Source of the DNA: Polaromonas sp.
Lineage (GTDB): Bacteria; Pseudomonadota; Gammaproteobacteria; Burkholderiales; Burkholderiaceae_C
Direction: 5' to 3'
Assembly: GCA_013298945.1 (NCBI GenBank)
Contig: JAAFJR010000001.1
Coordinates: 248,001-312,000 of the forward strand
DNA length: 64,000 nt
Under the pieces are notes generated by a model that searched no databases, was not told where the DNA came from, and saw nothing but the letters and a program-made list of their open reading frames with translations. The position numbers were made by a program, and so were the translations under genes. Shown here piece by piece: positions 1-64,000 of this stretch. Numbering within the stretch: the first letter of the stretch is position 1; each line of letters begins with the position of its first letter.

Positions 1-78
1 AAGCAATATCCAAAAAGTGTTGGTTGGTTCTGGGTTTTACAGGGCGGAGCAGATTCAGTAAGCGCTATCAGTCAGTGC

Positions 79-639
79 TCACAACCAGCGCACACACTCC
101 ACATCCACCGTATTCGCGCCGTCACTCATCATCAGCGCGCCTTCTTGAATCGTCGCCTGCAGTTGCATGCTGCGGGTGGCTAGTTTGGCGAGTTCTTGCG
201 ATTGCAGGGTGGGTACGCGCCAGATTTGCAGGTTTTTAGCGCGGTTAACCTTGTTTTCTAACGCTTTGAACCACACCTCGGCGGCGTGGTTGTAGCAGTA
301 AACCATCGCCACATCGGCCTTGCCACAGGCTTTTAAGATGGGTTTTTCTTCGGGGGCGCCCACTTCTATCCACAACCGCGTCGCTTGGGTGAAGTCGCGC
401 AGCCAGACGTCCGGCTCGTCTGGGTCAGACAAACCCGCGCCAAACGCCAGCGTGCCGTCGCCGCCACACACAGTTTGCAGTTGGTGCGCTTGCAAAGCCA
501 TAGCGACGAGTCGAATCATCATGCGTTCGTCCGTTTCACTCGGATGTCGTGCTAGGGTGAACTGGTGGTCGGCGTAATAGTTGTGGTCAATGTCCGCAAT
601 CGACAAACTGGCCTTAAAGATGGTGGATTTGATGGCCAT
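79..639 (-). CDS. yaeQ: YaeQ family protein
   Basis: A 186-residue protein matching the YaeQ family along its whole length, starting MAIKSTIFKASLSIADID and carrying the family's DHNYYADHQFTLARHPSETD stretch near residues 18-37. YaeQ proteins have a PD-(D/E)XK nuclease-like fold; their role is not settled, and suppression of rfaH haemolysin defects in enterobacteria has been reported. The length is usual for the family, so the gene looks intact. It reads away from purB, with a 45-bp dispersed repeat and a short AT-rich spacer between them. The function beyond the family name is not inferable here. Confidence 0.9.
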   Translation of the reverse strand: MAIKSTIFKASLSIADIDHNYYADHQFTLARHPSETDERMMIRLVAMALQAHQLQTVCGGDGTLAFGAGLSDPDEPDVWLRDFTQATRLWIEVGAPEEKPILKACGKADVAMVYCYNHAAEVWFKALENKVNRAKNLQIWRVPTLQSQELAKLATRSMQLQATIQEGALMMSDGANTVDVECVRWL

Positions 640-696
640 GTTGAAGATTGGATGGGGTTTTGAGATACGTTAAATTCAATAAATACTATCAAAGAG

Positions 697-745
697 TGCT
701 ATAAATAAAATAGCTGTTTAGGCAACAAATATGCCGGCTACAGCC
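697..745 (-). repeat. 45-bp dispersed repeat, copy 1 (intergenic)
   Basis: Read on the minus strand this contains GTAGCCGGCATATTTGTTGC, then the conserved AGCTAT block, and ends ATAGCA. It lies between the yaeQ start and the purB stop. The core is 697-741, with a GGCT flank to 745. In the frame used by coding copies of this family it carries a TAA at codon 8, as the intergenic copies mostly do. Confidence 0.85.
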
Positions 746-769
746 ATTTTTTTATATAAACTATGTGCT

Positions 770-2347
<1,578 letters not shown>

Positions 2348-2386
2348 CTATAGAATGAAGGTCATAGAGACTACTTATTGAACTGA

Positions 2387-3004
2387 ATGTTAAAACTGAT
2401 TGGCGCGACCACCAGCCCCTATGTGCGCAAAGTACGCATTGTGATGGCTGAAAAGAAACTTGAGTACACGTTCGTAGAAGAAAACGTGTGGTCTGCAGAC
2501 ACGACCATCAACCACGCGAACCCGCTGGGCAAAGTGCCTTGCTTAATTTTGGATGCTGGTGAGGCCTTGTTTGACTCCCGCGTCATCGTTGAATACCTCG
2601 ACATTTTGTCCCCAGTCGGTAAGTTGATTCCTGCTTCTGGTCGCGAGCGAGCTGAGGTCAAAACCTGGGAAGCCTTGGCCGATGGTTTGCTCGACGCATC
2701 CATCTTGGCCCGCTTAGAAGCCACTTGGGCAGGTCGCACTGCAGAGCAGCGCAGCCAAGTTTGGATAGACCGCCAGCTGGGCAAAGTGACCGACAGTTTG
2801 AAGGCCATGAGCACTGGCTTGGGCGACAAACCGTTTTGCTCGGGCATTCACCTCAGCTTGGCAGACATTGCGGTGGGCAGCGCCTTGGGTTACCTAGATT
2901 TCCGCTTCCCAGACATCAATTGGCGCAATACCCACCCTAATTTGGCAAAACTGCAAGAAAAGCTGATGCAAAAGCAGAGCTTTATGGATACTGTGCCAGC
3001 TTGA
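2387..3004 (+). CDS. Glutathione S-transferase family protein (YibF-like)
   Basis: A 205-residue soluble GST. The N-terminal thioredoxin-like domain begins MLKLIGATTSPYVRKVRI, with the serine/proline active-site region SPYVRK (residues 10-15), and has the cis-Pro motif KVPCLIL and the glutathione-binding DSRVIVEYLD near residues 63-72. The all-alpha C-terminal domain carries SLADIAVGSAL, the N-capping box region of GSTs. The closest remembered relative is E. coli YibF, of similar length. The physiological substrate cannot be told from sequence. rfaE2 starts 4 nt after its stop, so the two are probably cotranscribed, though no functional link is obvious. Confidence 0.85.
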   Translation: MLKLIGATTSPYVRKVRIVMAEKKLEYTFVEENVWSADTTINHANPLGKVPCLILDAGEALFDSRVIVEYLDILSPVGKLIPASGRERAEVKTWEALADGLLDASILARLEATWAGRTAEQRSQVWIDRQLGKVTDSLKAMSTGLGDKPFCSGIHLSLADIAVGSALGYLDFRFPDINWRNTHPNLAKLQEKLMQKQSFMDTVPA

Positions 3005-3008
3005 TGCT

Positions 3009-3485
3009 GTGACATTCACAGACAAAATCGCCTCCCGCGCAGACGCAAAAGCCCGCGTCGCAGCCCTGCCGCAGCCTGTCGTCTTCACCAACGGTGTGTT
3101 TGACGTGCTGCACGCTGGCCACGTCACCTACCTCGCCCAAGCCCGCAGCTTGGGTGGCAGCTTGGTCGTCGCCCTGAACACCGACGCCTCCGCCAAACGC
3201 CTAGGCAAAGGCCCAGACCGCCCCCTGAACACCGACATAGATCGCGCCACCTTGATTGCCGCACTGGAATCTGTGAGCTTGGTGACCTGGTTTGATGAAG
3301 ACACCCCGCTGGAAATCATCAACGAACTGCGTCCACAAATCATCGTCAAAGGTGGCGATTACGACATGGCGAAGCTGAAAGAAGCGCAGTTGGTAGAAAG
3401 CTACGGCGGCAAAGCACTCGCGCTGCCGTTCGTCGCGGGGTACTCAACCACGGCGTTGGTGGCGAAGATTCGGGCTGGAAGCTGA
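3009..3485 (+). CDS. rfaE2: D-glycero-beta-D-manno-heptose 1-phosphate adenylyltransferase
   Basis: A 158-residue stand-alone version of the C-terminal domain of E. coli HldE. It makes ADP-heptose from heptose-1-phosphate and ATP for the lipopolysaccharide inner core. The cytidylyltransferase-fold motif TNGVFDVLHAGHV is at residues 28-40 and contains the HxGH signature. The start is a GTG at 3009-3011, since no in-frame ATG precedes the fold; it lies 4 nt after the GST stop, so translation may be coupled. The C-terminus (VVAGYSTTALVAKIR) is typical. The kinase half (rfaE1/hldA) is not in this window, as expected for beta-proteobacteria with split genes. Confidence 0.92.
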   Translation: MTFTDKIASRADAKARVAALPQPVVFTNGVFDVLHAGHVTYLAQARSLGGSLVVALNTDASAKRLGKGPDRPLNTDIDRATLIAALESVSLVTWFDEDTPLEIINELRPQIIVKGGDYDMAKLKEAQLVESYGGKALALPFVAGYSTTALVAKIRAGS

Positions 3486-3501
3486 TTTTAGTAGTGTTTT
3501 A

Positions 3502-3550
3502 GGCTGTAGACGGCGTATTTGTTGCCTGAGTAGCTATAAATTAAATAGCA
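3502..3550 (+). repeat. 45-bp dispersed repeat, copy 2 (overlaps glnE 3' end)
   Basis: The core is 3506-3550 (GTAGACGGCGTATTTGTTGC, then GCTATAAATTAAATAGCA). Its last 10 bp form the final codons and the TAA stop of glnE on the opposite strand, so the repeat provides the end of that protein (A-I-stop). Almost identical in sequence to the copy inside rseB. Confidence 0.9.
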
Positions 3551-6297
3551 AATACAGCATCCCAAAGCGCTAACATTGCCGCTTTCTCTGCCAAAAGCTC
3601 GGTCGCTGCCACTTGCGTAGGTGCTTCGTCTAAGCGGGCTAGGTGCTGTACGTGGCGCAGGCTGCGGTAGGCGTTGCCGGCTGCTGCGCCTACGCCGGTG
3701 GGGAGCAATCCTGCCGTTTCTGCTAGTTGCATCAAGGCGATGTTGCCTACATTTCGCTGTAATTCAGGGTGCGCGGCGCTGTGAGCCAAAACGAGGTATT
3801 GCACAGCAAATTCGGCGTCTAGCATGGCGCCGGGGTTGTGTTTCACATCGAAAAAGCCTGCTTTGACAGGGTGGGCAGCGCGGACTTTGTCGCGCATGGC
3901 GATGATTTCTTGCTTCAAAGCGGGTAAATCACGCGGGGCGGAGATAACGTTTTGGCGGACTTGGTCGAACTTCGCTTGCAGGGGCGCAAAACCGGCGACA
4001 AAGCGGGCGCGGGTCATGGCTTGGTGTTCCCAAGTCCACGCAGTGTTGCTGCCGCGCTTTTCTTGGTAATCTGAGAAGGCGGCGAAACTGGTGACCAAGA
4101 GGCCAGAGCCACCGTTGGGGCGCAAGGCGGTGTCGATTTCGAACAAATCGCCTTCAGAGGTCTTGGTGTCCAGCCACGTGATGAGTTTGCGCACCAGTGC
4201 GCTGTATATTTCGCTGGCATTTTCATTGTCGTCTTCGTAGATGAACACGATGTCTAAATCACTGCCGTAACCCAGCTCTTTGCCGCCCAGTTTGCCGTAG
4301 CCGATGATGGCGATTTTGGGCGCATCTAGGTGTTTGGTTTTGTGCCGTTCCCAGCACCACGCCACGGTGATGCGCAGCACAGCGTCGGCTAGGCTGCTCA
4401 AATCATCCGCCACTTGCTCGACGGTGAGCTGGCCTTCTATGTCACGCGCCAAGGTGCGAAACAGCTCGGCATGGTGGGCGCGGCGCAGCAGGTTGAGCAG
4501 TGTCTCAGTATCGTCTTCACCGGTAGATTTCAGTGATTTCAGGCGCAGCGCAAGCTCGGCTTCAAAGGCTGGCGCGTCAAAACGCTCGGTCAACCAAGCG
4601 TCGCCAGCCAGTTCGTCCATCACACCTGGGTGTTGCAGCAAATACTTGGCCGGCCAGCGGGCGCTGCCCAAGAGCTTGAGCAGGCGCTCGTGCACCACGG
4701 GGCGCTCCCACAAGAGGGCGAGGTAGCTTTCACGGCGCAGAAGTGGCTCTAAAAAATCGGCGCTGCGCAGGGCGGCAAGCTCGGTCACGCGGCCTTGTTG
4801 CAGCCACGTTGTGGTGCGCTCTACCAAACGCATCAAGCGGGCTCTGGCGTCTTCGCGCAGGTTGAGCACGCGTGGGTGCTCGGCAAGCTCTGAAACGCGT
4901 TTGTCAAAAGCAGCAGATGAAATGTCTGCTGCAGGTGCTGACAATGTGGCGGGCAAATTGGGTGAATCTTTTGAATTCGATGAATTTGATGAATCTGGGG
5001 AGGGGCAAACCTTGCAAGCTTGCGTACCGCAATCTTTCGCGTTGGTTTGCTGAAAACCGCCAAGAAGTTTGTCAAACTCATTGGCCACCAGCTCGCGATG
5101 GGCGTCTAAATCGGTCAAAAATGCGCAGCTGTCACTGTCACACTCCTTGTAGCCCATGGTTTGCGCAATCCACTGCAAATCGGCATCTTGCGTGGGCATG
5201 GCGTGGGTTTGTTGGTCGTCTAAGTATTGAATGCGGTGTTCTACGCGTCGCAAAAATTCATACGCTTGGCTCAGCGCATCTGCCGTGCTTTGCGGCATCA
5301 AACCGGCATGGGCCACGCGTTGCAAGGCGTCTTGCGTGGGGCGTGTGCGTAGTTCGGGGTATTGCCCAGCGCGTACAACTTGCAAGAGTTGCACGGTAAA
5401 TTCAATCTCGCGTATGCCGCCGCGTGAGAGTTTCACATCATTGGCACGTTCAGGTCGGCCAGCACTGCGGCGGGCAGATTCTTGGCGAATTTGGCGGTGC
5501 AGGGTACGTAGCGATTCAAAAACGTTGTAATCCAAGTATTTTCTGAAGACGAAAGGCAAAACAACATCGCGCAAAGCTTTGGCTGAATTGTTGGCAATGC
5601 AAGCTTGCGGCGCAACCACGCGGCTTTTCAGCCATGCAAAACGCTCCCATTCGCGACCTTGTACCTGCAAATATTGCTCTAAACCAGCCAACGATACCGC
5701 CGCCGGGCCAGAATTACCATGCGGACGCAAAGCCAAATCGACCCGAAAGACAAAACCGTGCTCGGTTGTTGCGCCTACCAAGTCGTAAACGATTTTGACG
5801 GCTTTGCAAAAATACTCATGGTGTGAAATTTTGTTACGACCTTCCACATTACCAGTTGTATCGCCGTCTTGGTCGTAGACGTAAATCAAGTCGATGTCGC
5901 TGGAAACGTTGAGCTCACGTGCCCCCAATTTGCCCATGCCTACCACCCACATTTGCGCGTTGCTGGGTTTGCCGTGCAAAGTATCTAGCTCTTCATAAGC
6001 GGTTTTTAAGGCTATTTCAAGTGCCAATTCGGCCAAGTCAGTGACCGCACGGGTTACCACGCTCAAGGCGACATGTTGTTCGCAATCTAATCGGATGAGT
6101 CTGTGCATCACCAGTTGCCGCAAAATACGCAAAGCCGCGCTGACGTCTAAGCCCGTGCGTTTCAGAGCATCGTAAGTCGTTTGCATGGCATCACGCTGTG
6201 GCTCGCCAAGGGGTAGAGTGAGCAAATAATCTGCGTAGCGCCGGTCAATGCGCTGAAAGAACCGTGAATAGTTGGCAAACTTGAGTGTGTTCGACAT
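3541..6297 (-). CDS. glnE: Bifunctional glutamine synthetase adenylyltransferase / adenylyl-removing enzyme
   Basis: 918 residues, slightly shorter than the E. coli enzyme (946). It attaches and removes AMP on glutamine synthetase in response to PII, linking nitrogen status to GlnA activity. Two nucleotidyltransferase domains are seen, each with the G-x-GKLG-x-(R/K)EL...SD(I/L)D(I/L) signature: GMGKLGARELNVSSDIDLIY near residue 120 (adenylyl removase) and GYGKLGGKELGYGSDLDIVF near residue 660 (adenylyltransferase). The linker between the halves is low-complexity, rich in Ser/Asn (DSSNSSNSKDSP), and preceded by a small cysteine cluster C-x4-C-x2-C. The stop codon lies in a dispersed 45-bp repeat. 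Divergent from yhdP with a very short spacer. Confidence 0.95.
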   Translation of the reverse strand: MSNTLKFANYSRFFQRIDRRYADYLLTLPLGEPQRDAMQTTYDALKRTGLDVSAALRILRQLVMHRLIRLDCEQHVALSVVTRAVTDLAELALEIALKTAYEELDTLHGKPSNAQMWVVGMGKLGARELNVSSDIDLIYVYDQDGDTTGNVEGRNKISHHEYFCKAVKIVYDLVGATTEHGFVFRVDLALRPHGNSGPAAVSLAGLEQYLQVQGREWERFAWLKSRVVAPQACIANNSAKALRDVVLPFVFRKYLDYNVFESLRTLHRQIRQESARRSAGRPERANDVKLSRGGIREIEFTVQLLQVVRAGQYPELRTRPTQDALQRVAHAGLMPQSTADALSQAYEFLRRVEHRIQYLDDQQTHAMPTQDADLQWIAQTMGYKECDSDSCAFLTDLDAHRELVANEFDKLLGGFQQTNAKDCGTQACKVCPSPDSSNSSNSKDSPNLPATLSAPAADISSAAFDKRVSELAEHPRVLNLREDARARLMRLVERTTTWLQQGRVTELAALRSADFLEPLLRRESYLALLWERPVVHERLLKLLGSARWPAKYLLQHPGVMDELAGDAWLTERFDAPAFEAELALRLKSLKSTGEDDTETLLNLLRRAHHAELFRTLARDIEGQLTVEQVADDLSSLADAVLRITVAWCWERHKTKHLDAPKIAIIGYGKLGGKELGYGSDLDIVFIYEDDNENASEIYSALVRKLITWLDTKTSEGDLFEIDTALRPNGGSGLLVTSFAAFSDYQEKRGSNTAWTWEHQAMTRARFVAGFAPLQAKFDQVRQNVISAPRDLPALKQEIIAMRDKVRAAHPVKAGFFDVKHNPGAMLDAEFAVQYLVLAHSAAHPELQRNVGNIALMQLAETAGLLPTGVGAAAGNAYRSLRHVQHLARLDEAPTQVAATELLAEKAAMLALWDAVFAI

Positions 6298-6359
6298 ATT
6301 AAGAAAACATATTAGGAACTATGGTCAAAGCGAGCAGTCATAATTGTGGACTGCAACTT

Positions 6360-9300
6360 ATGAATCAATCTGACCAAGCCTCCCTGAAATTTTGGAAAAT
6401 CACCGCCGCGCTGAGCAAGATCTTGCTGAGCTTGGCTGTAGCTGCTTGGGTGATGTTTGCTTTGGCTTGGATGGCTTTGCATTGGGTGATTGTGCCCCGT
6501 ATTGGCGAACTTCGCCCGCGACTGGAAATTGAAGCCAGCAAAGTGCTGGGTGTTCCTGTAAAAATTGGTGAAATCTCAGCCCAGTCTGTAGGCATTATTC
6601 CTTCGTTTGAACTCAAAGACATTGCTTTGCTGGATGCAGCTGGGCGCGAAGCCTTGAAATTACCACGCATTTTGGCATCAGTCTCGCCCGCATCTTTGCT
6701 GCAATTGAATGTGGAGCAAATTTTGATCGAATCGCCGGAGTTAAACATTCGGCGCGATGCACAGGGTAAATTAACCATTGCAGGTTTAGATTTTTCTAAG
6801 GATGACAAAAAAACGGGTGGTGGCGCAGACTGGTTTTTTTCGCAACCTGAGTTCGCCATTCGCAAAGGCATGGTGCATTGGGTGGATGAAATGCCAAATG
6901 GTGCATTTGGTGTACCACCGCCTTTGACTTTGAGTCAGGTTGATTTTGTATCGCGCAACCCGTTGAACAAGCATGAACTGCGACTGGATGCAACCCCTCC
7001 AGCGGTTTGGGGAGATAGGTTTTCACTGCGTGGTCAATTCACACAATCGCTGTTGTCTGGCGACAAAGGTAATCTCAAAGCATGGACTGGTCAAGTTTTT
7101 GCCGATTTTGCCAAAATTGATGTATCAGAAATCAGCCGTTACATTAAGTTAGATGGTCAGTCTGGACGGGGTGTTGGTGCATTGAAAGCATGGACGAGTA
7201 TTGTCAAAGGCGAGTGGGCTAGCACCACAGCAGATGTTGCCCTTGCACAAGTAGATGCGACCCTGGGCAAAGGTTTAGAACCCTTAGCTTTGCAGTCTAT
7301 GTCTGGACGTTTGATTGGGCGCAAGCTGAAACAAGGTTTTGAGGCATCAACACAAAATTTGCAGTTTCAAACACGAGATGGTGTGCGCTGGCCTGGCGGC
7401 AATCTGCTGTTCTCACAAACTAATCCAACATCGGCCGGTGGTGCAACCGTCGCCAACGGTGGTGCAGAAACATTTGATGCGACACAAAGTATCAACGACT
7501 TTAAGGCGGACAAGTTGGATTTGGCGGTCATTAGTTTGATCGCCAATAAAATTCCTTTGGGCGCTTCAACGCATGAACTACTTAGCAGTTTGGCACCGCA
7601 AGGCGTGATTGAGTCAATCTCTGCGCACTGGAAGGGTTATCCTGATGCTCCCCAAGACCTTAAAGCCAAGGGCGTTATCAAAGGCGTGCAAATTTCATCC
7701 AAACCCAATACCAACCAAATTGGCGAAGGTATTGATAAGCATGACTCGGTAGGACGACCTGGCTTTCGAGGGGCAAGTATTGATTTTGATGTGAGCTCTG
7801 TAGGTGGAAAAGCAAAAATAACGATCGACAAAGGGGCAGTCGATCTGCCTGGAATGTTTAGTGATGCTGTGATACCCGTTGATCAATTGGCTGCTGATGT
7901 CGTTTGGCGTGTGACGCCACTGAAAACATCATCCAATTCAAAAGACAGAAATAAATCAAATCCAAATACGAGCGTAAAAGTAAACGCAGAATCCGCCATA
8001 GATGTGACGGTGAGCAATTTGAGTTTTAAAAATGCAGATGCGCAAGGGTCAGCTCAATTGACTTGGAAAACTAGCGATCCAGCTACTGCTATCAATAAAA
8101 GTAAATTCCCTGGAGTTCTGGATTTAAATGCGAAATTGACAAATGCTGAGTTGAATAAAGTTTCGCGATACCTGCCATTGGGCATCCCTACAGCGGCACG
8201 TGAATATGTGCGAGATTTACTCATCGATGGCAAGGCAAGTGAAGTCGATTTTAAAATCAAGGGGGAGGTTTGGGACATACCTGCTGCAAAAGCGAATCAA
8301 GGCGATTTTAAAATCACAGCAAAATTCAACAATTCACGTGTGGCCTATGTACCCAAACGATTGCAAGATCCTGCTGATCTGCCGTGGCCTGAACTTAGCA
8401 AAGTAGCTGGTGAAATGGTGTTAGATAGAACCAGTTTGAGTATAAAAAGTACGAGCGCTGAAGTGGCTGGTATGCCAAGTATTGCAATTGCGCAGGCTAT
8501 TGTCACTATTCCGGATCTGAAGCTCACTGTTGTTAATGTGAATGCGCAAGGCAAAAGCGCCATGGTAGATATGTTGGGCTTTGTAAATAAGTCGCCCTTG
8601 TATGGCATCACGAGCCAATCGCTAAGCAAAGCAACTTCGACAGGTTCGGGCGACTTTAAAATTGAATTGTCGTTACCGATTGGGGATTTGAACAAGACGC
8701 GCGTCAAAGGCGATATTGTTTTCTTGGGAAACGATGTTCAGATGACACCGCAAACCCCGTTGATTGGTCAAGCCAAAGGCTTGCTGCGTTTCTCTGAAAA
8801 AGGATTTTTGATCAAAGACGCGCAAGCACTGATGTTTGGTGATGCTGTTCGTTTTGACGGTGGGAATTTGAATGCAAATGATCCAGCCCTGAGTCCAACG
8901 GGCAAAGGAGTTGTCATTCGTGGCCAAGGCGTAGCCAGTGCACTTGGTTTGCAGCGTGCTAGCGAGTTAAGTTTTATTCCGCAGTTGGCTAAAAGTGCAT
9001 CTGGGAGTACGGCATACTTTGCTCAGTTACGTTTTGCACACGATCAAACAGAGGTTTCTGTTCAAACCAATTTGCAAGGTTTAGCCTTGACTTTGCCCGC
9101 ACCGTTTAATAAAACTGCGCAAAGTATCTGGCCCTTGAAGTTTGAAAATACACTGGTTGAGTCATCAACCATTCCCGAGCGAGATGGCAAAGTTCGTCTG
9201 AAAGATAGCATTAATTTAAGCGTTGAAAAAATTGCAGATTTCAAACTCATGCGAGATATTAGTGGCAATGTACCAAAAGTCATACGCGGATCCATGAGTG

Positions 9301-10658
9301 TTGGCTTGGATGCAGGGGAGGGAACTCCTGAGCCAAACAATGCTGTCGCAGCCAACGTCAATGTCGATCATTTAGATGTGGATGAATGGTCTAAATTTTT
9401 TGCATCCTTACAAAGCAGCAGTGTCGGCACTGCTGCAAAAGCTGGAGTACAAGCTGCTTCGAATCAGCATGTTTTTGATGATTTGATTCCCTCAACAATG
9501 GCTGTTCGAACAAAAGAATTGATTGTTGAAGGTCGAAAATTTGAAAATGTTGTGATTGGAGGCTCAAGAGAAGGGTCAATTTGGCGCGCCAATATGGAGG
9601 CTAAACAGCTTAGCGGTTATGTGGAATATAGGCAACCTACGGTATCACTATCTACTGGACGCATTTATGCGCGACTTGCGCGGTTAGTGATAGGGGAAGC
9701 ACAAGTCAAAGATGTTGAAAAATTGTTGGATGAACAGCCAGTCAGTATTCCTGCTTTAGATTTGGTGGTTGAAGATTTCGAATTACGAGGTCGGAAATTC
9801 GGAAAAATTGAGATTGATGCGGTTAATCGCCAATCAAATACAAGCGGCACTGCTGACGGTACTCGCGTTTGGCGCTTAAATCGATTGAATGTCACTGTGC
9901 CAGAGGCTAAGTTAACGGCAAATGGCTTTTGGGCCTATCGAGAAGGTTTGCGCGCAGATGCTGCTTCCAAGGGCGATACGACCCTGCTCAACACGCTTGA
10001 ACGTCGTACTACAGGCATAGACTTCAAACTAGATATATCAGATACAGGTCAATTACTGGATCGTTTTGGCTTCAAAGGCGTAGTCCGCAACGGTAAGGGA
10101 AAGCTAGATGGCCAGCTTACTTGGCGTGGCTCACCCTTGGCAATGAATTACCCGACATTAGCTGGGCAGTTTAATATCAATGTCGAGAACGGCCAATTTT
10201 TGAAGGTAGATCCGGGTGCAGCAAAACTGCTGAGCGTGTTGAGTATGCAGTCGATTGCAAAGCGGTTGACATTAGATTTTAGAGATGTATTCAGTGAAGG
10301 TTTTGTATTTGATTTTCTGCGTGGCGATGTGGCTATCGACAAAGGTCTAGCAACGACCAACAACATGCAAATCAGTGGTGTCAATGCAGTTATTTTGATG
10401 GATGGAAAATCCGACATTGCAGCTGGTACGCAAGATATAAGGGTGGTTTATGCGCCCGAGGTAAATGCAGGCGTAGCTTCATTATTGGTTGCTTCTGCGA
10501 TCAATCCTGCTATTGGATTAGGTACATTTTTAGCGCAATTATTTATCCGTGCACCCTTGATTGAGGCGGTGACAAAAGAATTTAAAGTTTATGGAACCTG
10601 GGCTGAGCCTGTTGTGACAGAAGTAAAAAGAACCCCAAGACCAGACATTAAAAAATAA
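6360..10658 (+). CDS. yhdP: YhdP family AsmA-like protein (TIGR02099 type)
   Basis: A giant protein of about 1432 residues with one N-terminal membrane segment (about residues 20-42 of this start, LLSLAVAAWVMFALAWMAL) followed by a long periplasmic body. The C-terminal AsmA-like part ends near AEPVVTEVKRTP, as is usual for YhdP. In E. coli, YhdP, TamB and YdbH are bridge-like proteins moving phospholipids from inner to outer membrane. The frame opens at 6321 with a GTG/ATG-type start, but ATG 6360 (MNQSDQASLKFW) gives a normal N-terminus and leaves about 60 bp to divergent glnE for promoters. A nitrilase-family gene follows after 11 bp, an arrangement known in other Burkholderiales. Confidence 0.9.
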   Translation: MNQSDQASLKFWKITAALSKILLSLAVAAWVMFALAWMALHWVIVPRIGELRPRLEIEASKVLGVPVKIGEISAQSVGIIPSFELKDIALLDAAGREALKLPRILASVSPASLLQLNVEQILIESPELNIRRDAQGKLTIAGLDFSKDDKKTGGGADWFFSQPEFAIRKGMVHWVDEMPNGAFGVPPPLTLSQVDFVSRNPLNKHELRLDATPPAVWGDRFSLRGQFTQSLLSGDKGNLKAWTGQVFADFAKIDVSEISRYIKLDGQSGRGVGALKAWTSIVKGEWASTTADVALAQVDATLGKGLEPLALQSMSGRLIGRKLKQGFEASTQNLQFQTRDGVRWPGGNLLFSQTNPTSAGGATVANGGAETFDATQSINDFKADKLDLAVISLIANKIPLGASTHELLSSLAPQGVIESISAHWKGYPDAPQDLKAKGVIKGVQISSKPNTNQIGEGIDKHDSVGRPGFRGASIDFDVSSVGGKAKITIDKGAVDLPGMFSDAVIPVDQLAADVVWRVTPLKTSSNSKDRNKSNPNTSVKVNAESAIDVTVSNLSFKNADAQGSAQLTWKTSDPATAINKSKFPGVLDLNAKLTNAELNKVSRYLPLGIPTAAREYVRDLLIDGKASEVDFKIKGEVWDIPAAKANQGDFKITAKFNNSRVAYVPKRLQDPADLPWPELSKVAGEMVLDRTSLSIKSTSAEVAGMPSIAIAQAIVTIPDLKLTVVNVNAQGKSAMVDMLGFVNKSPLYGITSQSLSKATSTGSGDFKIELSLPIGDLNKTRVKGDIVFLGNDVQMTPQTPLIGQAKGLLRFSEKGFLIKDAQALMFGDAVRFDGGNLNANDPALSPTGKGVVIRGQGVASALGLQRASELSFIPQLAKSASGSTAYFAQLRFAHDQTEVSVQTNLQGLALTLPAPFNKTAQSIWPLKFENTLVESSTIPERDGKVRLKDSINLSVEKIADFKLMRDISGNVPKVIRGSMSVGLDAGEGTPEPNNAVAANVNVDHLDVDEWSKFFASLQSSSVGTAAKAGVQAASNQHVFDDLIPSTMAVRTKELIVEGRKFENVVIGGSREGSIWRANMEAKQLSGYVEYRQPTVSLSTGRIYARLARLVIGEAQVKDVEKLLDEQPVSIPALDLVVEDFELRGRKFGKIEIDAVNRQSNTSGTADGTRVWRLNRLNVTVPEAKLTANGFWAYREGLRADAASKGDTTLLNTLERRTTGIDFKLDISDTGQLLDRFGFKGVVRNGKGKLDGQLTWRGSPLAMNYPTLAGQFNINVENGQFLKVDPGAAKLLSVLSMQSIAKRLTLDFRDVFSEGFVFDFLRGDVAIDKGLATTNNMQISGVNAVILMDGKSDIAAGTQDIRVVYAPEVNAGVASLLVASAINPAIGLGTFLAQLFIRAPLIEAVTKEFKVYGTWAEPVVTEVKRTPRPDIKK

Positions 10659-10669
10659 GGAGCTGATTC

Positions 10670-11476
10670 ATGAAAGTTGCTGCAATTCAAATGGTCGCTG
10701 GCGGCGACTTGGATGTTAACTTGCAAAATGCTGCATTGCTGCTAAAACAAGCTGCAGAACAAGGGGCAGAACTTGCTGCTTTGCCAGAGTATTTTTGCAT
10801 GATTGGTAGCAAGGATACAGATAAATTGAGTATTTCGGAAAAGTCTGGTCATGGAAAAATTCAGCAATTTTTCGCTGCAATGGCAAGAGAGCTAAAGCTT
10901 TGGATCGTTGGTGGAACCATGCCCATAGGTACTGAGGACCCCAAGCATGTCCGAAACAGTGTTTTGATTTATTCGCCCAGTGGTGAATTAGCCGCAAGGT
11001 ACGACAAAATTCATTTATTCCGCTTTGATAACGGCACCGAGCGGTACGATGAATCGCATGTTTTAGAGCGTGGTGATCAGCCAACTAGTTTTGACTTACC
11101 CTCAAAAGATGGTCACACTTGGCGCATCGGCTTGAGTGTTTGTTACGACATGCGTTTTCCTGAGCTGTACCGTACGCAAGAAGTCGATGCTTGGCTAGTG
11201 CCCAGTGCTTTCACTTACATAACTGGACAAGCGCATTGGGAGATTTTGCTACGTGCAAGAGCCATAGAGAATTTAGCTTACGTTATTGCTCCAGCTCAAG
11301 GTGGAACACATCCCTCTGGTAGGCGTACTTGGGGGCACACGATGGTCATTGAACCATGGGGTACAGTGTTGTCGGTTTTGCCAGAGGGCGAAGGTGTGGT
11401 GACGGCTGATTTGGATATTGCCAAATTGAAGCATCATCGACAACAGTTGCCGGCCTTGCAGCATCGGGTTATATAA
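10670..11476 (+). CDS. Carbon-nitrogen hydrolase (Nit1-like, deaminated-glutathione amidase type)
   Basis: A 268-residue nitrilase-superfamily amidase. The catalytic triad is visible as E40 (LPEYF), K113 (YDKIHLF) and C158 (GLSVCYDMRFPELYR). The Y-D-x-R-F-P-E-L-Y-R stretch and the LVPSAFT motif are those of the Nit1/NitFhit branch, whose characterised members hydrolyse deaminated glutathione, a metabolite-repair reaction. The preceding gene, yhdP, ends 11 bp upstream and AAGGAGCTG is a good ribosome binding site, so this is the second gene of that operon. Substrate assignment is by family only. Confidence 0.85.
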   Translation: MKVAAIQMVAGGDLDVNLQNAALLLKQAAEQGAELAALPEYFCMIGSKDTDKLSISEKSGHGKIQQFFAAMARELKLWIVGGTMPIGTEDPKHVRNSVLIYSPSGELAARYDKIHLFRFDNGTERYDESHVLERGDQPTSFDLPSKDGHTWRIGLSVCYDMRFPELYRTQEVDAWLVPSAFTYITGQAHWEILLRARAIENLAYVIAPAQGGTHPSGRRTWGHTMVIEPWGTVLSVLPEGEGVVTADLDIAKLKHHRQQLPALQHRVI

Positions 11477-11493
11477 ACGATGCCAAATGATAT

Positions 11494-11661
11494 TTAGAGG
11501 TTGTTTTGATCGGACATTTCATTTGATTCGATATTTTTGGGATCATCCGACTGCCCTTTGTTTCGAAGCTCACCCTTTGTGCGTCCTGAAAACATGGTCC
11601 ACCAAACGATGCCAATCAAAATCAGTAACGCTAACAACGCTTCGAGTAATAATAAGGTCAT
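11494..11661 (-). CDS. Small single-pass membrane protein, 55 aa
   Basis: A short gene too small for most gene finders. The minus-strand frame starts with ATG at 11661-11659, preceded by TAGGAAA, a good ribosome binding site, and stops with TAA at 11494-11496. The product begins MTLLLLEALLALLILIGIVW, a single hydrophobic helix, then a basic WWTMFSGRTKGELRN segment and an acidic, polar tail. Orientation is predicted N-out or N-in with the positive patch following the helix, which argues for a cytoplasmic tail. Its start codon overlaps that of divergent mltA (the sequence CATG serves both). I recall similar short membrane proteins next to mltA in Comamonadaceae but no function. Confidence 0.65.
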   Translation of the reverse strand: MTLLLLEALLALLILIGIVWWTMFSGRTKGELRNKGQSDDPKNIESNEMSDQNNL

Positions 11662-12829
11662 GATTTTTCCTAGACAAAACTCATTTAGTCTTTATAAAAG
11701 TATTTTTATATGCGGCTTGATTGTAGGCTTCTTGGTCTCTTGTACGACACCACTAGCTCCAAGTCATGAGACTATTTCGCAAGTACCTTCAGTCGATGAA
11801 ACGAGCGTTCTGCCTGCACCGATATTGCAAGCTAAAAGCCGTTGGCTGCCTGTCCGATGGCGTGAGCTGCCAGGTTGGCAAGACAACGATGCCACGCAAC
11901 ATGAAGCGTGGAGCGCATGGTTGAAAAGTTGCCAAAATGCAGCAACAGCAAATGCCTACTTGTGTCCTGAAATCCGACGTTTAAGTATTGCCAATAGCAG
12001 TGAACAGCGGCATTGGATGATGCAGACCTTGCAGCCGTTTCGCGTTGAAAGTTTGCAAGGCCCAACAGAAGGTTTGCTGACGTCGTATTACGAACCTGTT
12101 TTAGAGGCATCGCGTAAGTTGCGGCCTGGTTTCACTGTGCCTTTGTACCGATCTCCAGTAAACACTTACAACAAAATACCTTGGTACACACGCCAAGAGA
12201 TGGACACATTGCCGCAAGTCAAGGCTCAATTACGTGGATTAGAAATTGCTTACGTTGCAGACCCCATTGATGCTTTGATTTTGCATATTCAAGGCTCCGG
12301 TCGCGTTAATATGCTAGAGGCAGATGGGTCGAAAAGAACAGTGCGTTTGGCTTACGCTAGCACCAATGAGCAACCCTACAAAAGCGTTGGTCGATGGTTG
12401 CTTGACCAAGGCGGTACGCGAGATGTGTCTTGGCCAGGGATTAAAAGTTGGTTAGCTCGTAATCCACATCGATTGAATGAGTTGCTGTGGAGCAACCCTC
12501 GTGTGGTGTTCTTTCGTGAAGAGGCCATGTCTGACACACAAATGGGTCCTAAAGGAGCGCAAGGTGTGCCACTCACGCCTGGTCGTTCTATCGCGGTTGA
12601 TCGTGGCAGCATTCCCTATGGCGCACCAGTATGGTTATCCAGCAACGGTACTGAAGGAGCCGCGCAGCGTTTCCAAAAATTGGTTTTCGCGCAAGATACG
12701 GGCAGTGCGATCACTGGTGCAGTTCGCGCTGATTACTTCATGGGATGGGGTGCTGAAGCTGGAGAATTGGCAGGGCGCATCAAACAACCGCTGCAAATGT
12801 GGGTGTTGTGGCCGAAATCACCGCGTTGA
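11660..12829 (+). CDS. mltA: Membrane-bound lytic murein transglycosylase A
   Basis: A 389-residue outer-membrane lipoprotein that cleaves peptidoglycan to 1,6-anhydro-muropeptides. The chosen ATG at 11660 gives a clean lipoprotein signal: basic start, hydrophobic SIFICGLIVGF and the lipobox LVSC; the open frame extends to 11537 but that would bury the signal. The MltA beta-barrel domain includes the LTSYYEP motif. The C-terminal 3D domain has FAQDTGSAITGAVRADYF, with the catalytic Asp residues. AATAAGGTC precedes the ATG. It reads divergently from the 55-aa gene and overlaps the convergent Lrp gene by 12 bp. Confidence 0.92.
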   Translation: MIFPRQNSFSLYKSIFICGLIVGFLVSCTTPLAPSHETISQVPSVDETSVLPAPILQAKSRWLPVRWRELPGWQDNDATQHEAWSAWLKSCQNAATANAYLCPEIRRLSIANSSEQRHWMMQTLQPFRVESLQGPTEGLLTSYYEPVLEASRKLRPGFTVPLYRSPVNTYNKIPWYTRQEMDTLPQVKAQLRGLEIAYVADPIDALILHIQGSGRVNMLEADGSKRTVRLAYASTNEQPYKSVGRWLLDQGGTRDVSWPGIKSWLARNPHRLNELLWSNPRVVFFREEAMSDTQMGPKGAQGVPLTPGRSIAVDRGSIPYGAPVWLSSNGTEGAAQRFQKLVFAQDTGSAITGAVRADYFMGWGAEAGELAGRIKQPLQMWVLWPKSPR

Positions 12830-13306
12830 TTTTTTCACTAGATGATCTAGCGGTAATTCACTACTAGCCTTTACCTCACCCAAGGAGAAGCTAGTGTGCA
12901 AATCTTTCACATTCGGTAAATTGATCAATTGTTTAAGTGCAAAGTTTGAAAAATTATCCAAATCTTGGGCTACGACTTGCAACTCAAACGTACCTGTGCC
13001 GCTAATGTAATGACAGCTCACCACTTGCGGTAGTTTTTTGATAGCCTCTTCTAGCTCACGGGTGACATCGCCACGATTTCGCTCTGCATCCAGTCTTACA
13101 AACGCTAAAACGCCTAAACCAATTTTGTGGCGGTCGATTTCTGCTCGATAGCCTTTGATGAAGCCGCATTCTTCAAGCGCTCGTACACGTCGCCAACAAG
13201 GTGCAGCTGACAATCCCACGCGAGAGGCTAATTCGGCGTTGGTTAGTCGTGCGTCAGCCTGCAATTCTTTTAATATCAAGACATCGAACTTATCAAGTGT
13301 TTCCAT
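12818..13306 (-). CDS. Lrp/AsnC family transcriptional regulator
   Basis: A 162-residue regulator starting METLDKFDVLILKELQADAR, with the winged-helix N-terminal domain (recognition region LSAAPCWRRVRALEECGFI about residues 32-50) and the C-terminal RAM (ligand-binding, oligomerising) domain. It is divergent from the indolepyruvate oxidoreductase gene, sharing the 124-bp region 13307-13430. That region contains an imperfect inverted repeat (GCTTATTT ... AAATAGC) at about 13343-13365, so local control of that aromatic-amino-acid catabolic gene by an amino-acid-responsive Lrp is the likely job; this is inference. The stop overlaps mltA by 12 bp. Confidence 0.9.
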   Translation of the reverse strand: METLDKFDVLILKELQADARLTNAELASRVGLSAAPCWRRVRALEECGFIKGYRAEIDRHKIGLGVLAFVRLDAERNRGDVTRELEEAIKKLPQVVSCHYISGTGTFELQVVAQDLDNFSNFALKQLINLPNVKDLHTSFSLGEVKASSELPLDHLVKKSTR

Positions 13307-13430
13307 ATTTCTTTATTTTAAGCAAGATTCATCCTAAAAATAGCTTATTTAAAGCATAAATAGCAAACACTTATCCGCTCATCAAGCATACACTTTGCGG
13401 TAACATAAATAAAAACGAGAGACCAATAGC

Positions 13431-16400
13431 ATGAATGCACCCTTGCCAGAGCACATTCGTAAAGCGTTAGAAACAGTCACGTTGGACGACAAGTATTCGC
13501 TTGATTACGGTCCAGCATTCATGAGCGGGGTGCAAGCATTGGTCAAATTACCAATGCTACAGCGCTTACGCGACCAGCTGCAAGGCAAAAATACAGCAGG
13601 CTTTGTCAGTGGCTATCGTGGTTCGCCATTGGGCGGATATGACCAAGCTTTGTGGAAAGCGGCACCCTATCTAAAAGCGCAAAACATCGTCTTTCAGCCG
13701 GGTGTTAACGAAGAATTAGCTGCTACAGCGTTGTGGGGCACACAGCAACTCGGTTTCTCACCTAGTGGGACAAATAAGTTCGATGGCGTGTTTGGCATTT
13801 GGTATGGTAAAGGGCCGGGCGTGGATCGTTGTTCTGATGTTTTCAAACATGCAAACATGGCAGGAACGACAGAATTTGGTGGTGTGATTGCTGTTGCAGG
13901 TGATGACCATATCTCCAAAAGCTCTACAGCTGCGCACCAAAGTGATCATATTTTCAAAGCCTGCGGTTTACCTGTTTTCTTTCCAGCAAATGTCCAAGAG
14001 ATTTTGGATTTGGGTATCCACGCCTTCGCTATGAGCCGTTTTTCAGGCGTGTGGGCAGGCATGAAAACAATTCAAGAAATTGTCGAATCCAGTGCCACGG
14101 CAATGATTGATCCTGAGCGCGTCAAAATCATCATGCCGATTGATTTTGAAATGCCAGCCGGTGGTTTGCACATTCGCTGGCCAGATGCTGCGTTAGATCA
14201 AGAGGCACGATTGTTTGACTACAAATGGTATGCCGCCTTGGCTTACATTCGCGCCAACAAACTCAATTACAACGCCATTGAAGGAAGGAACGATCGCTTT
14301 GGTTTGATAGCCAGTGGTAAAGCCTACAACGATACGCGTCAAGCATTGCTCGATTTAGGTTTGGACGACTCTACCTGTCGTCGTATTGGGATTCGTTTGC
14401 ACAAGGTTGGTGTGGTATGGCCGCTTGAGGCTCAACTGACGCGTGAATTTGCGACTGGTTTGCAAGAGATTTTGGTCGTTGAAGAAAAACGGCAAGTTAT
14501 AGAGTACCAGCTTAAAGAAGAGCTTTACAACTGGCGTGATGATGTGCGCCCTACGGTGTTGGGTAAATTCAATGAAATGGAAGGTGGTGAATGGTCCACA
14601 CCGAGTCCAAGCGCCAACACCCTTCTGCGAGCTAATGCCGATTTGTCTCCATCCATCATCGCTAAAGCAATTGCAGGTCGTTTGAAAAAACTTGGGCTTG
14701 ATGGCGGTGAAGGCAGTGATATTCGCAATGGAATTGATGCTCAATTGACCCTATTAGAAGCCAAAGAACGCGCCATGAAAGTGCAAACGATTCAGCAATT
14801 GAGCGATGCTGAGCGTCAGCCTTGGTTTTGCTCGGGTTGCCCACACAATACCTCTACCAAAGTGCCCGAGGGTTCTCGCGCTTTGGCTGGTATTGGCTGC
14901 CATTTCATGAGCATTTGGATGGATAGGTCAACAGTCGGTTTCACCCAAATGGGCGGCGAGGGTGTGCCTTGGGTTGGGCAGCAACCATTCACCACGGATC
15001 AGCATATTTTTGCCAACTTGGGTGATGGGACGTACTTTCACAGTGGCTTACTTGCTGTACGGCAGTCTATTGCAGCGGGTGTCAACATTACCTACAAAAT
15101 TTTGTACAACGACGCAGTGGCTATGACGGGTGGCCAGACAGTGGGTGAGCGCCCTGAAGGCCATTCAGTGGTGCAAATTGCGCAATCTATGCAAGCAGAA
15201 GGTGCTGTAAAAATTGTTGTTGTTACCGATGAGCCAGAAAAATACGCTGGCATCAAATTAGTTGAAGGTGTTACCGTCCATCATCGTGACAAGCTCGATA
15301 CGATTCAAAAGCAGTTTCGTGAAATCAAAGGTACAACCGTCATTATTTATGACCAAACCTGCGCCACAGAAAAACGCCGACGTCGCAAGCGCGGCACCAT
15401 GGTGGATGTGGCGAAACGCGTTGTCATCAATGAACTGGTGTGTGAAGGCTGTGGCGATTGTGGTGTGCAGAGCAATTGCCTGAGTGTTGAACCGTTAGAA
15501 ACAGATTTTGGACGCAAACGCACCATCAACCAAAGCAGTTGCAATAAAGATTATTCTTGCGTCAAAGGCTTTTGCCCGAGCTTTGTCACAGTGGAAGGTG
15601 GACAGCTGAAAAAGAAAAGCAAAGTAGCAAGCACATCACCTAATCCATTTGCAATGCTTCGCTTACCCGAGCCAACTATCTTGGCGACACCACAAGCCTA
15701 TGGCATTGTCGTCAATGGCGTAGGAGGTACGGGCGTCATCACCATTGGGCAGTTGTTGGGTTTTGCGGCACACATTGAAGGCAAAGGCATTGTCACCCAA
15801 GACGCCGGCGGTTTGGCCCAAAAAGGTGGTGCAACTTGGAGCCATGTGCTGATTGCTGACCGTCAAGATGACATTCGCACCACGCGTGTAGGCATGGCGG
15901 GTGCAGATTTGATCATTGGCTGTGACCCGATTGTTTCTGCCAACAAAGAAACTACCATGCGCATGCGTGCAGGTCGTACGCATGTTGCGCTTAACGCACA
16001 CAGTACCCCAACAGCTGCTTTTGTTAAAAATGCTAATTGGCATAATCCGTCGCAAAGTTGCGTTGACAATATCACTCAAATCGTTGGCGAGGATAGCAAA
16101 TATGGTGGCGTCAGCGCTTTCAATGCGGATGCTTTGGCCACGGTGATGATGGGCGACAGCATCTATACCAATCCGATCATGCTGGGCTATGCTTGGCAAA
16201 AAGGGTGGATTCCACTGCAAAAAGCATCGCTCATGCGGGCGATTGAGCTCAACGCAGTGGCAGTCGATAACAACAAAACCGCCTTTGAATGGGGCTGCCG
16301 TGCCGCACATAATTGGGCTGAAATTGAACCACTTTTGCAAACCAGCTCCTCAAGTGTGAGTGTGGTTAATTTTAAAAAACGAGACTCAATTGAAGACGTT

Positions 16401-17042
16401 ATCGCCAAACGTGTTGAATTTTTAATTGCTTATCAGAATGCAGCCTACGCAGCTAAATATACTGATTTTGTTGAAAAAATTCGTAACAAAGAGAAGGTTT
16501 TAAAAGGGGATGTCGTCGGTAAAGCTTTGCCTTTGACCGAAGCAGTTGCCCGAAATCTCTTCAAACTCATGGCCTATAAGGATGAGTACGAAGTTGCCAG
16601 ATTGCATAGTGACGGTGCGTTTGAGAAAAAGATAGCAGGTATGTTTGAAGGCGATTACAGACTCAATTACCATCTTGCCCCACCCTTGATTGGTAAGAAA
16701 AACGACAAAGGTGAATTACAAAAGCAGCAATTCGGCTCCTGGATGTTGACCAGCTTCAAACTGCTTGCCAAATTAAAAGGGCTACGTGGGACTGCTTTTG
16801 ATATTTTTGGGACAACAGCCGAGCGGCGCATGGAACGCGCTCTTGTTACTGATTATCGCAAGAGCATGGAAGCTGTGATGCTCAAATTAACGGCTCAGAA
16901 CGCGCAAACTCTTATGCCAATCGCGCTTGATATCGCCCGCATTCCAGATGGCATTAAAGGCTTTGGTCATGTGAAAGAAAAAAATGTAGCTGCAGCGCGT
17001 TTCAAGTGGGATGCGTTGATGCTAGAAATTCAAGCTTCATAA
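13431..17042 (+). CDS. Indolepyruvate ferredoxin oxidoreductase, fused alpha-beta type
   Basis: 1203 residues combining, in one chain, the IorA-type pyrimidine-binding and TPP-binding domains, a 4Fe-4S segment and the IorB-type gamma domain. TPP region: LGDGTYFHSG and GGQTVGERP around residues 525-575. Ferredoxin-like cysteines: CEGCGDCGVQSNC near residues 671-683, then CNKDYSC and CP. IorB part: GVGGTGVITIGQLLGF and DAGGLAQKGGATWSH near residues 763-803. It oxidatively decarboxylates aryl-pyruvates from Trp, Phe or Tyr transamination to aryl-acetyl-CoA. Fused versions of this length are common in beta-proteobacteria. It is preceded by a divergent Lrp regulator, fitting amino-acid control, and it is monocistronic here. 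Confidence 0.93.
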   Translation: MNAPLPEHIRKALETVTLDDKYSLDYGPAFMSGVQALVKLPMLQRLRDQLQGKNTAGFVSGYRGSPLGGYDQALWKAAPYLKAQNIVFQPGVNEELAATALWGTQQLGFSPSGTNKFDGVFGIWYGKGPGVDRCSDVFKHANMAGTTEFGGVIAVAGDDHISKSSTAAHQSDHIFKACGLPVFFPANVQEILDLGIHAFAMSRFSGVWAGMKTIQEIVESSATAMIDPERVKIIMPIDFEMPAGGLHIRWPDAALDQEARLFDYKWYAALAYIRANKLNYNAIEGRNDRFGLIASGKAYNDTRQALLDLGLDDSTCRRIGIRLHKVGVVWPLEAQLTREFATGLQEILVVEEKRQVIEYQLKEELYNWRDDVRPTVLGKFNEMEGGEWSTPSPSANTLLRANADLSPSIIAKAIAGRLKKLGLDGGEGSDIRNGIDAQLTLLEAKERAMKVQTIQQLSDAERQPWFCSGCPHNTSTKVPEGSRALAGIGCHFMSIWMDRSTVGFTQMGGEGVPWVGQQPFTTDQHIFANLGDGTYFHSGLLAVRQSIAAGVNITYKILYNDAVAMTGGQTVGERPEGHSVVQIAQSMQAEGAVKIVVVTDEPEKYAGIKLVEGVTVHHRDKLDTIQKQFREIKGTTVIIYDQTCATEKRRRRKRGTMVDVAKRVVINELVCEGCGDCGVQSNCLSVEPLETDFGRKRTINQSSCNKDYSCVKGFCPSFVTVEGGQLKKKSKVASTSPNPFAMLRLPEPTILATPQAYGIVVNGVGGTGVITIGQLLGFAAHIEGKGIVTQDAGGLAQKGGATWSHVLIADRQDDIRTTRVGMAGADLIIGCDPIVSANKETTMRMRAGRTHVALNAHSTPTAAFVKNANWHNPSQSCVDNITQIVGEDSKYGGVSAFNADALATVMMGDSIYTNPIMLGYAWQKGWIPLQKASLMRAIELNAVAVDNNKTAFEWGCRAAHNWAEIEPLLQTSSSSVSVVNFKKRDSIEDVIAKRVEFLIAYQNAAYAAKYTDFVEKIRNKEKVLKGDVVGKALPLTEAVARNLFKLMAYKDEYEVARLHSDGAFEKKIAGMFEGDYRLNYHLAPPLIGKKNDKGELQKQQFGSWMLTSFKLLAKLKGLRGTAFDIFGTTAERRMERALVTDYRKSMEAVMLKLTAQNAQTLMPIALDIARIPDGIKGFGHVKEKNVAAARFKWDALMLEIQAS

Positions 17043-17070
17043 AGCAGTAAATTCTACAAATTAAAATTGA

Positions 17071-17118
17071 CCTGTAGTCGTTATATTTGCTGCCTGAAAA
17101 GCTATTGAAATAATAGCA
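17071..17118 (+). repeat. 45-bp dispersed repeat, copy 3 (intergenic)
   Basis: The core is 17074-17118 (GTAGTCGTTATATTTGCTGC, then GCTATTGAAATAATAGCA). It lies in the convergent spacer between the indolepyruvate oxidoreductase and the adenylate cyclase gene. One of the more diverged copies, but with identical length and the conserved TGCCT and GCTAT blocks. Confidence 0.8.
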
Positions 17119-17150
17119 ATAATTGCAGGTATTTTGTGGTTTTATAGTAC

Positions 17151-19277
17151 TTATATCGAAGCGTTTTTCTGAATAGCTGTATTGCAGCGCATCAGCATAT
17201 TGCTGGCTAGTTGATCTTTAGGGTATAAAGCGAGTACTGCCTCGTAGCGAATCGCTGCTTCATGCCAGTTTTTGTCAGTGTAGGCTTGATATGCAAGTTT
17301 TGTCAGCCTGCATTGTTCAATTTTTTCTTCGCTGGCTTCCAGATCTGATGCTGGATTTTCAATGTCAATCACACCAAACAATTCGTAGATATGTGAAGCG
17401 CTACGGCGTCCTTTGACGATTACTTCATCAATCGGGCGGAGTGACAAGCGCTCACCTACTTCGCGGTAAATAGATTGGCTCACGCAAATCTGTGTGCCGT
17501 AGTCTTTGTTAATGCCTTCTAATCGCGAAGCTATATTGACCGCATCGCCCATCACCGTATAGCTCATGCGATGTTTCGAGCCAATATTACCCACCATGAC
17601 CGAATCACAATGGATGCCTACGCGGATTTGCAGCGGTGCGAGGCCTTCGGCAACCCACTTTTCGTTGAGCTGATCCATGCGCTGGCCTATCCGAATAGCT
17701 GCAGCACAGGCGTGCCAAGCGTGGTCATGCAGTTCCGCTGGTGCACCCCAAAAGGCCATAGCAGCATCGCCGATGAACTTGTCAATTGTGCCGTGTTGCT
17801 CGTTCACAGCCAGCGTGACAACTTCTAAGTAGGCAGAAATTCGTGTTAACAACTCTTGTGATGGGCTGCTTTCTGCTAGGGTAGAAAAAGCCTCTACGTC
17901 ACAAAACATGATGGTCAAAAAACGGCTTTTGCCACCAAGTTGAAGTTGCTGTTCCGAGTCAATCAAATGCTTCACCAAGCCCACAGGAACGAAGGCGGCA
18001 AACGAGCGAACCGCATGATCCAGCGTATCAACCGCGCGGCTGAGCGATGCAATTTCTCGAATCGGTGATTCGATCACTTCTGGCTGAGAGACTTCAACCA
18101 GTTCTCGAACATCGTTGACCTTTTTCTCTAAACGTTCCAGCGGCTTTGCAATTAGTCTCGATAAAAAGTAGATGAACAAGATTTGCAAAATGATGGCCAA
18201 GGTACCGAAAACGAGTAGGCGTTTATTGTTTTCTTTGAGCGGGCCTGAAAAATCATCGAGCGGTGCAATGATTAAAATTTGCCAACGCTTACTGCTGTCG
18301 GAAGCAAAGCTACTAAAACTGGTTGCGTATTCTTCTTTGGTGGCGGGGTGAACGAAGGTGAAGTTGTCTTTGTTAGACACCTTGGATTGCTGCACCATCG
18401 CCAAGGCCGGTAAATCGCTATCTAGCGCACCGACATGCTTGAGGTCTATTTTGCCAGCGACACGTTTGGCTTGTTCTTTGAGGTTGGAGTTCGCAATGAC
18501 TTTGTCGTGGTCATCAATGATCAAACTCATCGCGCCTTTGCTGACCACGCGCTCAGCTAGAAATTTCGATAAATTATCTAGGGTGATATCTGCCGCTAAG
18601 ACACCAATCATTTTTCCTTCTGCGTAAAAAGGTGCAGCAATGGTGATACCTGGCAATCCCGACGATGAAAAAATATAGGGTGCCGTAATCGTCACTTTTT
18701 TGTTGATGGCGGCCGCTCTGTACCAGTCACGTTGGCGCGGATCGTAAGTGGCGGGTACTTGTGTGGCTCCAATCGCTAAATCTTGTTTGTTTTTAAATGT
18801 GAACACATCGAAAACTGATTGATTTAGTTGGTTGATATTTCCACGATCTAGCCAACGATACGCCAAGCTTGAGTCTGTGGGTACGGATTGGTTTTGTATG
18901 ATCATGCCAGGCGTAGTACGCATTACCATACGAAATGTGCCGTCCTCAAAACCCACATACACACTGCTGGTAGTCTCACTGTGAGAAAGAATGTCTTTTA
19001 AATAATCCCATGAGTTGTCATCACGGAAAAACTGCTGTTGGGTGCTGCCCAATGTGGCGGCTGTTGTCACCATGGTCTCAATTGGTTTGAGTAAGTTTTG
19101 CGTGTTGGTCGTTGCTTCAAAACGAAAGCGTTCCATCAAATCTTTGGCATTTGTGCGCGTCATCGAGTCGTTGGTCGTGTAAGTAAACCAAAGCATGGCT
19201 GTGAAAATAGGCACGACCAGAATGACAAACAGCAACACGATGCTGGGCCGTAGGCGGATATTTGAATACTTTGTCAT
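17151..19277 (-). CDS. CACHE-domain receptor class III adenylate cyclase
   Basis: A 708-residue membrane receptor. TM1 is at residues 11-32, a periplasmic double-CACHE sensor spans about 40-345 (with the DPRQRDWYRAA motif at 179-189), TM2 is at about 354-374, a HAMP-like linker at about 375-425, and a class III cyclase domain at about 452-645. The metal-binding aspartates are D460 (MFCDVEAFS) and D504 (KFIGDAAMAFW). Specificity residues K500 and D578 predict ATP as substrate, and N581 and R585 are the transition-state pair. A short helical tail follows. It should therefore make cAMP in response to a periplasmic small molecule, possibly an amino or organic acid. Monocistronic; the ligand is not inferable. 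Confidence 0.9.
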   Translation of the reverse strand: MTKYSNIRLRPSIVLLFVILVVPIFTAMLWFTYTTNDSMTRTNAKDLMERFRFEATTNTQNLLKPIETMVTTAATLGSTQQQFFRDDNSWDYLKDILSHSETTSSVYVGFEDGTFRMVMRTTPGMIIQNQSVPTDSSLAYRWLDRGNINQLNQSVFDVFTFKNKQDLAIGATQVPATYDPRQRDWYRAAAINKKVTITAPYIFSSSGLPGITIAAPFYAEGKMIGVLAADITLDNLSKFLAERVVSKGAMSLIIDDHDKVIANSNLKEQAKRVAGKIDLKHVGALDSDLPALAMVQQSKVSNKDNFTFVHPATKEEYATSFSSFASDSSKRWQILIIAPLDDFSGPLKENNKRLLVFGTLAIILQILFIYFLSRLIAKPLERLEKKVNDVRELVEVSQPEVIESPIREIASLSRAVDTLDHAVRSFAAFVPVGLVKHLIDSEQQLQLGGKSRFLTIMFCDVEAFSTLAESSPSQELLTRISAYLEVVTLAVNEQHGTIDKFIGDAAMAFWGAPAELHDHAWHACAAAIRIGQRMDQLNEKWVAEGLAPLQIRVGIHCDSVMVGNIGSKHRMSYTVMGDAVNIASRLEGINKDYGTQICVSQSIYREVGERLSLRPIDEVIVKGRRSASHIYELFGVIDIENPASDLEASEEKIEQCRLTKLAYQAYTDKNWHEAAIRYEAVLALYPKDQLASNMLMRCNTAIQKNASI

Positions 19278-19392
19278 GGAACTAAAAGTGGCACCGAACG
19301 CCTATAAACCTTAGAAGAATGCAAAAATTGATTTAATCTTGCATTAAAAAAAGAAAACTAACATGAGGAGAGTATTAATTTACTTCTTTAGT

Positions 19393-19419
19393 ATACATGC
19401 GCATTTTTGGTGCATGTAT
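19393..19419. promoter_or_regulatory. Inverted repeat upstream of valS
   Basis: Perfect 8-bp arms ATACATGC and GCATGTAT separated by 11 nt, in the 208-bp divergent spacer between the adenylate cyclase and valS genes, 66 bp before the valS start. No U-run follows, so it is not an intrinsic terminator. It could be an operator or a 5' leader hairpin. Confidence 0.4.
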
Positions 19420-19485
19420 GGTCTTTATAGATAGCATCTGCCTGCTCCCGTAAAATACCCCAATTGCCTATTTACAAATTTTCCC

Positions 19486-22398
<2,913 letters not shown>

Positions 22399-22424
22399 AA
22401 CGAGCTTGTCTGGCACCACAAATG

Positions 22425-22453
22425 CCGTCATTCCCGCGTTGGCGGGAATCCAT
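22425..22453. repeat. Short palindromic repeat (ATTCCCGC/GCGGGAAT type)
   Basis: CCGTCATTCCCGC, 4-nt centre, GCGGGAATCCATGG between the convergent valS and TusA-like genes. The same unit occurs twice, head to head, at 38125-38191. These CGTCATTCCCGC units are widespread in beta- and gamma-proteobacterial intergenic DNA. The hairpin could act as a bidirectional transcription barrier, though it lacks a T-run. Confidence 0.8.
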
Positions 22454-22465
22454 GGCGGTGGCTGG

Positions 22466-22714
22466 CTATCGTCTTCTGAGAATATGTACAAACTCTTTTA
22501 CCATCTTGGTTTCGAGAGTTTGTTGCTCCACCAAGTCATTGCCGGTTTGTTTGCAAAAGGCCTGAAAGTCACGTAGCGAGCCGGTGTCTGTTGCCACAAC
22601 GCGCAGCAATTGGCCGCTAGTCATGCTGGCAAGTGATTTTTTGGCTTTCAGAATCGGCAGCGGGCAGTTCAAACCACGTGTGTCGAGTTCAATGTCAATA
22701 TTCAAGTCACTCAT
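22466..22714 (-). CDS. TusA/SirA-like sulfurtransferase family protein
   Basis: An 82-residue protein with the family core L-N-C-P-L-P-I-L-K-A-K-K around residues 15-26; the cysteine is the persulfide-carrying residue in TusA. A frame starting with TTG at 22729 adds five residues. The ATG at 22714 (MSDLNIDIEL) is preferred because it fits the family N-terminus, although its ribosome binding site is weak. It begins about 20 bp after the desaturase stop and is probably cotranscribed with it. TusA relatives pass sulfur for tRNA thiolation or other sulfur transfers; which applies here is open. Confidence 0.85.
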   Translation of the reverse strand: MSDLNIDIELDTRGLNCPLPILKAKKSLASMTSGQLLRVVATDTGSLRDFQAFCKQTGNDLVEQQTLETKMVKEFVHILRRR

Positions 22715-22734
22715 CGCTTGGTCATCCAATTTTT

Positions 22735-23952
22735 TTACGCTTTGGCCGTGCGCAGCATGATAGAAAATTCTTGCAGCGCTGCAATGCCGCTGGCTTCAGC
22801 GCGGTGACACCAAGCCGCTAATTCGGCAGTTAAATGCTCGCGCGACATAGATGTGTTGAGCCACAGCTGACGCAGCTCTTCACGCATAGCAACCATTTTG
22901 TCCAAAATCGGGTGCTCAGCGCGCGCTAGTGCAAGATGCGGTAAGGCGGCTGCTGGCACTTTGTCAGCATCGCGGTGCAACCAGCGCTTAGCAGCCAGCA
23001 ATGTCGTCATATCCGCGCGTTTGGCTTTCAGAACGGCTAATTCGGCTTTACACGCAAGGCGCATTTCTTTGGCGTAATTGGCCATCACTTCGTAGCGATT
23101 GGTAATCAATGCCTCTAGCGTACTTTCAGTTGCGAGTGCCTCAAACGTGCCGTGTTGCATTTTGGGAGGTGTTTTTTTAACTTTGGCCAAACCCAAAGCT
23201 TGCATGATGCTGATATAAACCCAACCCATGTCAAACTCGTACTTTTTGACGGAAAACTTGGCGGATGTGGGGTAGGTGTGGTGGTTGTTATGCAGCTCTT
23301 CGCCACCAATCAAAATGCCCCACGGCGTGATGTTGGTACTCGCGTCTGGCGCTTCAAAATTACGGTAACCCCAGTAGTGGCCAATCCCGTTGATGATGCC
23401 CGCCGCAGTGACCGGAATCCACAACATTTGTACCGCCCAAGCCGTCAAACCCATTGCACCAAACAGCGCCAAATCGATGATCAACATCAACGCAACGCCT
23501 TGCCATGAAAAGCGCGAGTAAATGTTGCATTCCATCCAGTCGTTTGGTGTGCCGTGTCCAAATTTAGCTAAAGTTTCTAAATTCTTGGATTCTGCGCGGT
23601 ACAGCTCAGCACCTTGCCAAAACACGGTTTCAATACCGTGGGCGTGCGGGCTGTGCGGATCGTCTTTGGTTTCGCACTTGGCGTGGTGTTTGCGATGAAT
23701 GGCCACCCATTCTTTGGTGACTTGTCCCGTAGTCAACCACAACCAAAAACGGAAAAAATGTGCTACCGAGGTGTGCAAATCCATAGAGCGGTGCGCTTGG
23801 TGGCGGTGTAGGTAGATGGTGACGCTAGCAATGGTGATGTGCGTGACCACCAAGGTGTATAGAACGACTTGCCACCAAGCTAAATTCAATATCCCATGGC
23901 TTAACCAATTTACGAAGGTATCTAAAACTGCCCAATCGGGTAAAAACGTCAT
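22735..23952 (-). CDS. Membrane fatty acid desaturase (delta-9 acyl-CoA/acyl-lipid type)
   Basis: 405 residues. The three histidine boxes that bind the di-iron centre are HRHQAH (49-54), HRKHH (86-90) and HNNHH (221-225). Hydrophobic helices lie around 25-48, 66-78, 153-190. The C-terminal 120 residues, after the third box, form an extra Lys/Ala-rich helical tail longer than in minimal desaturases. The protein should introduce a double bond in membrane acyl chains, adjusting fluidity. It is followed closely by the TusA-like gene; the upstream region to 24039 is AT-rich and short. Confidence 0.9.
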   Translation of the reverse strand: MTFLPDWAVLDTFVNWLSHGILNLAWWQVVLYTLVVTHITIASVTIYLHRHQAHRSMDLHTSVAHFFRFWLWLTTGQVTKEWVAIHRKHHAKCETKDDPHSPHAHGIETVFWQGAELYRAESKNLETLAKFGHGTPNDWMECNIYSRFSWQGVALMLIIDLALFGAMGLTAWAVQMLWIPVTAAGIINGIGHYWGYRNFEAPDASTNITPWGILIGGEELHNNHHTYPTSAKFSVKKYEFDMGWVYISIMQALGLAKVKKTPPKMQHGTFEALATESTLEALITNRYEVMANYAKEMRLACKAELAVLKAKRADMTTLLAAKRWLHRDADKVPAAALPHLALARAEHPILDKMVAMREELRQLWLNTSMSREHLTAELAAWCHRAEASGIAALQEFSIMLRTAKA

Positions 23953-24039
23953 GTCTTCCTATCCTTAAATGCGATAAATATTTGAAGCTGTTAATGTATG
24001 CTAAATATCGCTAAAAGTGTTTTAAATTAGATTAAAAGC

Positions 24040-25335
24040 TTACTTCTTACGCCAAATGGCGGCAAAAAATCCGTCTGTACCATGGATGTGGGGCCATAAA
24101 CGCAAGTATTCAAGCCCGCTGCTGCCTTCTAAACCCGTTCCAGTGCACAAAAAGGCGGCATTTTCTACCTTTAGTTGTGTCAGCACATCGCCCACTTGCA
24201 CCATCTCAAACTCGGGGTTGGCGGCTGAGAATTGTTGCGCAATCGCCTCGTTTTCGTCTTTCAACAAGCTACAAGTCGCGTAAACCAAGCGTCCGCCCGA
24301 TTTCACCAGGCGTGCGGCGCTTTGCAAAATAGCGGTTTGCAAAGTTGCCATTTCTTCTATGGTTTTGGGTGTTTGCCGCCATTTAAGCGCTGGGTTGCGT
24401 CGCAAGGTGCCTAAACCGGAGCAGGGCGCATCGACAAGCACGCGATCCATCTTGCCGGCCAATCGCTTGATACGCTCGTCCCGCTCATGCGCAATCGCCA
24501 CAGGGTGAATGTTTGAAAGTGAGCTGCGCGCCAAGCGTGGCTTCAAGCCTTCCAAGCGGTGCGCAGAGGTGTCAAAAGCATACAAGCGCCCCGTATTGCG
24601 CATAGAAGCGCCAAGTGCCAGCGTTTTGCCACCTGCGCCTGCGCAAAAGTCTGCCACCATCTCACCACGTTTGGCATCCACCAACAGCGCCAGCAGTTGC
24701 GAGCCTTCGTCTTGCACCTCAATCGCGCCACGTTTGTAAACGCTCAAATTGCGCAGCTGTGCTTTGTCCGAAACGCGTAATCCCCAAGGTGAGTAGGGGG
24801 TAGGCTCGCATTGAATAGCCACTTTAGTCAGTTCTTTGGCCACATCGTCACGCTTTTCATTCAGCATGTTGACGCGTAAATCCAAGCCTGGGTTGACGTT
24901 GAGCGATTCCACATACTGCCAAAAACCTGCACCCTTCTTGTCGGCTAACTGTGCTTTGAGCGGCTCTACCAGCCATTCGGGCAGGTTATGGCGGTGTCTA
25001 TCCAGAAATTCGTCGGTTTTGACGGTGTCGATTTTTTTGATCCAAGCCAGTTCTTGCTCGTTGATCGCGCCTTCTAAGAAGGCGCGCGGCGCTGCAAAAC
25101 CTAAAATTGCCAAACGGCGTTCTTTGCCGCCGCTGCCTGAAGGGGCAAAGTGGTCGTAACGCAGCTTGTTGCGCAGCACGTTGTAGACGGTATCGGTCAG
25201 CGTGGCACGCTCTCGTGGGCCAAAATTGCGATGATCACGGAAAAACTTGGCGACGATAGCGTCGGTAGGGTGGTCAAATTTGAGGGTCAACCGAACAAGT
25301 TCGGTACAGGCTTCTAAGATTATTTGTGGATGCAT
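24040..25335 (-). CDS. RsmB/NOL1/NOP2/Sun family RNA cytosine-5 methyltransferase
   Basis: 431 residues with an NusB-like N-terminal region and a Rossmann SAM domain: motif I DFCAGAGGKTLALG at about 229-242, motif IV VDAPCSGLG with C305, and motif VI YATCSLL with the catalytic C355. Two cysteines arranged this way define RNA m5C methyltransferases of the RsmB type (m5C967 of 16S rRNA in E. coli). Another rsmB paralogue is often located beside fmt/def in Burkholderiales, so this could be a second family member with another RNA target. Divergent from the DUF1653 gene, 37 bp away. Confidence 0.85.
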   Translation of the reverse strand: MHPQIILEACTELVRLTLKFDHPTDAIVAKFFRDHRNFGPRERATLTDTVYNVLRNKLRYDHFAPSGSGGKERRLAILGFAAPRAFLEGAINEQELAWIKKIDTVKTDEFLDRHRHNLPEWLVEPLKAQLADKKGAGFWQYVESLNVNPGLDLRVNMLNEKRDDVAKELTKVAIQCEPTPYSPWGLRVSDKAQLRNLSVYKRGAIEVQDEGSQLLALLVDAKRGEMVADFCAGAGGKTLALGASMRNTGRLYAFDTSAHRLEGLKPRLARSSLSNIHPVAIAHERDERIKRLAGKMDRVLVDAPCSGLGTLRRNPALKWRQTPKTIEEMATLQTAILQSAARLVKSGGRLVYATCSLLKDENEAIAQQFSAANPEFEMVQVGDVLTQLKVENAAFLCTGTGLEGSSGLEYLRLWPHIHGTDGFFAAIWRKK

Positions 25336-25372
25336 AGCCCCTATTTTCCCACGCTTCCTCTATAGTTGTCCG

Positions 25373-25651
25373 ATGATTTCCCCTAATTCCACGCTCAATA
25401 CAGATTCTGCTGAAGTTCTGCCCGCCTTAATTGTCACAAAACCCGGCTTTTACCGCCACTACAAAGGCGGCGAATACGAGGTTATCGGAACAGTAAGACA
25501 TTCAGAAGATTTACAACCCATGACGTTGTACCGCGCCTTGTATGGCGAACACGGGTTGTGGGTGCGCCCCGCAGCCATGTTCAACGAAACGGTGGTTATT
25601 GACGGCGTTTTACAGCCTAGATTTAGCTTTCTAGGTGTAAAAAGGGCTTAA
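25373..25651 (+). CDS. DUF1653 domain protein
   Basis: A 92-residue protein. The DUF1653 core is GFYRHYKGGEYEVIGTVRHS (about residues 26-45) followed by the characteristic LYRALYGEHGLWVRPAAMF. DUF1653 proteins have an SH3-like beta fold and unknown function. The frame remains open upstream to 25247, but that part lies inside the divergent RsmB-like gene, and ATG 25373 (MISPNSTLNT) gives the usual family length. It is convergent with the FeeM-like gene, with a dispersed repeat at the junction. Confidence 0.8.
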   Translation: MISPNSTLNTDSAEVLPALIVTKPGFYRHYKGGEYEVIGTVRHSEDLQPMTLYRALYGEHGLWVRPAAMFNETVVIDGVLQPRFSFLGVKRA

Positions 25652-25676
25652 ATAACATATAAATAGGGCTAAATAT

Positions 25677-25725
25677 AGCCTTAGCGGGCATATTTACTGC
25701 CTAAGATGCTATCAAAATTATAGTA
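25677..25725 (+). repeat. 45-bp dispersed repeat, copy 4 (encodes C-terminus of the FeeM-like protein)
   Basis: The core is 25681-25725. On the opposite strand it codes for the last 14 residues and the TAA stop of the FeeM-like gene (ending DSILGSKYAR), the stop codon being the complement of the first repeat triplet. Diverged but with identical length and the conserved ACTGCCTAAG and GCTAT blocks. Confidence 0.85.
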
Positions 25726-26559
25726 ACTTGCATTCAAACCCGTTTCTGTGGTTTGAATCGGCAAAATCGCAGGCGTAGCAACTAAGGTAGATGTAGAGGC
25801 CGCCATCAATGGCATCTCGATAGGCATGGCCAGTGGTTTACGTGGCATATCCAAGGTGATATCAGGGTGGTGTGTCAGCGCAGCAAAGTTTAAAAGTGGG
25901 TGATTCACTGCAGACCAGCGGTCAAACGCTGTCTTCACGTTGAACGACATCACGCGGTGCGGCAAATTGTTGGCATGCGACAGTGGGACAAAGCCTTGGC
26001 CAGGTACGACATCTTCAAAAAGCATACGCTGGTACATACGATCCACCGGTGCGCGGCCTGCAATCACCATCCATTCAATACCAATTTGCTGGCAATACAT
26101 GTAAAAAGCCTTGAACAAAGCCGTGGTCACCAAGCGGCCGCCAACTTGGTTGGTGACCCCCAAACGCGTTGCTTCCGCCATCGGCAGTTCTTTGAGCCAT
26201 TGCGGCAGCTTGATGGATTGCTCCAAGCACAGCGGTTTGTAGGCATTGGTTTGAATGCGCATGGTACCCACGGGCGAGCCGTCTTCTTTGGACTCAGCAA
26301 GCAGCACGACAGTACCCTTTTCATAATCGGCTGCCTCAGGCTTGACCAGAGATTTTGCAAAGTCTGGCAAATGTCGGTCGTAAGCGGCTTGCCGAATCAG
26401 CACCGCTTTGTTCAATTCAGCCTGCGAACGTACGATTTTGAGCGTGAAGGGCAATGACTCTTCGTTTCTTTCTTTGCTCTTTTCCATAGGCTTGGGTCGC
26501 ATACGGTTGGATTCAACAAAAGCGGAATTTGTTTGAAACATAGTGAATACTCCAATCAC
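25681..26559 (-). CDS. FeeM-like N-acyl amino acid synthase (GNAT/autoinducer-synthase fold)
   Basis: Up to 292 residues; ATG 26541 (MFQTNSAFVES) is an alternative start six residues in. The middle part resembles N-acyl amino acid synthase FeeM and the LuxI-like acyltransferase fold: LIRQAAYDRHLPDF (about 54-67), then a GTVVLLAES strand and VGTMRIQTN (about 97-105), and further on EATRLGV. FeeM uses acyl-ACP to acylate amino acids such as tyrosine. The C-terminal 60 residues are Pro/Met/Thr-rich and end within a dispersed repeat. No neighbouring biosynthetic gene is seen, so the substrate is unknown; a plain GNAT enzyme is the alternative. Confidence 0.6.
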   Translation of the reverse strand: MIGVFTMFQTNSAFVESNRMRPKPMEKSKERNEESLPFTLKIVRSQAELNKAVLIRQAAYDRHLPDFAKSLVKPEAADYEKGTVVLLAESKEDGSPVGTMRIQTNAYKPLCLEQSIKLPQWLKELPMAEATRLGVTNQVGGRLVTTALFKAFYMYCQQIGIEWMVIAGRAPVDRMYQRMLFEDVVPGQGFVPLSHANNLPHRVMSFNVKTAFDRWSAVNHPLLNFAALTHHPDITLDMPRKPLAMPIEMPLMAASTSTLVATPAILPIQTTETGLNASYYNFDSILGSKYAR

Positions 26560-26811
26560 AAAATAAAGCTGTTTGATTTAAGAACTAAAAGAACTGTCAA
26601 TAAATTATGTGACTGTGTTTGCAAAAGTACCAAAGACGTGAGTCAATCAAAACAACAACTTAGGCAAGATTGTTGTAAGAATCGGTAAACTAGCTAAAAC
26701 TTAGCTGAATCTAGCACTTAGATGTGACGCCAGCAAAAATGATGGTGTGTACTTAAGTTGCAATGCACCCAAGCCAGATTTGACCGCGTACGGTGTACGC
26801 CGTAGTTTTAG

Positions 26812-27393
26812 TCAGTTAGACGTCAGTAATTTTGCAATTGTGTCGGGATATATTAGGTGCTCTTGCGTCAAAACTCTGGCTGCCAAGTTTGCCTCGGTGT
26901 CAGCCTCCAAAATAGGCACCACGGCCTGCGCCAAAATGGGGCCTACATCCAGCTCTGCTGTCACTTGGTGTACGGTTGCGCCAGCAAACTTGCAGCCAGC
27001 GTCAATTGCGCGCTGGTGAGTGTGCAAGCCAGCGAAGGCGGGAAGCAGCGAAGGATGAATGTTGATCAATCGTCCGGCGTAATGCGCCACAAAACCAGGC
27101 GTCAAAATACGCATAAAACCAGCCAATACCACCAAGCTGGGGCTGTACGCGTCAATGCGTTGCATCAGTGCTTGGTCAAACGCTTCGCGCGAGTCAAAGG
27201 CTTTGTGGTCAATGCTGGCAGAGTCAATCCCCTGTTTTTTTGCCCACAACAAACCCGTAGCTTCAGCCCGGTTGCTGATAACCGCGGCCACTTGGGCATT
27301 CAGGCGCGTAGCCCAATCCTGTTTTTTTGCAGTCTTCACGATGGCGGCCATGTTAGAGCCGCCGCCAGAGATCAAAATAACGATATTCTTCAT
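26812..27393 (-). CDS. purN: Phosphoribosylglycinamide formyltransferase
   Basis: A 193-residue enzyme using 10-formyl-THF to formylate GAR in purine synthesis. The N-terminal LISGGGSNM (residues 7-15) binds the GAR phosphate. The catalytic triad region is seen as NIHPSLLPAF (Asn/His) and HQVTAELDVGP (His/Asp). The C-terminus is ordinary. The start codon is only 32 bp from the divergent DUF480 gene, so their promoters must overlap. After its stop there is a 252-bp stretch (26560-26811) with no gene; it holds a GCGTAC/GTACGC hairpin at 26786-26800 but no T-run and nothing else recognisable. Confidence 0.95.
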   Translation of the reverse strand: MKNIVILISGGGSNMAAIVKTAKKQDWATRLNAQVAAVISNRAEATGLLWAKKQGIDSASIDHKAFDSREAFDQALMQRIDAYSPSLVVLAGFMRILTPGFVAHYAGRLINIHPSLLPAFAGLHTHQRAIDAGCKFAGATVHQVTAELDVGPILAQAVVPILEADTEANLAARVLTQEHLIYPDTIAKLLTSN

Positions 27394-27425
27394 GGTCTTT
27401 TGTTTAATTTATAGGAATTATCGCT

Positions 27426-28127
27426 TTGGAATATACCGTTGCTAAAAGTATGCCCCATTTAACTGCTATTCAAGCCCGCGTTTTGGGTACGCTCATGGAA
27501 AAAGCCCGTACGGTGCCCGACAGTTACCCGCTGACGCTGAATTCATTGCTGCTAGGTTGCAACCAAAAGAGCAGCCGTTTTCCGAGCATGGAATTGACTG
27601 AAGCCGACGTATATACTGCCTTAACAGCTATGAAATCAATAGCTAATGAAGCTCAGCAACCATTAATCCGCGAGCTTAGTGGCAGCAGAAGCACGCGTTT
27701 TGAGCACAATTTTCAGCGGGCTGTGGGTGTGCCTGAGCAATCTGCCGTTATTTTGGGTTTGCTGATGCTGCGTGGCCCACAGACAGCCGGGGAGCTGCGC
27801 ATCAATACCGAACGCTGGTATAAATTCAGCGATATTTCGTCGGTTGAAGGCTTTTTGGATGAGTTGCAAGACCGGTCGATTGAAAAGGGGGGTGCACTGG
27901 TGCAAAAATTGCCACTCGCTCCTGGAGCGCGTGAGCAGCGCTGGGCGCACTTACTGTGTGGGCCTATAGATTTGACCTTGTTAGCAACCGAAAACGAGGC
28001 GCAGGAGCTGGCAGCAAATGAAGGCTCGGTGATTCACCAACGCATCAGCGCGTTAGAGCAGGAGGTAGCTCACCTGCGAAGCATCGTCGAAAACTTGAGC
28101 AAAGAGTTGGGTCTGTCTCAGTTATGA
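27426..28127 (+). CDS. yceH: YceH/DUF480 family protein
   Basis: A 233-residue protein of two winged-helix repeats. Family landmarks: [20 protein letters not shown] (about 18-37), [21 protein letters not shown] (about 115-125) and the second-domain WAHLLCG. The start chosen is TTG at 27426, 9 nt after AGGAA; an ATG at 27450 has no ribosome binding site. Residues 59-73 (within [18 protein letters not shown]) are coded by a complete 45-bp dispersed repeat. Compared with the remembered E. coli YceH sequence, the region between the conserved LTE/LSE motif and the next wing is longer by about five residues. The function of YceH is unknown. Confidence 0.88.
27600..27644 (+). repeat. 45-bp dispersed repeat, copy 5 (inside yceH)
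   Basis: In frame with the gene: codons from GAAGCCGACGTATATACTGC to GCTATGAAATCAATAGCT, read as [15 protein letters not shown]. It is used in the same orientation and frame as the copies in rseB, the acyl-CoA dehydrogenase and the ABC transporter. The TAA typical of intergenic copies at codon 8 is TTA here. Confidence 0.75.
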
Positions 28128-28214
28128 CAGTTTAAAAAGCACGGTCGTGCTAGATTCGAACGATTGTTAAAAAAGCAGTTTGAACAATCAGCGTTAATTT
28201 GGAGAAATGCAACC

Positions 28215-29405
28215 ATGGATTTAGCCTTCACCCCTGAAGAACAGCAGTTTCGCGAAGACATCCGCTCGTGGGTGGGTAGCAACTTGCCAAAAGATATTTC
28301 ATACAAAGTCTTTAACTCATTGCATTTAACCCGTGACGACATGCAAAGCTGGGCCAAAATTTTAGGCAAAAAAGGTTGGCTTGGCCACGGCTGGCCCAAA
28401 GAGTTTGGCGGTCCGGGTTGGAACGCGGTACAAAAACACTTGTTTGAAGAAGAATGCGCGCTGGCTGGTGCGCCCCGCGTTGTTCCCTTCGGCCCCGTCA
28501 TGGTGGCACCCGTCATCATGGCGTTTGGCAATGCAAAACAGCAGCAGCAGCATCTGCCCGGTATTGCCAGTGGCGAAGTATGGTGGAGCCAGGGCTACAG
28601 CGAGCCAGGCTCGGGCTCGGACTTGGCCTCGGTCAAGTGCAAAGCCGAACGTGTGGCGGGCGTCGGAGGCGATAAGTACATCGTCAACGGGCAAAAAACT
28701 TGGACAACGCTGGGTCAGTACGGCGAATGGATTTTCTGCCTGGTACGCACCAGTAACGAAGGCAAACCACAAACCGGCATCAGCTTTTTGTTGATCGATA
28801 TGAAGTCCAAAGGCGTCACAGTGCGCCCCATCAAGCTACTGGATGGAGACCATGAGGTGAATGAGGTTTGGTTCGACAACGTCGAAGTCCCTGCAGAGAA
28901 CCTGATCGGCGAAGAAAACAAAGGCTGGACATACGCCAAACACCTGCTCAGTCACGAGCGTACTAACATCGCCGATGTGAACCGTTCCAAACGCGAGCTT
29001 GAGCGCCTGAAACGCATCGCCAAGGCTGAAGGCGTGTGGGAAGACACCCGCTTCCGTGACGAAATCGCCAAGCTGGAAGTCGATGTGGTGGCGCTGGAGA
29101 TGATGGTGCTGCGTGTGCTCAGTGCAGAAAAATCAGGCAAAAACTCGCTGGATGTGGCCGGTTTGCTGAAAATTCGCGGCAGCGAAATCCAGCAGCGTTA
29201 TTCTGAGCTGATGATGCTAGCTGCGGGTCCGTACGCGCTGCCGCTGATCAAAGAGGCGATGGAAGCCGGCTGGCAAGGAGACCATGTTGGCTCTGCCCAC
29301 TGCGCGCCGTTGGCGAGCACCTATTTCAACATGCGTAAAACGACTATTTATGGCGGTTCTAACGAGGTGCAGCGCAACATCGTGTCGCAAACGGTTCTCG
29401 GCTAA
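28215..29405 (+). CDS. Acyl-CoA dehydrogenase, pimeloyl-CoA dehydrogenase large-subunit type
   Basis: A 396-residue FAD flavoenzyme. The ATG at 28215 (MDLAFTPEEQQF) follows GGAGAAATGCAACC and is preferred over the upstream TTG at 28164. ACAD signatures: QGYSEPGSGSDLASV (about 116-130), the FAD/substrate region GQKTWTTLGQYG and the C-terminal YGGSNEVQRNIVS. Paired with a smaller ACAD 32 bp downstream, an arrangement seen for pimeloyl-CoA dehydrogenase PimC/PimD, which degrades dicarboxylic acyl-CoAs. The usual catalytic Glu position is not readily assigned in this subfamily, and the substrate is inferred only from pairing and resemblance. Confidence 0.82.
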   Translation: MDLAFTPEEQQFREDIRSWVGSNLPKDISYKVFNSLHLTRDDMQSWAKILGKKGWLGHGWPKEFGGPGWNAVQKHLFEEECALAGAPRVVPFGPVMVAPVIMAFGNAKQQQQHLPGIASGEVWWSQGYSEPGSGSDLASVKCKAERVAGVGGDKYIVNGQKTWTTLGQYGEWIFCLVRTSNEGKPQTGISFLLIDMKSKGVTVRPIKLLDGDHEVNEVWFDNVEVPAENLIGEENKGWTYAKHLLSHERTNIADVNRSKRELERLKRIAKAEGVWEDTRFRDEIAKLEVDVVALEMMVLRVLSAEKSGKNSLDVAGLLKIRGSEIQQRYSELMMLAAGPYALPLIKEAMEAGWQGDHVGSAHCAPLASTYFNMRKTTIYGGSNEVQRNIVSQTVLG

Positions 29406-29437
29406 TACAAGCCCATCAAGATCATAGGAATAACAAC

Positions 29438-30562
29438 ATGAATTTCGATTTCACAGACGACCAAGAACAGTTGCGCGACGCGGTACGCAAATGGGTAGAC
29501 AAGGGTTACGGCTTTGAGCGCCGCCGCAGCATCGAGGCGGCAGGTGGTTTCTCCAAAGAAGCATTTGACGAGCTGAATGAGCTGGGTTTGGGCGGTTTGT
29601 ACATCTCTGAGGCCGACGGCGGTTTGGGCATGGGTCCGGTGGAGGGCATGGTGGTGATGGAAGAGCTGGGGCGCGGTATCGTGCTGGAGCCTTTTGCGCA
29701 AACTTTGATTTCCAGCGGCATGCTGTCTGGCTACGCGCCGACAGCTCTCAAAGCCGCTTGGTTACCGAAAATTGCCGCTGGTGAGGCGCTGGTTGTTCTG
29801 GCATACCAAGAACGTGCGGCACGTTATAAATTGAATGCTTGCACTTCAAAAGCAGTAAAAACAGATGTAGCCGGCGATAAATATGCCTTGACAGCTATCA
29901 AAAGTGTAGTGCCTGCAGGTGATAAAGCAGATGCCTTCTTGGTGCCGGCGATGTTGGACGGCAAGCTAGCGCTGTTCTTGGTTGAGCGACATGCCGCCGG
30001 CGTGATGGCGACGGGCTACGGAACCCAAAACGGCAGCCGTGCTGCGGAGTTGACTTTGGCCAACAGCCCAGCACAGTTGGTAACTTTGGACGGTTTGACC
30101 GCGCTAGAGCACGGTGTGGACATCGGTATTGCTGCAACTTGCGCTGAAGCCGTGGGTGCGATGGACAAAACAGTCGCCATCACTGCCGAATACATGAACA
30201 CCCGCAAGCAGTTTGGCGTGGTCATCAGCAGCTTCCAGGCGCTGCGCCACCGCATGGCGGATGTGAAGATGCAGTTGGAATTAGCTCGCTCTATGAGCTA
30301 TTACGCCGCCTTGAAGCTCAACGCGCCAGCAGCGGAGCGTCGTTCTGCCATGGCACGTGCCAAGTACCAATTGGGTAATTCCATGCGCTTTGTGGGTCAA
30401 CAAGCGGTGCAATTGCATGGTGGTATTGGCGTGACTGATGAGTACATCGTCAGCCACTATTTCAAGCATTTGACGCAGTTGGAGATGACGTTTGGCGACA
30501 CTTTGCACCAGTTGGGTGAAGTATCTAGCCGGATGCAAGACACGGCTGGGGTTTTTGCTTAA
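29438..30562 (+). CDS. Acyl-CoA dehydrogenase, pimeloyl-CoA dehydrogenase small-subunit type
   Basis: A 374-residue partner of the preceding enzyme, starting MNFDFTDDQEQLRDAVRKW after a GGAATAACAAC ribosome site. The C-terminal GGIGVTDEYIVSHYFK and RFVGQQAVQLHG motifs are those of the FAD-binding helical domain of ACADs. The mid beta domain is divergent: residues 144-158 (VAGDKYALTAIKSVV) are coded by a 45-bp dispersed repeat exactly where relatives have the D-G-x-x-L-x-G-x-K-x-V-V strand. The two subunits probably form a heteromeric enzyme acting on dicarboxylyl- or branched acyl-CoA. Followed by the convergent FimV-like gene. Confidence 0.82.
   Translation: MNFDFTDDQEQLRDAVRKWVDKGYGFERRRSIEAAGGFSKEAFDELNELGLGGLYISEADGGLGMGPVEGMVVMEELGRGIVLEPFAQTLISSGMLSGYAPTALKAAWLPKIAAGEALVVLAYQERAARYKLNACTSKAVKTDVAGDKYALTAIKSVVPAGDKADAFLVPAMLDGKLALFLVERHAAGVMATGYGTQNGSRAAELTLANSPAQLVTLDGLTALEHGVDIGIAATCAEAVGAMDKTVAITAEYMNTRKQFGVVISSFQALRHRMADVKMQLELARSMSYYAALKLNAPAAERRSAMARAKYQLGNSMRFVGQQAVQLHGGIGVTDEYIVSHYFKHLTQLEMTFGDTLHQLGEVSSRMQDTAGVFA
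29867..29911 (+). repeat. 45-bp dispersed repeat, copy 6 (inside acyl-CoA dehydrogenase)
   Basis: GTAGCCGGC then GATAAATATGCC, ACAGCTATCAAAAGT. It keeps the first ten bases of the repeat, the TGCCT block and AGCTAT at their exact spacing, and is read in the same frame as the other three plus-orientation coding copies. The interior (GATAAATAT) is more diverged, so of all copies this is the one most open to being chance convergence. Confidence 0.6.
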
Positions 30563-30591
30563 ATATTGACGAAGAAATTTAACGGACAAAT

Positions 30592-32259
30592 CTAACGAAT
30601 AAAGCGCGTAGGCTTGTTCAAAGGCTCAGGCTCCGCAAAGACATCAAAATCAATGAGGTTGCCTTTGGTGTCGTCTTTGTTTGACGTCGTTTTAGCTACC
30701 TTTACAGCGCTATCCTTGTCATCCCGTACAGGAGCTGGTGTGCTGACTGATCGTAGTTTCGGTGGCGAATCAGCCAAAACCAATTCCATCAACTCTGCTG
30801 AGGACGCTATTGGTTGCTCGTGCATAGCATTTCTGTTTTTCTTTTTTGTTCTAAGCACGCGTTCATCAAAGCGTGGGTCGTCAAAATGTGGCGGCAAGGG
30901 ACTGATGATTTGATTGTTGGCTGTTGACGATGCGGGCACCTGCAGTTTCTCATCCTCAACAATTTCAACAAATATTTCATCTGCATCCGTAGCTGTAGTC
31001 TCAGTTGTGCCTAAAGTTTCTTTGAACTCAGTTTCGGTTTCAAAGGCGGGCTCTAGTTTTTCTACAGTATCTATTGGTTCTTGCAGTTCTTGCAGTTCTT
31101 GCGAAGGGGTTGCAGTATCATTTTCGTAAAAATTTGAATGCATGAATTGAGTTTGCTCATGATCAACGATCTCTGCCTCGGCTACAGAATCATTCAACCA
31201 CCCGTAACCAGCGCGAGAGGCTTTGCGAACACGTAGCCACAGCCAAGCGATGCAAGCAAGTGTTGAGGCCAACAAGCCAATCAGACCATACACCATCAGG
31301 TTTGAAAATTCGCTTTTGCCCGCTAACTTTTGATTCATCAATGTGGGTAACGTCGCAGGAGGTGCTTGCACAGTAGGTTTGGCTTGAGCCACGACATTTA
31401 CAGCAGGGGTCTCAGTTGCTTTGACTTCTGCTGGCATGCCATTGATAGCGCGCCATACCGCAGTCGCTTGCGCCAGTGCTTGAATTTCTTCAGGTGTTCG
31501 CATTCCAGTTGGTGCAACCAGGGCAGTAGACAGTTTGAGAAGAACTTGATGCTCGTCCGTCAATTCAAACGTTTCCATCTTCAAACGTGATTGCCCCAAA
31601 GCGTCGGTCACTATGTCAGTTGTTTTCTTTGTGCCAAGCGCTGAAACAGCGGTTGTAGGCGTCATCGGTTTCACATTTTTCGAGGATAAAGGCGCCTTGG
31701 CGATTTGTGTATCTGGCTTTTGCTGCGAAGCTTTAGCTTTTGTTTGTGACCGCTCTTGTGACCGTTCTTGTGACCGATTCACGCGCCAATTGGAAACAGG
31801 CGCTTCTGCAATGGCTGCATTTGCTTCAGCTTGGGTGTTTGTCCTAGGCAGTGTTTCAGCCAACATATTACCTGCTGGTATGTCTGGCGCAAAATCGGTT
31901 AAAAAATCATATTGTCTAGACACTTTAGCGCCGCAGTTACTGCGGAGAATAACTTTCGCCCAAGGCTCGTTCACTGCGGTTGCAGAGCGAACACGCACGG
32001 TTGCGTCCAAGCCATTTGCTGCTGTCGTGACATCTAAGCGAACACGTCCAGCGTCAAATTTGTTGTCTGCTTGAAAAACCTCAGCACTAAAGCAATTGGC
32101 CACCTCTTCTGTGGGCGCATCTAAACGAACTTGAACGCTTAAATCAAGTGGGCGACCGAAAACAGCCGAACCTTTTACAGGGCCGATCTGTATCGCTTCA
32201 ACCGTCAATGCGGCGAAGAGTAGCGAAGTTATAAAGAGACAACGATTGAGGTGGCGCAT
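30592..32259 (-). CDS. FimV-like protein (FimV/TspA N-terminal domain)
   Basis: 555 residues. A signal peptide (MRHLNRCLFITSLLFAALTVEA) is followed by the FimV N-terminal beta domain, with IQIGPVKGSAVFGRPLDLSVQVR-like sequence (about 23-45) and conserved cysteines. A Pro/Thr/Ala-rich stretch, a TM segment around residues 318-338 (YGLIGLLASTLACIAWLWL) and a long acidic cytoplasmic tail follow. No C-terminal TPR domain is seen, so it is shorter than canonical FimV (over 900 aa). FimV proteins support type IV pilus assembly and polar localisation. It contains codon-multiple repeats (SQERSQERSQ, ELQELQE). The ribosome site AGGAAAT lies just before the ATG at 32259. Orphan here: no pilus genes nearby. 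Confidence 0.8.
   Translation of the reverse strand: MRHLNRCLFITSLLFAALTVEAIQIGPVKGSAVFGRPLDLSVQVRLDAPTEEVANCFSAEVFQADNKFDAGRVRLDVTTAANGLDATVRVRSATAVNEPWAKVILRSNCGAKVSRQYDFLTDFAPDIPAGNMLAETLPRTNTQAEANAAIAEAPVSNWRVNRSQERSQERSQTKAKASQQKPDTQIAKAPLSSKNVKPMTPTTAVSALGTKKTTDIVTDALGQSRLKMETFELTDEHQVLLKLSTALVAPTGMRTPEEIQALAQATAVWRAINGMPAEVKATETPAVNVVAQAKPTVQAPPATLPTLMNQKLAGKSEFSNLMVYGLIGLLASTLACIAWLWLRVRKASRAGYGWLNDSVAEAEIVDHEQTQFMHSNFYENDTATPSQELQELQEPIDTVEKLEPAFETETEFKETLGTTETTATDADEIFVEIVEDEKLQVPASSTANNQIISPLPPHFDDPRFDERVLRTKKKNRNAMHEQPIASSAELMELVLADSPPKLRSVSTPAPVRDDKDSAVKVAKTTSNKDDTKGNLIDFDVFAEPEPLNKPTRFIR
31747..31784. repeat. 12-bp tandem repeat in the FimV-like gene
   Basis: Three near-identical units of TGTGACCGCTCT (last base(s) vary), coding on the minus strand for NRSQERSQERSQ. 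In-frame expansion of a disordered linker; a candidate for length variation between strains. Confidence 0.7.
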
Positions 32260-32451
32260 ATTTCCTAGGCCATATTTTTATTCAAAACTTGCTGACTTGC
32301 TGGTATCAAGGATTACCAAACTTCAAGCCTACAAATCACTGGTGCCTCATTCCACTTATGTATCTAAGCGTGTTTATTGTTACTTTTGATCAATTATGAG
32401 TACTTTTGAATTTAAAGTAAATTTCTTATAGTGCTAATTTAACCGTAAATA

Positions 32452-33237
32452 TTACCCAATTGCGAATACTGAAGGCAATCTTAGTGATAAATTGTGCGAT
32501 TGTTGTCGCCACACGCTAATTTTGTTGCTCAAACTCTGCGTATCTGAAAGTGTTAACCCGCAACTGACGGCTAAACGCGTGTTTGGTTGCAATTGGTTGA
32601 TCAACACTTGCAACAAAGCTGTGTTGCGATAAGGCGTTTCAATAAAAATCTGGGTTTGACCTGTTTTTTGCGCCAATAGCTCCAATTCTCTGATGCGTTT
32701 GGTCAGCAAGACTGCGTCTGATGGCAAATAGCCTACAAAAGCAAAATTCTGCCCATTCAGGCCACTTGCTGCCAAAGCCAGCATCAAAGAAATTGGCCCC
32801 ACCAAGGGCACAACGGTGATGCCCAAATCATGTGCTGCTCGCGCCATAGACGAGCCAGGATCGGCTATCGCGGGCATGCCAGCTTCAGACACCAAGCCAA
32901 CATCAAAACCGCTCATTGCGGCAGCCAGCAAGGGTTTGGCATCAAAACTCGCACCTACACTGCCTGGGTGGTCGCCCTTTTTATGCACCTCACGGGGCAA
33001 TTCTTGAATATTGAGAGATTGCAAAGGCTGTACCAACGGACAAATCTCCCCAACACGTTTTAGATAAGCGCGTGTAGATTTTGCGTTTTCGCAGACCCAA
33101 TGCTGCAGTTTGGCCGCTATTTGCAAAGTCCCAAGCGGCAGCACTTCAGTCAACGGTGTCTGTGTGTCACAGCCAAAATCTAGAGGCGCAGGCACTAAAT
33201 AAAGCTTACCTTTACTGCTTATTGAGCTTGATGTCAT
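32452..33237 (-). CDS. RsmI-like SAM-dependent methyltransferase (tetrapyrrole methylase fold)
   Basis: 261 residues. TP-methylase signatures: KLYLVPAPLDFG at the N-terminus, GDHPGSVGASF, VGLVSEAGMPAIADPG (about 113-128) and IFIETPYRN (about 196-204). RsmI itself methylates C1402 2'-O in 16S rRNA; this group of beta-proteobacterial proteins is a paralogue with unproven target, as the genuine rsmI usually neighbours yraN. The chosen ATG at 33237 overlaps the Maf stop (ATGA), so it is translationally coupled with maf. The frame is open to 33273, but that lies within maf. About 200 bp of AT-rich DNA separate it from the FimV-like gene. Confidence 0.8.
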   Translation of the reverse strand: MTSSSISSKGKLYLVPAPLDFGCDTQTPLTEVLPLGTLQIAAKLQHWVCENAKSTRAYLKRVGEICPLVQPLQSLNIQELPREVHKKGDHPGSVGASFDAKPLLAAAMSGFDVGLVSEAGMPAIADPGSSMARAAHDLGITVVPLVGPISLMLALAASGLNGQNFAFVGYLPSDAVLLTKRIRELELLAQKTGQTQIFIETPYRNTALLQVLINQLQPNTRLAVSCGLTLSDTQSLSNKISVWRQQSHNLSLRLPSVFAIG

Positions 33238-33836
33238 AACAGCTTCACTCCCGCAGCGCGCAGCATGTTGCAAGTGCGAATCAAAGGCAAGCCGACCAGC
33301 GCCGTGGGGTCGTCATTGTCAATAGATGCAAGCAGCGCTATGCCCAAGCCTTCGCTTTTTGCGCTGCCCGCGCAGTCGTAAGGCGTTTCTGCTAACAAAT
33401 AAGCTGTTATTTCGTCGTCCGTTAAATCACGAAAAATCACGCGCACAGCGGCTACATCTTGCGCCACAAAACCAGTAGCATGGCAAACCACAGCCACAGC
33501 TGTTTGAAAAACAACTGTTTGCCCACTCATTTGGCGCAGTTGAGCAGTGGCGCGGTCAAAGTTACCGGGTTTCCCAAGTGACAGGCCGTCCAAATCTGCG
33601 ACTTGGTCCGAGCCAATCACCGCAGATTCTGGGAATTTTTGCGCTACAGCATGTGCTTTGGCTAAGGCGAGGCGCTGCGCCAGTCGCATTGGTGATTCAC
33701 CATCAAGCGGGGTTTCATCCACATCGGGCGAATGCACGGTGAATGGAATGCGCAAACGGCTGAGTAATTCACGGCGGTAGACCGAACTGGAGCCTAAAAC
33801 GACTTGTCGGTTTGTGGAGATTGATGAAATGGTCAT
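33234..33836 (-). CDS. Maf family nucleotide pyrophosphatase (YceF type)
   Basis: A 200-residue house-cleaning enzyme that hydrolyses non-canonical nucleotides; YceF members prefer m7GTP. Seen: VVLGSSSVYRRELLSRL (about 13-29), DVDETPLDGESP (about 39-50), the catalytic-type GSDQVADLDG (about 77-86) and the KSEGLGIAL region near 169-177. The start ATG at 33836 (MTISSISTNRQ) is chosen; a GTG ten codons upstream (33866) is possible. It is coupled to the RsmI-like gene by a 4-bp overlap and divergent from yceD, 64 bp apart. The position beside yceD-rpmF is the conserved proteobacterial order. Confidence 0.9.
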   Translation of the reverse strand: MTISSISTNRQVVLGSSSVYRRELLSRLRIPFTVHSPDVDETPLDGESPMRLAQRLALAKAHAVAQKFPESAVIGSDQVADLDGLSLGKPGNFDRATAQLRQMSGQTVVFQTAVAVVCHATGFVAQDVAAVRVIFRDLTDDEITAYLLAETPYDCAGSAKSEGLGIALLASIDNDDPTALVGLPLIRTCNMLRAAGVKLL

Positions 33837-33900
33837 AACTGGGTATTTTCGCACTCGTTGGTACACTTATGGCGATTACAGAAAAGATTGAAAGCAGGGT

Positions 33901-34506
33901 ATGACAGAGATCAAGAAAGATTTGAAGAAAGACGTGAGCTTGAATTTTCGCGTAGACCGGCTCGATGTGGCAGGTTTGGCGCAGGCGAATGGCTACCTCA
34001 AAGGGCAAGATTCGCTACAAAAATATGAGCGTCTTAGGCAGGAATCATGCCGACTAGAGGCTGATTTTACCTCTGCAGAGAGTGTTTCTTGGCAAGCGGA
34101 TGGCGCGTTGCTAGAAAGCACCGGTGTGAAGCCGCAAGTGTGGCTGCATCTGAGCGCTTCATCGCATGTGCCGCAAACCTGCCAGCGTTGCTTGGGCGAA
34201 GTTTCTACACTTTTGGAGGTTGAGCGCTCGTACCGATTTGTGGCCGATGAAGCGACTGCAGAGGCGCAAGACGATGCTTGCGAGGAAGATTTGCTAGCCA
34301 TTAGCCGCGAATTTAATCTGCATGAGCTGATTGAAGACGAGCTATTGATGGCATTGCCGCAAGTGCCGTTGCACGATGTGTGCCCAGTCGCGCCAAAAAT
34401 GTCGGCTGCAGATGCTGATTTTGAAGGCGGCGCAGAAGCCATTGGCGCTGGAAAACCCAATCCGTTTGCGGTTTTGGCTGCGCTAAAAGGGAACAAAAGG
34501 GAATAA
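33901..34506 (+). CDS. yceD: YceD family (DUF177) ribosome-associated protein
   Basis: 201 residues. The conserved DUF177 cysteine motif TCQRCLGE (about 96-103) and the acidic C-terminal signature LHELIEDELLMALPQVPLH (about 140-158) with a nearby VC are clear. YceD/DUF177 sits next to rpmF across bacteria and in plants is needed for 23S rRNA accumulation, so a role in large-subunit assembly is likely. The N-terminal MTEIKKDLKKD is somewhat longer than in E. coli. rpmF follows after 155 bp with its own TATAAT-like element, so it may be transcribed separately too. Confidence 0.88.
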   Translation: MTEIKKDLKKDVSLNFRVDRLDVAGLAQANGYLKGQDSLQKYERLRQESCRLEADFTSAESVSWQADGALLESTGVKPQVWLHLSASSHVPQTCQRCLGEVSTLLEVERSYRFVADEATAEAQDDACEEDLLAISREFNLHELIEDELLMALPQVPLHDVCPVAPKMSAADADFEGGAEAIGAGKPNPFAVLAALKGNKRE

Positions 34507-34564
34507 AAAGGACTGAAAGAAGGCAAGCAAAGTTTAGAAAATAGCGGTTTTGCCAAGAATGCGC

Positions 34565-34570
34565 TATAAT
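34565..34570 (+). promoter_or_regulatory. TATAAT -10-like element upstream of rpmF
   Basis: A perfect TATAAT follows GCGC and is followed by CGGGGG, 92 bp before rpmF. No good -35 hexamer stands 16-18 bp upstream, so activity is uncertain. Confidence 0.35.
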
Positions 34571-34661
34571 CGGGGGCTTCGCTGTGCTTCAATTGTGCAG
34601 CTAATGTTCTAGTAACCACAAGCTAGTGTTCACAAGCGTATTTATAGATTAGGAGCCGATC

Positions 34662-34853
34662 ATGGCCGTTCAACAAAACAAAAAATCACCGTCTAAGCGC
34701 GGTATGCACCGTTCACACAACGCATTGGTTGTGCCAGGTATCGCTGTCGAGCCAACAACTGGCGAAACACACTTGCGTCACCACATCAGCCCTAACGGTT
34801 TTTACCGTGGTCGCCAAGTGTTGAAGAACAAATCAGACACTGCTGCTGAATAA
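34662..34853 (+). CDS. rpmF: 50S ribosomal protein L32
   Basis: A 63-residue basic protein, [20 protein letters not shown] at the start, identical in type to bacterial L32. This is the cysteine-less form: the zinc-ribbon CxxC pairs found in some lineages are absent. It keeps the conserved [28 protein letters not shown] precedes the ATG. It lies between yceD and plsX, the classic proteobacterial order connecting ribosome synthesis with fatty acid synthesis. Confidence 0.97.
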
Positions 34854-34900
34854 AAGCGGCTGAATAAACGCACTTTGCAGTCGGGCGGGTTGGTTTTTAG

Positions 34901-35932
34901 ATGATCAAACTTGCCGTCGACTGCATGGGTGGTGACCACGGTCCCATTGTCACACTCGCGGCTTGCCGCCAATTTCTCGATAAACACGAAGATGCCGAAC
35001 TCTTGATGGTCGGCCTACCCGCTGCATTGGCGGGTTTTTCGCATGTACGCGCCACCATTGTTCCCGCCAGCGAAGTCGTTGGCATGGATGACCCGCTAGA
35101 AATCGCGCTGCGCAAGAAAAAAGACTCCTCCATGCGCGTCGCCATTAACCAAGTCAAAGACGGCGCTGCTCAAGCTGCTGTTTCCGCTGGTAATACTGGC
35201 GCGCTGATGGCAATTTCCCGCTTCGTCCTCAAAACCATTGACGGCATTGACCGCCCCGCCATTTCCGGTTTGGTACCCAACGCCAAAGGCGAGGCCACCA
35301 TGGTGCTTGATTTGGGTGCCAATGTGGACTGTACGGCCGAGCATTTACTGCAATTTGCCGTGATGGGTTCTGCTTTAGTCTCCGTATTGCGCAACAACGA
35401 AACCCCAAGCGTCGGCTTGCTCAACATTGGTGAAGAAGACATCAAAGGCAGCGAAGTTATCAAACAAGCAGGTGAATTACTACGCGCCGCCGCCGCTGCT
35501 GGTGATTTAAATTTCTTCGGCAACGTTGAAGGCAACGATATTTTCAAAGGCACGGTTGACATTGTGGTCTGCGACGGCTTTGTGGGCAACGTCGCGCTGA
35601 AAACCACCGAAGGCGCAGCTTCTATGTTCGGCAACTTCTTGAAAGCCGAGTTTTCACGCAACATCTTCACCCGAATGGCAGCTATCTGCGCTTATCCGGT
35701 GCTAAAAGCGTTTAAATTCCGGTTTGATCACAGGCGGCACAACGGCGCAGCCTTGCTTGGTTTGCGCGGTTTGGTGTTCAAAAGCCACGGCTCTGCAGAC
35801 GTGATGGCCTTCGAAAACGCCCTCGGCCGCGCCTACGAAGCCGCTAAACATGACCTGCTAGAGCGTGTGAAATCACGTATTGCACATGCTGCACCGCTCT
35901 TAAATCGCAACCAAACGATTATTTCTCCTTAA
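34901..35932 (+). CDS. plsX: Phosphate acyltransferase
   Basis: A 343-residue enzyme converting acyl-ACP to acyl-phosphate for PlsY, the first step of phospholipid synthesis in this pathway. Landmarks: [11 protein letters not shown] (about 5-15), SAGNTGALM (about 96-104), a central [18 protein letters not shown], and [13 protein letters not shown] (about 225-237). Peripheral membrane protein in characterised bacteria. The start ATG at 34901 lies 47 bp after rpmF. fabH starts 66 bp after its stop. Confidence 0.96.
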
Positions 35933-35998
35933 TTACACTTAACTGCTTTAGTTAGCGCACTCTAAAAGCGCTGTTAAACTCAGTCTCTTGGATAACTT

Positions 35999-37036
35999 TT
36001 GGCAAACCGCATTGCCCAGAATCTCTTGACGACTCAGCCTTCTCCGACTCAAAGCCAGCAAAACCGCTATGCCCGCATCACGGGAACGGGCAGTTTTTTA
36101 CCTCCACAACGCGTCACCAATGCTGACTTAGTTACCCAACTTGCAGCCACTGGCGTAGAAACCAGCGACGACTGGATTGTCGAGCGCACGGGGATTCGTG
36201 CTCGGCATTTCTCAGCGCAAGGGGTTTTGACCAGTGAACTGGCTGTCACCGCCGCGCAAAACGCCCTGCAAGCGGCTGGGCTGCAGGCGGGTGATATTGA
36301 CTTGATCATCGTCGCCACCTCCACGCCAGACATGGTTTTCCCCTCCACCGCCTGCATCGTGCAAAACAAGCTGGGCATCGCCGGTTGTGCGGCGTTTGAC
36401 ATTCAGGCGGTTTGCACGGGCTTTGTTTATGCGCTGTCTGTAGCGAACGCGATGATTCAATCTGGCGCGGCGAACAAAGCGCTGGTCATTGGTGCAGAGA
36501 CTTTTTCTCGTATTTTGGACTTCAAAGACCGCACCACCTGCGTGCTGTTTGGCGATGGCGCGGGGGCAGTCGTTTTAGAAGCGTCCGCCACACCGGGCAT
36601 TTTGGCGACCGATTTGCACGCCGATGGCAAGCACGTGGGCATTTTGTGCGTTCCGGGCAACGTGAGTGGCGGCGCTGTCGATGGCGCGGCGTTTTTGCAT
36701 ATGGACGGGCAGGCGGTGTTCAAACTCGCCGTTGGCGTGTTGGCGGATACAGCTCGCACCACCTTGGCCAATGCGGGTAAAACCGAAGCCGATATCGACT
36801 GGTTGATTCCCCACCAAGCCAATATCCGCATCATGACCAGCACTGCGAAAAAGCTGAAATTGGACATGGACAAAGTGGTGGTCACCGTTGACCAGCACGG
36901 CAACACATCGGCAGCCTCGATTCCGCTGGCTCTAGATACTGCCGTCCGCTCTGGACAAGTTAAAAAGGGTCAAACGCTGATGCTAGAAGCTGTCGGTGGC
37001 GGCTTTACATGGGGTTCTGCCTTAATTCAGTATTGA
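35999..37036 (+). CDS. fabH: Beta-ketoacyl-ACP synthase III
   Basis: Starts fatty acid synthesis by condensing acetyl-CoA with malonyl-ACP. The catalytic Cys is in DIQAVCTGF (C139 of this frame), with His in [10 protein letters not shown] and Asn in [10 protein letters not shown]. The only in-frame start before the conserved [13 protein letters not shown] core is TTG (35999, or a second TTG at 36026); no ATG or GTG is available. The protein therefore seems to carry a polar N-terminal extension of about 22 residues (Gln/Thr/Ser-rich), absent in E. coli FabH (317 aa). GGATAAC before the TTG may serve as ribosome site. Part of the plsX-fabHDG-acpP-fabF cluster. Confidence 0.93.
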
Positions 37037-37051
37037 TTATTCGTTGATTTT

Positions 37052-37100
37052 TACTATTAATTTTATAGCTGCTTAGGCAACAAATACGCCGGCTATAGCC
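37052..37100 (-). repeat. 45-bp dispersed repeat, copy 7 (intergenic, fabH-fabD)
   Basis: The core is 37052-37096, with a GGCTAT flank. It matches the family consensus almost perfectly. Immediately downstream, 37120-37137 contains an extra GCTATATTATTTATAGC that repeats the terminal hairpin of the unit. It lies in the leader of fabD. Confidence 0.9.
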
Positions 37101-37158
37101 AAATTTTGCACTTAAAAACTGCTATATTATTTATAGCATTAACTTGTAAGGTAGTTTC

Positions 37159-38106
37159 ATGAAACCATTTGCATTCGTCTTCCCTGGTCAAGGCTCACAA
37201 TCCGTCGGTATGTTGGACGCTTGGGGTGACAACCCCATCATCGCGCAAACGTTACAAGAAGCGTCTGATGCGCTGCACGAAGATGTGGCGGCCCTCATCA
37301 AAAACGGCCCCAAAGAGGCGCTGGCGCTGACGACGAACACCCAACCCGTCATGCTGGTGTCTGCCATTGCGGCTTACCGCGTTTGGCTGGCGGAGACCGG
37401 GCTTGCGCCATCCGTCGTCGCGGGGCATTCGCTGGGGGAATATTCGGCTTTGGTCGCTTCCGGCGTGTTGACGCTGTCGCAAGCCGCGCCCTTGGTGCGT
37501 TTACGCGCCCAAGCCATGCAAGACGCCGTGCCAGTCGGGCAGGGCGCGATGGCGGCAATTTTGGGCTTGGATGCTGCAAAAATCATAGCTGTATGTGCAA
37601 GCATTACGCCGGCTACAGGCGAAAATGGCACTGTAGAGGCCGCCAATTTCAACGACCCCGGCCAAACTGTCATTTCTGGCAGCAAAGCCGCTGTGGATGC
37701 AGCCTGCGAGCAGCTCAAAGCCGCAGGTGCAAAACGCGCCTTGATTTTGCCGGTGTCAGCACCTTTCCACTCGCAATTGATGCGCCCAGCCGCTGAAAAA
37801 CTGGCCGAAGCCCTCAAATCCGTCTCCTTCGCTGCGCCGCAAATCCCCGTCGTCAACAACATCGACGTCAGCGTGCAAACCGAGGCAGCCGCCATCAAAG
37901 ACGCGCTGTACCGTCAAGCTTTTGGCCCTGTGCGCTGGGTGGAATGCGTCGCGGCGATCAAAGCGCGTGGTGTTTCGACGATTGTGGAATGTGGTCCAGG
38001 CAAGGTTTTGGCGGGTTTGGTCAAGCGCATTGATGCGGAATTGACAGGTGCGGCGCTGTTTGATCCGGCGAGCTTGGCTGAGGTGAAGGCGCTTTTGCAG
38101 GCTTAA
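37159..38106 (+). CDS. fabD: Malonyl-CoA:ACP transacylase
   Basis: 315 residues. The active-site Ser is S91 in GHSLGEYSALV, with the FPGQGSQSVGM oxyanion motif at 8-18, Arg in RLRAQAMQ and the catalytic His in PVSAPFHSQLM. It loads malonate onto ACP. Residues 139-154 (AAKIIAVCASITPATG) are coded by a 45-bp dispersed repeat. In the remembered E. coli FabD this stretch, between IIGLD and the NFNSPGQ motif, is about four residues shorter. Since fabD is essential, the repeat-coded loop must be tolerated. The ribosome site is AAGGTAG. Followed by a GC-rich inverted pair and fabG. Confidence 0.96.
   Translation: MKPFAFVFPGQGSQSVGMLDAWGDNPIIAQTLQEASDALHEDVAALIKNGPKEALALTTNTQPVMLVSAIAAYRVWLAETGLAPSVVAGHSLGEYSALVASGVLTLSQAAPLVRLRAQAMQDAVPVGQGAMAAILGLDAAKIIAVCASITPATGENGTVEAANFNDPGQTVISGSKAAVDAACEQLKAAGAKRALILPVSAPFHSQLMRPAAEKLAEALKSVSFAAPQIPVVNNIDVSVQTEAAAIKDALYRQAFGPVRWVECVAAIKARGVSTIVECGPGKVLAGLVKRIDAELTGAALFDPASLAEVKALLQA
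37572..37620 (-). repeat. 45-bp dispersed repeat, copy 8 (inside fabD)
   Basis: The core is 37572-37616: minus-strand GTAGCCGGCGTAATGCTTGC ... AGCTATGATTTTTGCA. In the fabD frame it gives AAKIIAVCASITPAT. The gene reads it in the opposite orientation to the rseB copy and in the same frame as era. The TAG the consensus would give in this frame is changed to TGT. Confidence 0.8.
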
Positions 38107-38124
38107 ACTAACACTCTATCAATC

Positions 38125-38191
38125 CGTCATTCCCGCGAAGGCGGGAATCCATGCCCCGCCACTGTGGATTCCCGCCTTCGCGGGAATGACG
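38125..38191. repeat. Inverted pair of GGGAAT palindromic units between fabD and fabG
   Basis: CGTCATTCCCGCGAAGGCGG... runs into its own reverse complement after a 13-nt centre (ATGCCCCGCCACTG region). Two units face each other, so the RNA could form either two small hairpins or one long stem of about 27 bp. Related to the single unit at 22425-22453. Position within the fab operon suggests an effect on transcript processing or stability. Confidence 0.9.
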
Positions 38192-38216
38192 AAACACTTA
38201 TTTAAGGAGAACTTCT

Positions 38217-38963
38217 ATGACTATCAATGTATCAGGCCAAGTAGCCTTGGTCACAGGCGCATCACGCGGCATTGGCGCTTCCATCGCGCTGACTTTGGCG
38301 CAGCAAGGCTACAAAGTCATCGGCACGGCGACGACGGACGACGGCGCAGCCAAAATTTCAGCGGCATTGGCAGCTTATCCAAGCTGCAGCGGCAAAAACC
38401 TCAACGTCAACGACGCGGCAGCGGCTGAGGCGCTGATTGACGCCATCGCCAAAGAACACGGCGGCCTGCAAGTGCTGGTGAACAACGCTGGCATCACCCG
38501 CGACACGCTGGCCATGCGTATGAAGGACGAAGATTGGGATGCCGTGCTGGACACGAATTTGAAAGCCGTTTTCCGCATGTCTCGCGCCGTGATGCGGACC
38601 ATGATGAAGCAGCGATATGGCCGCATTATCAACATCACCTCTGTCGTTGGCGCTTCTGGCAACCCTGGTCAAGCCAATTACGCTGCTGCTAAAGCTGGTG
38701 TGGCAGGTATGACGCGTGCTTTAGCGCGTGAATTGGGCAGCCGTGGCATCACGGTGAACTGTATCGCCCCCGGTTTTATTGAGACGGATATGACGGGCAG
38801 CTTGCCAGAAGAGCAGCAAAAAGCGCTGTTGAGCCAAATTCCTTTGGGTCATTTGGGTAAGCCGGCAGATATTGCCAATGCGGTGGCGTTTTTAGCATCA
38901 CCTTTGGCGGGCTATGTGACGGGGCAAGAGCTGCATATTAACGGCGGCATGCATATGGCTTGA
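38217..38963 (+). CDS. fabG: 3-oxoacyl-ACP reductase
   Basis: A 248-residue short-chain dehydrogenase/reductase reducing 3-ketoacyl-ACP with NADPH. Cofactor motif TGASRGIG (13-20), NNAG (89-92), and catalytic S142, Y155 and K159 (YAAAKAG). GGAGAACTTCT gives a strong ribosome site before the ATG at 38217. The start lies 26 bp after the inverted repeat pair. A 155-bp spacer with weak AT-rich elements leads to acpP. Confidence 0.96.
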   Translation: MTINVSGQVALVTGASRGIGASIALTLAQQGYKVIGTATTDDGAAKISAALAAYPSCSGKNLNVNDAAAAEALIDAIAKEHGGLQVLVNNAGITRDTLAMRMKDEDWDAVLDTNLKAVFRMSRAVMRTMMKQRYGRIINITSVVGASGNPGQANYAAAKAGVAGMTRALARELGSRGITVNCIAPGFIETDMTGSLPEEQQKALLSQIPLGHLGKPADIANAVAFLASPLAGYVTGQELHINGGMHMA

Positions 38964-39118
38964 TTGGGCTTGAAGGCTTTGTAACCGATCTGTAATCAAC
39001 AAATTTGAACAAAAGAAGCCTAAAAATAGCTCAAACTGAGCGTAAATTAAGGATCAATTTAGGGCACAGGCTCTAAGTTGGTTAAAATAGCATTTTTCAC
39101 AACCCTCAGAGGGAATAC

Positions 39119-39358
39119 ATGAGCGATATCGAAGCACGCGTTAAAAAAATCATTGCTGAACAACTCGGCGTTGAAGAATCACAAGTTACACCAGAGAAGT
39201 CATTCGTGGCTGATTTGGGTGCTGACTCCTTGGACACCGTTGAATTGGTGATGGCTTTGGAAGACGAATTTGGCATTGAGATTCCAGACGAAGAAGCTGA
39301 AAAAATCACAACTGTGAAATTGGCTATCGATTACGCGGTTGCAAATCCTAAGGCGTAA
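39119..39358 (+). CDS. acpP: Acyl carrier protein
   Basis: 79 residues, strongly acidic. The phosphopantetheine attachment Ser is S37 in [15 protein letters not shown], and helix III has [13 protein letters not shown]. The acyl intermediate carrier for the whole fab cluster; acpS, which activates it, lies at 52482 in this window. The leader GAGGGAATAC is a good ribosome site. A TAAAAT at 39083-39088 might be a -10 box. Two stem-loops follow the gene, probably setting acpP expression apart from fabF. Confidence 0.98.
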
Positions 39359-39376
39359 TTAGCAGCAGTTGTTTTT

Positions 39377-39398
39377 AAAACGTAGTTTGATACGTTTT
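39377..39398 (+). other. Stem-loop 1 after acpP
   Basis: AAAACGTA, 6-nt loop GTTTGA, TACGTTTT: a perfect 8-bp stem starting 19 bp after the acpP stop. No clear T-run after the stem. Confidence 0.6.
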
Positions 39399-39404
39399 AT
39401 GCAG

Positions 39405-39455
39405 ATGGACAAACAAGCGCAAACAACATCGTTTGCAGTATGTTTGTCCATTTTG
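39405..39455 (+). terminator. Stem-loop 2 / attenuator between acpP and fabF
   Basis: Outer stem TGGACAAACA with TGTTTGTCCA (10 bp), inner stem GCAAAC with GTTTGC (6 bp), separated by a small internal loop and followed by TTTTGTCG. It looks like a partial intrinsic terminator that would let acpP be made in excess of fabF. Inference from structure only. Confidence 0.6.
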
Positions 39456-39542
39456 TCGTTAGGACTACTGTTTTTTAAGTAGTATCTGAATATTGTGTTT
39501 GACGTTTAATTTTTTTGATAACTTTTTCGGAGCATCCCTTTT

Positions 39543-40790
39543 ATGTCTCGTAGACGCGTCGTTGTGACTGGTTTAGGTTGTGTTAGCCCTGTGGGCAACA
39601 CCGTAGAGGCATCTTGGGCAGCTCTGCTGGCGGGCAAATCTGGCATAGCCAAAATCACAGGCTTTGACGCCAGCGCCTTTAGCACGCATTTTGCGGGTGA
39701 AGTGAAAGACTTCAAAATCGAAGATTACATTCCCGAAAAGGAAGCGCGCCACATGGGTCGCTTCATCCACATGGGCATGGCGGCTGCTTGCCAAGCTGTG
39801 GCAGATTCAGGTTTGGCCACAGGTGACGCTCTGAGCGAGGAAGAAGCCGTGCGCATTGGTTGCAACATCGGTTCAGGTATTGGCGGTTTGCCAACGATTG
39901 AGGCGACGCATATTGAATATGTGAACCGTGGCCCGCGCCGTATCACACCGTTTTTTGTGCCTGCCTCCATCATCAACATGATTTCAGGCAATGTGTCTAT
40001 CAAATTTGGCTTTAAGGGACCCAATATTGCTGTTGTCACTGCTTGCACCACAGGTTTGCACGCCATCGGCACATCGGCACGAATGATTGAGTATGGTGAC
40101 TGCGATGTCATGATTGCTGGCGGTGCAGAGTCCACCACATCACCGCTGGGCCTGGGTGGCTTTGCCGCAGCTCGTGCTTTGAGCACCCGCAACGACGACC
40201 CAGCCACCGCTTCGCGCCCGTGGGACAAAGACCGTGATGGTTTTGTTTTGGGCGAAGGTGCTGGTGTTTTGGTGCTGGAAGAATACGAGCACGCCAAAGC
40301 ACGCGGGGCCAAAATTTACGCTGAAGTGGCGGGTTTTGGTATTACGGGCGATGCTTACCACATGACTGCGCCTAATGTGGATGGCCCACGCCGATCCATG
40401 CAAATGGCGTTGAAAAATGCGGGTGTCAATACCGACAGTGTGCATTACATTAACGCCCACGGCACATCAACGCCACTGGGTGATTTGAACGAAACCAACG
40501 CCATCAAGCTGGCGTTTGGTGACCACGCGAAAAAGACGGTGGTCAACTCCACCAAGTCAATGACGGGGCATTTGCTCGGCGGTGCTGGCGGTATTGAGAG
40601 CGTCTTTACCGCCTTGGCGGTTTACCACCAGAAGAGCCCGCCCACCATCAATATCTTCAACCAAGACCCTGAATGCGATTTGGACTACTGCGCCAATACC
40701 GCGCGTGACCTCAACATTGAAGTTGCTGTGAAAAACAACTTTGGCTTTGGTGGCACCAACGGCACTTTGGTATTCAAGCGCCTGCGCTGA
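39543..40790 (+). CDS. fabF: Beta-ketoacyl-ACP synthase II
   Basis: A 415-residue elongating condensing enzyme. The catalytic Cys is C168 in TACTTGLHAIG, with the His residues in NAHGTSTPLGD (about 303-313) and MTGHLLGGAGG (about 338-348). The C-terminal NNFGFGGTNGTLVF is the family end. The start is ATG at 39543 after CGGAGCATCCCTTTT. It closes the fab cluster; an 81-bp spacer of CCCC-rich repeat then leads to the CptA-like gene and rpoE. Confidence 0.97.
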   Translation: MSRRRVVVTGLGCVSPVGNTVEASWAALLAGKSGIAKITGFDASAFSTHFAGEVKDFKIEDYIPEKEARHMGRFIHMGMAAACQAVADSGLATGDALSEEEAVRIGCNIGSGIGGLPTIEATHIEYVNRGPRRITPFFVPASIINMISGNVSIKFGFKGPNIAVVTACTTGLHAIGTSARMIEYGDCDVMIAGGAESTTSPLGLGGFAAARALSTRNDDPATASRPWDKDRDGFVLGEGAGVLVLEEYEHAKARGAKIYAEVAGFGITGDAYHMTAPNVDGPRRSMQMALKNAGVNTDSVHYINAHGTSTPLGDLNETNAIKLAFGDHAKKTVVNSTKSMTGHLLGGAGGIESVFTALAVYHQKSPPTINIFNQDPECDLDYCANTARDLNIEVAVKNNFGFGGTNGTLVFKRLR

Positions 40791-40831
40791 GTTTTTAATT
40801 TTTCTAAAGCGTCTTTCCTGAACCACCATCT

Positions 40832-40882
40832 TGCCCCCGCAGTTAGTTGCCCCACGGGGGATGCGGGGTATTTGAGGTGGTT
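40832..40882 (+). repeat. GCCCCC/GGGGGC repeat, copy A (runs into the CptA-like gene start)
   Basis: TGCCCCCGCAGTTAG ... GCCCCACGGGGGATGCGGGG ... TTGAGGTGGTTG. The ends match the element at 50825-50897 (TGCCCCCACGC ... CCCCCCAAGGGGGC ... TTGAGGCGGCTT), with a shorter middle. Elements of this kind are common between genes in Comamonadaceae. The TTG start codon of the following gene lies within the conserved TTGAGG end. Confidence 0.65.
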
Positions 40883-41285
40883 GTTGGCATACCTTGTCAT
40901 CTTAGGCGCTGCATCGCTGGGTTTATTCGGTTATTCCACCAGCACAGCATCAAGCCCATTGAACTGGCAATTCGCTTTGGTGGCTGCTACCTGGCTCATC
41001 AGTACGGCTGCTGTTTGGCATTTCTTGCATCAACTACCGCAGGGCGACATTGATTTTGACGGCGAAAACTGGTATTTCACTGATCAAGCAACAAAATTAG
41101 ATCATGTCGGCACTGTGAGCGTTCGGCTTGATGTGCAAAACGGCATGCTGCTGCGGTTTGAGAGTGAGTTCAAACGCGTTTTTTGGCTGTGGTTAGACGC
41201 TGGTTTTAAGCCTGATGATTGGCATGACTTACGCCGTGCTGTATATTCGCGCACAGCTAAGCAGAATTCGCCGGATTTAATATGA
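40872..41285 (+). CDS. CptA/YgfX-like membrane protein
   Basis: 137 residues with two N-terminal hydrophobic helices (about 3-21 and 31-50) and a soluble C-terminal domain. The C-terminal pattern D-G-x-x-W ... G-M-L-L-R-F ... W-L-W-L-D-A ... D-D-W-H-D-L-R-R resembles E. coli YgfX/CptA (GMMLRLRS, LWLAADS, EWRDLRR), also an inner-membrane protein of about 135 aa. YgfX works with SdhE and was described as a cytoskeleton-interfering toxin. Here it directly precedes rpoE and overlaps it by 4 bp (ATGA), so it is cotranscribed with the sigma-E operon. The start is TTG, with no ATG available. The homology is from recall, not a search. Confidence 0.6.
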   Translation: MRWLLAYLVILGAASLGLFGYSTSTASSPLNWQFALVAATWLISTAAVWHFLHQLPQGDIDFDGENWYFTDQATKLDHVGTVSVRLDVQNGMLLRFESEFKRVFWLWLDAGFKPDDWHDLRRAVYSRTAKQNSPDLI

Positions 41286-41935
41286 AGCCCCCATCAAACT
41301 TGCAAGATGACACGCTGCTCCGAGCTGCGCCAGAGCCAGACAGCGATGCCATGCTGGTTGAGCGCACGGTGGCGGGTGATCAGCGTGCGTTTGAACTGTT
41401 GGTCATCAAATACCAGCGGCGTATTCAACGCTTGATTGGTCGCATGGTGCGTGATGTGGATTTGGTGGACGATATTGCGCAAGAAACCTTTATCCGAGCC
41501 TACCGCGCTTTGCCTAAATTTCGAGGTGAGGCGCAGTTTTACACCTGGTTGTACCGCATAGCTGTGAATACGGCCAAGAAGTTTTTACTGGAAATGAAGC
41601 GCGACCCAACCGTGTCCATAGGCACTTTTGGTAACACTGACGAAGACAATGAAACTTTCCAGTCGAAAAACGAACCAATATCGGACGATACACCTGAAAC
41701 CCTGTTTGCCGCCAAAGAAATAGCCAGCACCGTGAACGCCGCGATGATGGCGTTGCCCGAAGATTTGCGCCAAGCGATTACTTTGCGCGAGATTGATGGC
41801 ATGAGCTACGAAGACATTGCGCAGCTAATGGCGTGCCCGATTGGTACGGTGCGGTCTAGGATTTTTAGAGCCAGAGAGGCGATTTCAGCCAAAGTAGGCC
41901 CCTTGTTGGAGAGTCAAACGGGTAAGCGGTGGTGA
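41282..41935 (+). CDS. rpoE: RNA polymerase sigma factor RpoE (AlgU)
   Basis: A 217-residue ECF sigma factor. Region 2 is at about residues 33-100 (LVIKYQRRIQRLIGRMVRD, then DLVDDIAQETFIRAYRAL) and region 4 at about 155-205 (LPEDLRQAITLREIDGMSYE, GTVRSRIFRARE). It directs the envelope-stress regulon and is held inactive by RseA (next gene) until regulated proteolysis. The operon order rpoE-rseA-rseB-mucD is that of Pseudomonas and beta-proteobacteria. The N-terminus MKPPSNLQDDTLLRAAPEPD is longer than in E. coli RpoE. Confidence 0.96.
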   Translation: MKPPSNLQDDTLLRAAPEPDSDAMLVERTVAGDQRAFELLVIKYQRRIQRLIGRMVRDVDLVDDIAQETFIRAYRALPKFRGEAQFYTWLYRIAVNTAKKFLLEMKRDPTVSIGTFGNTDEDNETFQSKNEPISDDTPETLFAAKEIASTVNAAMMALPEDLRQAITLREIDGMSYEDIAQLMACPIGTVRSRIFRAREAISAKVGPLLESQTGKRW

Positions 41936-41987
41936 TGGGAATGGTGATTGGGATGGTAAAAATACTGTTGAAGATGATGGTGAAAAA

Positions 41988-42671
41988 ATGAAAACTGACA
42001 ATAACTTGCCGTTAGATGAGTTTAAAAAAGCACTCATCAGTGATTTGGCGGATGGATTGCTACGCGGCTCTGCCTTTGCGGATGCTATGTCTTTGCTGGA
42101 CAGTAGCAGCCAAGCCCGTGCATATTGGCATGGTTTGCATGTGTTTGGCGACGTTTTGCGTGGCGAAGCGAGTTCACATGCATCAAACACCGCCAAAGAC
42201 ATGGCATTTTTAGACATTTTCAGAGCGAATTTGTCCAAGGAATCACCCTTGAAGGCTGTCGCGCAGGTGAATGCCGTTAAAGATGCTAACGATGCTAACG
42301 ATGCTAACGATGCTAACGATGCTAACGTGCACGTCACAGTTCCTTCCGCCAACGACTCTTTCTTCAATTGGAAATGGGTGGGAGGCTTGTCAGCCGCTGC
42401 CGCTGTTGTTGCTTTTAGCTGGAATTTGGTCAGCAATACCGCTATTTCGCCAAACGGTGCGGGGGCGCAATTGGCTCAGTCGGTGCCACAAGCTGAACCC
42501 GTAGTTACTCAAACATCCGCTGGGGCAATGCTGCGTAACCCACAGCTTGACGCTTTGATTGCAGCACACAACCAAGCCGGTGGCAGTTCTGCGTTGCAAA
42601 TGCCTTCTGGCTTTTTGCGCAGCGCTACGTTCACGACTGATGTATCTGCGACGGGTTTGGGTGCTAAATGA
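41988..42671 (+). CDS. rseA: Anti-sigma-E factor RseA (MucA-like)
   Basis: A 227-residue single-pass inner-membrane protein. The N-terminal cytoplasmic part (about 1-70), including LISDLADGLL near residues 15-24, binds RpoE. A TM segment lies at about 128-146 (GGLSAAAAVVAFSWNLVS) and the periplasmic tail binds RseB. Between the sigma-binding domain and the TM is a perfect five-fold DAN repeat coded by 9-bp units. It is 52 bp after rpoE, and its stop overlaps the rseB start by 4 bp (ATGA), so synthesis of both negative regulators is coupled. Confidence 0.9.
   Translation: MKTDNNLPLDEFKKALISDLADGLLRGSAFADAMSLLDSSSQARAYWHGLHVFGDVLRGEASSHASNTAKDMAFLDIFRANLSKESPLKAVAQVNAVKDANDANDANDANDANVHVTVPSANDSFFNWKWVGGLSAAAAVVAFSWNLVSNTAISPNGAGAQLAQSVPQAEPVVTQTSAGAMLRNPQLDALIAAHNQAGGSSALQMPSGFLRSATFTTDVSATGLGAK
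42282..42326 (+). repeat. Five perfect 9-bp tandem repeats in rseA
   Basis: GATGCTAAC repeated five times without mismatch, coding D-A-N units in the juxtamembrane cytoplasmic linker of the anti-sigma factor. Perfect identity implies recent expansion by slippage; unit number could vary without breaking the frame. Confidence 0.95.
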
Positions 42672-43705
42672 GTATAAAGATGTCATTTTTAACGATTTAT
42701 AGACTTGTAGCCGGCGTATTTGTTGCCTCTATAGCTATAAATTCTATAGCAAATGATGATTTAAATGCGACTAGGCAACAAGCTACGCAGGCTGCAAATT
42801 CAGCTAAAACGGCGCACACTGGTGGTTACAAGTCAGTCAACGAATGGCTGGTGCGCATCCATGATGCTTCGCGCCGCCGCGCTTACACAGGGACGTTTGT
42901 TGTCTCTGTCGGTGCAGAAATGGCCAGTGCACGCATTTGGCATGTGTGTGATGGTGAGCAGCAGATGGAACGGGTGGAATCTCTCACCGGTACGCCGCGT
43001 TCCACATTTAGGCGTAATAACCATGTGGTCACCTTTTTCCCAGATACCAAGATCGCTCGCTCAGAAGAGCGCGAGTCGTTGGGCATTTTCCCCAATTTTC
43101 TCAAATCTAATGACAGCGCGATTGCTGAGTTTTACAACATCAAAATGCTGGACGCCGAGCGTGTGGCGGGGCTGGAGACGGAAGTTGTTCAGCTGATTGC
43201 CAAAGACGCTTTGCGATACAGCTACCGTATTTGGACTGAGCGCAAAAGCGGCTTGGTTGTGAAACTGCAGACTTTAGATGCCTCTGGCCGCGTGATAGAG
43301 CAAGCTGCGTTTTCAGAGTTGAACCTAGATGCGCCGGTGAAGATGGAAAAATTGGCCGCCATGATGAACAACACGGCTGGCCACAAGCTAGAGCAGGTTG
43401 AAATGAGCAAAACAACCGCCATATCGCAGGGCTGGACCATGTCGCGCAGTGTGCCAGGCTTTGCATCGGTAAGTTGTTTTAAGCGGACTGACACGATGCA
43501 ATGGATTTTTTCAGATGGTCTGGCTACGGTTTCGCTCTTTGTCGAGCCTTTTGATCGCAAACGCCACACCCAAGAAGGTGTTTGGGCTATGGGGGCAACG
43601 CAAACGCTAGCAAAACGCTTGGACGATTGGTGGCTAACAGCGGTAGGCGAAGTGCCCGCGCCCACGTTGAAGGTCTTTGCGCAGCACCTAGAGCGCAAAA
43701 AGTAA
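42668..43705 (+). CDS. rseB: Sigma-E factor regulatory protein RseB (MucB)
   Basis: A 345-residue periplasmic protein that binds the RseA tail and shields it from proteolysis, sensing mislocalised lipoproteins or LPS. The N-terminal LolA-like domain includes WLVRIHDASRRRAYTGTFVV (about 60-79) and ARIWHVCDGEQQMERVESL; the C-terminal domain ends with the family-type FVEPFD and GATQ segments. The signal peptide is unusual: residues 14-28 (VAGVFVASIAINSIA) are coded by a complete 45-bp dispersed repeat, supplying the hydrophobic core and a plausible S-I-A cleavage site. A second, partial inverted copy may follow at 42774-42797. The ATG overlaps the rseA stop. Confidence 0.93.
   Translation: MSIKMSFLTIYRLVAGVFVASIAINSIANDDLNATRQQATQAANSAKTAHTGGYKSVNEWLVRIHDASRRRAYTGTFVVSVGAEMASARIWHVCDGEQQMERVESLTGTPRSTFRRNNHVVTFFPDTKIARSEERESLGIFPNFLKSNDSAIAEFYNIKMLDAERVAGLETEVVQLIAKDALRYSYRIWTERKSGLVVKLQTLDASGRVIEQAAFSELNLDAPVKMEKLAAMMNNTAGHKLEQVEMSKTTAISQGWTMSRSVPGFASVSCFKRTDTMQWIFSDGLATVSLFVEPFDRKRHTQEGVWAMGATQTLAKRLDDWWLTAVGEVPAPTLKVFAQHLERKK
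42703..42751 (+). repeat. 45-bp dispersed repeat, copy 9 (codes RseB signal peptide core)
   Basis: The core is 42707-42751: GTAGCCGGCGTATTTGTTGC ... GCTATAAATTCTATAGCA. Nearly identical to intergenic copies, so insertion is recent or the sequence is constrained. The codon-8 stop of intergenic copies is TCT here. In frame it reads VAGVFVASIAINSIA. Confidence 0.92.
42774..42797 (-). repeat. Partial inverted copy of the 45-bp repeat in rseB
   Basis: Minus strand reads roughly GCAGCCTGCGTAGCTTGTTGCC, about half of the unit, facing copy 9 over 23 bp. One base longer than the consensus at this point, hence a different frame. It may be a degenerate fragment or an independent similarity. Confidence 0.35.
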
Positions 43706-43765
43706 ATTTGGTTTGTATTTTTGTATTTTTTGATTTAATTTTTTTGATTTATAGGAACGACAACA

Positions 43766-45268
43766 ATGAAGTTTTTCAAAAATTTGCTTGCTAGTACGGC
43801 TGTTTTTGCATTGGCTGGCGCTTTCTTGCTGCCATTGCAGACAGCAGCACAAGTACGCGGTTTGCCAGATTTCACCGAATTGGTGGACCAAGTGGGACCT
43901 TCTGTGGTGAATATCCGAACCATGGAAAAAGCCAGTAGCCGAGGTGGTATCGGGGGTGGCAGTGGTTCAGAGTCAGACGAAGACATTCAAGAGTTGTTGC
44001 GCAAATTCTTTGGTGACCGCATGCCTGGCGCACCTAAAGCTGACCCAAAAGCTGATCCAAGGGCAGAAAAATCTGACCCCAAAACACCGAAACGCCGTGT
44101 GCCAGAACCACGCGAAGACCAGCCGCGTGGCGTGGGTTCAGGCTTTATTTTGAGTGCGGACGGATTGGTCATGACCAACGCGCATGTGGTTGAAGGTGCA
44201 GATGAAGTCTTGGTGACCTTGACTGACAAGCGGGAATTCAAAGCGAAAATTATCGGCTCAGACAAACGCACCGATGTAGCCGTTATCAAAATTGAAGCTA
44301 CAGGCTTGCCTGCGGTGAAGATTGGCGACGTGAATCGCCTTAAAGTGGGCGAGTGGGTGATGGCGATTGGCTCGCCGTTTGGCTTGGAGAACACAGTGAC
44401 TGCTGGCATCGTCAGCGCCAAGCAGCGCGATACTGGCGATTATTTGCCATTGATTCAAACGGATGTGGCCATCAACCCTGGCAATTCAGGTGGTCCGCTG
44501 ATCAATATGCGTGGCGAGGTGGTTGGTATCAACAGCCAAATTTATTCACGCTCAGGCGGCTTCCAAGGCATTTCGTTCGCCATCCCTATTGATGAAGCCG
44601 CGCGTGTGAGTGATCAATTACGTACAACCGGTCGCGTGTCGCGCGGGCGCATTGGTGTGCAAATCGATCAAGTCAGCAAAGAAATAGCCGAATCCATTGG
44701 TTTGCCTAAGGCGCAGGGAGCTTTGGTGCGCGGCGTGGAAGCCGGCGCACCAGCCGCGTTGGCGGGTGTTGAAGCGGGTGACGTGATTTTGAAGTTTGGC
44801 GGTGTAACGATTGAGAAGTCAGCCGATTTGCCGCGCTTTGTCGGTAACACCAAACCGGGTAGCAAGAGCACACTTAGTATCTACAGGCGCGGTGCGACCA
44901 AGGAGTTGGTTGTAACCGTTGGCGAATTAGAGGATGAAAAAGTAGCCAAAAAACCTGCCGCTAAAGATGTCAAACCCAAAGCGGTAACGGCTGCACAAAG
45001 CTGGGGCTTGGTTGTGAGCGATTTGACTGACGCTGCGAAGAATGAGTTGAAGATCAAAGGTGGTGTCAAAGTTGATTCTGCCAGTGACGCTGCCGAACGT
45101 GCGGGTTTACGTGCGGGAGATGTGATCAGTTCGGTTGCAAATATGGAAGTTAATACGGTCAAAGAGTTTGAAGCCGTGCTTGCGAAAATTGATAAAACCA
45201 AGACCATCAATGTGCTTTTTCGACGTGGTGAGTGGGCGCAATTTGCTTTAATCAAGCCGTCAAAATAA
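43766..45268 (+). CDS. mucD: Periplasmic serine endoprotease DegP/MucD
   Basis: 500 residues with a signal peptide (cleavage near QTAAQV, residues 25-30). The trypsin-like protease domain carries H140 (TNAHVVEG), D170 (RTDVAVIK) and S241 (GNSGGPL). PDZ1 spans about 283-375 and PDZ2 about 400-495. An Asp/Lys/Pro-rich linker (KADPKADPRAEKSDPK, about 91-106) lies in the LA-loop region. It degrades misfolded envelope proteins. The last gene of the sigma-E operon: 60 bp of T-rich DNA precede it and a clear terminator follows. Confidence 0.95.
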   Translation: MKFFKNLLASTAVFALAGAFLLPLQTAAQVRGLPDFTELVDQVGPSVVNIRTMEKASSRGGIGGGSGSESDEDIQELLRKFFGDRMPGAPKADPKADPRAEKSDPKTPKRRVPEPREDQPRGVGSGFILSADGLVMTNAHVVEGADEVLVTLTDKREFKAKIIGSDKRTDVAVIKIEATGLPAVKIGDVNRLKVGEWVMAIGSPFGLENTVTAGIVSAKQRDTGDYLPLIQTDVAINPGNSGGPLINMRGEVVGINSQIYSRSGGFQGISFAIPIDEAARVSDQLRTTGRVSRGRIGVQIDQVSKEIAESIGLPKAQGALVRGVEAGAPAALAGVEAGDVILKFGGVTIEKSADLPRFVGNTKPGSKSTLSIYRRGATKELVVTVGELEDEKVAKKPAAKDVKPKAVTAAQSWGLVVSDLTDAAKNELKIKGGVKVDSASDAAERAGLRAGDVISSVANMEVNTVKEFEAVLAKIDKTKTINVLFRRGEWAQFALIKPSK

Positions 45269-45303
45269 GCTGCTCTTACCTGTTTCAGCCAGATTCGGCG
45301 CTC

Positions 45304-45341
45304 AAAGACCTCAAGCCAGTCATGGTTTTGAGGTCTTTTTC
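45304..45341 (+). terminator. Intrinsic terminator after mucD
   Basis: AAAGACCTCAA, 13-nt loop, TTGAGGTCTTTTT followed by CTTG. A good stem of about 10 bp with a T-run, 36 bp after the mucD stop. It marks the end of the sigma-E operon. Confidence 0.85.
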
Positions 45342-45537
45342 TTGCTAACTTTGTCTGAAAAAAGTCAATAATTTATTTATTTTTATTTATTTTCGAACTC
45401 TTTAAAGTGTGTGCTCACTAACTTAATTTTAAAACTTACGATAAAATTAGATAAAATCAATGCTTGAAAATGCAGATTTGTCGCATATTGAATCAGTTTT
45501 TAGGTACTTTTTGACTTTGCCCACAACAGTCCACCGA

Positions 45538-45604
45538 CGATCCACAGATCGCCCACAAGTTGTTCAGTGGTTAAATTGTAAAACTGTGATTAAGCTGTGA
45601 ATAA
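45538..45604. other. Cluster of DnaA-box-like sequences
   Basis: TGTGAATAA at 45596-45604 is the complement of TTATTCACA, which fits the TTATNCACA box. TGTGATTAA at 45585-45593 is one mismatch away and CGATCCACA at 45538-45546 two. No dnaA, dnaN or gidA is nearby, so this is not taken as oriC; a DnaA-binding regulatory site is possible. Confidence 0.3.
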
Positions 45605-45651
45605 CTTTTCGTTGCTGCCCTGCAACATCCCATGTCAACAGATTTTGGGGC

Positions 45652-45679
45652 TTCACAAACCGGCTTTTTTGCCTACAAT
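45652..45679 (+). promoter_or_regulatory. Promoter-like element for candidate sRNA
   Basis: TTCACA and TACAAT separated by 16 bp, each one mismatch from the sigma-70 consensus hexamers. Predicted transcription start about 45686. Confidence 0.45.
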
Positions 45680-45685
45680 GAAGTT

Positions 45686-45750
45686 CCAACTATCGCAGTT
45701 GCCATGCTTGTTGGTTTCAGGGCGCGTCACAATTTGACGCGCCCTTTTTT
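45686..45750 (+). ncRNA. Candidate small RNA upstream of lepA
   Basis: From the predicted start to the T-run is about 65 nt. The 5' part is largely unstructured and pyrimidine-rich (TTCCAACTATCGC, CATGCTTGTTGG); the 3' end is a 9-bp GC stem GGGCGCGTC/GACGCGCCC with a 7-nt loop and six T residues, the usual architecture of an Hfq-type sRNA. It stands just downstream of the sigma-E operon and 76 bp before lepA. No known family is recognised. It could instead be an attenuated lepA leader. Confidence 0.45.
45719..45750 (+). terminator. Strong intrinsic terminator upstream of lepA
   Basis: AGGGCGCGTC, loop ACAATTT, GACGCGCCC, TTTTTT. It must end transcripts starting upstream, so lepA needs a promoter in 45751-45825 or read-through. 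Confidence 0.9.
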
Positions 45751-45825
45751 ATGTCCGCTTTGCTTCATTAGACTCTTTTTTGTAATGGCATTCGTTTCAA
45801 TTCAATCACTTAAAGCATCACGTTG

Positions 45826-47637
45826 ATGAATCACATCAGAAATTTTTCTATCATTGCACATATTGATCATGGTAAATCGACACTTGCTGATCGTTTGATC
45901 CAGCGCTGTGGCGGTCTTGAAGCGCGTGATATGTCGGCGCAAGTATTAGACTCGATGGACATCGAGAAAGAGCGTGGGATAACCATCAAAGCACAGACCG
46001 CTGCGCTGCATTACAAAGCAAAAAATGGTGAGATTTACAACCTCAATTTGATCGACACGCCAGGCCATGTTGACTTCTCTTACGAAGTATCACGTTCGCT
46101 CAGCGCATGTGAAGGCGCATTGTTGGTTGTGGATGCCAGCCAAGGGGTAGAAGCGCAAACAGTAGCGAACTGCTACACCGCCCTCGACCTCGGCGTTGAA
46201 GTTGTTCCTGTGCTCAACAAAATGGATCTGCCCAATGCTGATCCTGAAGGCGCGCGCAAAGAAATTGAAGATGTGATCGGCATTGACGCGACTGACGCGA
46301 TTTCATGTTCCGCGAAAACTGGCTTGGGTATCGATGACATCTTAGAGATGGTGGTCGCTAAAGTACCACCACCACGCGGAAACCCTAATGCGCCTCTGCG
46401 TGCCATGATCATTGACAGCTGGTTTGACAGCTATGTCGGTGTGGTGATGTTGGTGCGTGTGGTTGATGGCCGCTTAGCGAAAAACGATCGCATCAAGATG
46501 ATGGCGACAGGTGCAACCTACAACGCAGACAAAGTAGGCGTCTTTACACCGACAGACAAAGAGCGCCCGGCCTTGGAGACAGGCGAAGTGGGATACATCA
46601 TTGCAGGTATCAAAGAGTTGCAAGCCGCCAAGGTGGGTGATACGGTAACTTTGATCAAAGCTGGCTCTGGCGGCGCTGCATTGACGGCGACTGAACCATT
46701 GCCGGGCTTCAAAGAAATTCAACCACAAGTGTTCGCCGGTTTGTACCCGACTGAAGCCAATCAATACGAAGGCTTGCGAGACAGCTTAGAAAAACTCAAA
46801 CTCAATGACGCATCCTTGCAGTACGAACCTGAAGTCAGCCAAGCGCTGGGTTTTGGCTTCCGCTGCGGATTTTTAGGCTTGCTGCACATGGAAATTGTGC
46901 AAGAGCGCTTGGAGCGCGAGTTTGATCAAGATTTGATCACGACAGCACCAAGCGTTGTTTATGAAGTCATGACGTCCGATGGCGTTGTTACGATGGTGGA
47001 GAATCCAGCAAAAATGCCAGAACAAGGCAAAATGACGGAAATCCGCGAACCCATCGTGACCGTGCATTTGTACATGCCGCAAGAGTATGTAGGTGCGGTC
47101 ATGACCTTGGCCAATCAAAAGCGCGGCATCCAGTTAGATATGACCTACGCAGGTCGTCAAGTGAAGCTGACCTATGAAATCCCGCTCGGTGAGATCGTTC
47201 TGGACTTCTTTGATAAGTTGAAGTCAGTGAGTCGTGGGTATGCGTCAATGGATTACGAGTTCAAAGAATTCCGGGCTGCAGATGTCGTTAAAGTGGATAT
47301 TTTGTTGAATGGTGAAAAGGTTGATGCCTTGTCCATCATTGTTCACCGCTCACAATCTCAATACCGCGGCCGTGCTGTGGTTGCTAAAATGCGTGAGATC
47401 ATTGCGCGTCAACAATTTGACGTGGCGATACAAGCCGCTATTGGTGCGAATATCATTGCCCGTGAATCACTCAAAGCATTGCGCAAAAACGTGATTGCGA
47501 AGTGCTACGGCGGTGATATTTCTCGGAAAAAGAAGTTGTTAGAAAAACAAAAAGCAGGTAAAAAGCGCATGAAGCAAATTGGCTCAGTCGAGGTGCCTCA
47601 GGAAGCGTTTTTAGCCATATTACAGGTTCAAGATTAA
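45826..47637 (+). CDS. lepA: Elongation factor 4 (LepA)
   Basis: A 603-residue translational GTPase. G1 is AHIDHGKST (about 11-19), G3 DTPGHVDF (about 77-84) and G4 NKMD (about 131-134). The C-terminal LepA-specific domain contains SIIVHRSQ and the basic [17 protein letters not shown] near residues 565-581. It functions in ribosome back-translocation or biogenesis under stress. ATG 45826 is preferred over the TTG immediately before it. Its stop overlaps the lepB start by one base (TAATG), the classic lepA-lepB pairing. Confidence 0.97.
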
Positions 47638-48611
47638 TGCAATTCATCACTTCTCTCATCCTCGCATGTTTCGTGGCTTACGCTGGTAGCTGGTATTTAG
47701 GCATGCATGACGGCAATTTTGCTTTGTTACTGTTTATGGCTGTTGTCGTGACGGGGTGCTACTGGTTGGCTGAACGTTTTTACTTTTTGCCACAGCGTGA
47801 AAAAGCTGCCCAAGCTCTGCAAGACGCTTCCACCGCACGCATGGAAGAATTGACCAAAATGGGCATCAGCCGTGTAGATGGGGATTTGGCTAATATCCAA
47901 GCTGCTCAAGAAAAGATTCGTGCACAGCCGTGGTGGTTGGATTGGACGGCGGGTTTGTTCCCAGTCATCTTGGTGGTTTTCTTATTGCGTTCGTTTTTAT
48001 TCGAACCATTTAAAATTCCTTCTGGCTCGATGATCCCGACCTTGATGATTGGTGATTTGATCTTGGTAAACAAGTTTCACTATGGCGTGCGCTTACCTGT
48101 TATTAATAAAAAAATCACTGAAGGCACAGCGCCTGCGCGAGGTGATGTCATGGTGTTTCGCTACCCACCTCGCCCAAGCCAAGATTACATCAAACGTGTC
48201 GTAGGCATTCCGGGTGATGAGGTGGCATATTTGAATAAAAAGCTGACGATTAACGGCAAACCATTGAGTAAAACAAGCTTGCCAGACTTTTTTGACGATG
48301 ACACATTGCATTATTCAAAGCAATTTGAAGAACTTTTGGGCGACAAAACGCACCGTTTGTTGAACGAAGAAACGCAGCCAGCCTTTGTCTCAGGCGCAAG
48401 CGACTTTGAATTCAAGCAAAATTGCAACTACAGCATTGAGGGCGTGGTCTGCAAAGTGCCAGCTGGCCATTACTTCATGATGGGCGATAACCGTGATAAT
48501 TCCTTAGATTCACGTTACTGGGGTTTTGTACCTGATAAAAATATTGTGGGTAAAGCCTTCTATGTGTGGATGAATTTTGGCAATTTGAAGCGTATTGGCT
48601 CTTTTAATTGA
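47637..48611 (+). CDS. lepB: Signal peptidase I
   Basis: 324 residues. N-terminal TM segments are at about 3-20 and 27-45, then a cytoplasmic loop, a further TM at about 106-122 and the periplasmic catalytic domain. Catalytic dyad S131 (KIPSGSMIPTL) and K186 (DYIKRVVGIPGDEV). Box E is GDNRDNSLDSRYWGFV near residues 281-296. It removes signal peptides from exported proteins, including RseB and MucD above. Translation is coupled to lepA. Confidence 0.96.
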   Translation: MQFITSLILACFVAYAGSWYLGMHDGNFALLLFMAVVVTGCYWLAERFYFLPQREKAAQALQDASTARMEELTKMGISRVDGDLANIQAAQEKIRAQPWWLDWTAGLFPVILVVFLLRSFLFEPFKIPSGSMIPTLMIGDLILVNKFHYGVRLPVINKKITEGTAPARGDVMVFRYPPRPSQDYIKRVVGIPGDEVAYLNKKLTINGKPLSKTSLPDFFDDDTLHYSKQFEELLGDKTHRLLNEETQPAFVSGASDFEFKQNCNYSIEGVVCKVPAGHYFMMGDNRDNSLDSRYWGFVPDKNIVGKAFYVWMNFGNLKRIGSFN

Positions 48612-48648
48612 TCAAATACTTTAAAAACATATTTTTCTGGAGATTGCA

Positions 48649-49008
48649 ATGACTAATTTATCCCAATTGAAAATTAAACAACGTGGCGCTACCTTTTTGG
48701 GGATGCTGTTTATTGCTGCCGTTATCGGTATTTTGTTCATTGTTGGTGCTAAAGTGGTGCCTACAGTGATTGAATACCAAGCTATTTTAAAAGCTGTCAA
48801 TACTGCAAAAACGGGCAGTTCAGTTGCTGAAGTGAGAAGCATGTTCGACAAAAATCAAGCGACTGGGTATTTTGATGCCATTAGCAGCAAAGACTTGGTG
48901 ATTGAAAAAATTGCCGACAAACATGTTGTGAGTTTTGCATATCAAAAAGAAATTCCTTTAGCGGGCCCAGCTTATTTGTTGCTCAAATACGAAGGTAAAA
49001 GCAATTAA
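48649..49008 (+). CDS. DUF4845 family membrane protein
   Basis: 119 residues, starting with a short polar head and the QRGATFLGMLFIAAVIGILF helix (about 11-30) typical of DUF4845, then a small periplasmic domain (VVPTVIEYQAILKAVNTA). The N-terminal segment resembles a pseudopilin-like single TM. The family is always located between lepB and rnc in beta- and gamma-proteobacteria; the function is unknown, though proximity to lepB suggests envelope placement. The ribosome site CTGGAGATTGCA precedes the ATG. Confidence 0.88.
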   Translation: MTNLSQLKIKQRGATFLGMLFIAAVIGILFIVGAKVVPTVIEYQAILKAVNTAKTGSSVAEVRSMFDKNQATGYFDAISSKDLVIEKIADKHVVSFAYQKEIPLAGPAYLLLKYEGKSN

Positions 49009-49031
49009 ATGCGACTTCAAATTTCGTCTAA

Positions 49032-49769
49032 ATGGCGACTCCTCTGAGCGTGACCACACCTTTGATTGGCCTACAAACGCGGCTGCAACACCAGTTCAAA
49101 GACATTGCGTTGCTGCAGCGTGCAGTGACGCACCGAAGTTTTTCGGCTGACCACAATGAGCGTCTTGAGTTTTTAGGCGATTCCGTACTCGGCATGGTGA
49201 TCGCGGGCATTTTGTACGAACGACTGAAAGATTTGCCTGAGGGTGATTTGTCACGTGTTCGTGCCAATTTGGTACGGCAAGAGACTTTGCATCAGCTCGC
49301 GCTAGAGCTACGCATTCCAGAAGTGCTGCGCTTGGGGGAAGGAGAGTCTAAATCAGGGGGGCAAAAACGCCCATCCATCTTGGCAGATGCCTTAGAGGCA
49401 TTGATAGGTGCGGTCTATTTGGATGCAGGGTTCGAGACGGCACAAACCTTGGTGACGCGACTATTCAAAGCGGTGGACATCAATCCACAGATGCAAGCCA
49501 TTGGCAAAGATGCCAAAACCGAGTTGCAAGAATGGCTGCAAGGTCGCAAAATGAGACTACCCATTTATCGTGTAGTCGGCACTTTGGGAGCTGCACATGA
49601 ACAGACATTTGAAGTCGAATGTGAAATTGAAGAGTTGAACTTGAATGAACGGGGCATTGGAAGCTCGCGCCGCGCTGGCGAGCAAGCCGCCGCTGCCGTG
49701 ATGTTGCAATGTATCAAAGCTGCTTTAACGGCCAATTTGAAAAACGATAAAAAGAACAATAAAAAATGA
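49032..49769 (+). CDS. rnc: Ribonuclease III
   Basis: 245 residues. The catalytic signature [13 protein letters not shown] is at about 36-48, with the second acidic cluster in [18 protein letters not shown] (about 116-133). The double-stranded RNA-binding domain is at about 155-228 (KTELQEWLQ ... [16 protein letters not shown]). It processes rRNA and mRNAs. Its TGA overlaps the era ATG by 4 bp, the rnc-era coupling found in most proteobacteria. The alternate frame start ATG at 49032 is the first available. Confidence 0.96.
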
Positions 49770-50824
49770 ATGCTACTAAAAATATAGCTACCAAGGCAAT
49801 AAATACATCGGCTACAGCCGATAATATACCTGAAAATATAGATATTTCTGCTGAGCAGGCGAGAATTACTGCCATGTTAGGCGCTGCCGCTGCGCCCAAA
49901 ACGATTACCGTTGTTCCCGTTGAATCGCAGCGCTGCGGTTTGATTGCCATTGTTGGCAAACCAAACGTTGGCAAATCAACCTTGCTCAACGCTTTGGTCG
50001 GTCAAAAAATTAGCATTACATCCCGCAAAGCGCAAACCACCCGTCATCGCATCACTGGTATGTCGACCCGGGGTGAGGTGCAATTTGTGTTTGTGGATAC
50101 GCCAGGTTTTCAAACCCTGCATGGCAACGCCTTGAACCGCTCGCTCAATAAAGCCGTGCAGGGCGCCGTGGGCGATGTCGATTTGGTGTTGTTTGTGGTG
50201 GAAGCAGGGCGCTCGAATATGGCGGACGACAAAGTCGTGTCTTTGCTGAGCAACGACATTCCAACACTGTTGATTGCCAACAAGCTAGACATGGTTAACC
50301 GCCGTGGCGACATTGCACCGTGGCTGCAAGGTATGCAAGCGCAGCATAAGTTTGATGAATTTGTACCCATGTCGGCTAAAAATGCTAAAGACATTGAGCG
50401 CTTGTTCGACATTTGTGAAAAATACTTGCCGCAGCAGCCGTGGATGTATGACGCTGAAGAACTGACTGACAAAAGCGAAAAGTTCTTAGCAGGTGAAATG
50501 GTGCGTGAAAAGTTGTTCAGATTGACTGGTGACGAGCTGCCGTACACATCAACCGTTGTAATTGACAAATTTGAAGAAGAAGCGCCCAAGAAAAAGGGTC
50601 AAAAACGCTTGGTCAAAGTCGCGGCAACCATTATTGTTGAGCGTGATGGCCACAAAGCCATGGTGATTGGTGACAAAGGCGAGCGCATCAAGCGCATTGG
50701 CACAGAAACCCGCGTAGAGCTTGAACGCTTGATGGATGCCAAGGTGTTTATCGAGCTGTGGGTCAAAGTACGCTCGGGTTGGGCTGATGACGAAGCACGG
50801 GTGCGCTCGTTTGGCTACGAATAA
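49766..50824 (+). CDS. era: GTPase Era
   Basis: Up to 352 residues. An essential GTPase for 30S maturation: G1 GKPNVGKST (about 65-73), G2 region around [14 protein letters not shown]3 DTPGFQ (about 112-117), G4 NKLD (about 175-178) and a C-terminal KH domain ending [15 protein letters not shown]. The predicted N-terminus is about 45 residues longer than in E. coli, and residues 3-18 ([16 protein letters not shown]) are coded by a 45-bp dispersed repeat. The ATG overlapping rnc supports the long form; an internal ATG at 49874 ([10 protein letters not shown]) with GGCGAG upstream is a plausible alternative start that would place the repeat in the leader. Confidence 0.93.
49771..49819 (-). repeat. 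45-bp dispersed repeat, copy 10 (N-terminal extension of era)
   Basis: The core is 49771-49815: minus strand GTAGCCGATGTATTTATTGC ... AGCTATATTTTTAGTAGCA. In the era frame it is open because the consensus TAG is AAG here. Same orientation relative to the gene and same frame as the fabD copy. Confidence 0.88.
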
Positions 50825-50897
50825 TGCCCCCACGCTTGCCACTGCGTGTGCTGTGCTGCCCCCCAAGGGGGCTAATTTCCCTTGAGGCGGCTTTACG
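50824..50897 (+). repeat. GCCCCC/GGGGGC repeat, copy B (era-recO spacer)
   Basis: TGCCCCCACGC ... GTGTGCTGTGCTGC followed by CCCCCCAAGGGGGC and CTTGAGGCGGCTTTA. It fills the whole spacer between era and recO and carries the recO leader. Related to 40832-40882. Confidence 0.75.
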
Positions 50898-50906
50898 GGA
50901 AATTTG

Positions 50907-51677
50907 ATGATAAAAAAAATCACCGACGAGCCCGCCTATGTGCTGCATCGCTACGACTGGAGCGAGTCCAGCCTGATTCTTGAGGTGCTGACGCGTCACC
51001 ATGGACGTATTGCCCTCGTTGCCAAGGGCGCGAAAAAACCCAGCTCTAACTTTCGGCCGATTTTGCTGCCATTGCAGCCCTTGCACTTGGCTTTTGGCGG
51101 TGATGCTGAAATTCGTACACTTCGCAGCTCGGAATGGATGGGTGGTCATGTGATGCCCACGGGTGAGGCGCTGATGGCGGGTTATTACCTCAATGAGCTG
51201 CTGATACGTCTTTTGGCGCGCGATGACCCTCACCCAGCGCTGTTCGATGCTTATGCTTTGACCGTCCACATCATCGCGCAAGAAGGTAAAAATTCCGATA
51301 GCCTGCAAACTCTAGAAGTTGCCTTGCGTGCTTTTGAACTGATGCTGCTGCGAGAAATTGGTTTTTTGCCCTCTTTGAAATCTCAAACAGCCAATTTGAC
51401 AGATTTGCAGGCTGAAACAGCTTATGTATTGATTCCTGAGGGCGGTTTGCGGGCTGCGCATGCTGAAGATAGAAGTAGTTTGACGGGTACGCAATGGCTG
51501 TCGTTGCAGGCTGCGTTAGATTCAGAGGCACCGCTATCTCCATTCTCTCAGCTCTTGCAAGCCTGCAGCACGTGCTTGCAACCCCTTAAAACGCAGCTTC
51601 GCACGCTCTTACATTACCATTGCGGTGTCACGACTTTAAAAACACGCCAAATGATGATGGACATTCAAAGTCTATAA
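50907..51677 (+). CDS. recO: DNA repair protein RecO
   Basis: A 256-residue RecF-pathway protein that binds ssDNA and RecR and helps load RecA. The N-terminal OB fold includes [21 protein letters not shown] (about 10-30) and [10 protein letters not shown]; the helical C-terminal domain has no zinc-binding CxxC pairs, as in other proteobacterial RecO. ATG 50907 after CGGGAAATTTG is preferred over the TTG just before. Located downstream of era, as in most beta-proteobacteria, with the GC-rich repeat between them. pdxJ starts 11 bp after its stop. Confidence 0.9.
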
Positions 51678-51687
51678 ATCAGAATCT

Positions 51688-52464
51688 ATGACCGCACATA
51701 TGACGACGCTAATGACGACACCTATGACGACGCACCTTTCCGTCAACCTCAACAAAGTAGCCTTGGTGCGCAACACTCGGCATTTGGGGATTCCCAGTGT
51801 CACCCGCGCTGCAACGCTGTGTTTGCAAGCAGGCGCACAAGGCATCACCGTGCATCCGCGTCCTGATGAGCGGCATATTCGTGCGACAGATGTAGCAGAT
51901 TTGTCAACGCTGATGCAAGCTTGGCCAGACCGAGAGTACAACATCGAGGGAAATCCTCTGCAAAATTTGATGGGTTTTGTGCGCCAGTTCAAACCGCATC
52001 AAGCTACGTTTGTGCCTGATGGGGAAGGCCAGTTCACCAGCGACCACGGCTGGAATCCAGCCACGGATACAGACAAACTTCGCCCCTTGATCGCTGAATG
52101 TCAAGCCTTAGGCGTGCGCGTGAGCTTGTTCATGGATGCTGAGCCATCACACATGGCGTGGGCCAAATCTGTGGGTGCAGATCGGGCGGAACTGTATACC
52201 GAACCTTTTGCCGCAGCATGGGGCACTTCAGCGCAATCAGCGCAGTTAGAGCGATTTGCCAAAGCTGCACAAGCAGCCTTAGATGTAGGTTTGGGCGTCA
52301 ATGCCGGTCACGATTTGAATCGTGAAAATTTGACAGCTTTTTTAAAGCAAGTTCCACTTGTGCAAGAGGTTTCGATTGGACATGCGCTGATTGCAGACGC
52401 ATTAGAGCTGGGATATTCAGCTACGATATCCGCGTATTTGAATTGCATTAAAGCAGCCCAATAA
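51688..52464 (+). CDS. pdxJ: Pyridoxine 5'-phosphate synthase
   Basis: Condenses 1-deoxyxylulose-5-phosphate with 3-amino-2-oxopropyl phosphate to give pyridoxine phosphate. A TIM-barrel protein with SVNLNKVALVRNTR (about 17-30), GITVHPRPDERHI (active-site His and Arg, about 51-63), YNIEGNP and VNAGHDLN (about 200-207). The N-terminus has four in-frame ATGs within 13 codons (MTAHMTTLMTTPMTTHL) because of a 12-bp tandem repeat, so the true start may be 51688, 51700, 51712 or 51724; the last gives a normal family N-terminus of 246 residues. acpS follows after 17 bp. Confidence 0.93.
   Translation: MTAHMTTLMTTPMTTHLSVNLNKVALVRNTRHLGIPSVTRAATLCLQAGAQGITVHPRPDERHIRATDVADLSTLMQAWPDREYNIEGNPLQNLMGFVRQFKPHQATFVPDGEGQFTSDHGWNPATDTDKLRPLIAECQALGVRVSLFMDAEPSHMAWAKSVGADRAELYTEPFAAAWGTSAQSAQLERFAKAAQAALDVGLGVNAGHDLNRENLTAFLKQVPLVQEVSIGHALIADALELGYSATISAYLNCIKAAQ
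51700..51735 (+). repeat. 12-bp tandem repeat carrying start codons of pdxJ
   Basis: Three units beginning ATGACGAC (ATGACGACGCTA, ATGACGACACCT, ATGACGACGCAC). Each carries an ATG in the pdxJ frame. The expansion multiplies initiation sites and could tune expression. Confidence 0.8.
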
Positions 52465-52481
52465 AACAAAATTAAAATCGC

Positions 52482-52877
52482 ATGATTTACGGCATAGGCA
52501 CTGACATTTGCGATATACGCCGCATCAAAACTGCGTTAGAGCGCAGCGGTGAGCGCTTTGCGCTAAAAGTGCTGAGTGATGCAGAATTCAAAGTCTGGAA
52601 AGCCCGCAGCGCACGCTGGCCAGAGCGCGGTGTTCGTTATTTAGCGACTCGGTTTTCAGCTAAAGAAGCGTTCAGCAAAGCCATCGGTTTAGGTATGCGC
52701 ATGCCGATGACTTGGCGATTGTGCGAAATCAGCAAAATGGCTAGCGGTAAGCCAGAGATCGTTTTGCACGGTGGTTTGAAAGACTGGTTTACAGAAAAGG
52801 GGCTGTCTGCTCACATCACGGTTACCGATGAGTCAGACTATGCAGCCAGCTTTTGCGTTGTTGAAACGATTATTTAA
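52482..52877 (+). CDS. acpS: Holo-[acyl-carrier-protein] synthase
   Basis: A 131-residue phosphopantetheinyl transferase that converts apo-AcpP (39119 in this window) to the active form. Motifs: [14 protein letters not shown] (about 2-15, with the Mg-binding Asp) and [17 protein letters not shown] (about 63-79, with the catalytic Glu and Lys). The start ATG is 17 bp after pdxJ. A dispersed repeat lies 31 bp after its stop. Confidence 0.95.
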
Positions 52878-52904
52878 AGTAACTAATTTCCATCATTAAA
52901 ATTA

Positions 52905-52953
52905 GCCCCTAGCCGTCGTATTTATTGCCTAAGCAGCTATGAAAAATATAGTA
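52905..52953 (+). repeat. 45-bp dispersed repeat, copy 11 (intergenic, acpS-nagZ)
   Basis: The core is 52909-52953 (CTAGCCGTCGTATTTATTGC, TAAGCAGCTATG ... ATAGTA). A near-consensus copy with TAA at codon 8, between acpS and nagZ. Confidence 0.88.
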
Positions 52954-53021
52954 AATTTGAAAATATAACCAGTATTTGATTTTAACGCACACCGATTTTT
53001 AACTTCAAAAGAACCTGAAAT

Positions 53022-54080
53022 ATGACACAACACGCCCCACTCATCATCGATGTTGCCGGTTTAACGCTGACCAAGCAGGACCGTAAACGCCTCAAACACC
53101 CGCTGGTCGGCGGCATCATTTTGTTTGCGCGCAATTGGAAAAATCGAGAACAACTTAGCAGTTTGTGTGCTGACATAAAACAAGTACGTAAAGACCTGCT
53201 CATCTGCGTTGACCACGAAGGTGGTCGTGTGCAGCGCTTCAAAACCGATGGCTTCACCCATTTGCCAACTATGCGTACTTTGGGTCATTTGTGGATGAAA
53301 GACGCCATGAAAGCGACCAATGCTGCCACCGCTTGCGGCTACATTTTGGCTTCTGAATTGCGCGCTTGTGGCGTTGATTTCAGCTTCACGCCTGTGCTAG
53401 ATCTTGATTTTGGCGAGAGTAGTGTGATTGGCGACCGCTCTTTCCACCGCGACCCACGCGTTACAGCGCTTTTGGCGAAAAGTTTGATGCATGGTTTGCT
53501 GCAAAGCGGTATGGCCAATTGCGGTAAGCACTTCCCTGGCCACGGCTTTGTCAAAGCAGATTCGCACACTGATATTCCTTTAGATAAACGCAGTCTCAAA
53601 GCCATCTTGGCAGACGATGCCGCACCTTACAACTGGCTGTCTAGCAGTTTAGCCAGCGTCATGCCCGCCCACGTGATTTACCCAAAAGTAGATAGCCGTC
53701 CAGCGGGCTTCTCATCCAAATGGTTGGGTGATGTATTGCGCGGTCAATGTGGCTTCACAGGCGCGATTTTTAGCGATGACCTGAGCATGGAAGCTGCTCG
53801 ATTGATTGACGACCAACGCGTCAGCTACACCCAAGCTGCCGTGGCGGCATTGAACGCTGGCTGCGACATGGTGCTATTGTGCAACCAATCGGTTGACGGT
53901 GGCGAAGCGGTTGATGAGTTGATCGACGGCATGGTTGAAGCTGTGGTGAAAGAGCAGTGGATACCTTGCGAAGCAAGCGATTTGCGTCGTCTAACACTGC
54001 TGCCTACGATACCTGCGCTCGATTGGGATGCTTTGATGGTGCAGCCGTCGTATATGCAAGCCTTGAGTTTGCTTCCTTGA
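53022..54080 (+). CDS. nagZ: Beta-N-acetylglucosaminidase
   Basis: A 352-residue cytosolic family 3 glycoside hydrolase that removes GlcNAc from 1,6-anhydro-muropeptides during wall recycling, connecting with MltA (11660). Motifs: DHEGGRVQRFK (about 66-76), GKHFPGHGFVKADSHTDIP (about 168-186) with the catalytic His-Asp pair of NagZ, and FSDDLSME (about 249-256) with the nucleophile Asp. The start is ATG 53022 (MTQHAPLIIDVAG). Its TGA overlaps the next ATG by one base (TGATG). Confidence 0.95.
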   Translation: MTQHAPLIIDVAGLTLTKQDRKRLKHPLVGGIILFARNWKNREQLSSLCADIKQVRKDLLICVDHEGGRVQRFKTDGFTHLPTMRTLGHLWMKDAMKATNAATACGYILASELRACGVDFSFTPVLDLDFGESSVIGDRSFHRDPRVTALLAKSLMHGLLQSGMANCGKHFPGHGFVKADSHTDIPLDKRSLKAILADDAAPYNWLSSSLASVMPAHVIYPKVDSRPAGFSSKWLGDVLRGQCGFTGAIFSDDLSMEAARLIDDQRVSYTQAAVAALNAGCDMVLLCNQSVDGGEAVDELIDGMVEAVVKEQWIPCEASDLRRLTLLPTIPALDWDALMVQPSYMQALSLLP

Positions 54081-55183
54081 TGCAAAATTCCCCTGTCATG
54101 AATCTTGCCTTGCAAGGTGGTGGCTCGCACGGAGCTTTCACTTGGGGCGTCTTGGACGCACTACTTGAAGATGGGCGAGTCTCAATCGAAGGCATCAGCG
54201 GCACCAGTGCAGGTGCTATGAACGCTGTGGCTTTGGCGCATGGTTTTGCACAATTTAACGGTAAAAGCAAAGTCAAGAAACAGAGCAGTATGTATGAAGC
54301 AGCTCGAGAATCATTGGCTGATTTTTGGAATGGCGTTGTCAGCATGGGGGCTGTGGGAGAAGCGCAGCGTGCGCCGTTTGACATGTTGATGGGAAGTTTG
54401 GGTGGTGATGCATCTCCCATCGGGCAGATGATGGCGTCTATGACCAATATGTGGTCAGCAGCGTTGACGCAGTCCTTGTCGCCCTATCAAAACAACCCGC
54501 TAGACATCAATCCGCTCAAAGAGTTTTTAGAAAAACAGATTGATTTTGATGCCATTGCAGCACTCAAAAGCATGAAATTATTTGTTGTCGCCACAGGCGT
54601 GGCTACTGGCAAAGCGGAAGTCTTTAGCGGAAAACGTTTGACGGCCAATGCGGTCATGGCTTCGGCCTGCTTGCCCACGCTTTTTAAGGCAGTTGAGATT
54701 GAGGGTGAGCATTATTGGGACGGTGGCTATTCTGGCAACCCAGCCATTCACCCCTTGATTTACAACTGCACCAGCCGTGACATCATGTTGGTGCAAATCA
54801 ACCCGATTAAACGTGACAAACTACCGACGACGGCTGCTGAAATCATGGATCGTATGAATGAAATCACCTTCAACGCCGGCTTGCTTGCCGAAATGCGCGC
54901 GATTGATTTTGTAAAACGCTTGATAGCGCAGGGCAAGCTAGATGCCAGTCATTACAAAGACGTGCTGATGCATCGGATTGACGGTGGTGAGCTGCTGGAA
55001 GACTACAACGCGGCCAGCAAAGTTTCGACCAACAGCCAGATGATTCACAAGCTGCGTGATTTGGGGCGTGAATGTACTCAAAAATGGCTCAAGCAACATG
55101 TTGGCCAAATTGGTGAACAGGCCACGCTCAACATTGCAAGAGATTATTTGGATGACTTGCGCGTTCCAGTGACGTCTGCCTAG
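54080..55183 (+). CDS. Patatin-like phospholipase
   Basis: 367 residues. Patatin hallmarks: the oxyanion loop LALQGGGSHGAF (about 9-20), the nucleophile motif GISGTSAGAMNAV (about 36-48, Ser within GTSAG) and the DGG dyad motif YWDGGYSGNP (about 212-221). No signal peptide. Substrate unknown; such proteins act on phospholipid acyl esters. An open frame extends upstream to 53957 inside nagZ, but ATG 54080, overlapping the nagZ TGA, is the natural start and implies coupling. It ends convergent to the YgjP-like gene. Confidence 0.85.
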   Translation: MQNSPVMNLALQGGGSHGAFTWGVLDALLEDGRVSIEGISGTSAGAMNAVALAHGFAQFNGKSKVKKQSSMYEAARESLADFWNGVVSMGAVGEAQRAPFDMLMGSLGGDASPIGQMMASMTNMWSAALTQSLSPYQNNPLDINPLKEFLEKQIDFDAIAALKSMKLFVVATGVATGKAEVFSGKRLTANAVMASACLPTLFKAVEIEGEHYWDGGYSGNPAIHPLIYNCTSRDIMLVQINPIKRDKLPTTAAEIMDRMNEITFNAGLLAEMRAIDFVKRLIAQGKLDASHYKDVLMHRIDGGELLEDYNAASKVSTNSQMIHKLRDLGRECTQKWLKQHVGQIGEQATLNIARDYLDDLRVPVTSA

Positions 55184-55184
55184 G

Positions 55185-55775
55185 TTATCGGTCGCTTCGA
55201 TTGTTTGCTTCTGCGGGCGTGGCGATAGGAACGGCATTGCTAGACCATAAAACATCGGGATTCAATTCGGAAGTCGGTAAGTCTTGATACGTTAAATACA
55301 AGCGCAGATCCAGCTCATACTGGTGATATTGCGGCTCCATATAGGTGCAAAGCTTGTAAAACGCTTTGTCGTGCTCACGCTCTTTGATGTGAGCGAGTTC
55401 ATGTACCACAATCATTCTCAGCAGTTCAATCGGTACATCCTTAAAAAGTGTAGCCACACGAATTTCGCGTTTAGATTTGAGCTTGTTTCCTTGTACGCGC
55501 GACACCGTGGTGTGCGTTCCCAAAGCATGTTTAATGACCTGAAGTTTGCTATCATAAGCGACCTTGCTCAATGGGTCAGCACCTCTCAGAAACTCATTTT
55601 TAAGCGCCATCACATAGTCGAACAATGTTTTGTCATTGCGGATGGTGTGTGAGGCGCTATACTTTTTGAGTAGCAGTTCACCTAGCTTTCCCGCCGCAAT
55701 AAGCTCACGCACCTGAGATTGAACGCCCTCAGAATAATGCGCGAGGTACTTTAAGTGTGCAAAAGCTGCGGTCAA
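55185..55775 (-). CDS. YgjP-type zinc metallopeptidase (DUF45/M48-like)
   Basis: 196 residues. The gluzincin-like motif VVHELAHIKEREHDKAFY is at about 121-138: HELAH gives two zinc ligands and the catalytic Glu, and the later H (EREHDKAF) is the third ligand. This arrangement is that of YgjP/DUF45 proteins. The N-terminus is unusual: the only early starts are TTG at 55775, close behind the lysS stop (10 bp), or a GTG near residue 21 (VRELIAAGK). It is therefore probably cotranscribed with lysS. No substrate is known. Confidence 0.75.
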   Translation of the reverse strand: MTAAFAHLKYLAHYSEGVQSQVRELIAAGKLGELLLKKYSASHTIRNDKTLFDYVMALKNEFLRGADPLSKVAYDSKLQVIKHALGTHTTVSRVQGNKLKSKREIRVATLFKDVPIELLRMIVVHELAHIKEREHDKAFYKLCTYMEPQYHQYELDLRLYLTYQDLPTSELNPDVLWSSNAVPIATPAEANNRSDR

Positions 55776-55785
55776 ACTTCCCGAC

Positions 55786-57339
55786 CTAAATGTGCCGCAA
55801 GGCTGGAAACAAAATCACATCACGAATACTTGGGCTGTCAGTCAGCAACATCATCAAGCGGTCAATGCCAATGCCGCAGCCGCCAGTCGGTGGCATGCCG
55901 TATTCAAGTGCGCGAACAAAGTCGTGGTCATAAAACATGGCTTCGTCATCGCCGCTGTCTTTGGCGTCCACTTGCGCATTGAAGCGGGCGGCTTGGTCTT
56001 CGGCATCGTTCAACTCACTGAATCCGTTGCCAAATTCACGGCCGGTGATGTACAGCTCAAAACGCTCAGTCACTTCTGGACGATCATCATTGGCACGCGC
56101 CAAGGGTGAAATTTCGGTCGGGTGTTCCATGATGAAGGTCGGCTGCCAGAGCTTTTCTTCAACCGTTTCTTCAAAATACAGCACCTGTAGACTGGCTAGT
56201 GAGCGAGTCGACAATTTGTGCTTTTCTTCCGACATACCGATTTTGCGCAGGGCATTCGTCAGCCAAGCAGAATCATGCACGTTTTCACCAGCTTCAGTGT
56301 GTTTGACGATAGCTTCCACAATCGTCAAGCGCTCAAACGGCTGGCTCAAATCAACGGGTTTGCCACCATAAGTCAGTTGCAGCGAGCCGGTCGCTTTTTG
56401 CGCCACATTGCGAATAATTGCTTCGGTGTAGGCCATCAAATCGTTGTAATCCCAATACGCCGCATAGAACTCCATCATGGTGAATTCTGGGTTGTGTCGC
56501 ACGCTGATGCCTTCGTTGCGGTAGCTGCGGTTGATTTCAAACACGCGCTCAAAACCGCCCACAATCAGGCGTTTCAAGTACAGCTCAGGCGCGATGCGCA
56601 AAAACATTTCTTGATCCAGCGCGTTGTGGTGTGTTTTGAACGGTTTGGCGTTCGCACCACCCGGGATGGGGTGCAGCATCGGCGTTTCCACCTCTAAAAA
56701 CTCATTGGTCACCATGAATTCACGAATCGCACTGACGGCCTTGCTACGAGCTTTGAAGCGGGCGCGGGCAGATTCATCAGTTATCAAATCAACATAGCGC
56801 TGGCGGTATTTGGTCTCTTGGTCCGCCATGCCGTGGAATTTATCCGGTAGGGGGCGCAGGCTTTTGGTGAGCAGCCGCACTTCGGTCGCATGGATAGACA
56901 ATTCGCCCGTTTTGGTTTTGAACAGTGTGCCAACACAGGCCACGATATCACCCAAATCCCAGTGCTTGAAGCTGCTGTGCAGTGCTTCGCCCACGCCCTC
57001 ATTGGTCACATAGATTTGAATTTTGCCTGTGCTGTCTTGCAGCGTCGCAAAGCTGGCCTTGCCCATCACGCGCTTGAGCATCATGCGACCGGCCACACTG
57101 GCAACGATTTTTTGCGGGTCAAGCTCGTCTTTGGCTTCGCCGTCGTAGCTAGAAATCAGTTTGACAGCGCGATCTTGCGGCTTGAAATCATTGGGAAACG
57201 CGACACCTTTGCCATCAGCCTGCGCTTGGCGAATAGCCTTGAGCTTTTCGCGGCGTTCGGCAATGAGTTGGTTCTCGTCGCGCACTTCTGTCGCAGGTTG
57301 AGAGACTGTGGAGGCAGGGTTTTGTGATGAATCTGACAT
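55786..57339 (-). CDS. lysS: Lysyl-tRNA synthetase, class II
   Basis: 517 residues. The N-terminal OB anticodon-binding domain (about 80-185) includes KIQIYV. Class II motif 2 is [20 protein letters not shown] (about 267-286) and motif 3 [12 protein letters not shown] (about 486-497). The N-terminal [17 protein letters not shown] extension is low-complexity and normal for beta-proteobacteria. Charges tRNA-Lys. The start ATG at 57339 is preceded by only a weak ribosome site (TTGTAAG). The YgjP-like gene follows closely. Confidence 0.97.
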
Positions 57340-57480
57340 TAAAAACTTACAAGAGCCAAAAAGGCCTGTACCTTTGGGTATAAACCCTTGATTTTAATTG
57401 TTAATGGCTGGAAGTAGCGTTAAATGCATGGTAAATTCACAAATGTACTAACTTACTTAACTCACTTGGGGGAAATTAGA

Positions 57481-58305
57481 ATGAAATTCTTAAAATTGTC
57501 TGTCGCAATTGCCGCACTTGGATTTTTATCTGCCTGCCAAGCGCCTCCAATGCAAATGGGCGATCCAGCTGCTAAAACCGTCGCAACTGGCAGCGCTGGT
57601 GGCAGCACCACGGCTGGAGCAAATACTGCTTTAGAGCGCTGTGCCGCTCCTCTAGGTACGATTTCTTTGATCGAAAACGTTAACGCTGGTTGGTATACGA
57701 TTTTGACAGGCCAATACCGCCTGCCTCCAACAGCAAACTTGTTGCGTTTGATGATTCAGCAATCCAACTGCTTTGTGGTTGTTGAGCGCAGTGCAGCTGG
57801 CATGAATGCTATGAATCGCGAGCGCGATTTGCAAAAATCTGGCGAAATGCGCGCTGGCAGCAATTTCGGCAAAGGCCAAATGGTGTCATCAGACTTCGGT
57901 CTGTCTCCTGAGGTTATCTTCAACGAAGGCAATGCTTCCGGTTCTGGCGCTCTCTTGGGTGGCTTGATCGGTGGTGGTGCTGGTCGCGCCATTGCGGCGA
58001 TTGGCGCTTCAACTCGCACGCGTGAAGCAAGCGTATTGTTAACCATGATTGACAACCGTTCCAGCGTTCAAATTGCAGCGTCTGAAGGCTCTGCCTCTAA
58101 GACTGACTTAGGCGGTTTTGGTGCTTTGGCTGGTATCAGCGGTGCGGCTGGCTTGGGTGGCTACACCAACACCCCACAGGGTAAGGTCATTGCAGCTGCC
58201 TTTATGGACGCTTACAACGGCATGGTGATCTCTTTGCGTCAATACAAAGCGCAAGAAGTCAAAGGCGGTTTGGGCAAAGGCGGGCAGTTGCCAGTTGGCA
58301 GATAA
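57481..58305 (+). CDS. CsgG/HfaB-like outer-membrane lipoprotein
   Basis: A 274-residue lipoprotein. Signal sequence MKFLKLSVAIAALGFLSAC with lipobox LSAC, so the mature N-terminus is a lipidated cysteine; this decides the start at 57481 rather than the open upstream extension to 57424. The body contains the CsgG-like core, VENVNAGWYTI-like region, FVVVERSAAGMNAMNRER (about 99-116) and a Gly-rich stretch (GSGALLGGLIGGGAGRAIAA, about 157-176). CsgG/HfaB proteins form secretion pores or anchors for curli and holdfast. No csg or hfa gene is adjacent, so it is an orphan of unknown purpose. A strong terminator follows. Confidence 0.7.
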   Translation: MKFLKLSVAIAALGFLSACQAPPMQMGDPAAKTVATGSAGGSTTAGANTALERCAAPLGTISLIENVNAGWYTILTGQYRLPPTANLLRLMIQQSNCFVVVERSAAGMNAMNRERDLQKSGEMRAGSNFGKGQMVSSDFGLSPEVIFNEGNASGSGALLGGLIGGGAGRAIAAIGASTRTREASVLLTMIDNRSSVQIAASEGSASKTDLGGFGALAGISGAAGLGGYTNTPQGKVIAAAFMDAYNGMVISLRQYKAQEVKGGLGKGGQLPVGR

Positions 58306-58329
58306 TCCACGCAAATTAGAGATTTGAAA

Positions 58330-58366
58330 CAGGGCGAAGAGCGTAAGTTCTTCGCCCTGTTTTTTT
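58330..58366 (+). terminator. Intrinsic terminator after the CsgG-like gene
   Basis: CAGGGCGAAG, 10-nt loop, CTTCGCCCTG, TTTTTTT. A 10-bp perfect stem. Confidence 0.95.
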
Positions 58367-58372
58367 GTATTT

Positions 58373-58421
58373 TGCTACATTATTTATAGCTATTGAAGCA
58401 ATAAATACGCCGGCTAGAGGC
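58373..58421 (-). repeat. 45-bp dispersed repeat, copy 12 (intergenic)
   Basis: The core is 58373-58417: minus strand CTAGCCGGCGTATTTATTGC ... AGCTATAAATAATGTAGCA. It lies between the terminator above and the stop of the Lrp gene, 5 bp from that stop. The only intergenic copy with no stop in the frame used by coding copies (codon 8 is TCA). Confidence 0.88.
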
Positions 58422-58426
58422 ATATT

Positions 58427-58924
58427 TCACCTCTTTAAATCTATTCTTAATTGAAATTTAGAGCGTTTGGCACTGAAAAACGTTTTCACGTTGCGAACAT
58501 TGGCATCTTGCGTGAAAAGCCGGTTCGCCAATGCCAAATACGCTGGCATATCAGCGCAGTAAACCACCAAGCAAAAATCTGGTCCTGGGGAGACGCGGTA
58601 GCACTGTTGGACAGCACGGTCTTGAACCACTCGAGCTTCAAAGGCTTCAAGATGTTCTACGCCTTGGCGATCTAGGGTGATTTCCACCAAGGCAGTTAGT
58701 CCGTATCCTTGAATTGCAGATAGTTTGTCAGTATTCAGTATGGCAATTTGTCGTTCAATCAAACCGTTATCACGCAAGGCTTTCACGCGACGTAAGCAGG
58801 TGGGCGGTGAAATATGCACTTTTTCTGCAAGGCTTTGGTTGCTCATGCTGGCATCGGTTTGTAGCAAATCCAGTAATTTGATATCAATGCCATCGATTGC
58901 ATTTCTTAATACTATTTCATTCAT
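58427..58924 (-). CDS. Lrp/AsnC family transcriptional regulator
   Basis: 165 residues. The N-terminal winged helix-turn-helix is IDIKLLDLLQTDASMSNQSL, then the recognition helix region VHISPPTCLRRVKALR (about 36-51). The C-terminal RAM domain runs from about 75 to 150. Distinct from the Lrp at 12818. It faces glmS with a 142-bp AT-rich spacer that holds a long inverted repeat, likely its own operator. The regulated gene is probably itself and possibly glmS; ligand unknown. Confidence 0.9.
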   Translation of the reverse strand: MNEIVLRNAIDGIDIKLLDLLQTDASMSNQSLAEKVHISPPTCLRRVKALRDNGLIERQIAILNTDKLSAIQGYGLTALVEITLDRQGVEHLEAFEARVVQDRAVQQCYRVSPGPDFCLVVYCADMPAYLALANRLFTQDANVRNVKTFFSAKRSKFQLRIDLKR

Positions 58925-58938
58925 ATAAATTGCCTATT

Positions 58939-58982
58939 TGAAATTTAATTACTATATTCTGAGTATATGTAATTTAATTTCA
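58939..58982. promoter_or_regulatory. Inverted repeat, probable Lrp operator
   Basis: Arms TGAAATTTAATTAC and GTAATTTAATTTCA (13 of 14 positions complementary) with a 16-bp centre, 15 bp upstream of the Lrp start codon. AT-rich dyads of this span are typical of Lrp-family sites, so autoregulation and control of glmS in the other direction are likely. Confidence 0.65.
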
Positions 58983-59066
58983 AAATTATAAAAATAATGG
59001 TGATTAATTATTTTTCAATGCTCGTAATATGGCGCTTAATTTAAATCAATTCAAAAGAGGTCGCTT

Positions 59067-60971
59067 ATGTGTGGAATTGTTGCAGCAGTATCTACAAAAG
59101 ACGTTGTCCCAGTCTTGGTGCAAGGTTTGGCTAGGTTGGAATACCGCGGCTATGACTCTTGCGGTGTGGCGGTGCATGCTGGCGGCTTGAAGCGCGCCCG
59201 CAGCACGGCTCGCGTGTCTGAATTGCAAGAGCAAATCACCGCTGACGGTTTTGTCGGCCACACAGGTATTGCACATACACGTTGGGCAACACATGGCGTA
59301 CCGAGCGAGAGCAACGCGCATCCGCACTTCAGCTTTGGTCCAAGTGAAAGTACGGGAGATTTAAATTCAAAAATCGGAAAAATTGCTTTGGTACACAACG
59401 GCATCATTGAAAACCACGACGAATTGCGTGCCGCTTTACGTGCCAAAGGCTATGTGTTTGTCAGCCAAACCGATACCGAAGTCATCGCACACTTGGTCGA
59501 CAGCTTGTACAACGGCGATTTATTAGAAGCCGTTAAAGCCGCTTTGCCGCAGTTGCATGGCGCGTATGCCATAGCTGTGTTTTGTAAAGACGAACCGCAC
59601 CGCATCATTGGCGCTAGGGCGGGTTCGCCGCTAATTTTGGGTGTTGGCAAGGCAGATAACGCCAATTATTTAGCCAGTGATGCTATGGCTTTAGCCGGTG
59701 TGACTGATCAAATCGTTTACTTGGAAGAGGGCGATGTGGTTGATTTGCAGTTGGGCAAGTATTGGATTTTGAACAAAGCATTTAAACCACTTACGTCCGC
59801 TCAACGCGTGGTTAAAACCGTCTTGGCGCACAGCGGCGCAGCAGAACTTGGTCCTTATCGCCACTATATGCAAAAAGAGATTTTCGAGCAACCACGCGCT
59901 ATATCAGACACGCTAGAGGGTGTTGACGCGATTGTTCCTGAGCTGTTTGATGCCTTGATGTCGCAGAATATGTCGGCGAAATCTGGCGAAAATGCGCATG
60001 CGGTGTTTAAAAAGATCGACAAAGTGCTCATCCTCGCCTGTGGCACCAGCTACTACAGCGGTTGCACGGCCAAGTATTGGTTAGAAAGCATTGCGCAAAT
60101 TCCAACGCAGGTCGAGGTGGCCAGCGAATACCGTTATCGTGACTCGGTACCAGACGCCAACACCTTAGTCGTCACTATCACACAATCGGGCGAAACAGCT
60201 GACACTTTGGCTGCGCTGCGGCACGCACAATCATTAGGCATGAAGCACACATTGACGATTTGCAATGTCGCGACCAGCGCTATGGTGCGTGAATGCTCGC
60301 TTGCTTACATTACCCGTGCGGGTGTGGAAATCGGCGTGGCATCGACCAAAGCTTTCACCACGCAATTGGCCGGTTTGTTTTTGCTCACGCTGGCATTGGC
60401 GCAAAGCAAAGGGCGATTAACAGACGCACAAGAAGCCGCACATTTGGTCGCCATGCGCCATTTACCTGCAGCTTTGCAAGCCGTGCTGGCGCTTGAGCCG
60501 CAAATTATCAGCTGGGCGGAAGACTTTGCGAGACACGACAACGCCTTGTTTTTAGGGCGTGGCATGCATTACCCGATTGCTCTTGAAGGCGCGTTGAAGC
60601 TCAAAGAAATCACCTATATACACGCCGAGGCCTATGCCGCAGGTGAGTTAAAACACGGTCCCTTGGCGTTGGTTACCAGCGAAATGCCAGTGGTGACAGT
60701 GGCCCCTAACGATGCCTTGCTAGAAAAACTCAAAAGCAATATGCACGAAGTCCGCGCCCGTGGTGGGGTGTTGTATGTATTGGCCGATGCGGATACCAAA
60801 ATCGAAAGTGGTGATGGCTTACACGTCATCCACATGCCTGAAAATTATGGTGCGTTAAGTCCATTGTTGCATGTTGTGCCTTTGCAATTGCTGGCGTATC
60901 ACACGGCGCTGGCGAAGGGGACGGATGTTGACAAGCCGCGCAACTTGGCAAAAAGTGTTACGGTGGAGTAA
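59067..60971 (+). CDS. glmS: Glutamine--fructose-6-phosphate aminotransferase (isomerizing)
   Basis: 634 residues. Makes glucosamine-6-phosphate for peptidoglycan and LPS. The N-terminal glutaminase starts MCGIVAAVS (Cys2 becomes the N-terminal nucleophile), with [14 protein letters not shown] (about 72-85). Two SIS sugar-isomerase domains follow (about 305-440 and 475-620), with [12 protein letters not shown] and the C-terminal sequence NLAKSVTVE, the absolutely conserved tail. No glmS ribozyme is expected or seen in the 142-bp leader, which carries the Lrp operator. The stop overlaps the convergent oxygenase-like gene by 14 bp. Confidence 0.97.
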
Positions 60972-61542
60972 ATTCAATTTGCAACGCGTGAGCAACATGG
61001 CCGTCATCTATGGGCAACTCCCAAGTTAAAAAAACAAGCGAGCAATCACTGCCTGACGGGAAGTCGTCCTCATCAAAGCCGTTGCTGCTGCGTTTAATCA
61101 CTGCATGGGTCTGACCTGTATCGAAGATCACCGCTGTACCTCGCTGCAATGGAATCCGCAGATTGATATTTGGAAAATGCAAATCCAAGCCTTTGTCTTC
61201 ACTCAAAAAAAGATTACAAAAGGCTGAGTCGCCATATCGCTCAGCATCATGGTGGTAGCGAGCGCCACGACATGCCATCAGCGCAAAGTTGGCAGTGCTC
61301 AAAACATCTTGCAGACCCATAGCATGCGTCCAATTCGCCATGATTTGCATACATGGGGCTAAGCCATCCCAGCGTAAGCGTGTTCTGGTTAAGGATAGTT
61401 CTTCTACGTCACCAACTTCCAAACACAACTGTGAAGCGATGTCGCGTTCCCAATCTGCATTCAATCGTGCAGTAGGCACGGGTATATCAAGTACTGCTGT
61501 AAGCACGGTGGGGCTGATGTTACGACTGAGGCAGTTACTCAT
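60958..61542 (-). CDS. Possible 2-oxoglutarate/Fe(II)-dependent oxygenase-fold protein
   Basis: 194 residues. The family is not recognised with certainty. The sequence [20 protein letters not shown] (about 95-114) contains an H-x-D facial triad candidate, and 45 residues later [14 protein letters not shown] (about 136-149) supplies the distal His and a basic residue, the spacing of a double-stranded beta-helix 2OG oxygenase. No signal peptide. The 3' end overlaps glmS by 14 bp. Divergent from queC by 82 bp. Substrate unknown; a hydroxylase of an amino acid, base or protein would fit the fold. Confidence 0.5.
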
Positions 61543-61624
61543 AGCGATTAAGTGTAACGTAGCGTTTAAAATTGAGTCTTAAATCAGTATTTCTTGAAAA
61601 ACTCTTCAAAAGCTCTGCCAACCT

Positions 61625-62326
61625 ATGCACACCAGCGCACTCGTTCTATTTTCTGGCGGTCAAGACTCCACCACTTGTTTAGCACTCGCGCTGAGTAAAT
61701 ACGAACGTGTTGAGACGATTGCGTTTGACTATCGCCAGCGGCACAGCGTTGAGTTGGAGGCACGTTTGCGTGTCTTAGAGCAAATCAAGCTGCAGTTTCC
61801 TCAGTGGGCGCATAAGTTGGGCGACGACCATATGCTTGATTTAGGCGTGCTTGGGCAGGTGAGTGAAACCTCGCTGACGCGTGATGTGGCATTCAAAATG
61901 GAAAGCTCGGGGCTGCCAAATACCTTTGTGCCAGGTCGAAACTTGCTGTTTTTGACACTGGCTGCTGCTTTGGCCTACAGGCGCGATTTGCAAGTGATGG
62001 TCACTGGCGTTTGCGAAACGGATTTTTCTGGCTACCCAGATTGCCGTGATGACACCATGAAAGCCATGCAGCTTGCACTTTCATTGGGCATGGACAAGCG
62101 GTTTTTGATTGAAACGCCGTTGATGTGGATTGACAAGGCGGATACCTGGGCGCTGACGCACACTCTAGGCGGCCAAAAGCTCGTTGAATTGGTCATTGAG
62201 CATACCCATACCTGCTACTTAGGCGACCGCTCACACCGCCACACGTGGGGCTATGGCTGTGGAACTTGTCCCGCTTGCGATTTGCGAAAAAAAGGTTATG
62301 AAAAATGGATTAGGGCTGCTGCCTAG
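61625..62326 (+). CDS. queC: 7-cyano-7-deazaguanine synthase
   Basis: A 233-residue enzyme of queuosine synthesis making preQ0 from CDG and ammonia. The PP-loop motif [16 protein letters not shown] is at about 8-23, and the zinc site is [29 protein letters not shown] (about 198-226 with C-x2-C-x2-C at GCGTCPAC). No other que gene is present in the window, and no preQ1 riboswitch is evident in the 82-bp leader. The stop overlaps the convergent ABC transporter gene by 17 bp. Confidence 0.95.
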
Positions 62327-64000
62327 CTGCAACTGCATAGGCAGCTTCTGCATCGGCATTGGGCGATTTTTCAAGCGTCCACGTTTTGTTATGAAATGCC
62401 GCAACGCTGGGTCTATGTGCTATAGATATAATAGCACCTTTGGCAATTAATACGCTGGCTAGAAGCCGTTTGTAAAGAGTATTTTCGGCTTCTACGTCTA
62501 GTGCGCTGGTCGCTTCATCGGCAAATATCCACTGCGGTTTTTTAAGTAAAACACGGGCAATCGCTAAGCGTTGTTGTTCGCCGCCAGAGAGCATTTGCCC
62601 CCACGCTTGTTTGTCGTCCAAACGGCTAGCCAATTGCGGCAACAAAGCATCAGTCAAAGCCGTTTTCAGCGCTGCATCGTCATACTTCGTAGCTGGTTCT
62701 GGATATGCCAGTGCATCGCGAAGCGTACCATTCGGGAAATAGGGATGCTGCGGAATAAACATGGCGTTCGCAGGCATGTGAATTTGTCCTTTGCTAAACG
62801 GCCAGATGCCAGCAAAGGCGCGGAAAAGCGTTGATTTACCGCTACCCGATGGGCCGCTGAGCAAAATAGCATCGCCCGTTTGCGCATTGAGAGCCGTGTT
62901 TGCAAGCAGCACTTTACCGTTGGGAAGAGACAGCGTTAAGTTCTTGGTCGACAAAGTATCAGAGCTGGCAGCAACAGAGGTTTGAGTAGATAGCAATGCT
63001 TCGCTCTTTGACATACTTTCGTCAAAGCTGGTCAAGCGGTCAGTCGTGGCGCGCCAGCTGGCAAGCCCGCTGTAGCTATCTACAAACCAACTCAAGGAAT
63101 CTTGAACCTTGCCAAACGCACTCGCAATTTGCATCAATTGTCCCAGTTGAATCGCGCCGCTGAAAAAGCGCGGTGCAGCGACGATGAAGGGGAAAATAAT
63201 CGCGGCTTGGCCGAAGAAGCTGGTAAACCAAATCAAGTTCTTTTGTGCTTTGATAAGGGCTAAATAGTTTCGAATGACGGTGGTAAACCGCGTATCTAAT
63301 TGCGTTTTCTCAACGCCTTCGCCTTTATCCAAAGCAATAGATTCGCTGTACTCACGCACGCGCACCATGTGGTGGCGAAAATCTGCTTCGTATTTTTGTT
63401 GGAAGAAGTTTAGACTGATTTGCGACCTGCCGATATAGTGCGTCAACACACTGCCAACCAAGCAATAAATCACCGCTGCCCACAGCATATAACCTGGAAT
63501 GGTGTAGTCACTGCCACCCAACGTAAACGAAAAAGCGCCAGAGAGTCCCCAAAGAATGCCTACAAAGCTAACCAGAGTGACCACAGAGTTCAGCAAGCCC
63601 ATGCACAACGAAATCGTTTGTGTGGTGAACTGGTTCACATCTTCAGAAATCCGCTGGTCAGGATTGTCTGTATTTATTGCGTTGGTATCTGCAGCATCAG
63701 ATTTTGTGAAACGTGTCAGTTCCAGCTTGTAAAAAGTTTGGTTGCTCAGCCAGCGTTGCAAGTAGTAACTCGTCATCCACTTTCGCCAGCGCATCTCTAG
63801 TATTTGCGTGAGGTAAAACTTGTAAACAGCAATCACGATGCCACCAAAAGCTAGATAGCTAAAAACGCCCATTTGCTGCCAAAAAACTGTTTCATTTTTG
63901 GCTTGCAAAGCATCGTAAAACGCGCCGTTCCAATCGTTGAATTTAACTGCAACGTAAACAGTCGCTAAATTCAGTGAAACAATTGCCAGCAACAGCCCAC
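62310..64000 (-). CDS. SbmA/YddA-type ABC transporter, fused permease-ATPase (5' end outside window)
   Basis: At least 560 residues. The N-terminal ABC-membrane-2 domain ([26 protein letters not shown] motif) has about five TM helices, then the ATPase domain with Walker [12 protein letters not shown], signature [14 protein letters not shown], Walker [13 protein letters not shown] and the H-loop IAHRPSV. This fusion type resembles YddA/BacA-SbmA relatives, which import peptides or vitamin-B12-like compounds. The frame continues without a stop to 64000, so the first residues are missing. The strand before the H-loop is coded by a 45-bp dispersed repeat. It overlaps queC by 17 bp. Confidence 0.88.
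62418..62467 (-). repeat. 45-bp dispersed repeat, copy 13 (inside ABC transporter)
   Basis: The core is 62418-62462: minus strand CTAGCCAGCGTATTAATTGC ... GGTGCTATTATATCTATAGCA. In frame it gives [15 protein letters not shown], and the next residues are the H-loop His-Arg. Same frame and orientation as the rseB copy; codon 8 is AAA instead of TAA. Confidence 0.85.

Follow-up and report, generated by a model that had tools for sequence, protein, structure and literature searches.

The window, that is, the whole stretch of 64,000 nucleotides of Polaromonas sp. DNA analyzed here, contains a copy of a dispersed repeat within the part of rseB that encodes the signal peptide. This locus raises the question of whether a repeat became the export signal of the sigma-E regulator RseB, or whether it formed within an export signal that was already there. 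The initial annotation had taken the first view and regarded the repeat as a mobile-like family that may be able to donate export signals.

RseB residues 14-28 are encoded by the repeat

The ATG start codon of rseB overlaps the rseA stop (ATGA). Residues 14-28 of RseB (VAGVFVASIAINSIA) fall within the motif copy at 42706-42751, which shares 88% identity with the copy at 3505 across 49 nt. Its 46.6-bit match to the repeat profile confirms that these residues are built from the repeat. Signal peptides were scored with a home-made proxy, not a trained predictor, on a scale where called genes have a median of 1.75 and a 95th percentile of 4.86; the motif itself can raise the score. By this proxy RseB has the features of a Sec signal peptide (positive n-region, hydrophobic h-region, small residues at -3/-1), with a score of 4.97, VFVASIAI as h-region and a cut between SIA and NDD. 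The score fell to 0.34 once residues 14-28 were deleted, in agreement with their earlier description as the hydrophobic core and probable S-I-A cleavage site.

Hundreds of copies of a bipartite palindromic motif

The core consensus of the motif, CTGTAGCCGGCGTATTTATTGCCTAAGCAGCTATTAAATTTATAGCA, has 47 positions (18 of them G or C) with A/T-rich flanks, and carries 62 bits of information in intergenic copies and 52 bits in coding copies. Positions 20 and 32 are T in about 100% of the 199 copies that align without gaps, while columns 37-39 hold almost exclusively A or T. Two parts are palindromic, with the dyad halves GCTAT-N7-ATAGC and GGCG-N7-TGCC, which form two operator-like palindromes whose centres are about 22 bp apart.

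Genome-wide, a 20-base piece of the repeat was found at 512 places with up to 3 mismatches, and its reversed control at none. Such pattern counts miss copies, and the count by iterated profile on contig C1 (841,336 bp, 27% of the genome) is preferable: 201 copies at E<1e-3, 119 on the plus and 82 on the minus strand, with 0 in the reversed or block-shuffled contig. By extrapolation, the whole genome holds about 730. The window has 12 strong copies on both strands, and 14 at E<1e-3 by profile (Table 1). Open reading frames contain 84 of the 201 C1 copies. By location, 105 copies are intergenic and 75 fall within called genes; N-terminal extensions hold 9, stops are overlapped by 9 and starts by 3. 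These classes carry error because the C1 gene calls (754 genes) are home-made and place the rseB start too late. The host of the copy at 62418..62462 is presumably an ABC-type ATPase, as judged from how it reads.

Table 1. The rseB gene and the copies of the motif in the window.
Feature	Position	Strand	Remarks
Motif copy, intergenic	697..743	-	49.7 bits
Motif copy over 3' end of a minus-strand gene call	3504..3550	+	48.1 bits
Motif copy, intergenic	17072..17118	+	32.5 bits
Weak motif-like copy, within gene	20686..20723	+	19.4 bits
Motif copy, C-terminal end of a minus-strand gene	25682..25724	+	36.1 bits
Motif copy within gene	27599..27643	+	36.5 bits; present in G001, absent from G002 at equal length
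Weak motif-like copy within gene	29866..29909	+	19.3 bits; partial in G001 and G002
Motif copy, intergenic	37053..37098	-	52.9 bits
Motif copy within gene, antisense	37572..37618	-	29.2 bits; half formed in G001 at equal length; absent from G002, 3-residue indel
rseB, host gene, 345 aa	42668..43705	+	ORF; Pfam PF03888 and PF17188 (MucB/RseB N- and C-terminal domains)
Motif copy, RseB residues 13-28 (h-region and S-I-A cleavage site)	42706..42751	+	46.6 bits; in 4/4 genus members
Motif copy, codons 2-18 of gene, antisense reading	49771..49817	-	36.5 bits
Motif copy, intergenic	52910..52952	+	47.6 bits
Motif copy, intergenic	58373..58419	-	45.7 bits
Motif copy within gene	62418..62462	-	40.0 bits

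The spacing of copies is more even than chance would give (CV 0.83, against a random mean of 0.99 and a random 1st percentile of 0.86), and the minimum start-to-start gap on C1 is 258 bp. Divergent gaps are avoided: of 103 intergenic copies, 2 lie in divergent, 34 in convergent and 67 in tandem gaps. The three longest motif-free stretches, read by eye, hold conserved genes, which we take to be pst, rpsB-tsf-pyrH and the like. Across the family, 54 of 250 genomes and 37 of 141 genera contain the exact 3' half, and the count for its reversed control was 0 in both cases. The 5' half is specific to the genus: in four other genera, sampled at 7-8 copies each that were picked by their 3' half, the palindromic symmetry is kept and the letters are changed. 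A search for stem covariation within the genome gave paired counts equal to those of shuffles. No match to a known RNA family was obtained within the window at the Rfam gathering threshold, and no earlier report of the motif was found among the matches listed from the open-licence PMC literature.

These features bear on the main rival explanation, in which a DNA-organising protein would bind the motif. Its user would be a DNA-binding protein of the chromosome, or a nucleoid or replication function, with selection or biased conversion spreading the sites in place. Even spacing, the two pairs of dyad halves, the A/T-only-like columns 37-39 and a 5' half that retains its symmetry though its letters change between genera are all consistent with such a role. 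Nevertheless, hundreds of sites of 50-60 bits seem beyond the need of a regulator, and the stems do not covary within the genome beyond shuffles, so that we consider this explanation rather unlikely.

Other repeats were also seen in the window. A different palindromic repeat (CGTCATTCCCGCG... GGCGGGAATCCA) lies at 22425-22454 and 38124-38191, once as a 27-bp perfect inverted pair. A GC-rich repeat of about 85 bp at 50820-50905 has relatives in all three of three sister genomes among the matches listed, and one other copy on C1. Four copies of a 29-nt AT-rich, CCTAAAAATAGCTTATTTAAAGCATAAAT-like repeat, at least 69% identical to the reference copy, start at 13333, 25636, 39019 and 58922 and may be partly due to chance.

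Most coding copies very probably arose in place

If the motif had been inserted into genes, its hosts would be expected to be longer than their relatives. In the best PDB alignments, the motif region is ungapped in four of the five proteins where it is spanned: adenosine deaminase, FolK, HAD phosphatase and ProRS (prolyl-tRNA synthetase). A second PDB alignment of HAD phosphatase has two one-residue gaps in the motif, and the best alignment of an alpha/beta hydrolase does not span it. The exception is MoaC (L168:3682-4137), which has 8 more residues than its best solved relative, located at the motif end and beyond it, and is possibly a case of real added length.

The genus is represented by four genomes; three of them, G000 (the window's genome), G001 and G002, were read in part, as was the outgroup G018. 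Ortholog comparisons inside the genus were kept when identity was at least 50%, which left 40; the 12 rows below 50% (3 from G001, 9 from G002) were dropped. Where the motif is absent from G001 or G002, 11 of 16 comparisons have equal length and 5 have indels within 3 residues. Equal length was also found in 4 of 6 comparisons with a partial motif, and in 8 of the 18 with the motif in both genomes, the other 10 having indels within 3 residues. In adenosine deaminase, for example, G000 has DLASAYIAKAAIDNVAVCE and G002 has DLASAYFAKAADDNVTVCE. Over 15 equal-length comparisons, differences were toward the consensus in G000 at 218 positions, in the other genome at 33 and in neither at 30, a count that is biased since the G000 copies were chosen for the motif. 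The motif-free outgroup G018 was compared over 400 kb: one site (245336) aligned without gaps and MoaC with 4 gaps, two further alignments were gapped and no more than 40% identical, and three others did not cover the motif. Indels near motifs thus occur but fail to explain most coding copies.

Shared coding copies point the same way: DNA at third codon positions is conserved, while peptide residues drift. Third-position identity reaches 89/113 in the motif vs 242/430 in flanking codons for G001 (8 copies) and 95/123 vs 232/530 for G002 (10 copies), or overall 0.77-0.79 in motifs and 0.44-0.56 in flanks. First-position identity is not raised (93/113 vs 392/430 in G001, 91/123 vs 401/530 in G002). 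We conclude that an in-place, DNA-level origin is very probable for most coding copies.

Intergenic copies may have arisen by copying or insertion. Many motif positions, counted over all classes of copies, are common to the genomes: where flanks were found, G000 copies are occupied at 23 of 30 sites in G001 and 13 of 24 in G002. Empty intergenic sites vary in length (107/4, 105/0, 95/1, 84/10 and 87/98 nt). This variation would suit a mobile palindromic element, REP-like or miniature, that a RAYT-type transposase moves and whose copies in genes are in-frame survivors, as would the high information content, which looks as if copied. The motif resembles the GTAG/CGTC REP elements with RAYT transposases in its palindromic parts, in having some ORF copies and in the avoidance of divergent gaps that passages of PMC3733652 describe for REPs. 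The genome also has one RAYT-like Y1_Tnp gene (L098; G000 C1:192325-192918) whose stop codon is followed, 18 bp on, by a motif copy; with 105 intergenic copies and 754 called genes, however, one copy beside it is unremarkable. Unlike REPs, the motif lacks a conserved GTAG tag (the would-be G is conserved in only 47%), 84 of 201 copies are genic, and most tested coding copies are not insertions and bring no added length. A RAYT-moved REP is therefore improbable, and less likely than a protein-binding site.

RseB export most likely preceded the motif

The comparison of rseB 5' ends in sister species placed the motif at the same position and in the same frame in all four genus genomes. The four motif stretches are MSIKMSFLTIYRLVAGVFVASIAINSIAND, MSINMSFLMKFRALASVFTALAAINSIAND, MNTFSFMHFRVLAFVFIACNAINSIAND, and MPMFLNKIQLKTAVAGIFIALIAIKSIANE (48% identity). 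RseB of G002 (L034) lies on a long branch and is only 48% identical to the window's RseB, below several other genera.

The genus leaders score 28-47 bits, and the best of 6300 codon-shuffled leaders 9.3 bits. This contradicts, for the genus, the idea that an old signal-peptide coding sequence (AINYVA-like) resembles the repeat through common descent or chance. That idea draws on six outgroup loci with the 3' stem GCTAY-N7-RTAGC in frame in the rseB leader, though these reach only 2.0-11.4 bits. Moreover, five of the six outgroup genomes hold 21-169 places of the 3' half of the repeat (up to 1 mismatch), and the sixth (G044) only 5. We find an old resemblance of this kind barely credible. Overall, the in-frame 3' stem occurs in the rseB leader of 9 of 63 loci, three of these from the genus, where some loci are a single genome under two identifiers. 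Leaders with the stem form no single supported clade. The tree, with 63 rows, is poorly resolved, and 5 changes are needed to account for its 11 labelled rows; the stem may have had one origin in rseB leaders.

Across the four species, third positions are invariant in 9 of 16 motif codons of rseB vs 51 of 290 codons for the mature protein (Fisher p=0.0009), and first positions in 10 of 16 vs 168 of 290. The rseB signal peptide thus changes its residues and retains the wobble bases of the motif. The signal-peptide proxy is passed by 43 of 50 motif-free RseB orthologs, and the median cleavage position is 28 whether the motif is present or absent. Since motif-free orthologs pass the proxy with the same median cleavage position, RseB export most likely came first and the motif later.

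These results bear on the initial proposal that a mobile repeat was inserted into rseB and domesticated as its export signal. The copy does encode the signal peptide in all four genus members, in frame, and the proxy score collapses without residues 14-28; to that extent the proposal stands. Donation by an inserted element is not supported: the signal peptides of motif-free relatives are already present and similar in size, coding copies elsewhere are mostly equal in length to motif-free orthologs, and conservation in the motif lies in third codon positions of the DNA rather than in the peptide. Insertion into rseB was rejected on the signal peptides of the motif-free relatives and the gap tests, and we regard it as very improbable.

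Repeats were also seen in the neighboring rseA gene, where five tandem GATGCTAAC copies at 42282-42326 encode (DAN)5 and precede a hydrophobic segment. The same gene holds, in Rhodoferax and relatives, an antisense in-frame repeat-like stretch at eight loci (profile E 3e-7 to 0.33; L040, L041, L043, L044, L047, L048, L061 and L038, around 1920-2110).

Signal peptides as hosts of the motif

On C1, 12 proxy signal peptides, that of rseB included, hold motif midpoints, against 1.5 expected. Motif density is 0.93 per kb in proxy signal peptides (0.84-1.19 over three thresholds), 0.92 in intergenic DNA and 0.10 in other coding DNA, so that signal peptides tolerate the motif about as well as intergenic DNA does. 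Ten N-terminal hosts were scanned against Pfam; two had no match, and eight matched SCO1/SenC, SNase, MlaA, cyclophilin, TctC, polysaccharide deacetylase and, in two cases, SLT. These families have known exported members, which backs the enrichment even though the proxy score responds to the motif. Coding copies are only modestly enriched near N-termini: of 84, 14 begin in the first 30 residues counted from the longest ORF start (expected 7.6, p=0.018), and with called starts the figure is only 10 of 75 vs 7.0 expected.

The signal-peptide character that had been ascribed to the consensus itself is only partly borne out. Read in the RseB frame, the consensus gives VAGVFIA(stop)AAIKFIA, and of the 103 intergenic copies that align without gaps, 74 are interrupted by a stop in this frame; the forward reading VAGVFxAxxAIxxIA and the backward reading xAIxxIAxQAINTPATA, in contrast, both suit a signal peptide. 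Because both readings fit, the motif could have formed harmlessly in RseB, which would already have had a signal peptide with a loosely constrained hydrophobic stretch. Rather than having donated the export signal, the motif seems to be hosted by it, and the repeat looks like a passenger of the signal peptide.

Comparison with known systems and possible driving force

The explanation we lean towards is that the dispersed motif builds up in place through molecular drive, as uptake sequences do, and that signal peptides are hosts that tolerate it. Existing sequence would be driven toward the consensus wherever the encoded protein tolerates the change. The force behind it would be motif-biased DNA uptake followed by recombination, as for the Haemophilus USS and the Neisseria DUS, an attribution that we offer tentatively, by analogy. 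Like USS and DUS, the motif has hundreds of copies on both strands, genic and intergenic. According to passages of PMC1626085, the same gap test indicates that USS and DUS arise by substitution and not by insertion, as did most coding copies here (4/5 PDB alignments, 11/16 sister comparisons). Even spacing and presence in ORFs, described for uptake sequences in parts of PMC1939737, are shared by the motif. Lineage dialects of uptake sequences, noted in sections of PMC3630211, have a counterpart in its genus-specific 5' halves (four other genera, 7-8 copies each). A bias of uptake sequences to gene termini in Pasteurellaceae is mentioned in a passage of PMC2346458.

The motif differs in shape from the short, non-palindromic cores of USS and DUS (9-12 bp), having 47 positions plus A/T-rich flanks, 52-62 bits and two dyad parts. 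Its host family, Comamonadaceae, lies outside the two families named for uptake sequences in the passages of PMC7811141. ComEC is present in all four genus genomes and also in 10 of 14 control genomes, and is therefore not diagnostic. By these comparisons the motif appears to work like an uptake sequence, yet it is not filed as one.

Two further families of repeats invite comparison. Rickettsia palindromic elements lengthen their hosts. Like them, the motif has copies in frame within many protein genes; unlike theirs, most of its tested hosts are not longer, MoaC and the 5 of 16 comparisons with indels excepted. RPE-1 is mentioned in a passage of PMC3733652. The beta-proteobacterial repeat element BRE (about 90 bp, up to 29 copies per genome, sometimes in tandem, with Bordetella copies averaging 69% GC, by the description in passages of PMC3110155) is, like the motif, a Comamonadaceae repeat with some copies in coding sequences. 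The motif is set apart from BRE as described there by its 18/47 G+C, its hundreds of copies and the lack of C1 copies closer than 258 bp start to start.

Whatever the driving force, dozens of proteins have residues altered by the motif without insertion, and in-frame repeats should not be read as domesticated mobile elements before a gap test. It is conceivable, and we put it forward with reserve, that Comamonadaceae have an uptake-type signal of their own, a long bipartite motif with genus dialects that recasts genes in place and has signal peptides as its landing sites, which would make them a third family with self-recognising DNA exchange. If biased uptake is indeed the force, sequence-specific transformation would extend beyond Pasteurellaceae and Neisseriaceae, and a new receptor, together with a much longer recognition motif, could be studied in this freshwater lineage.
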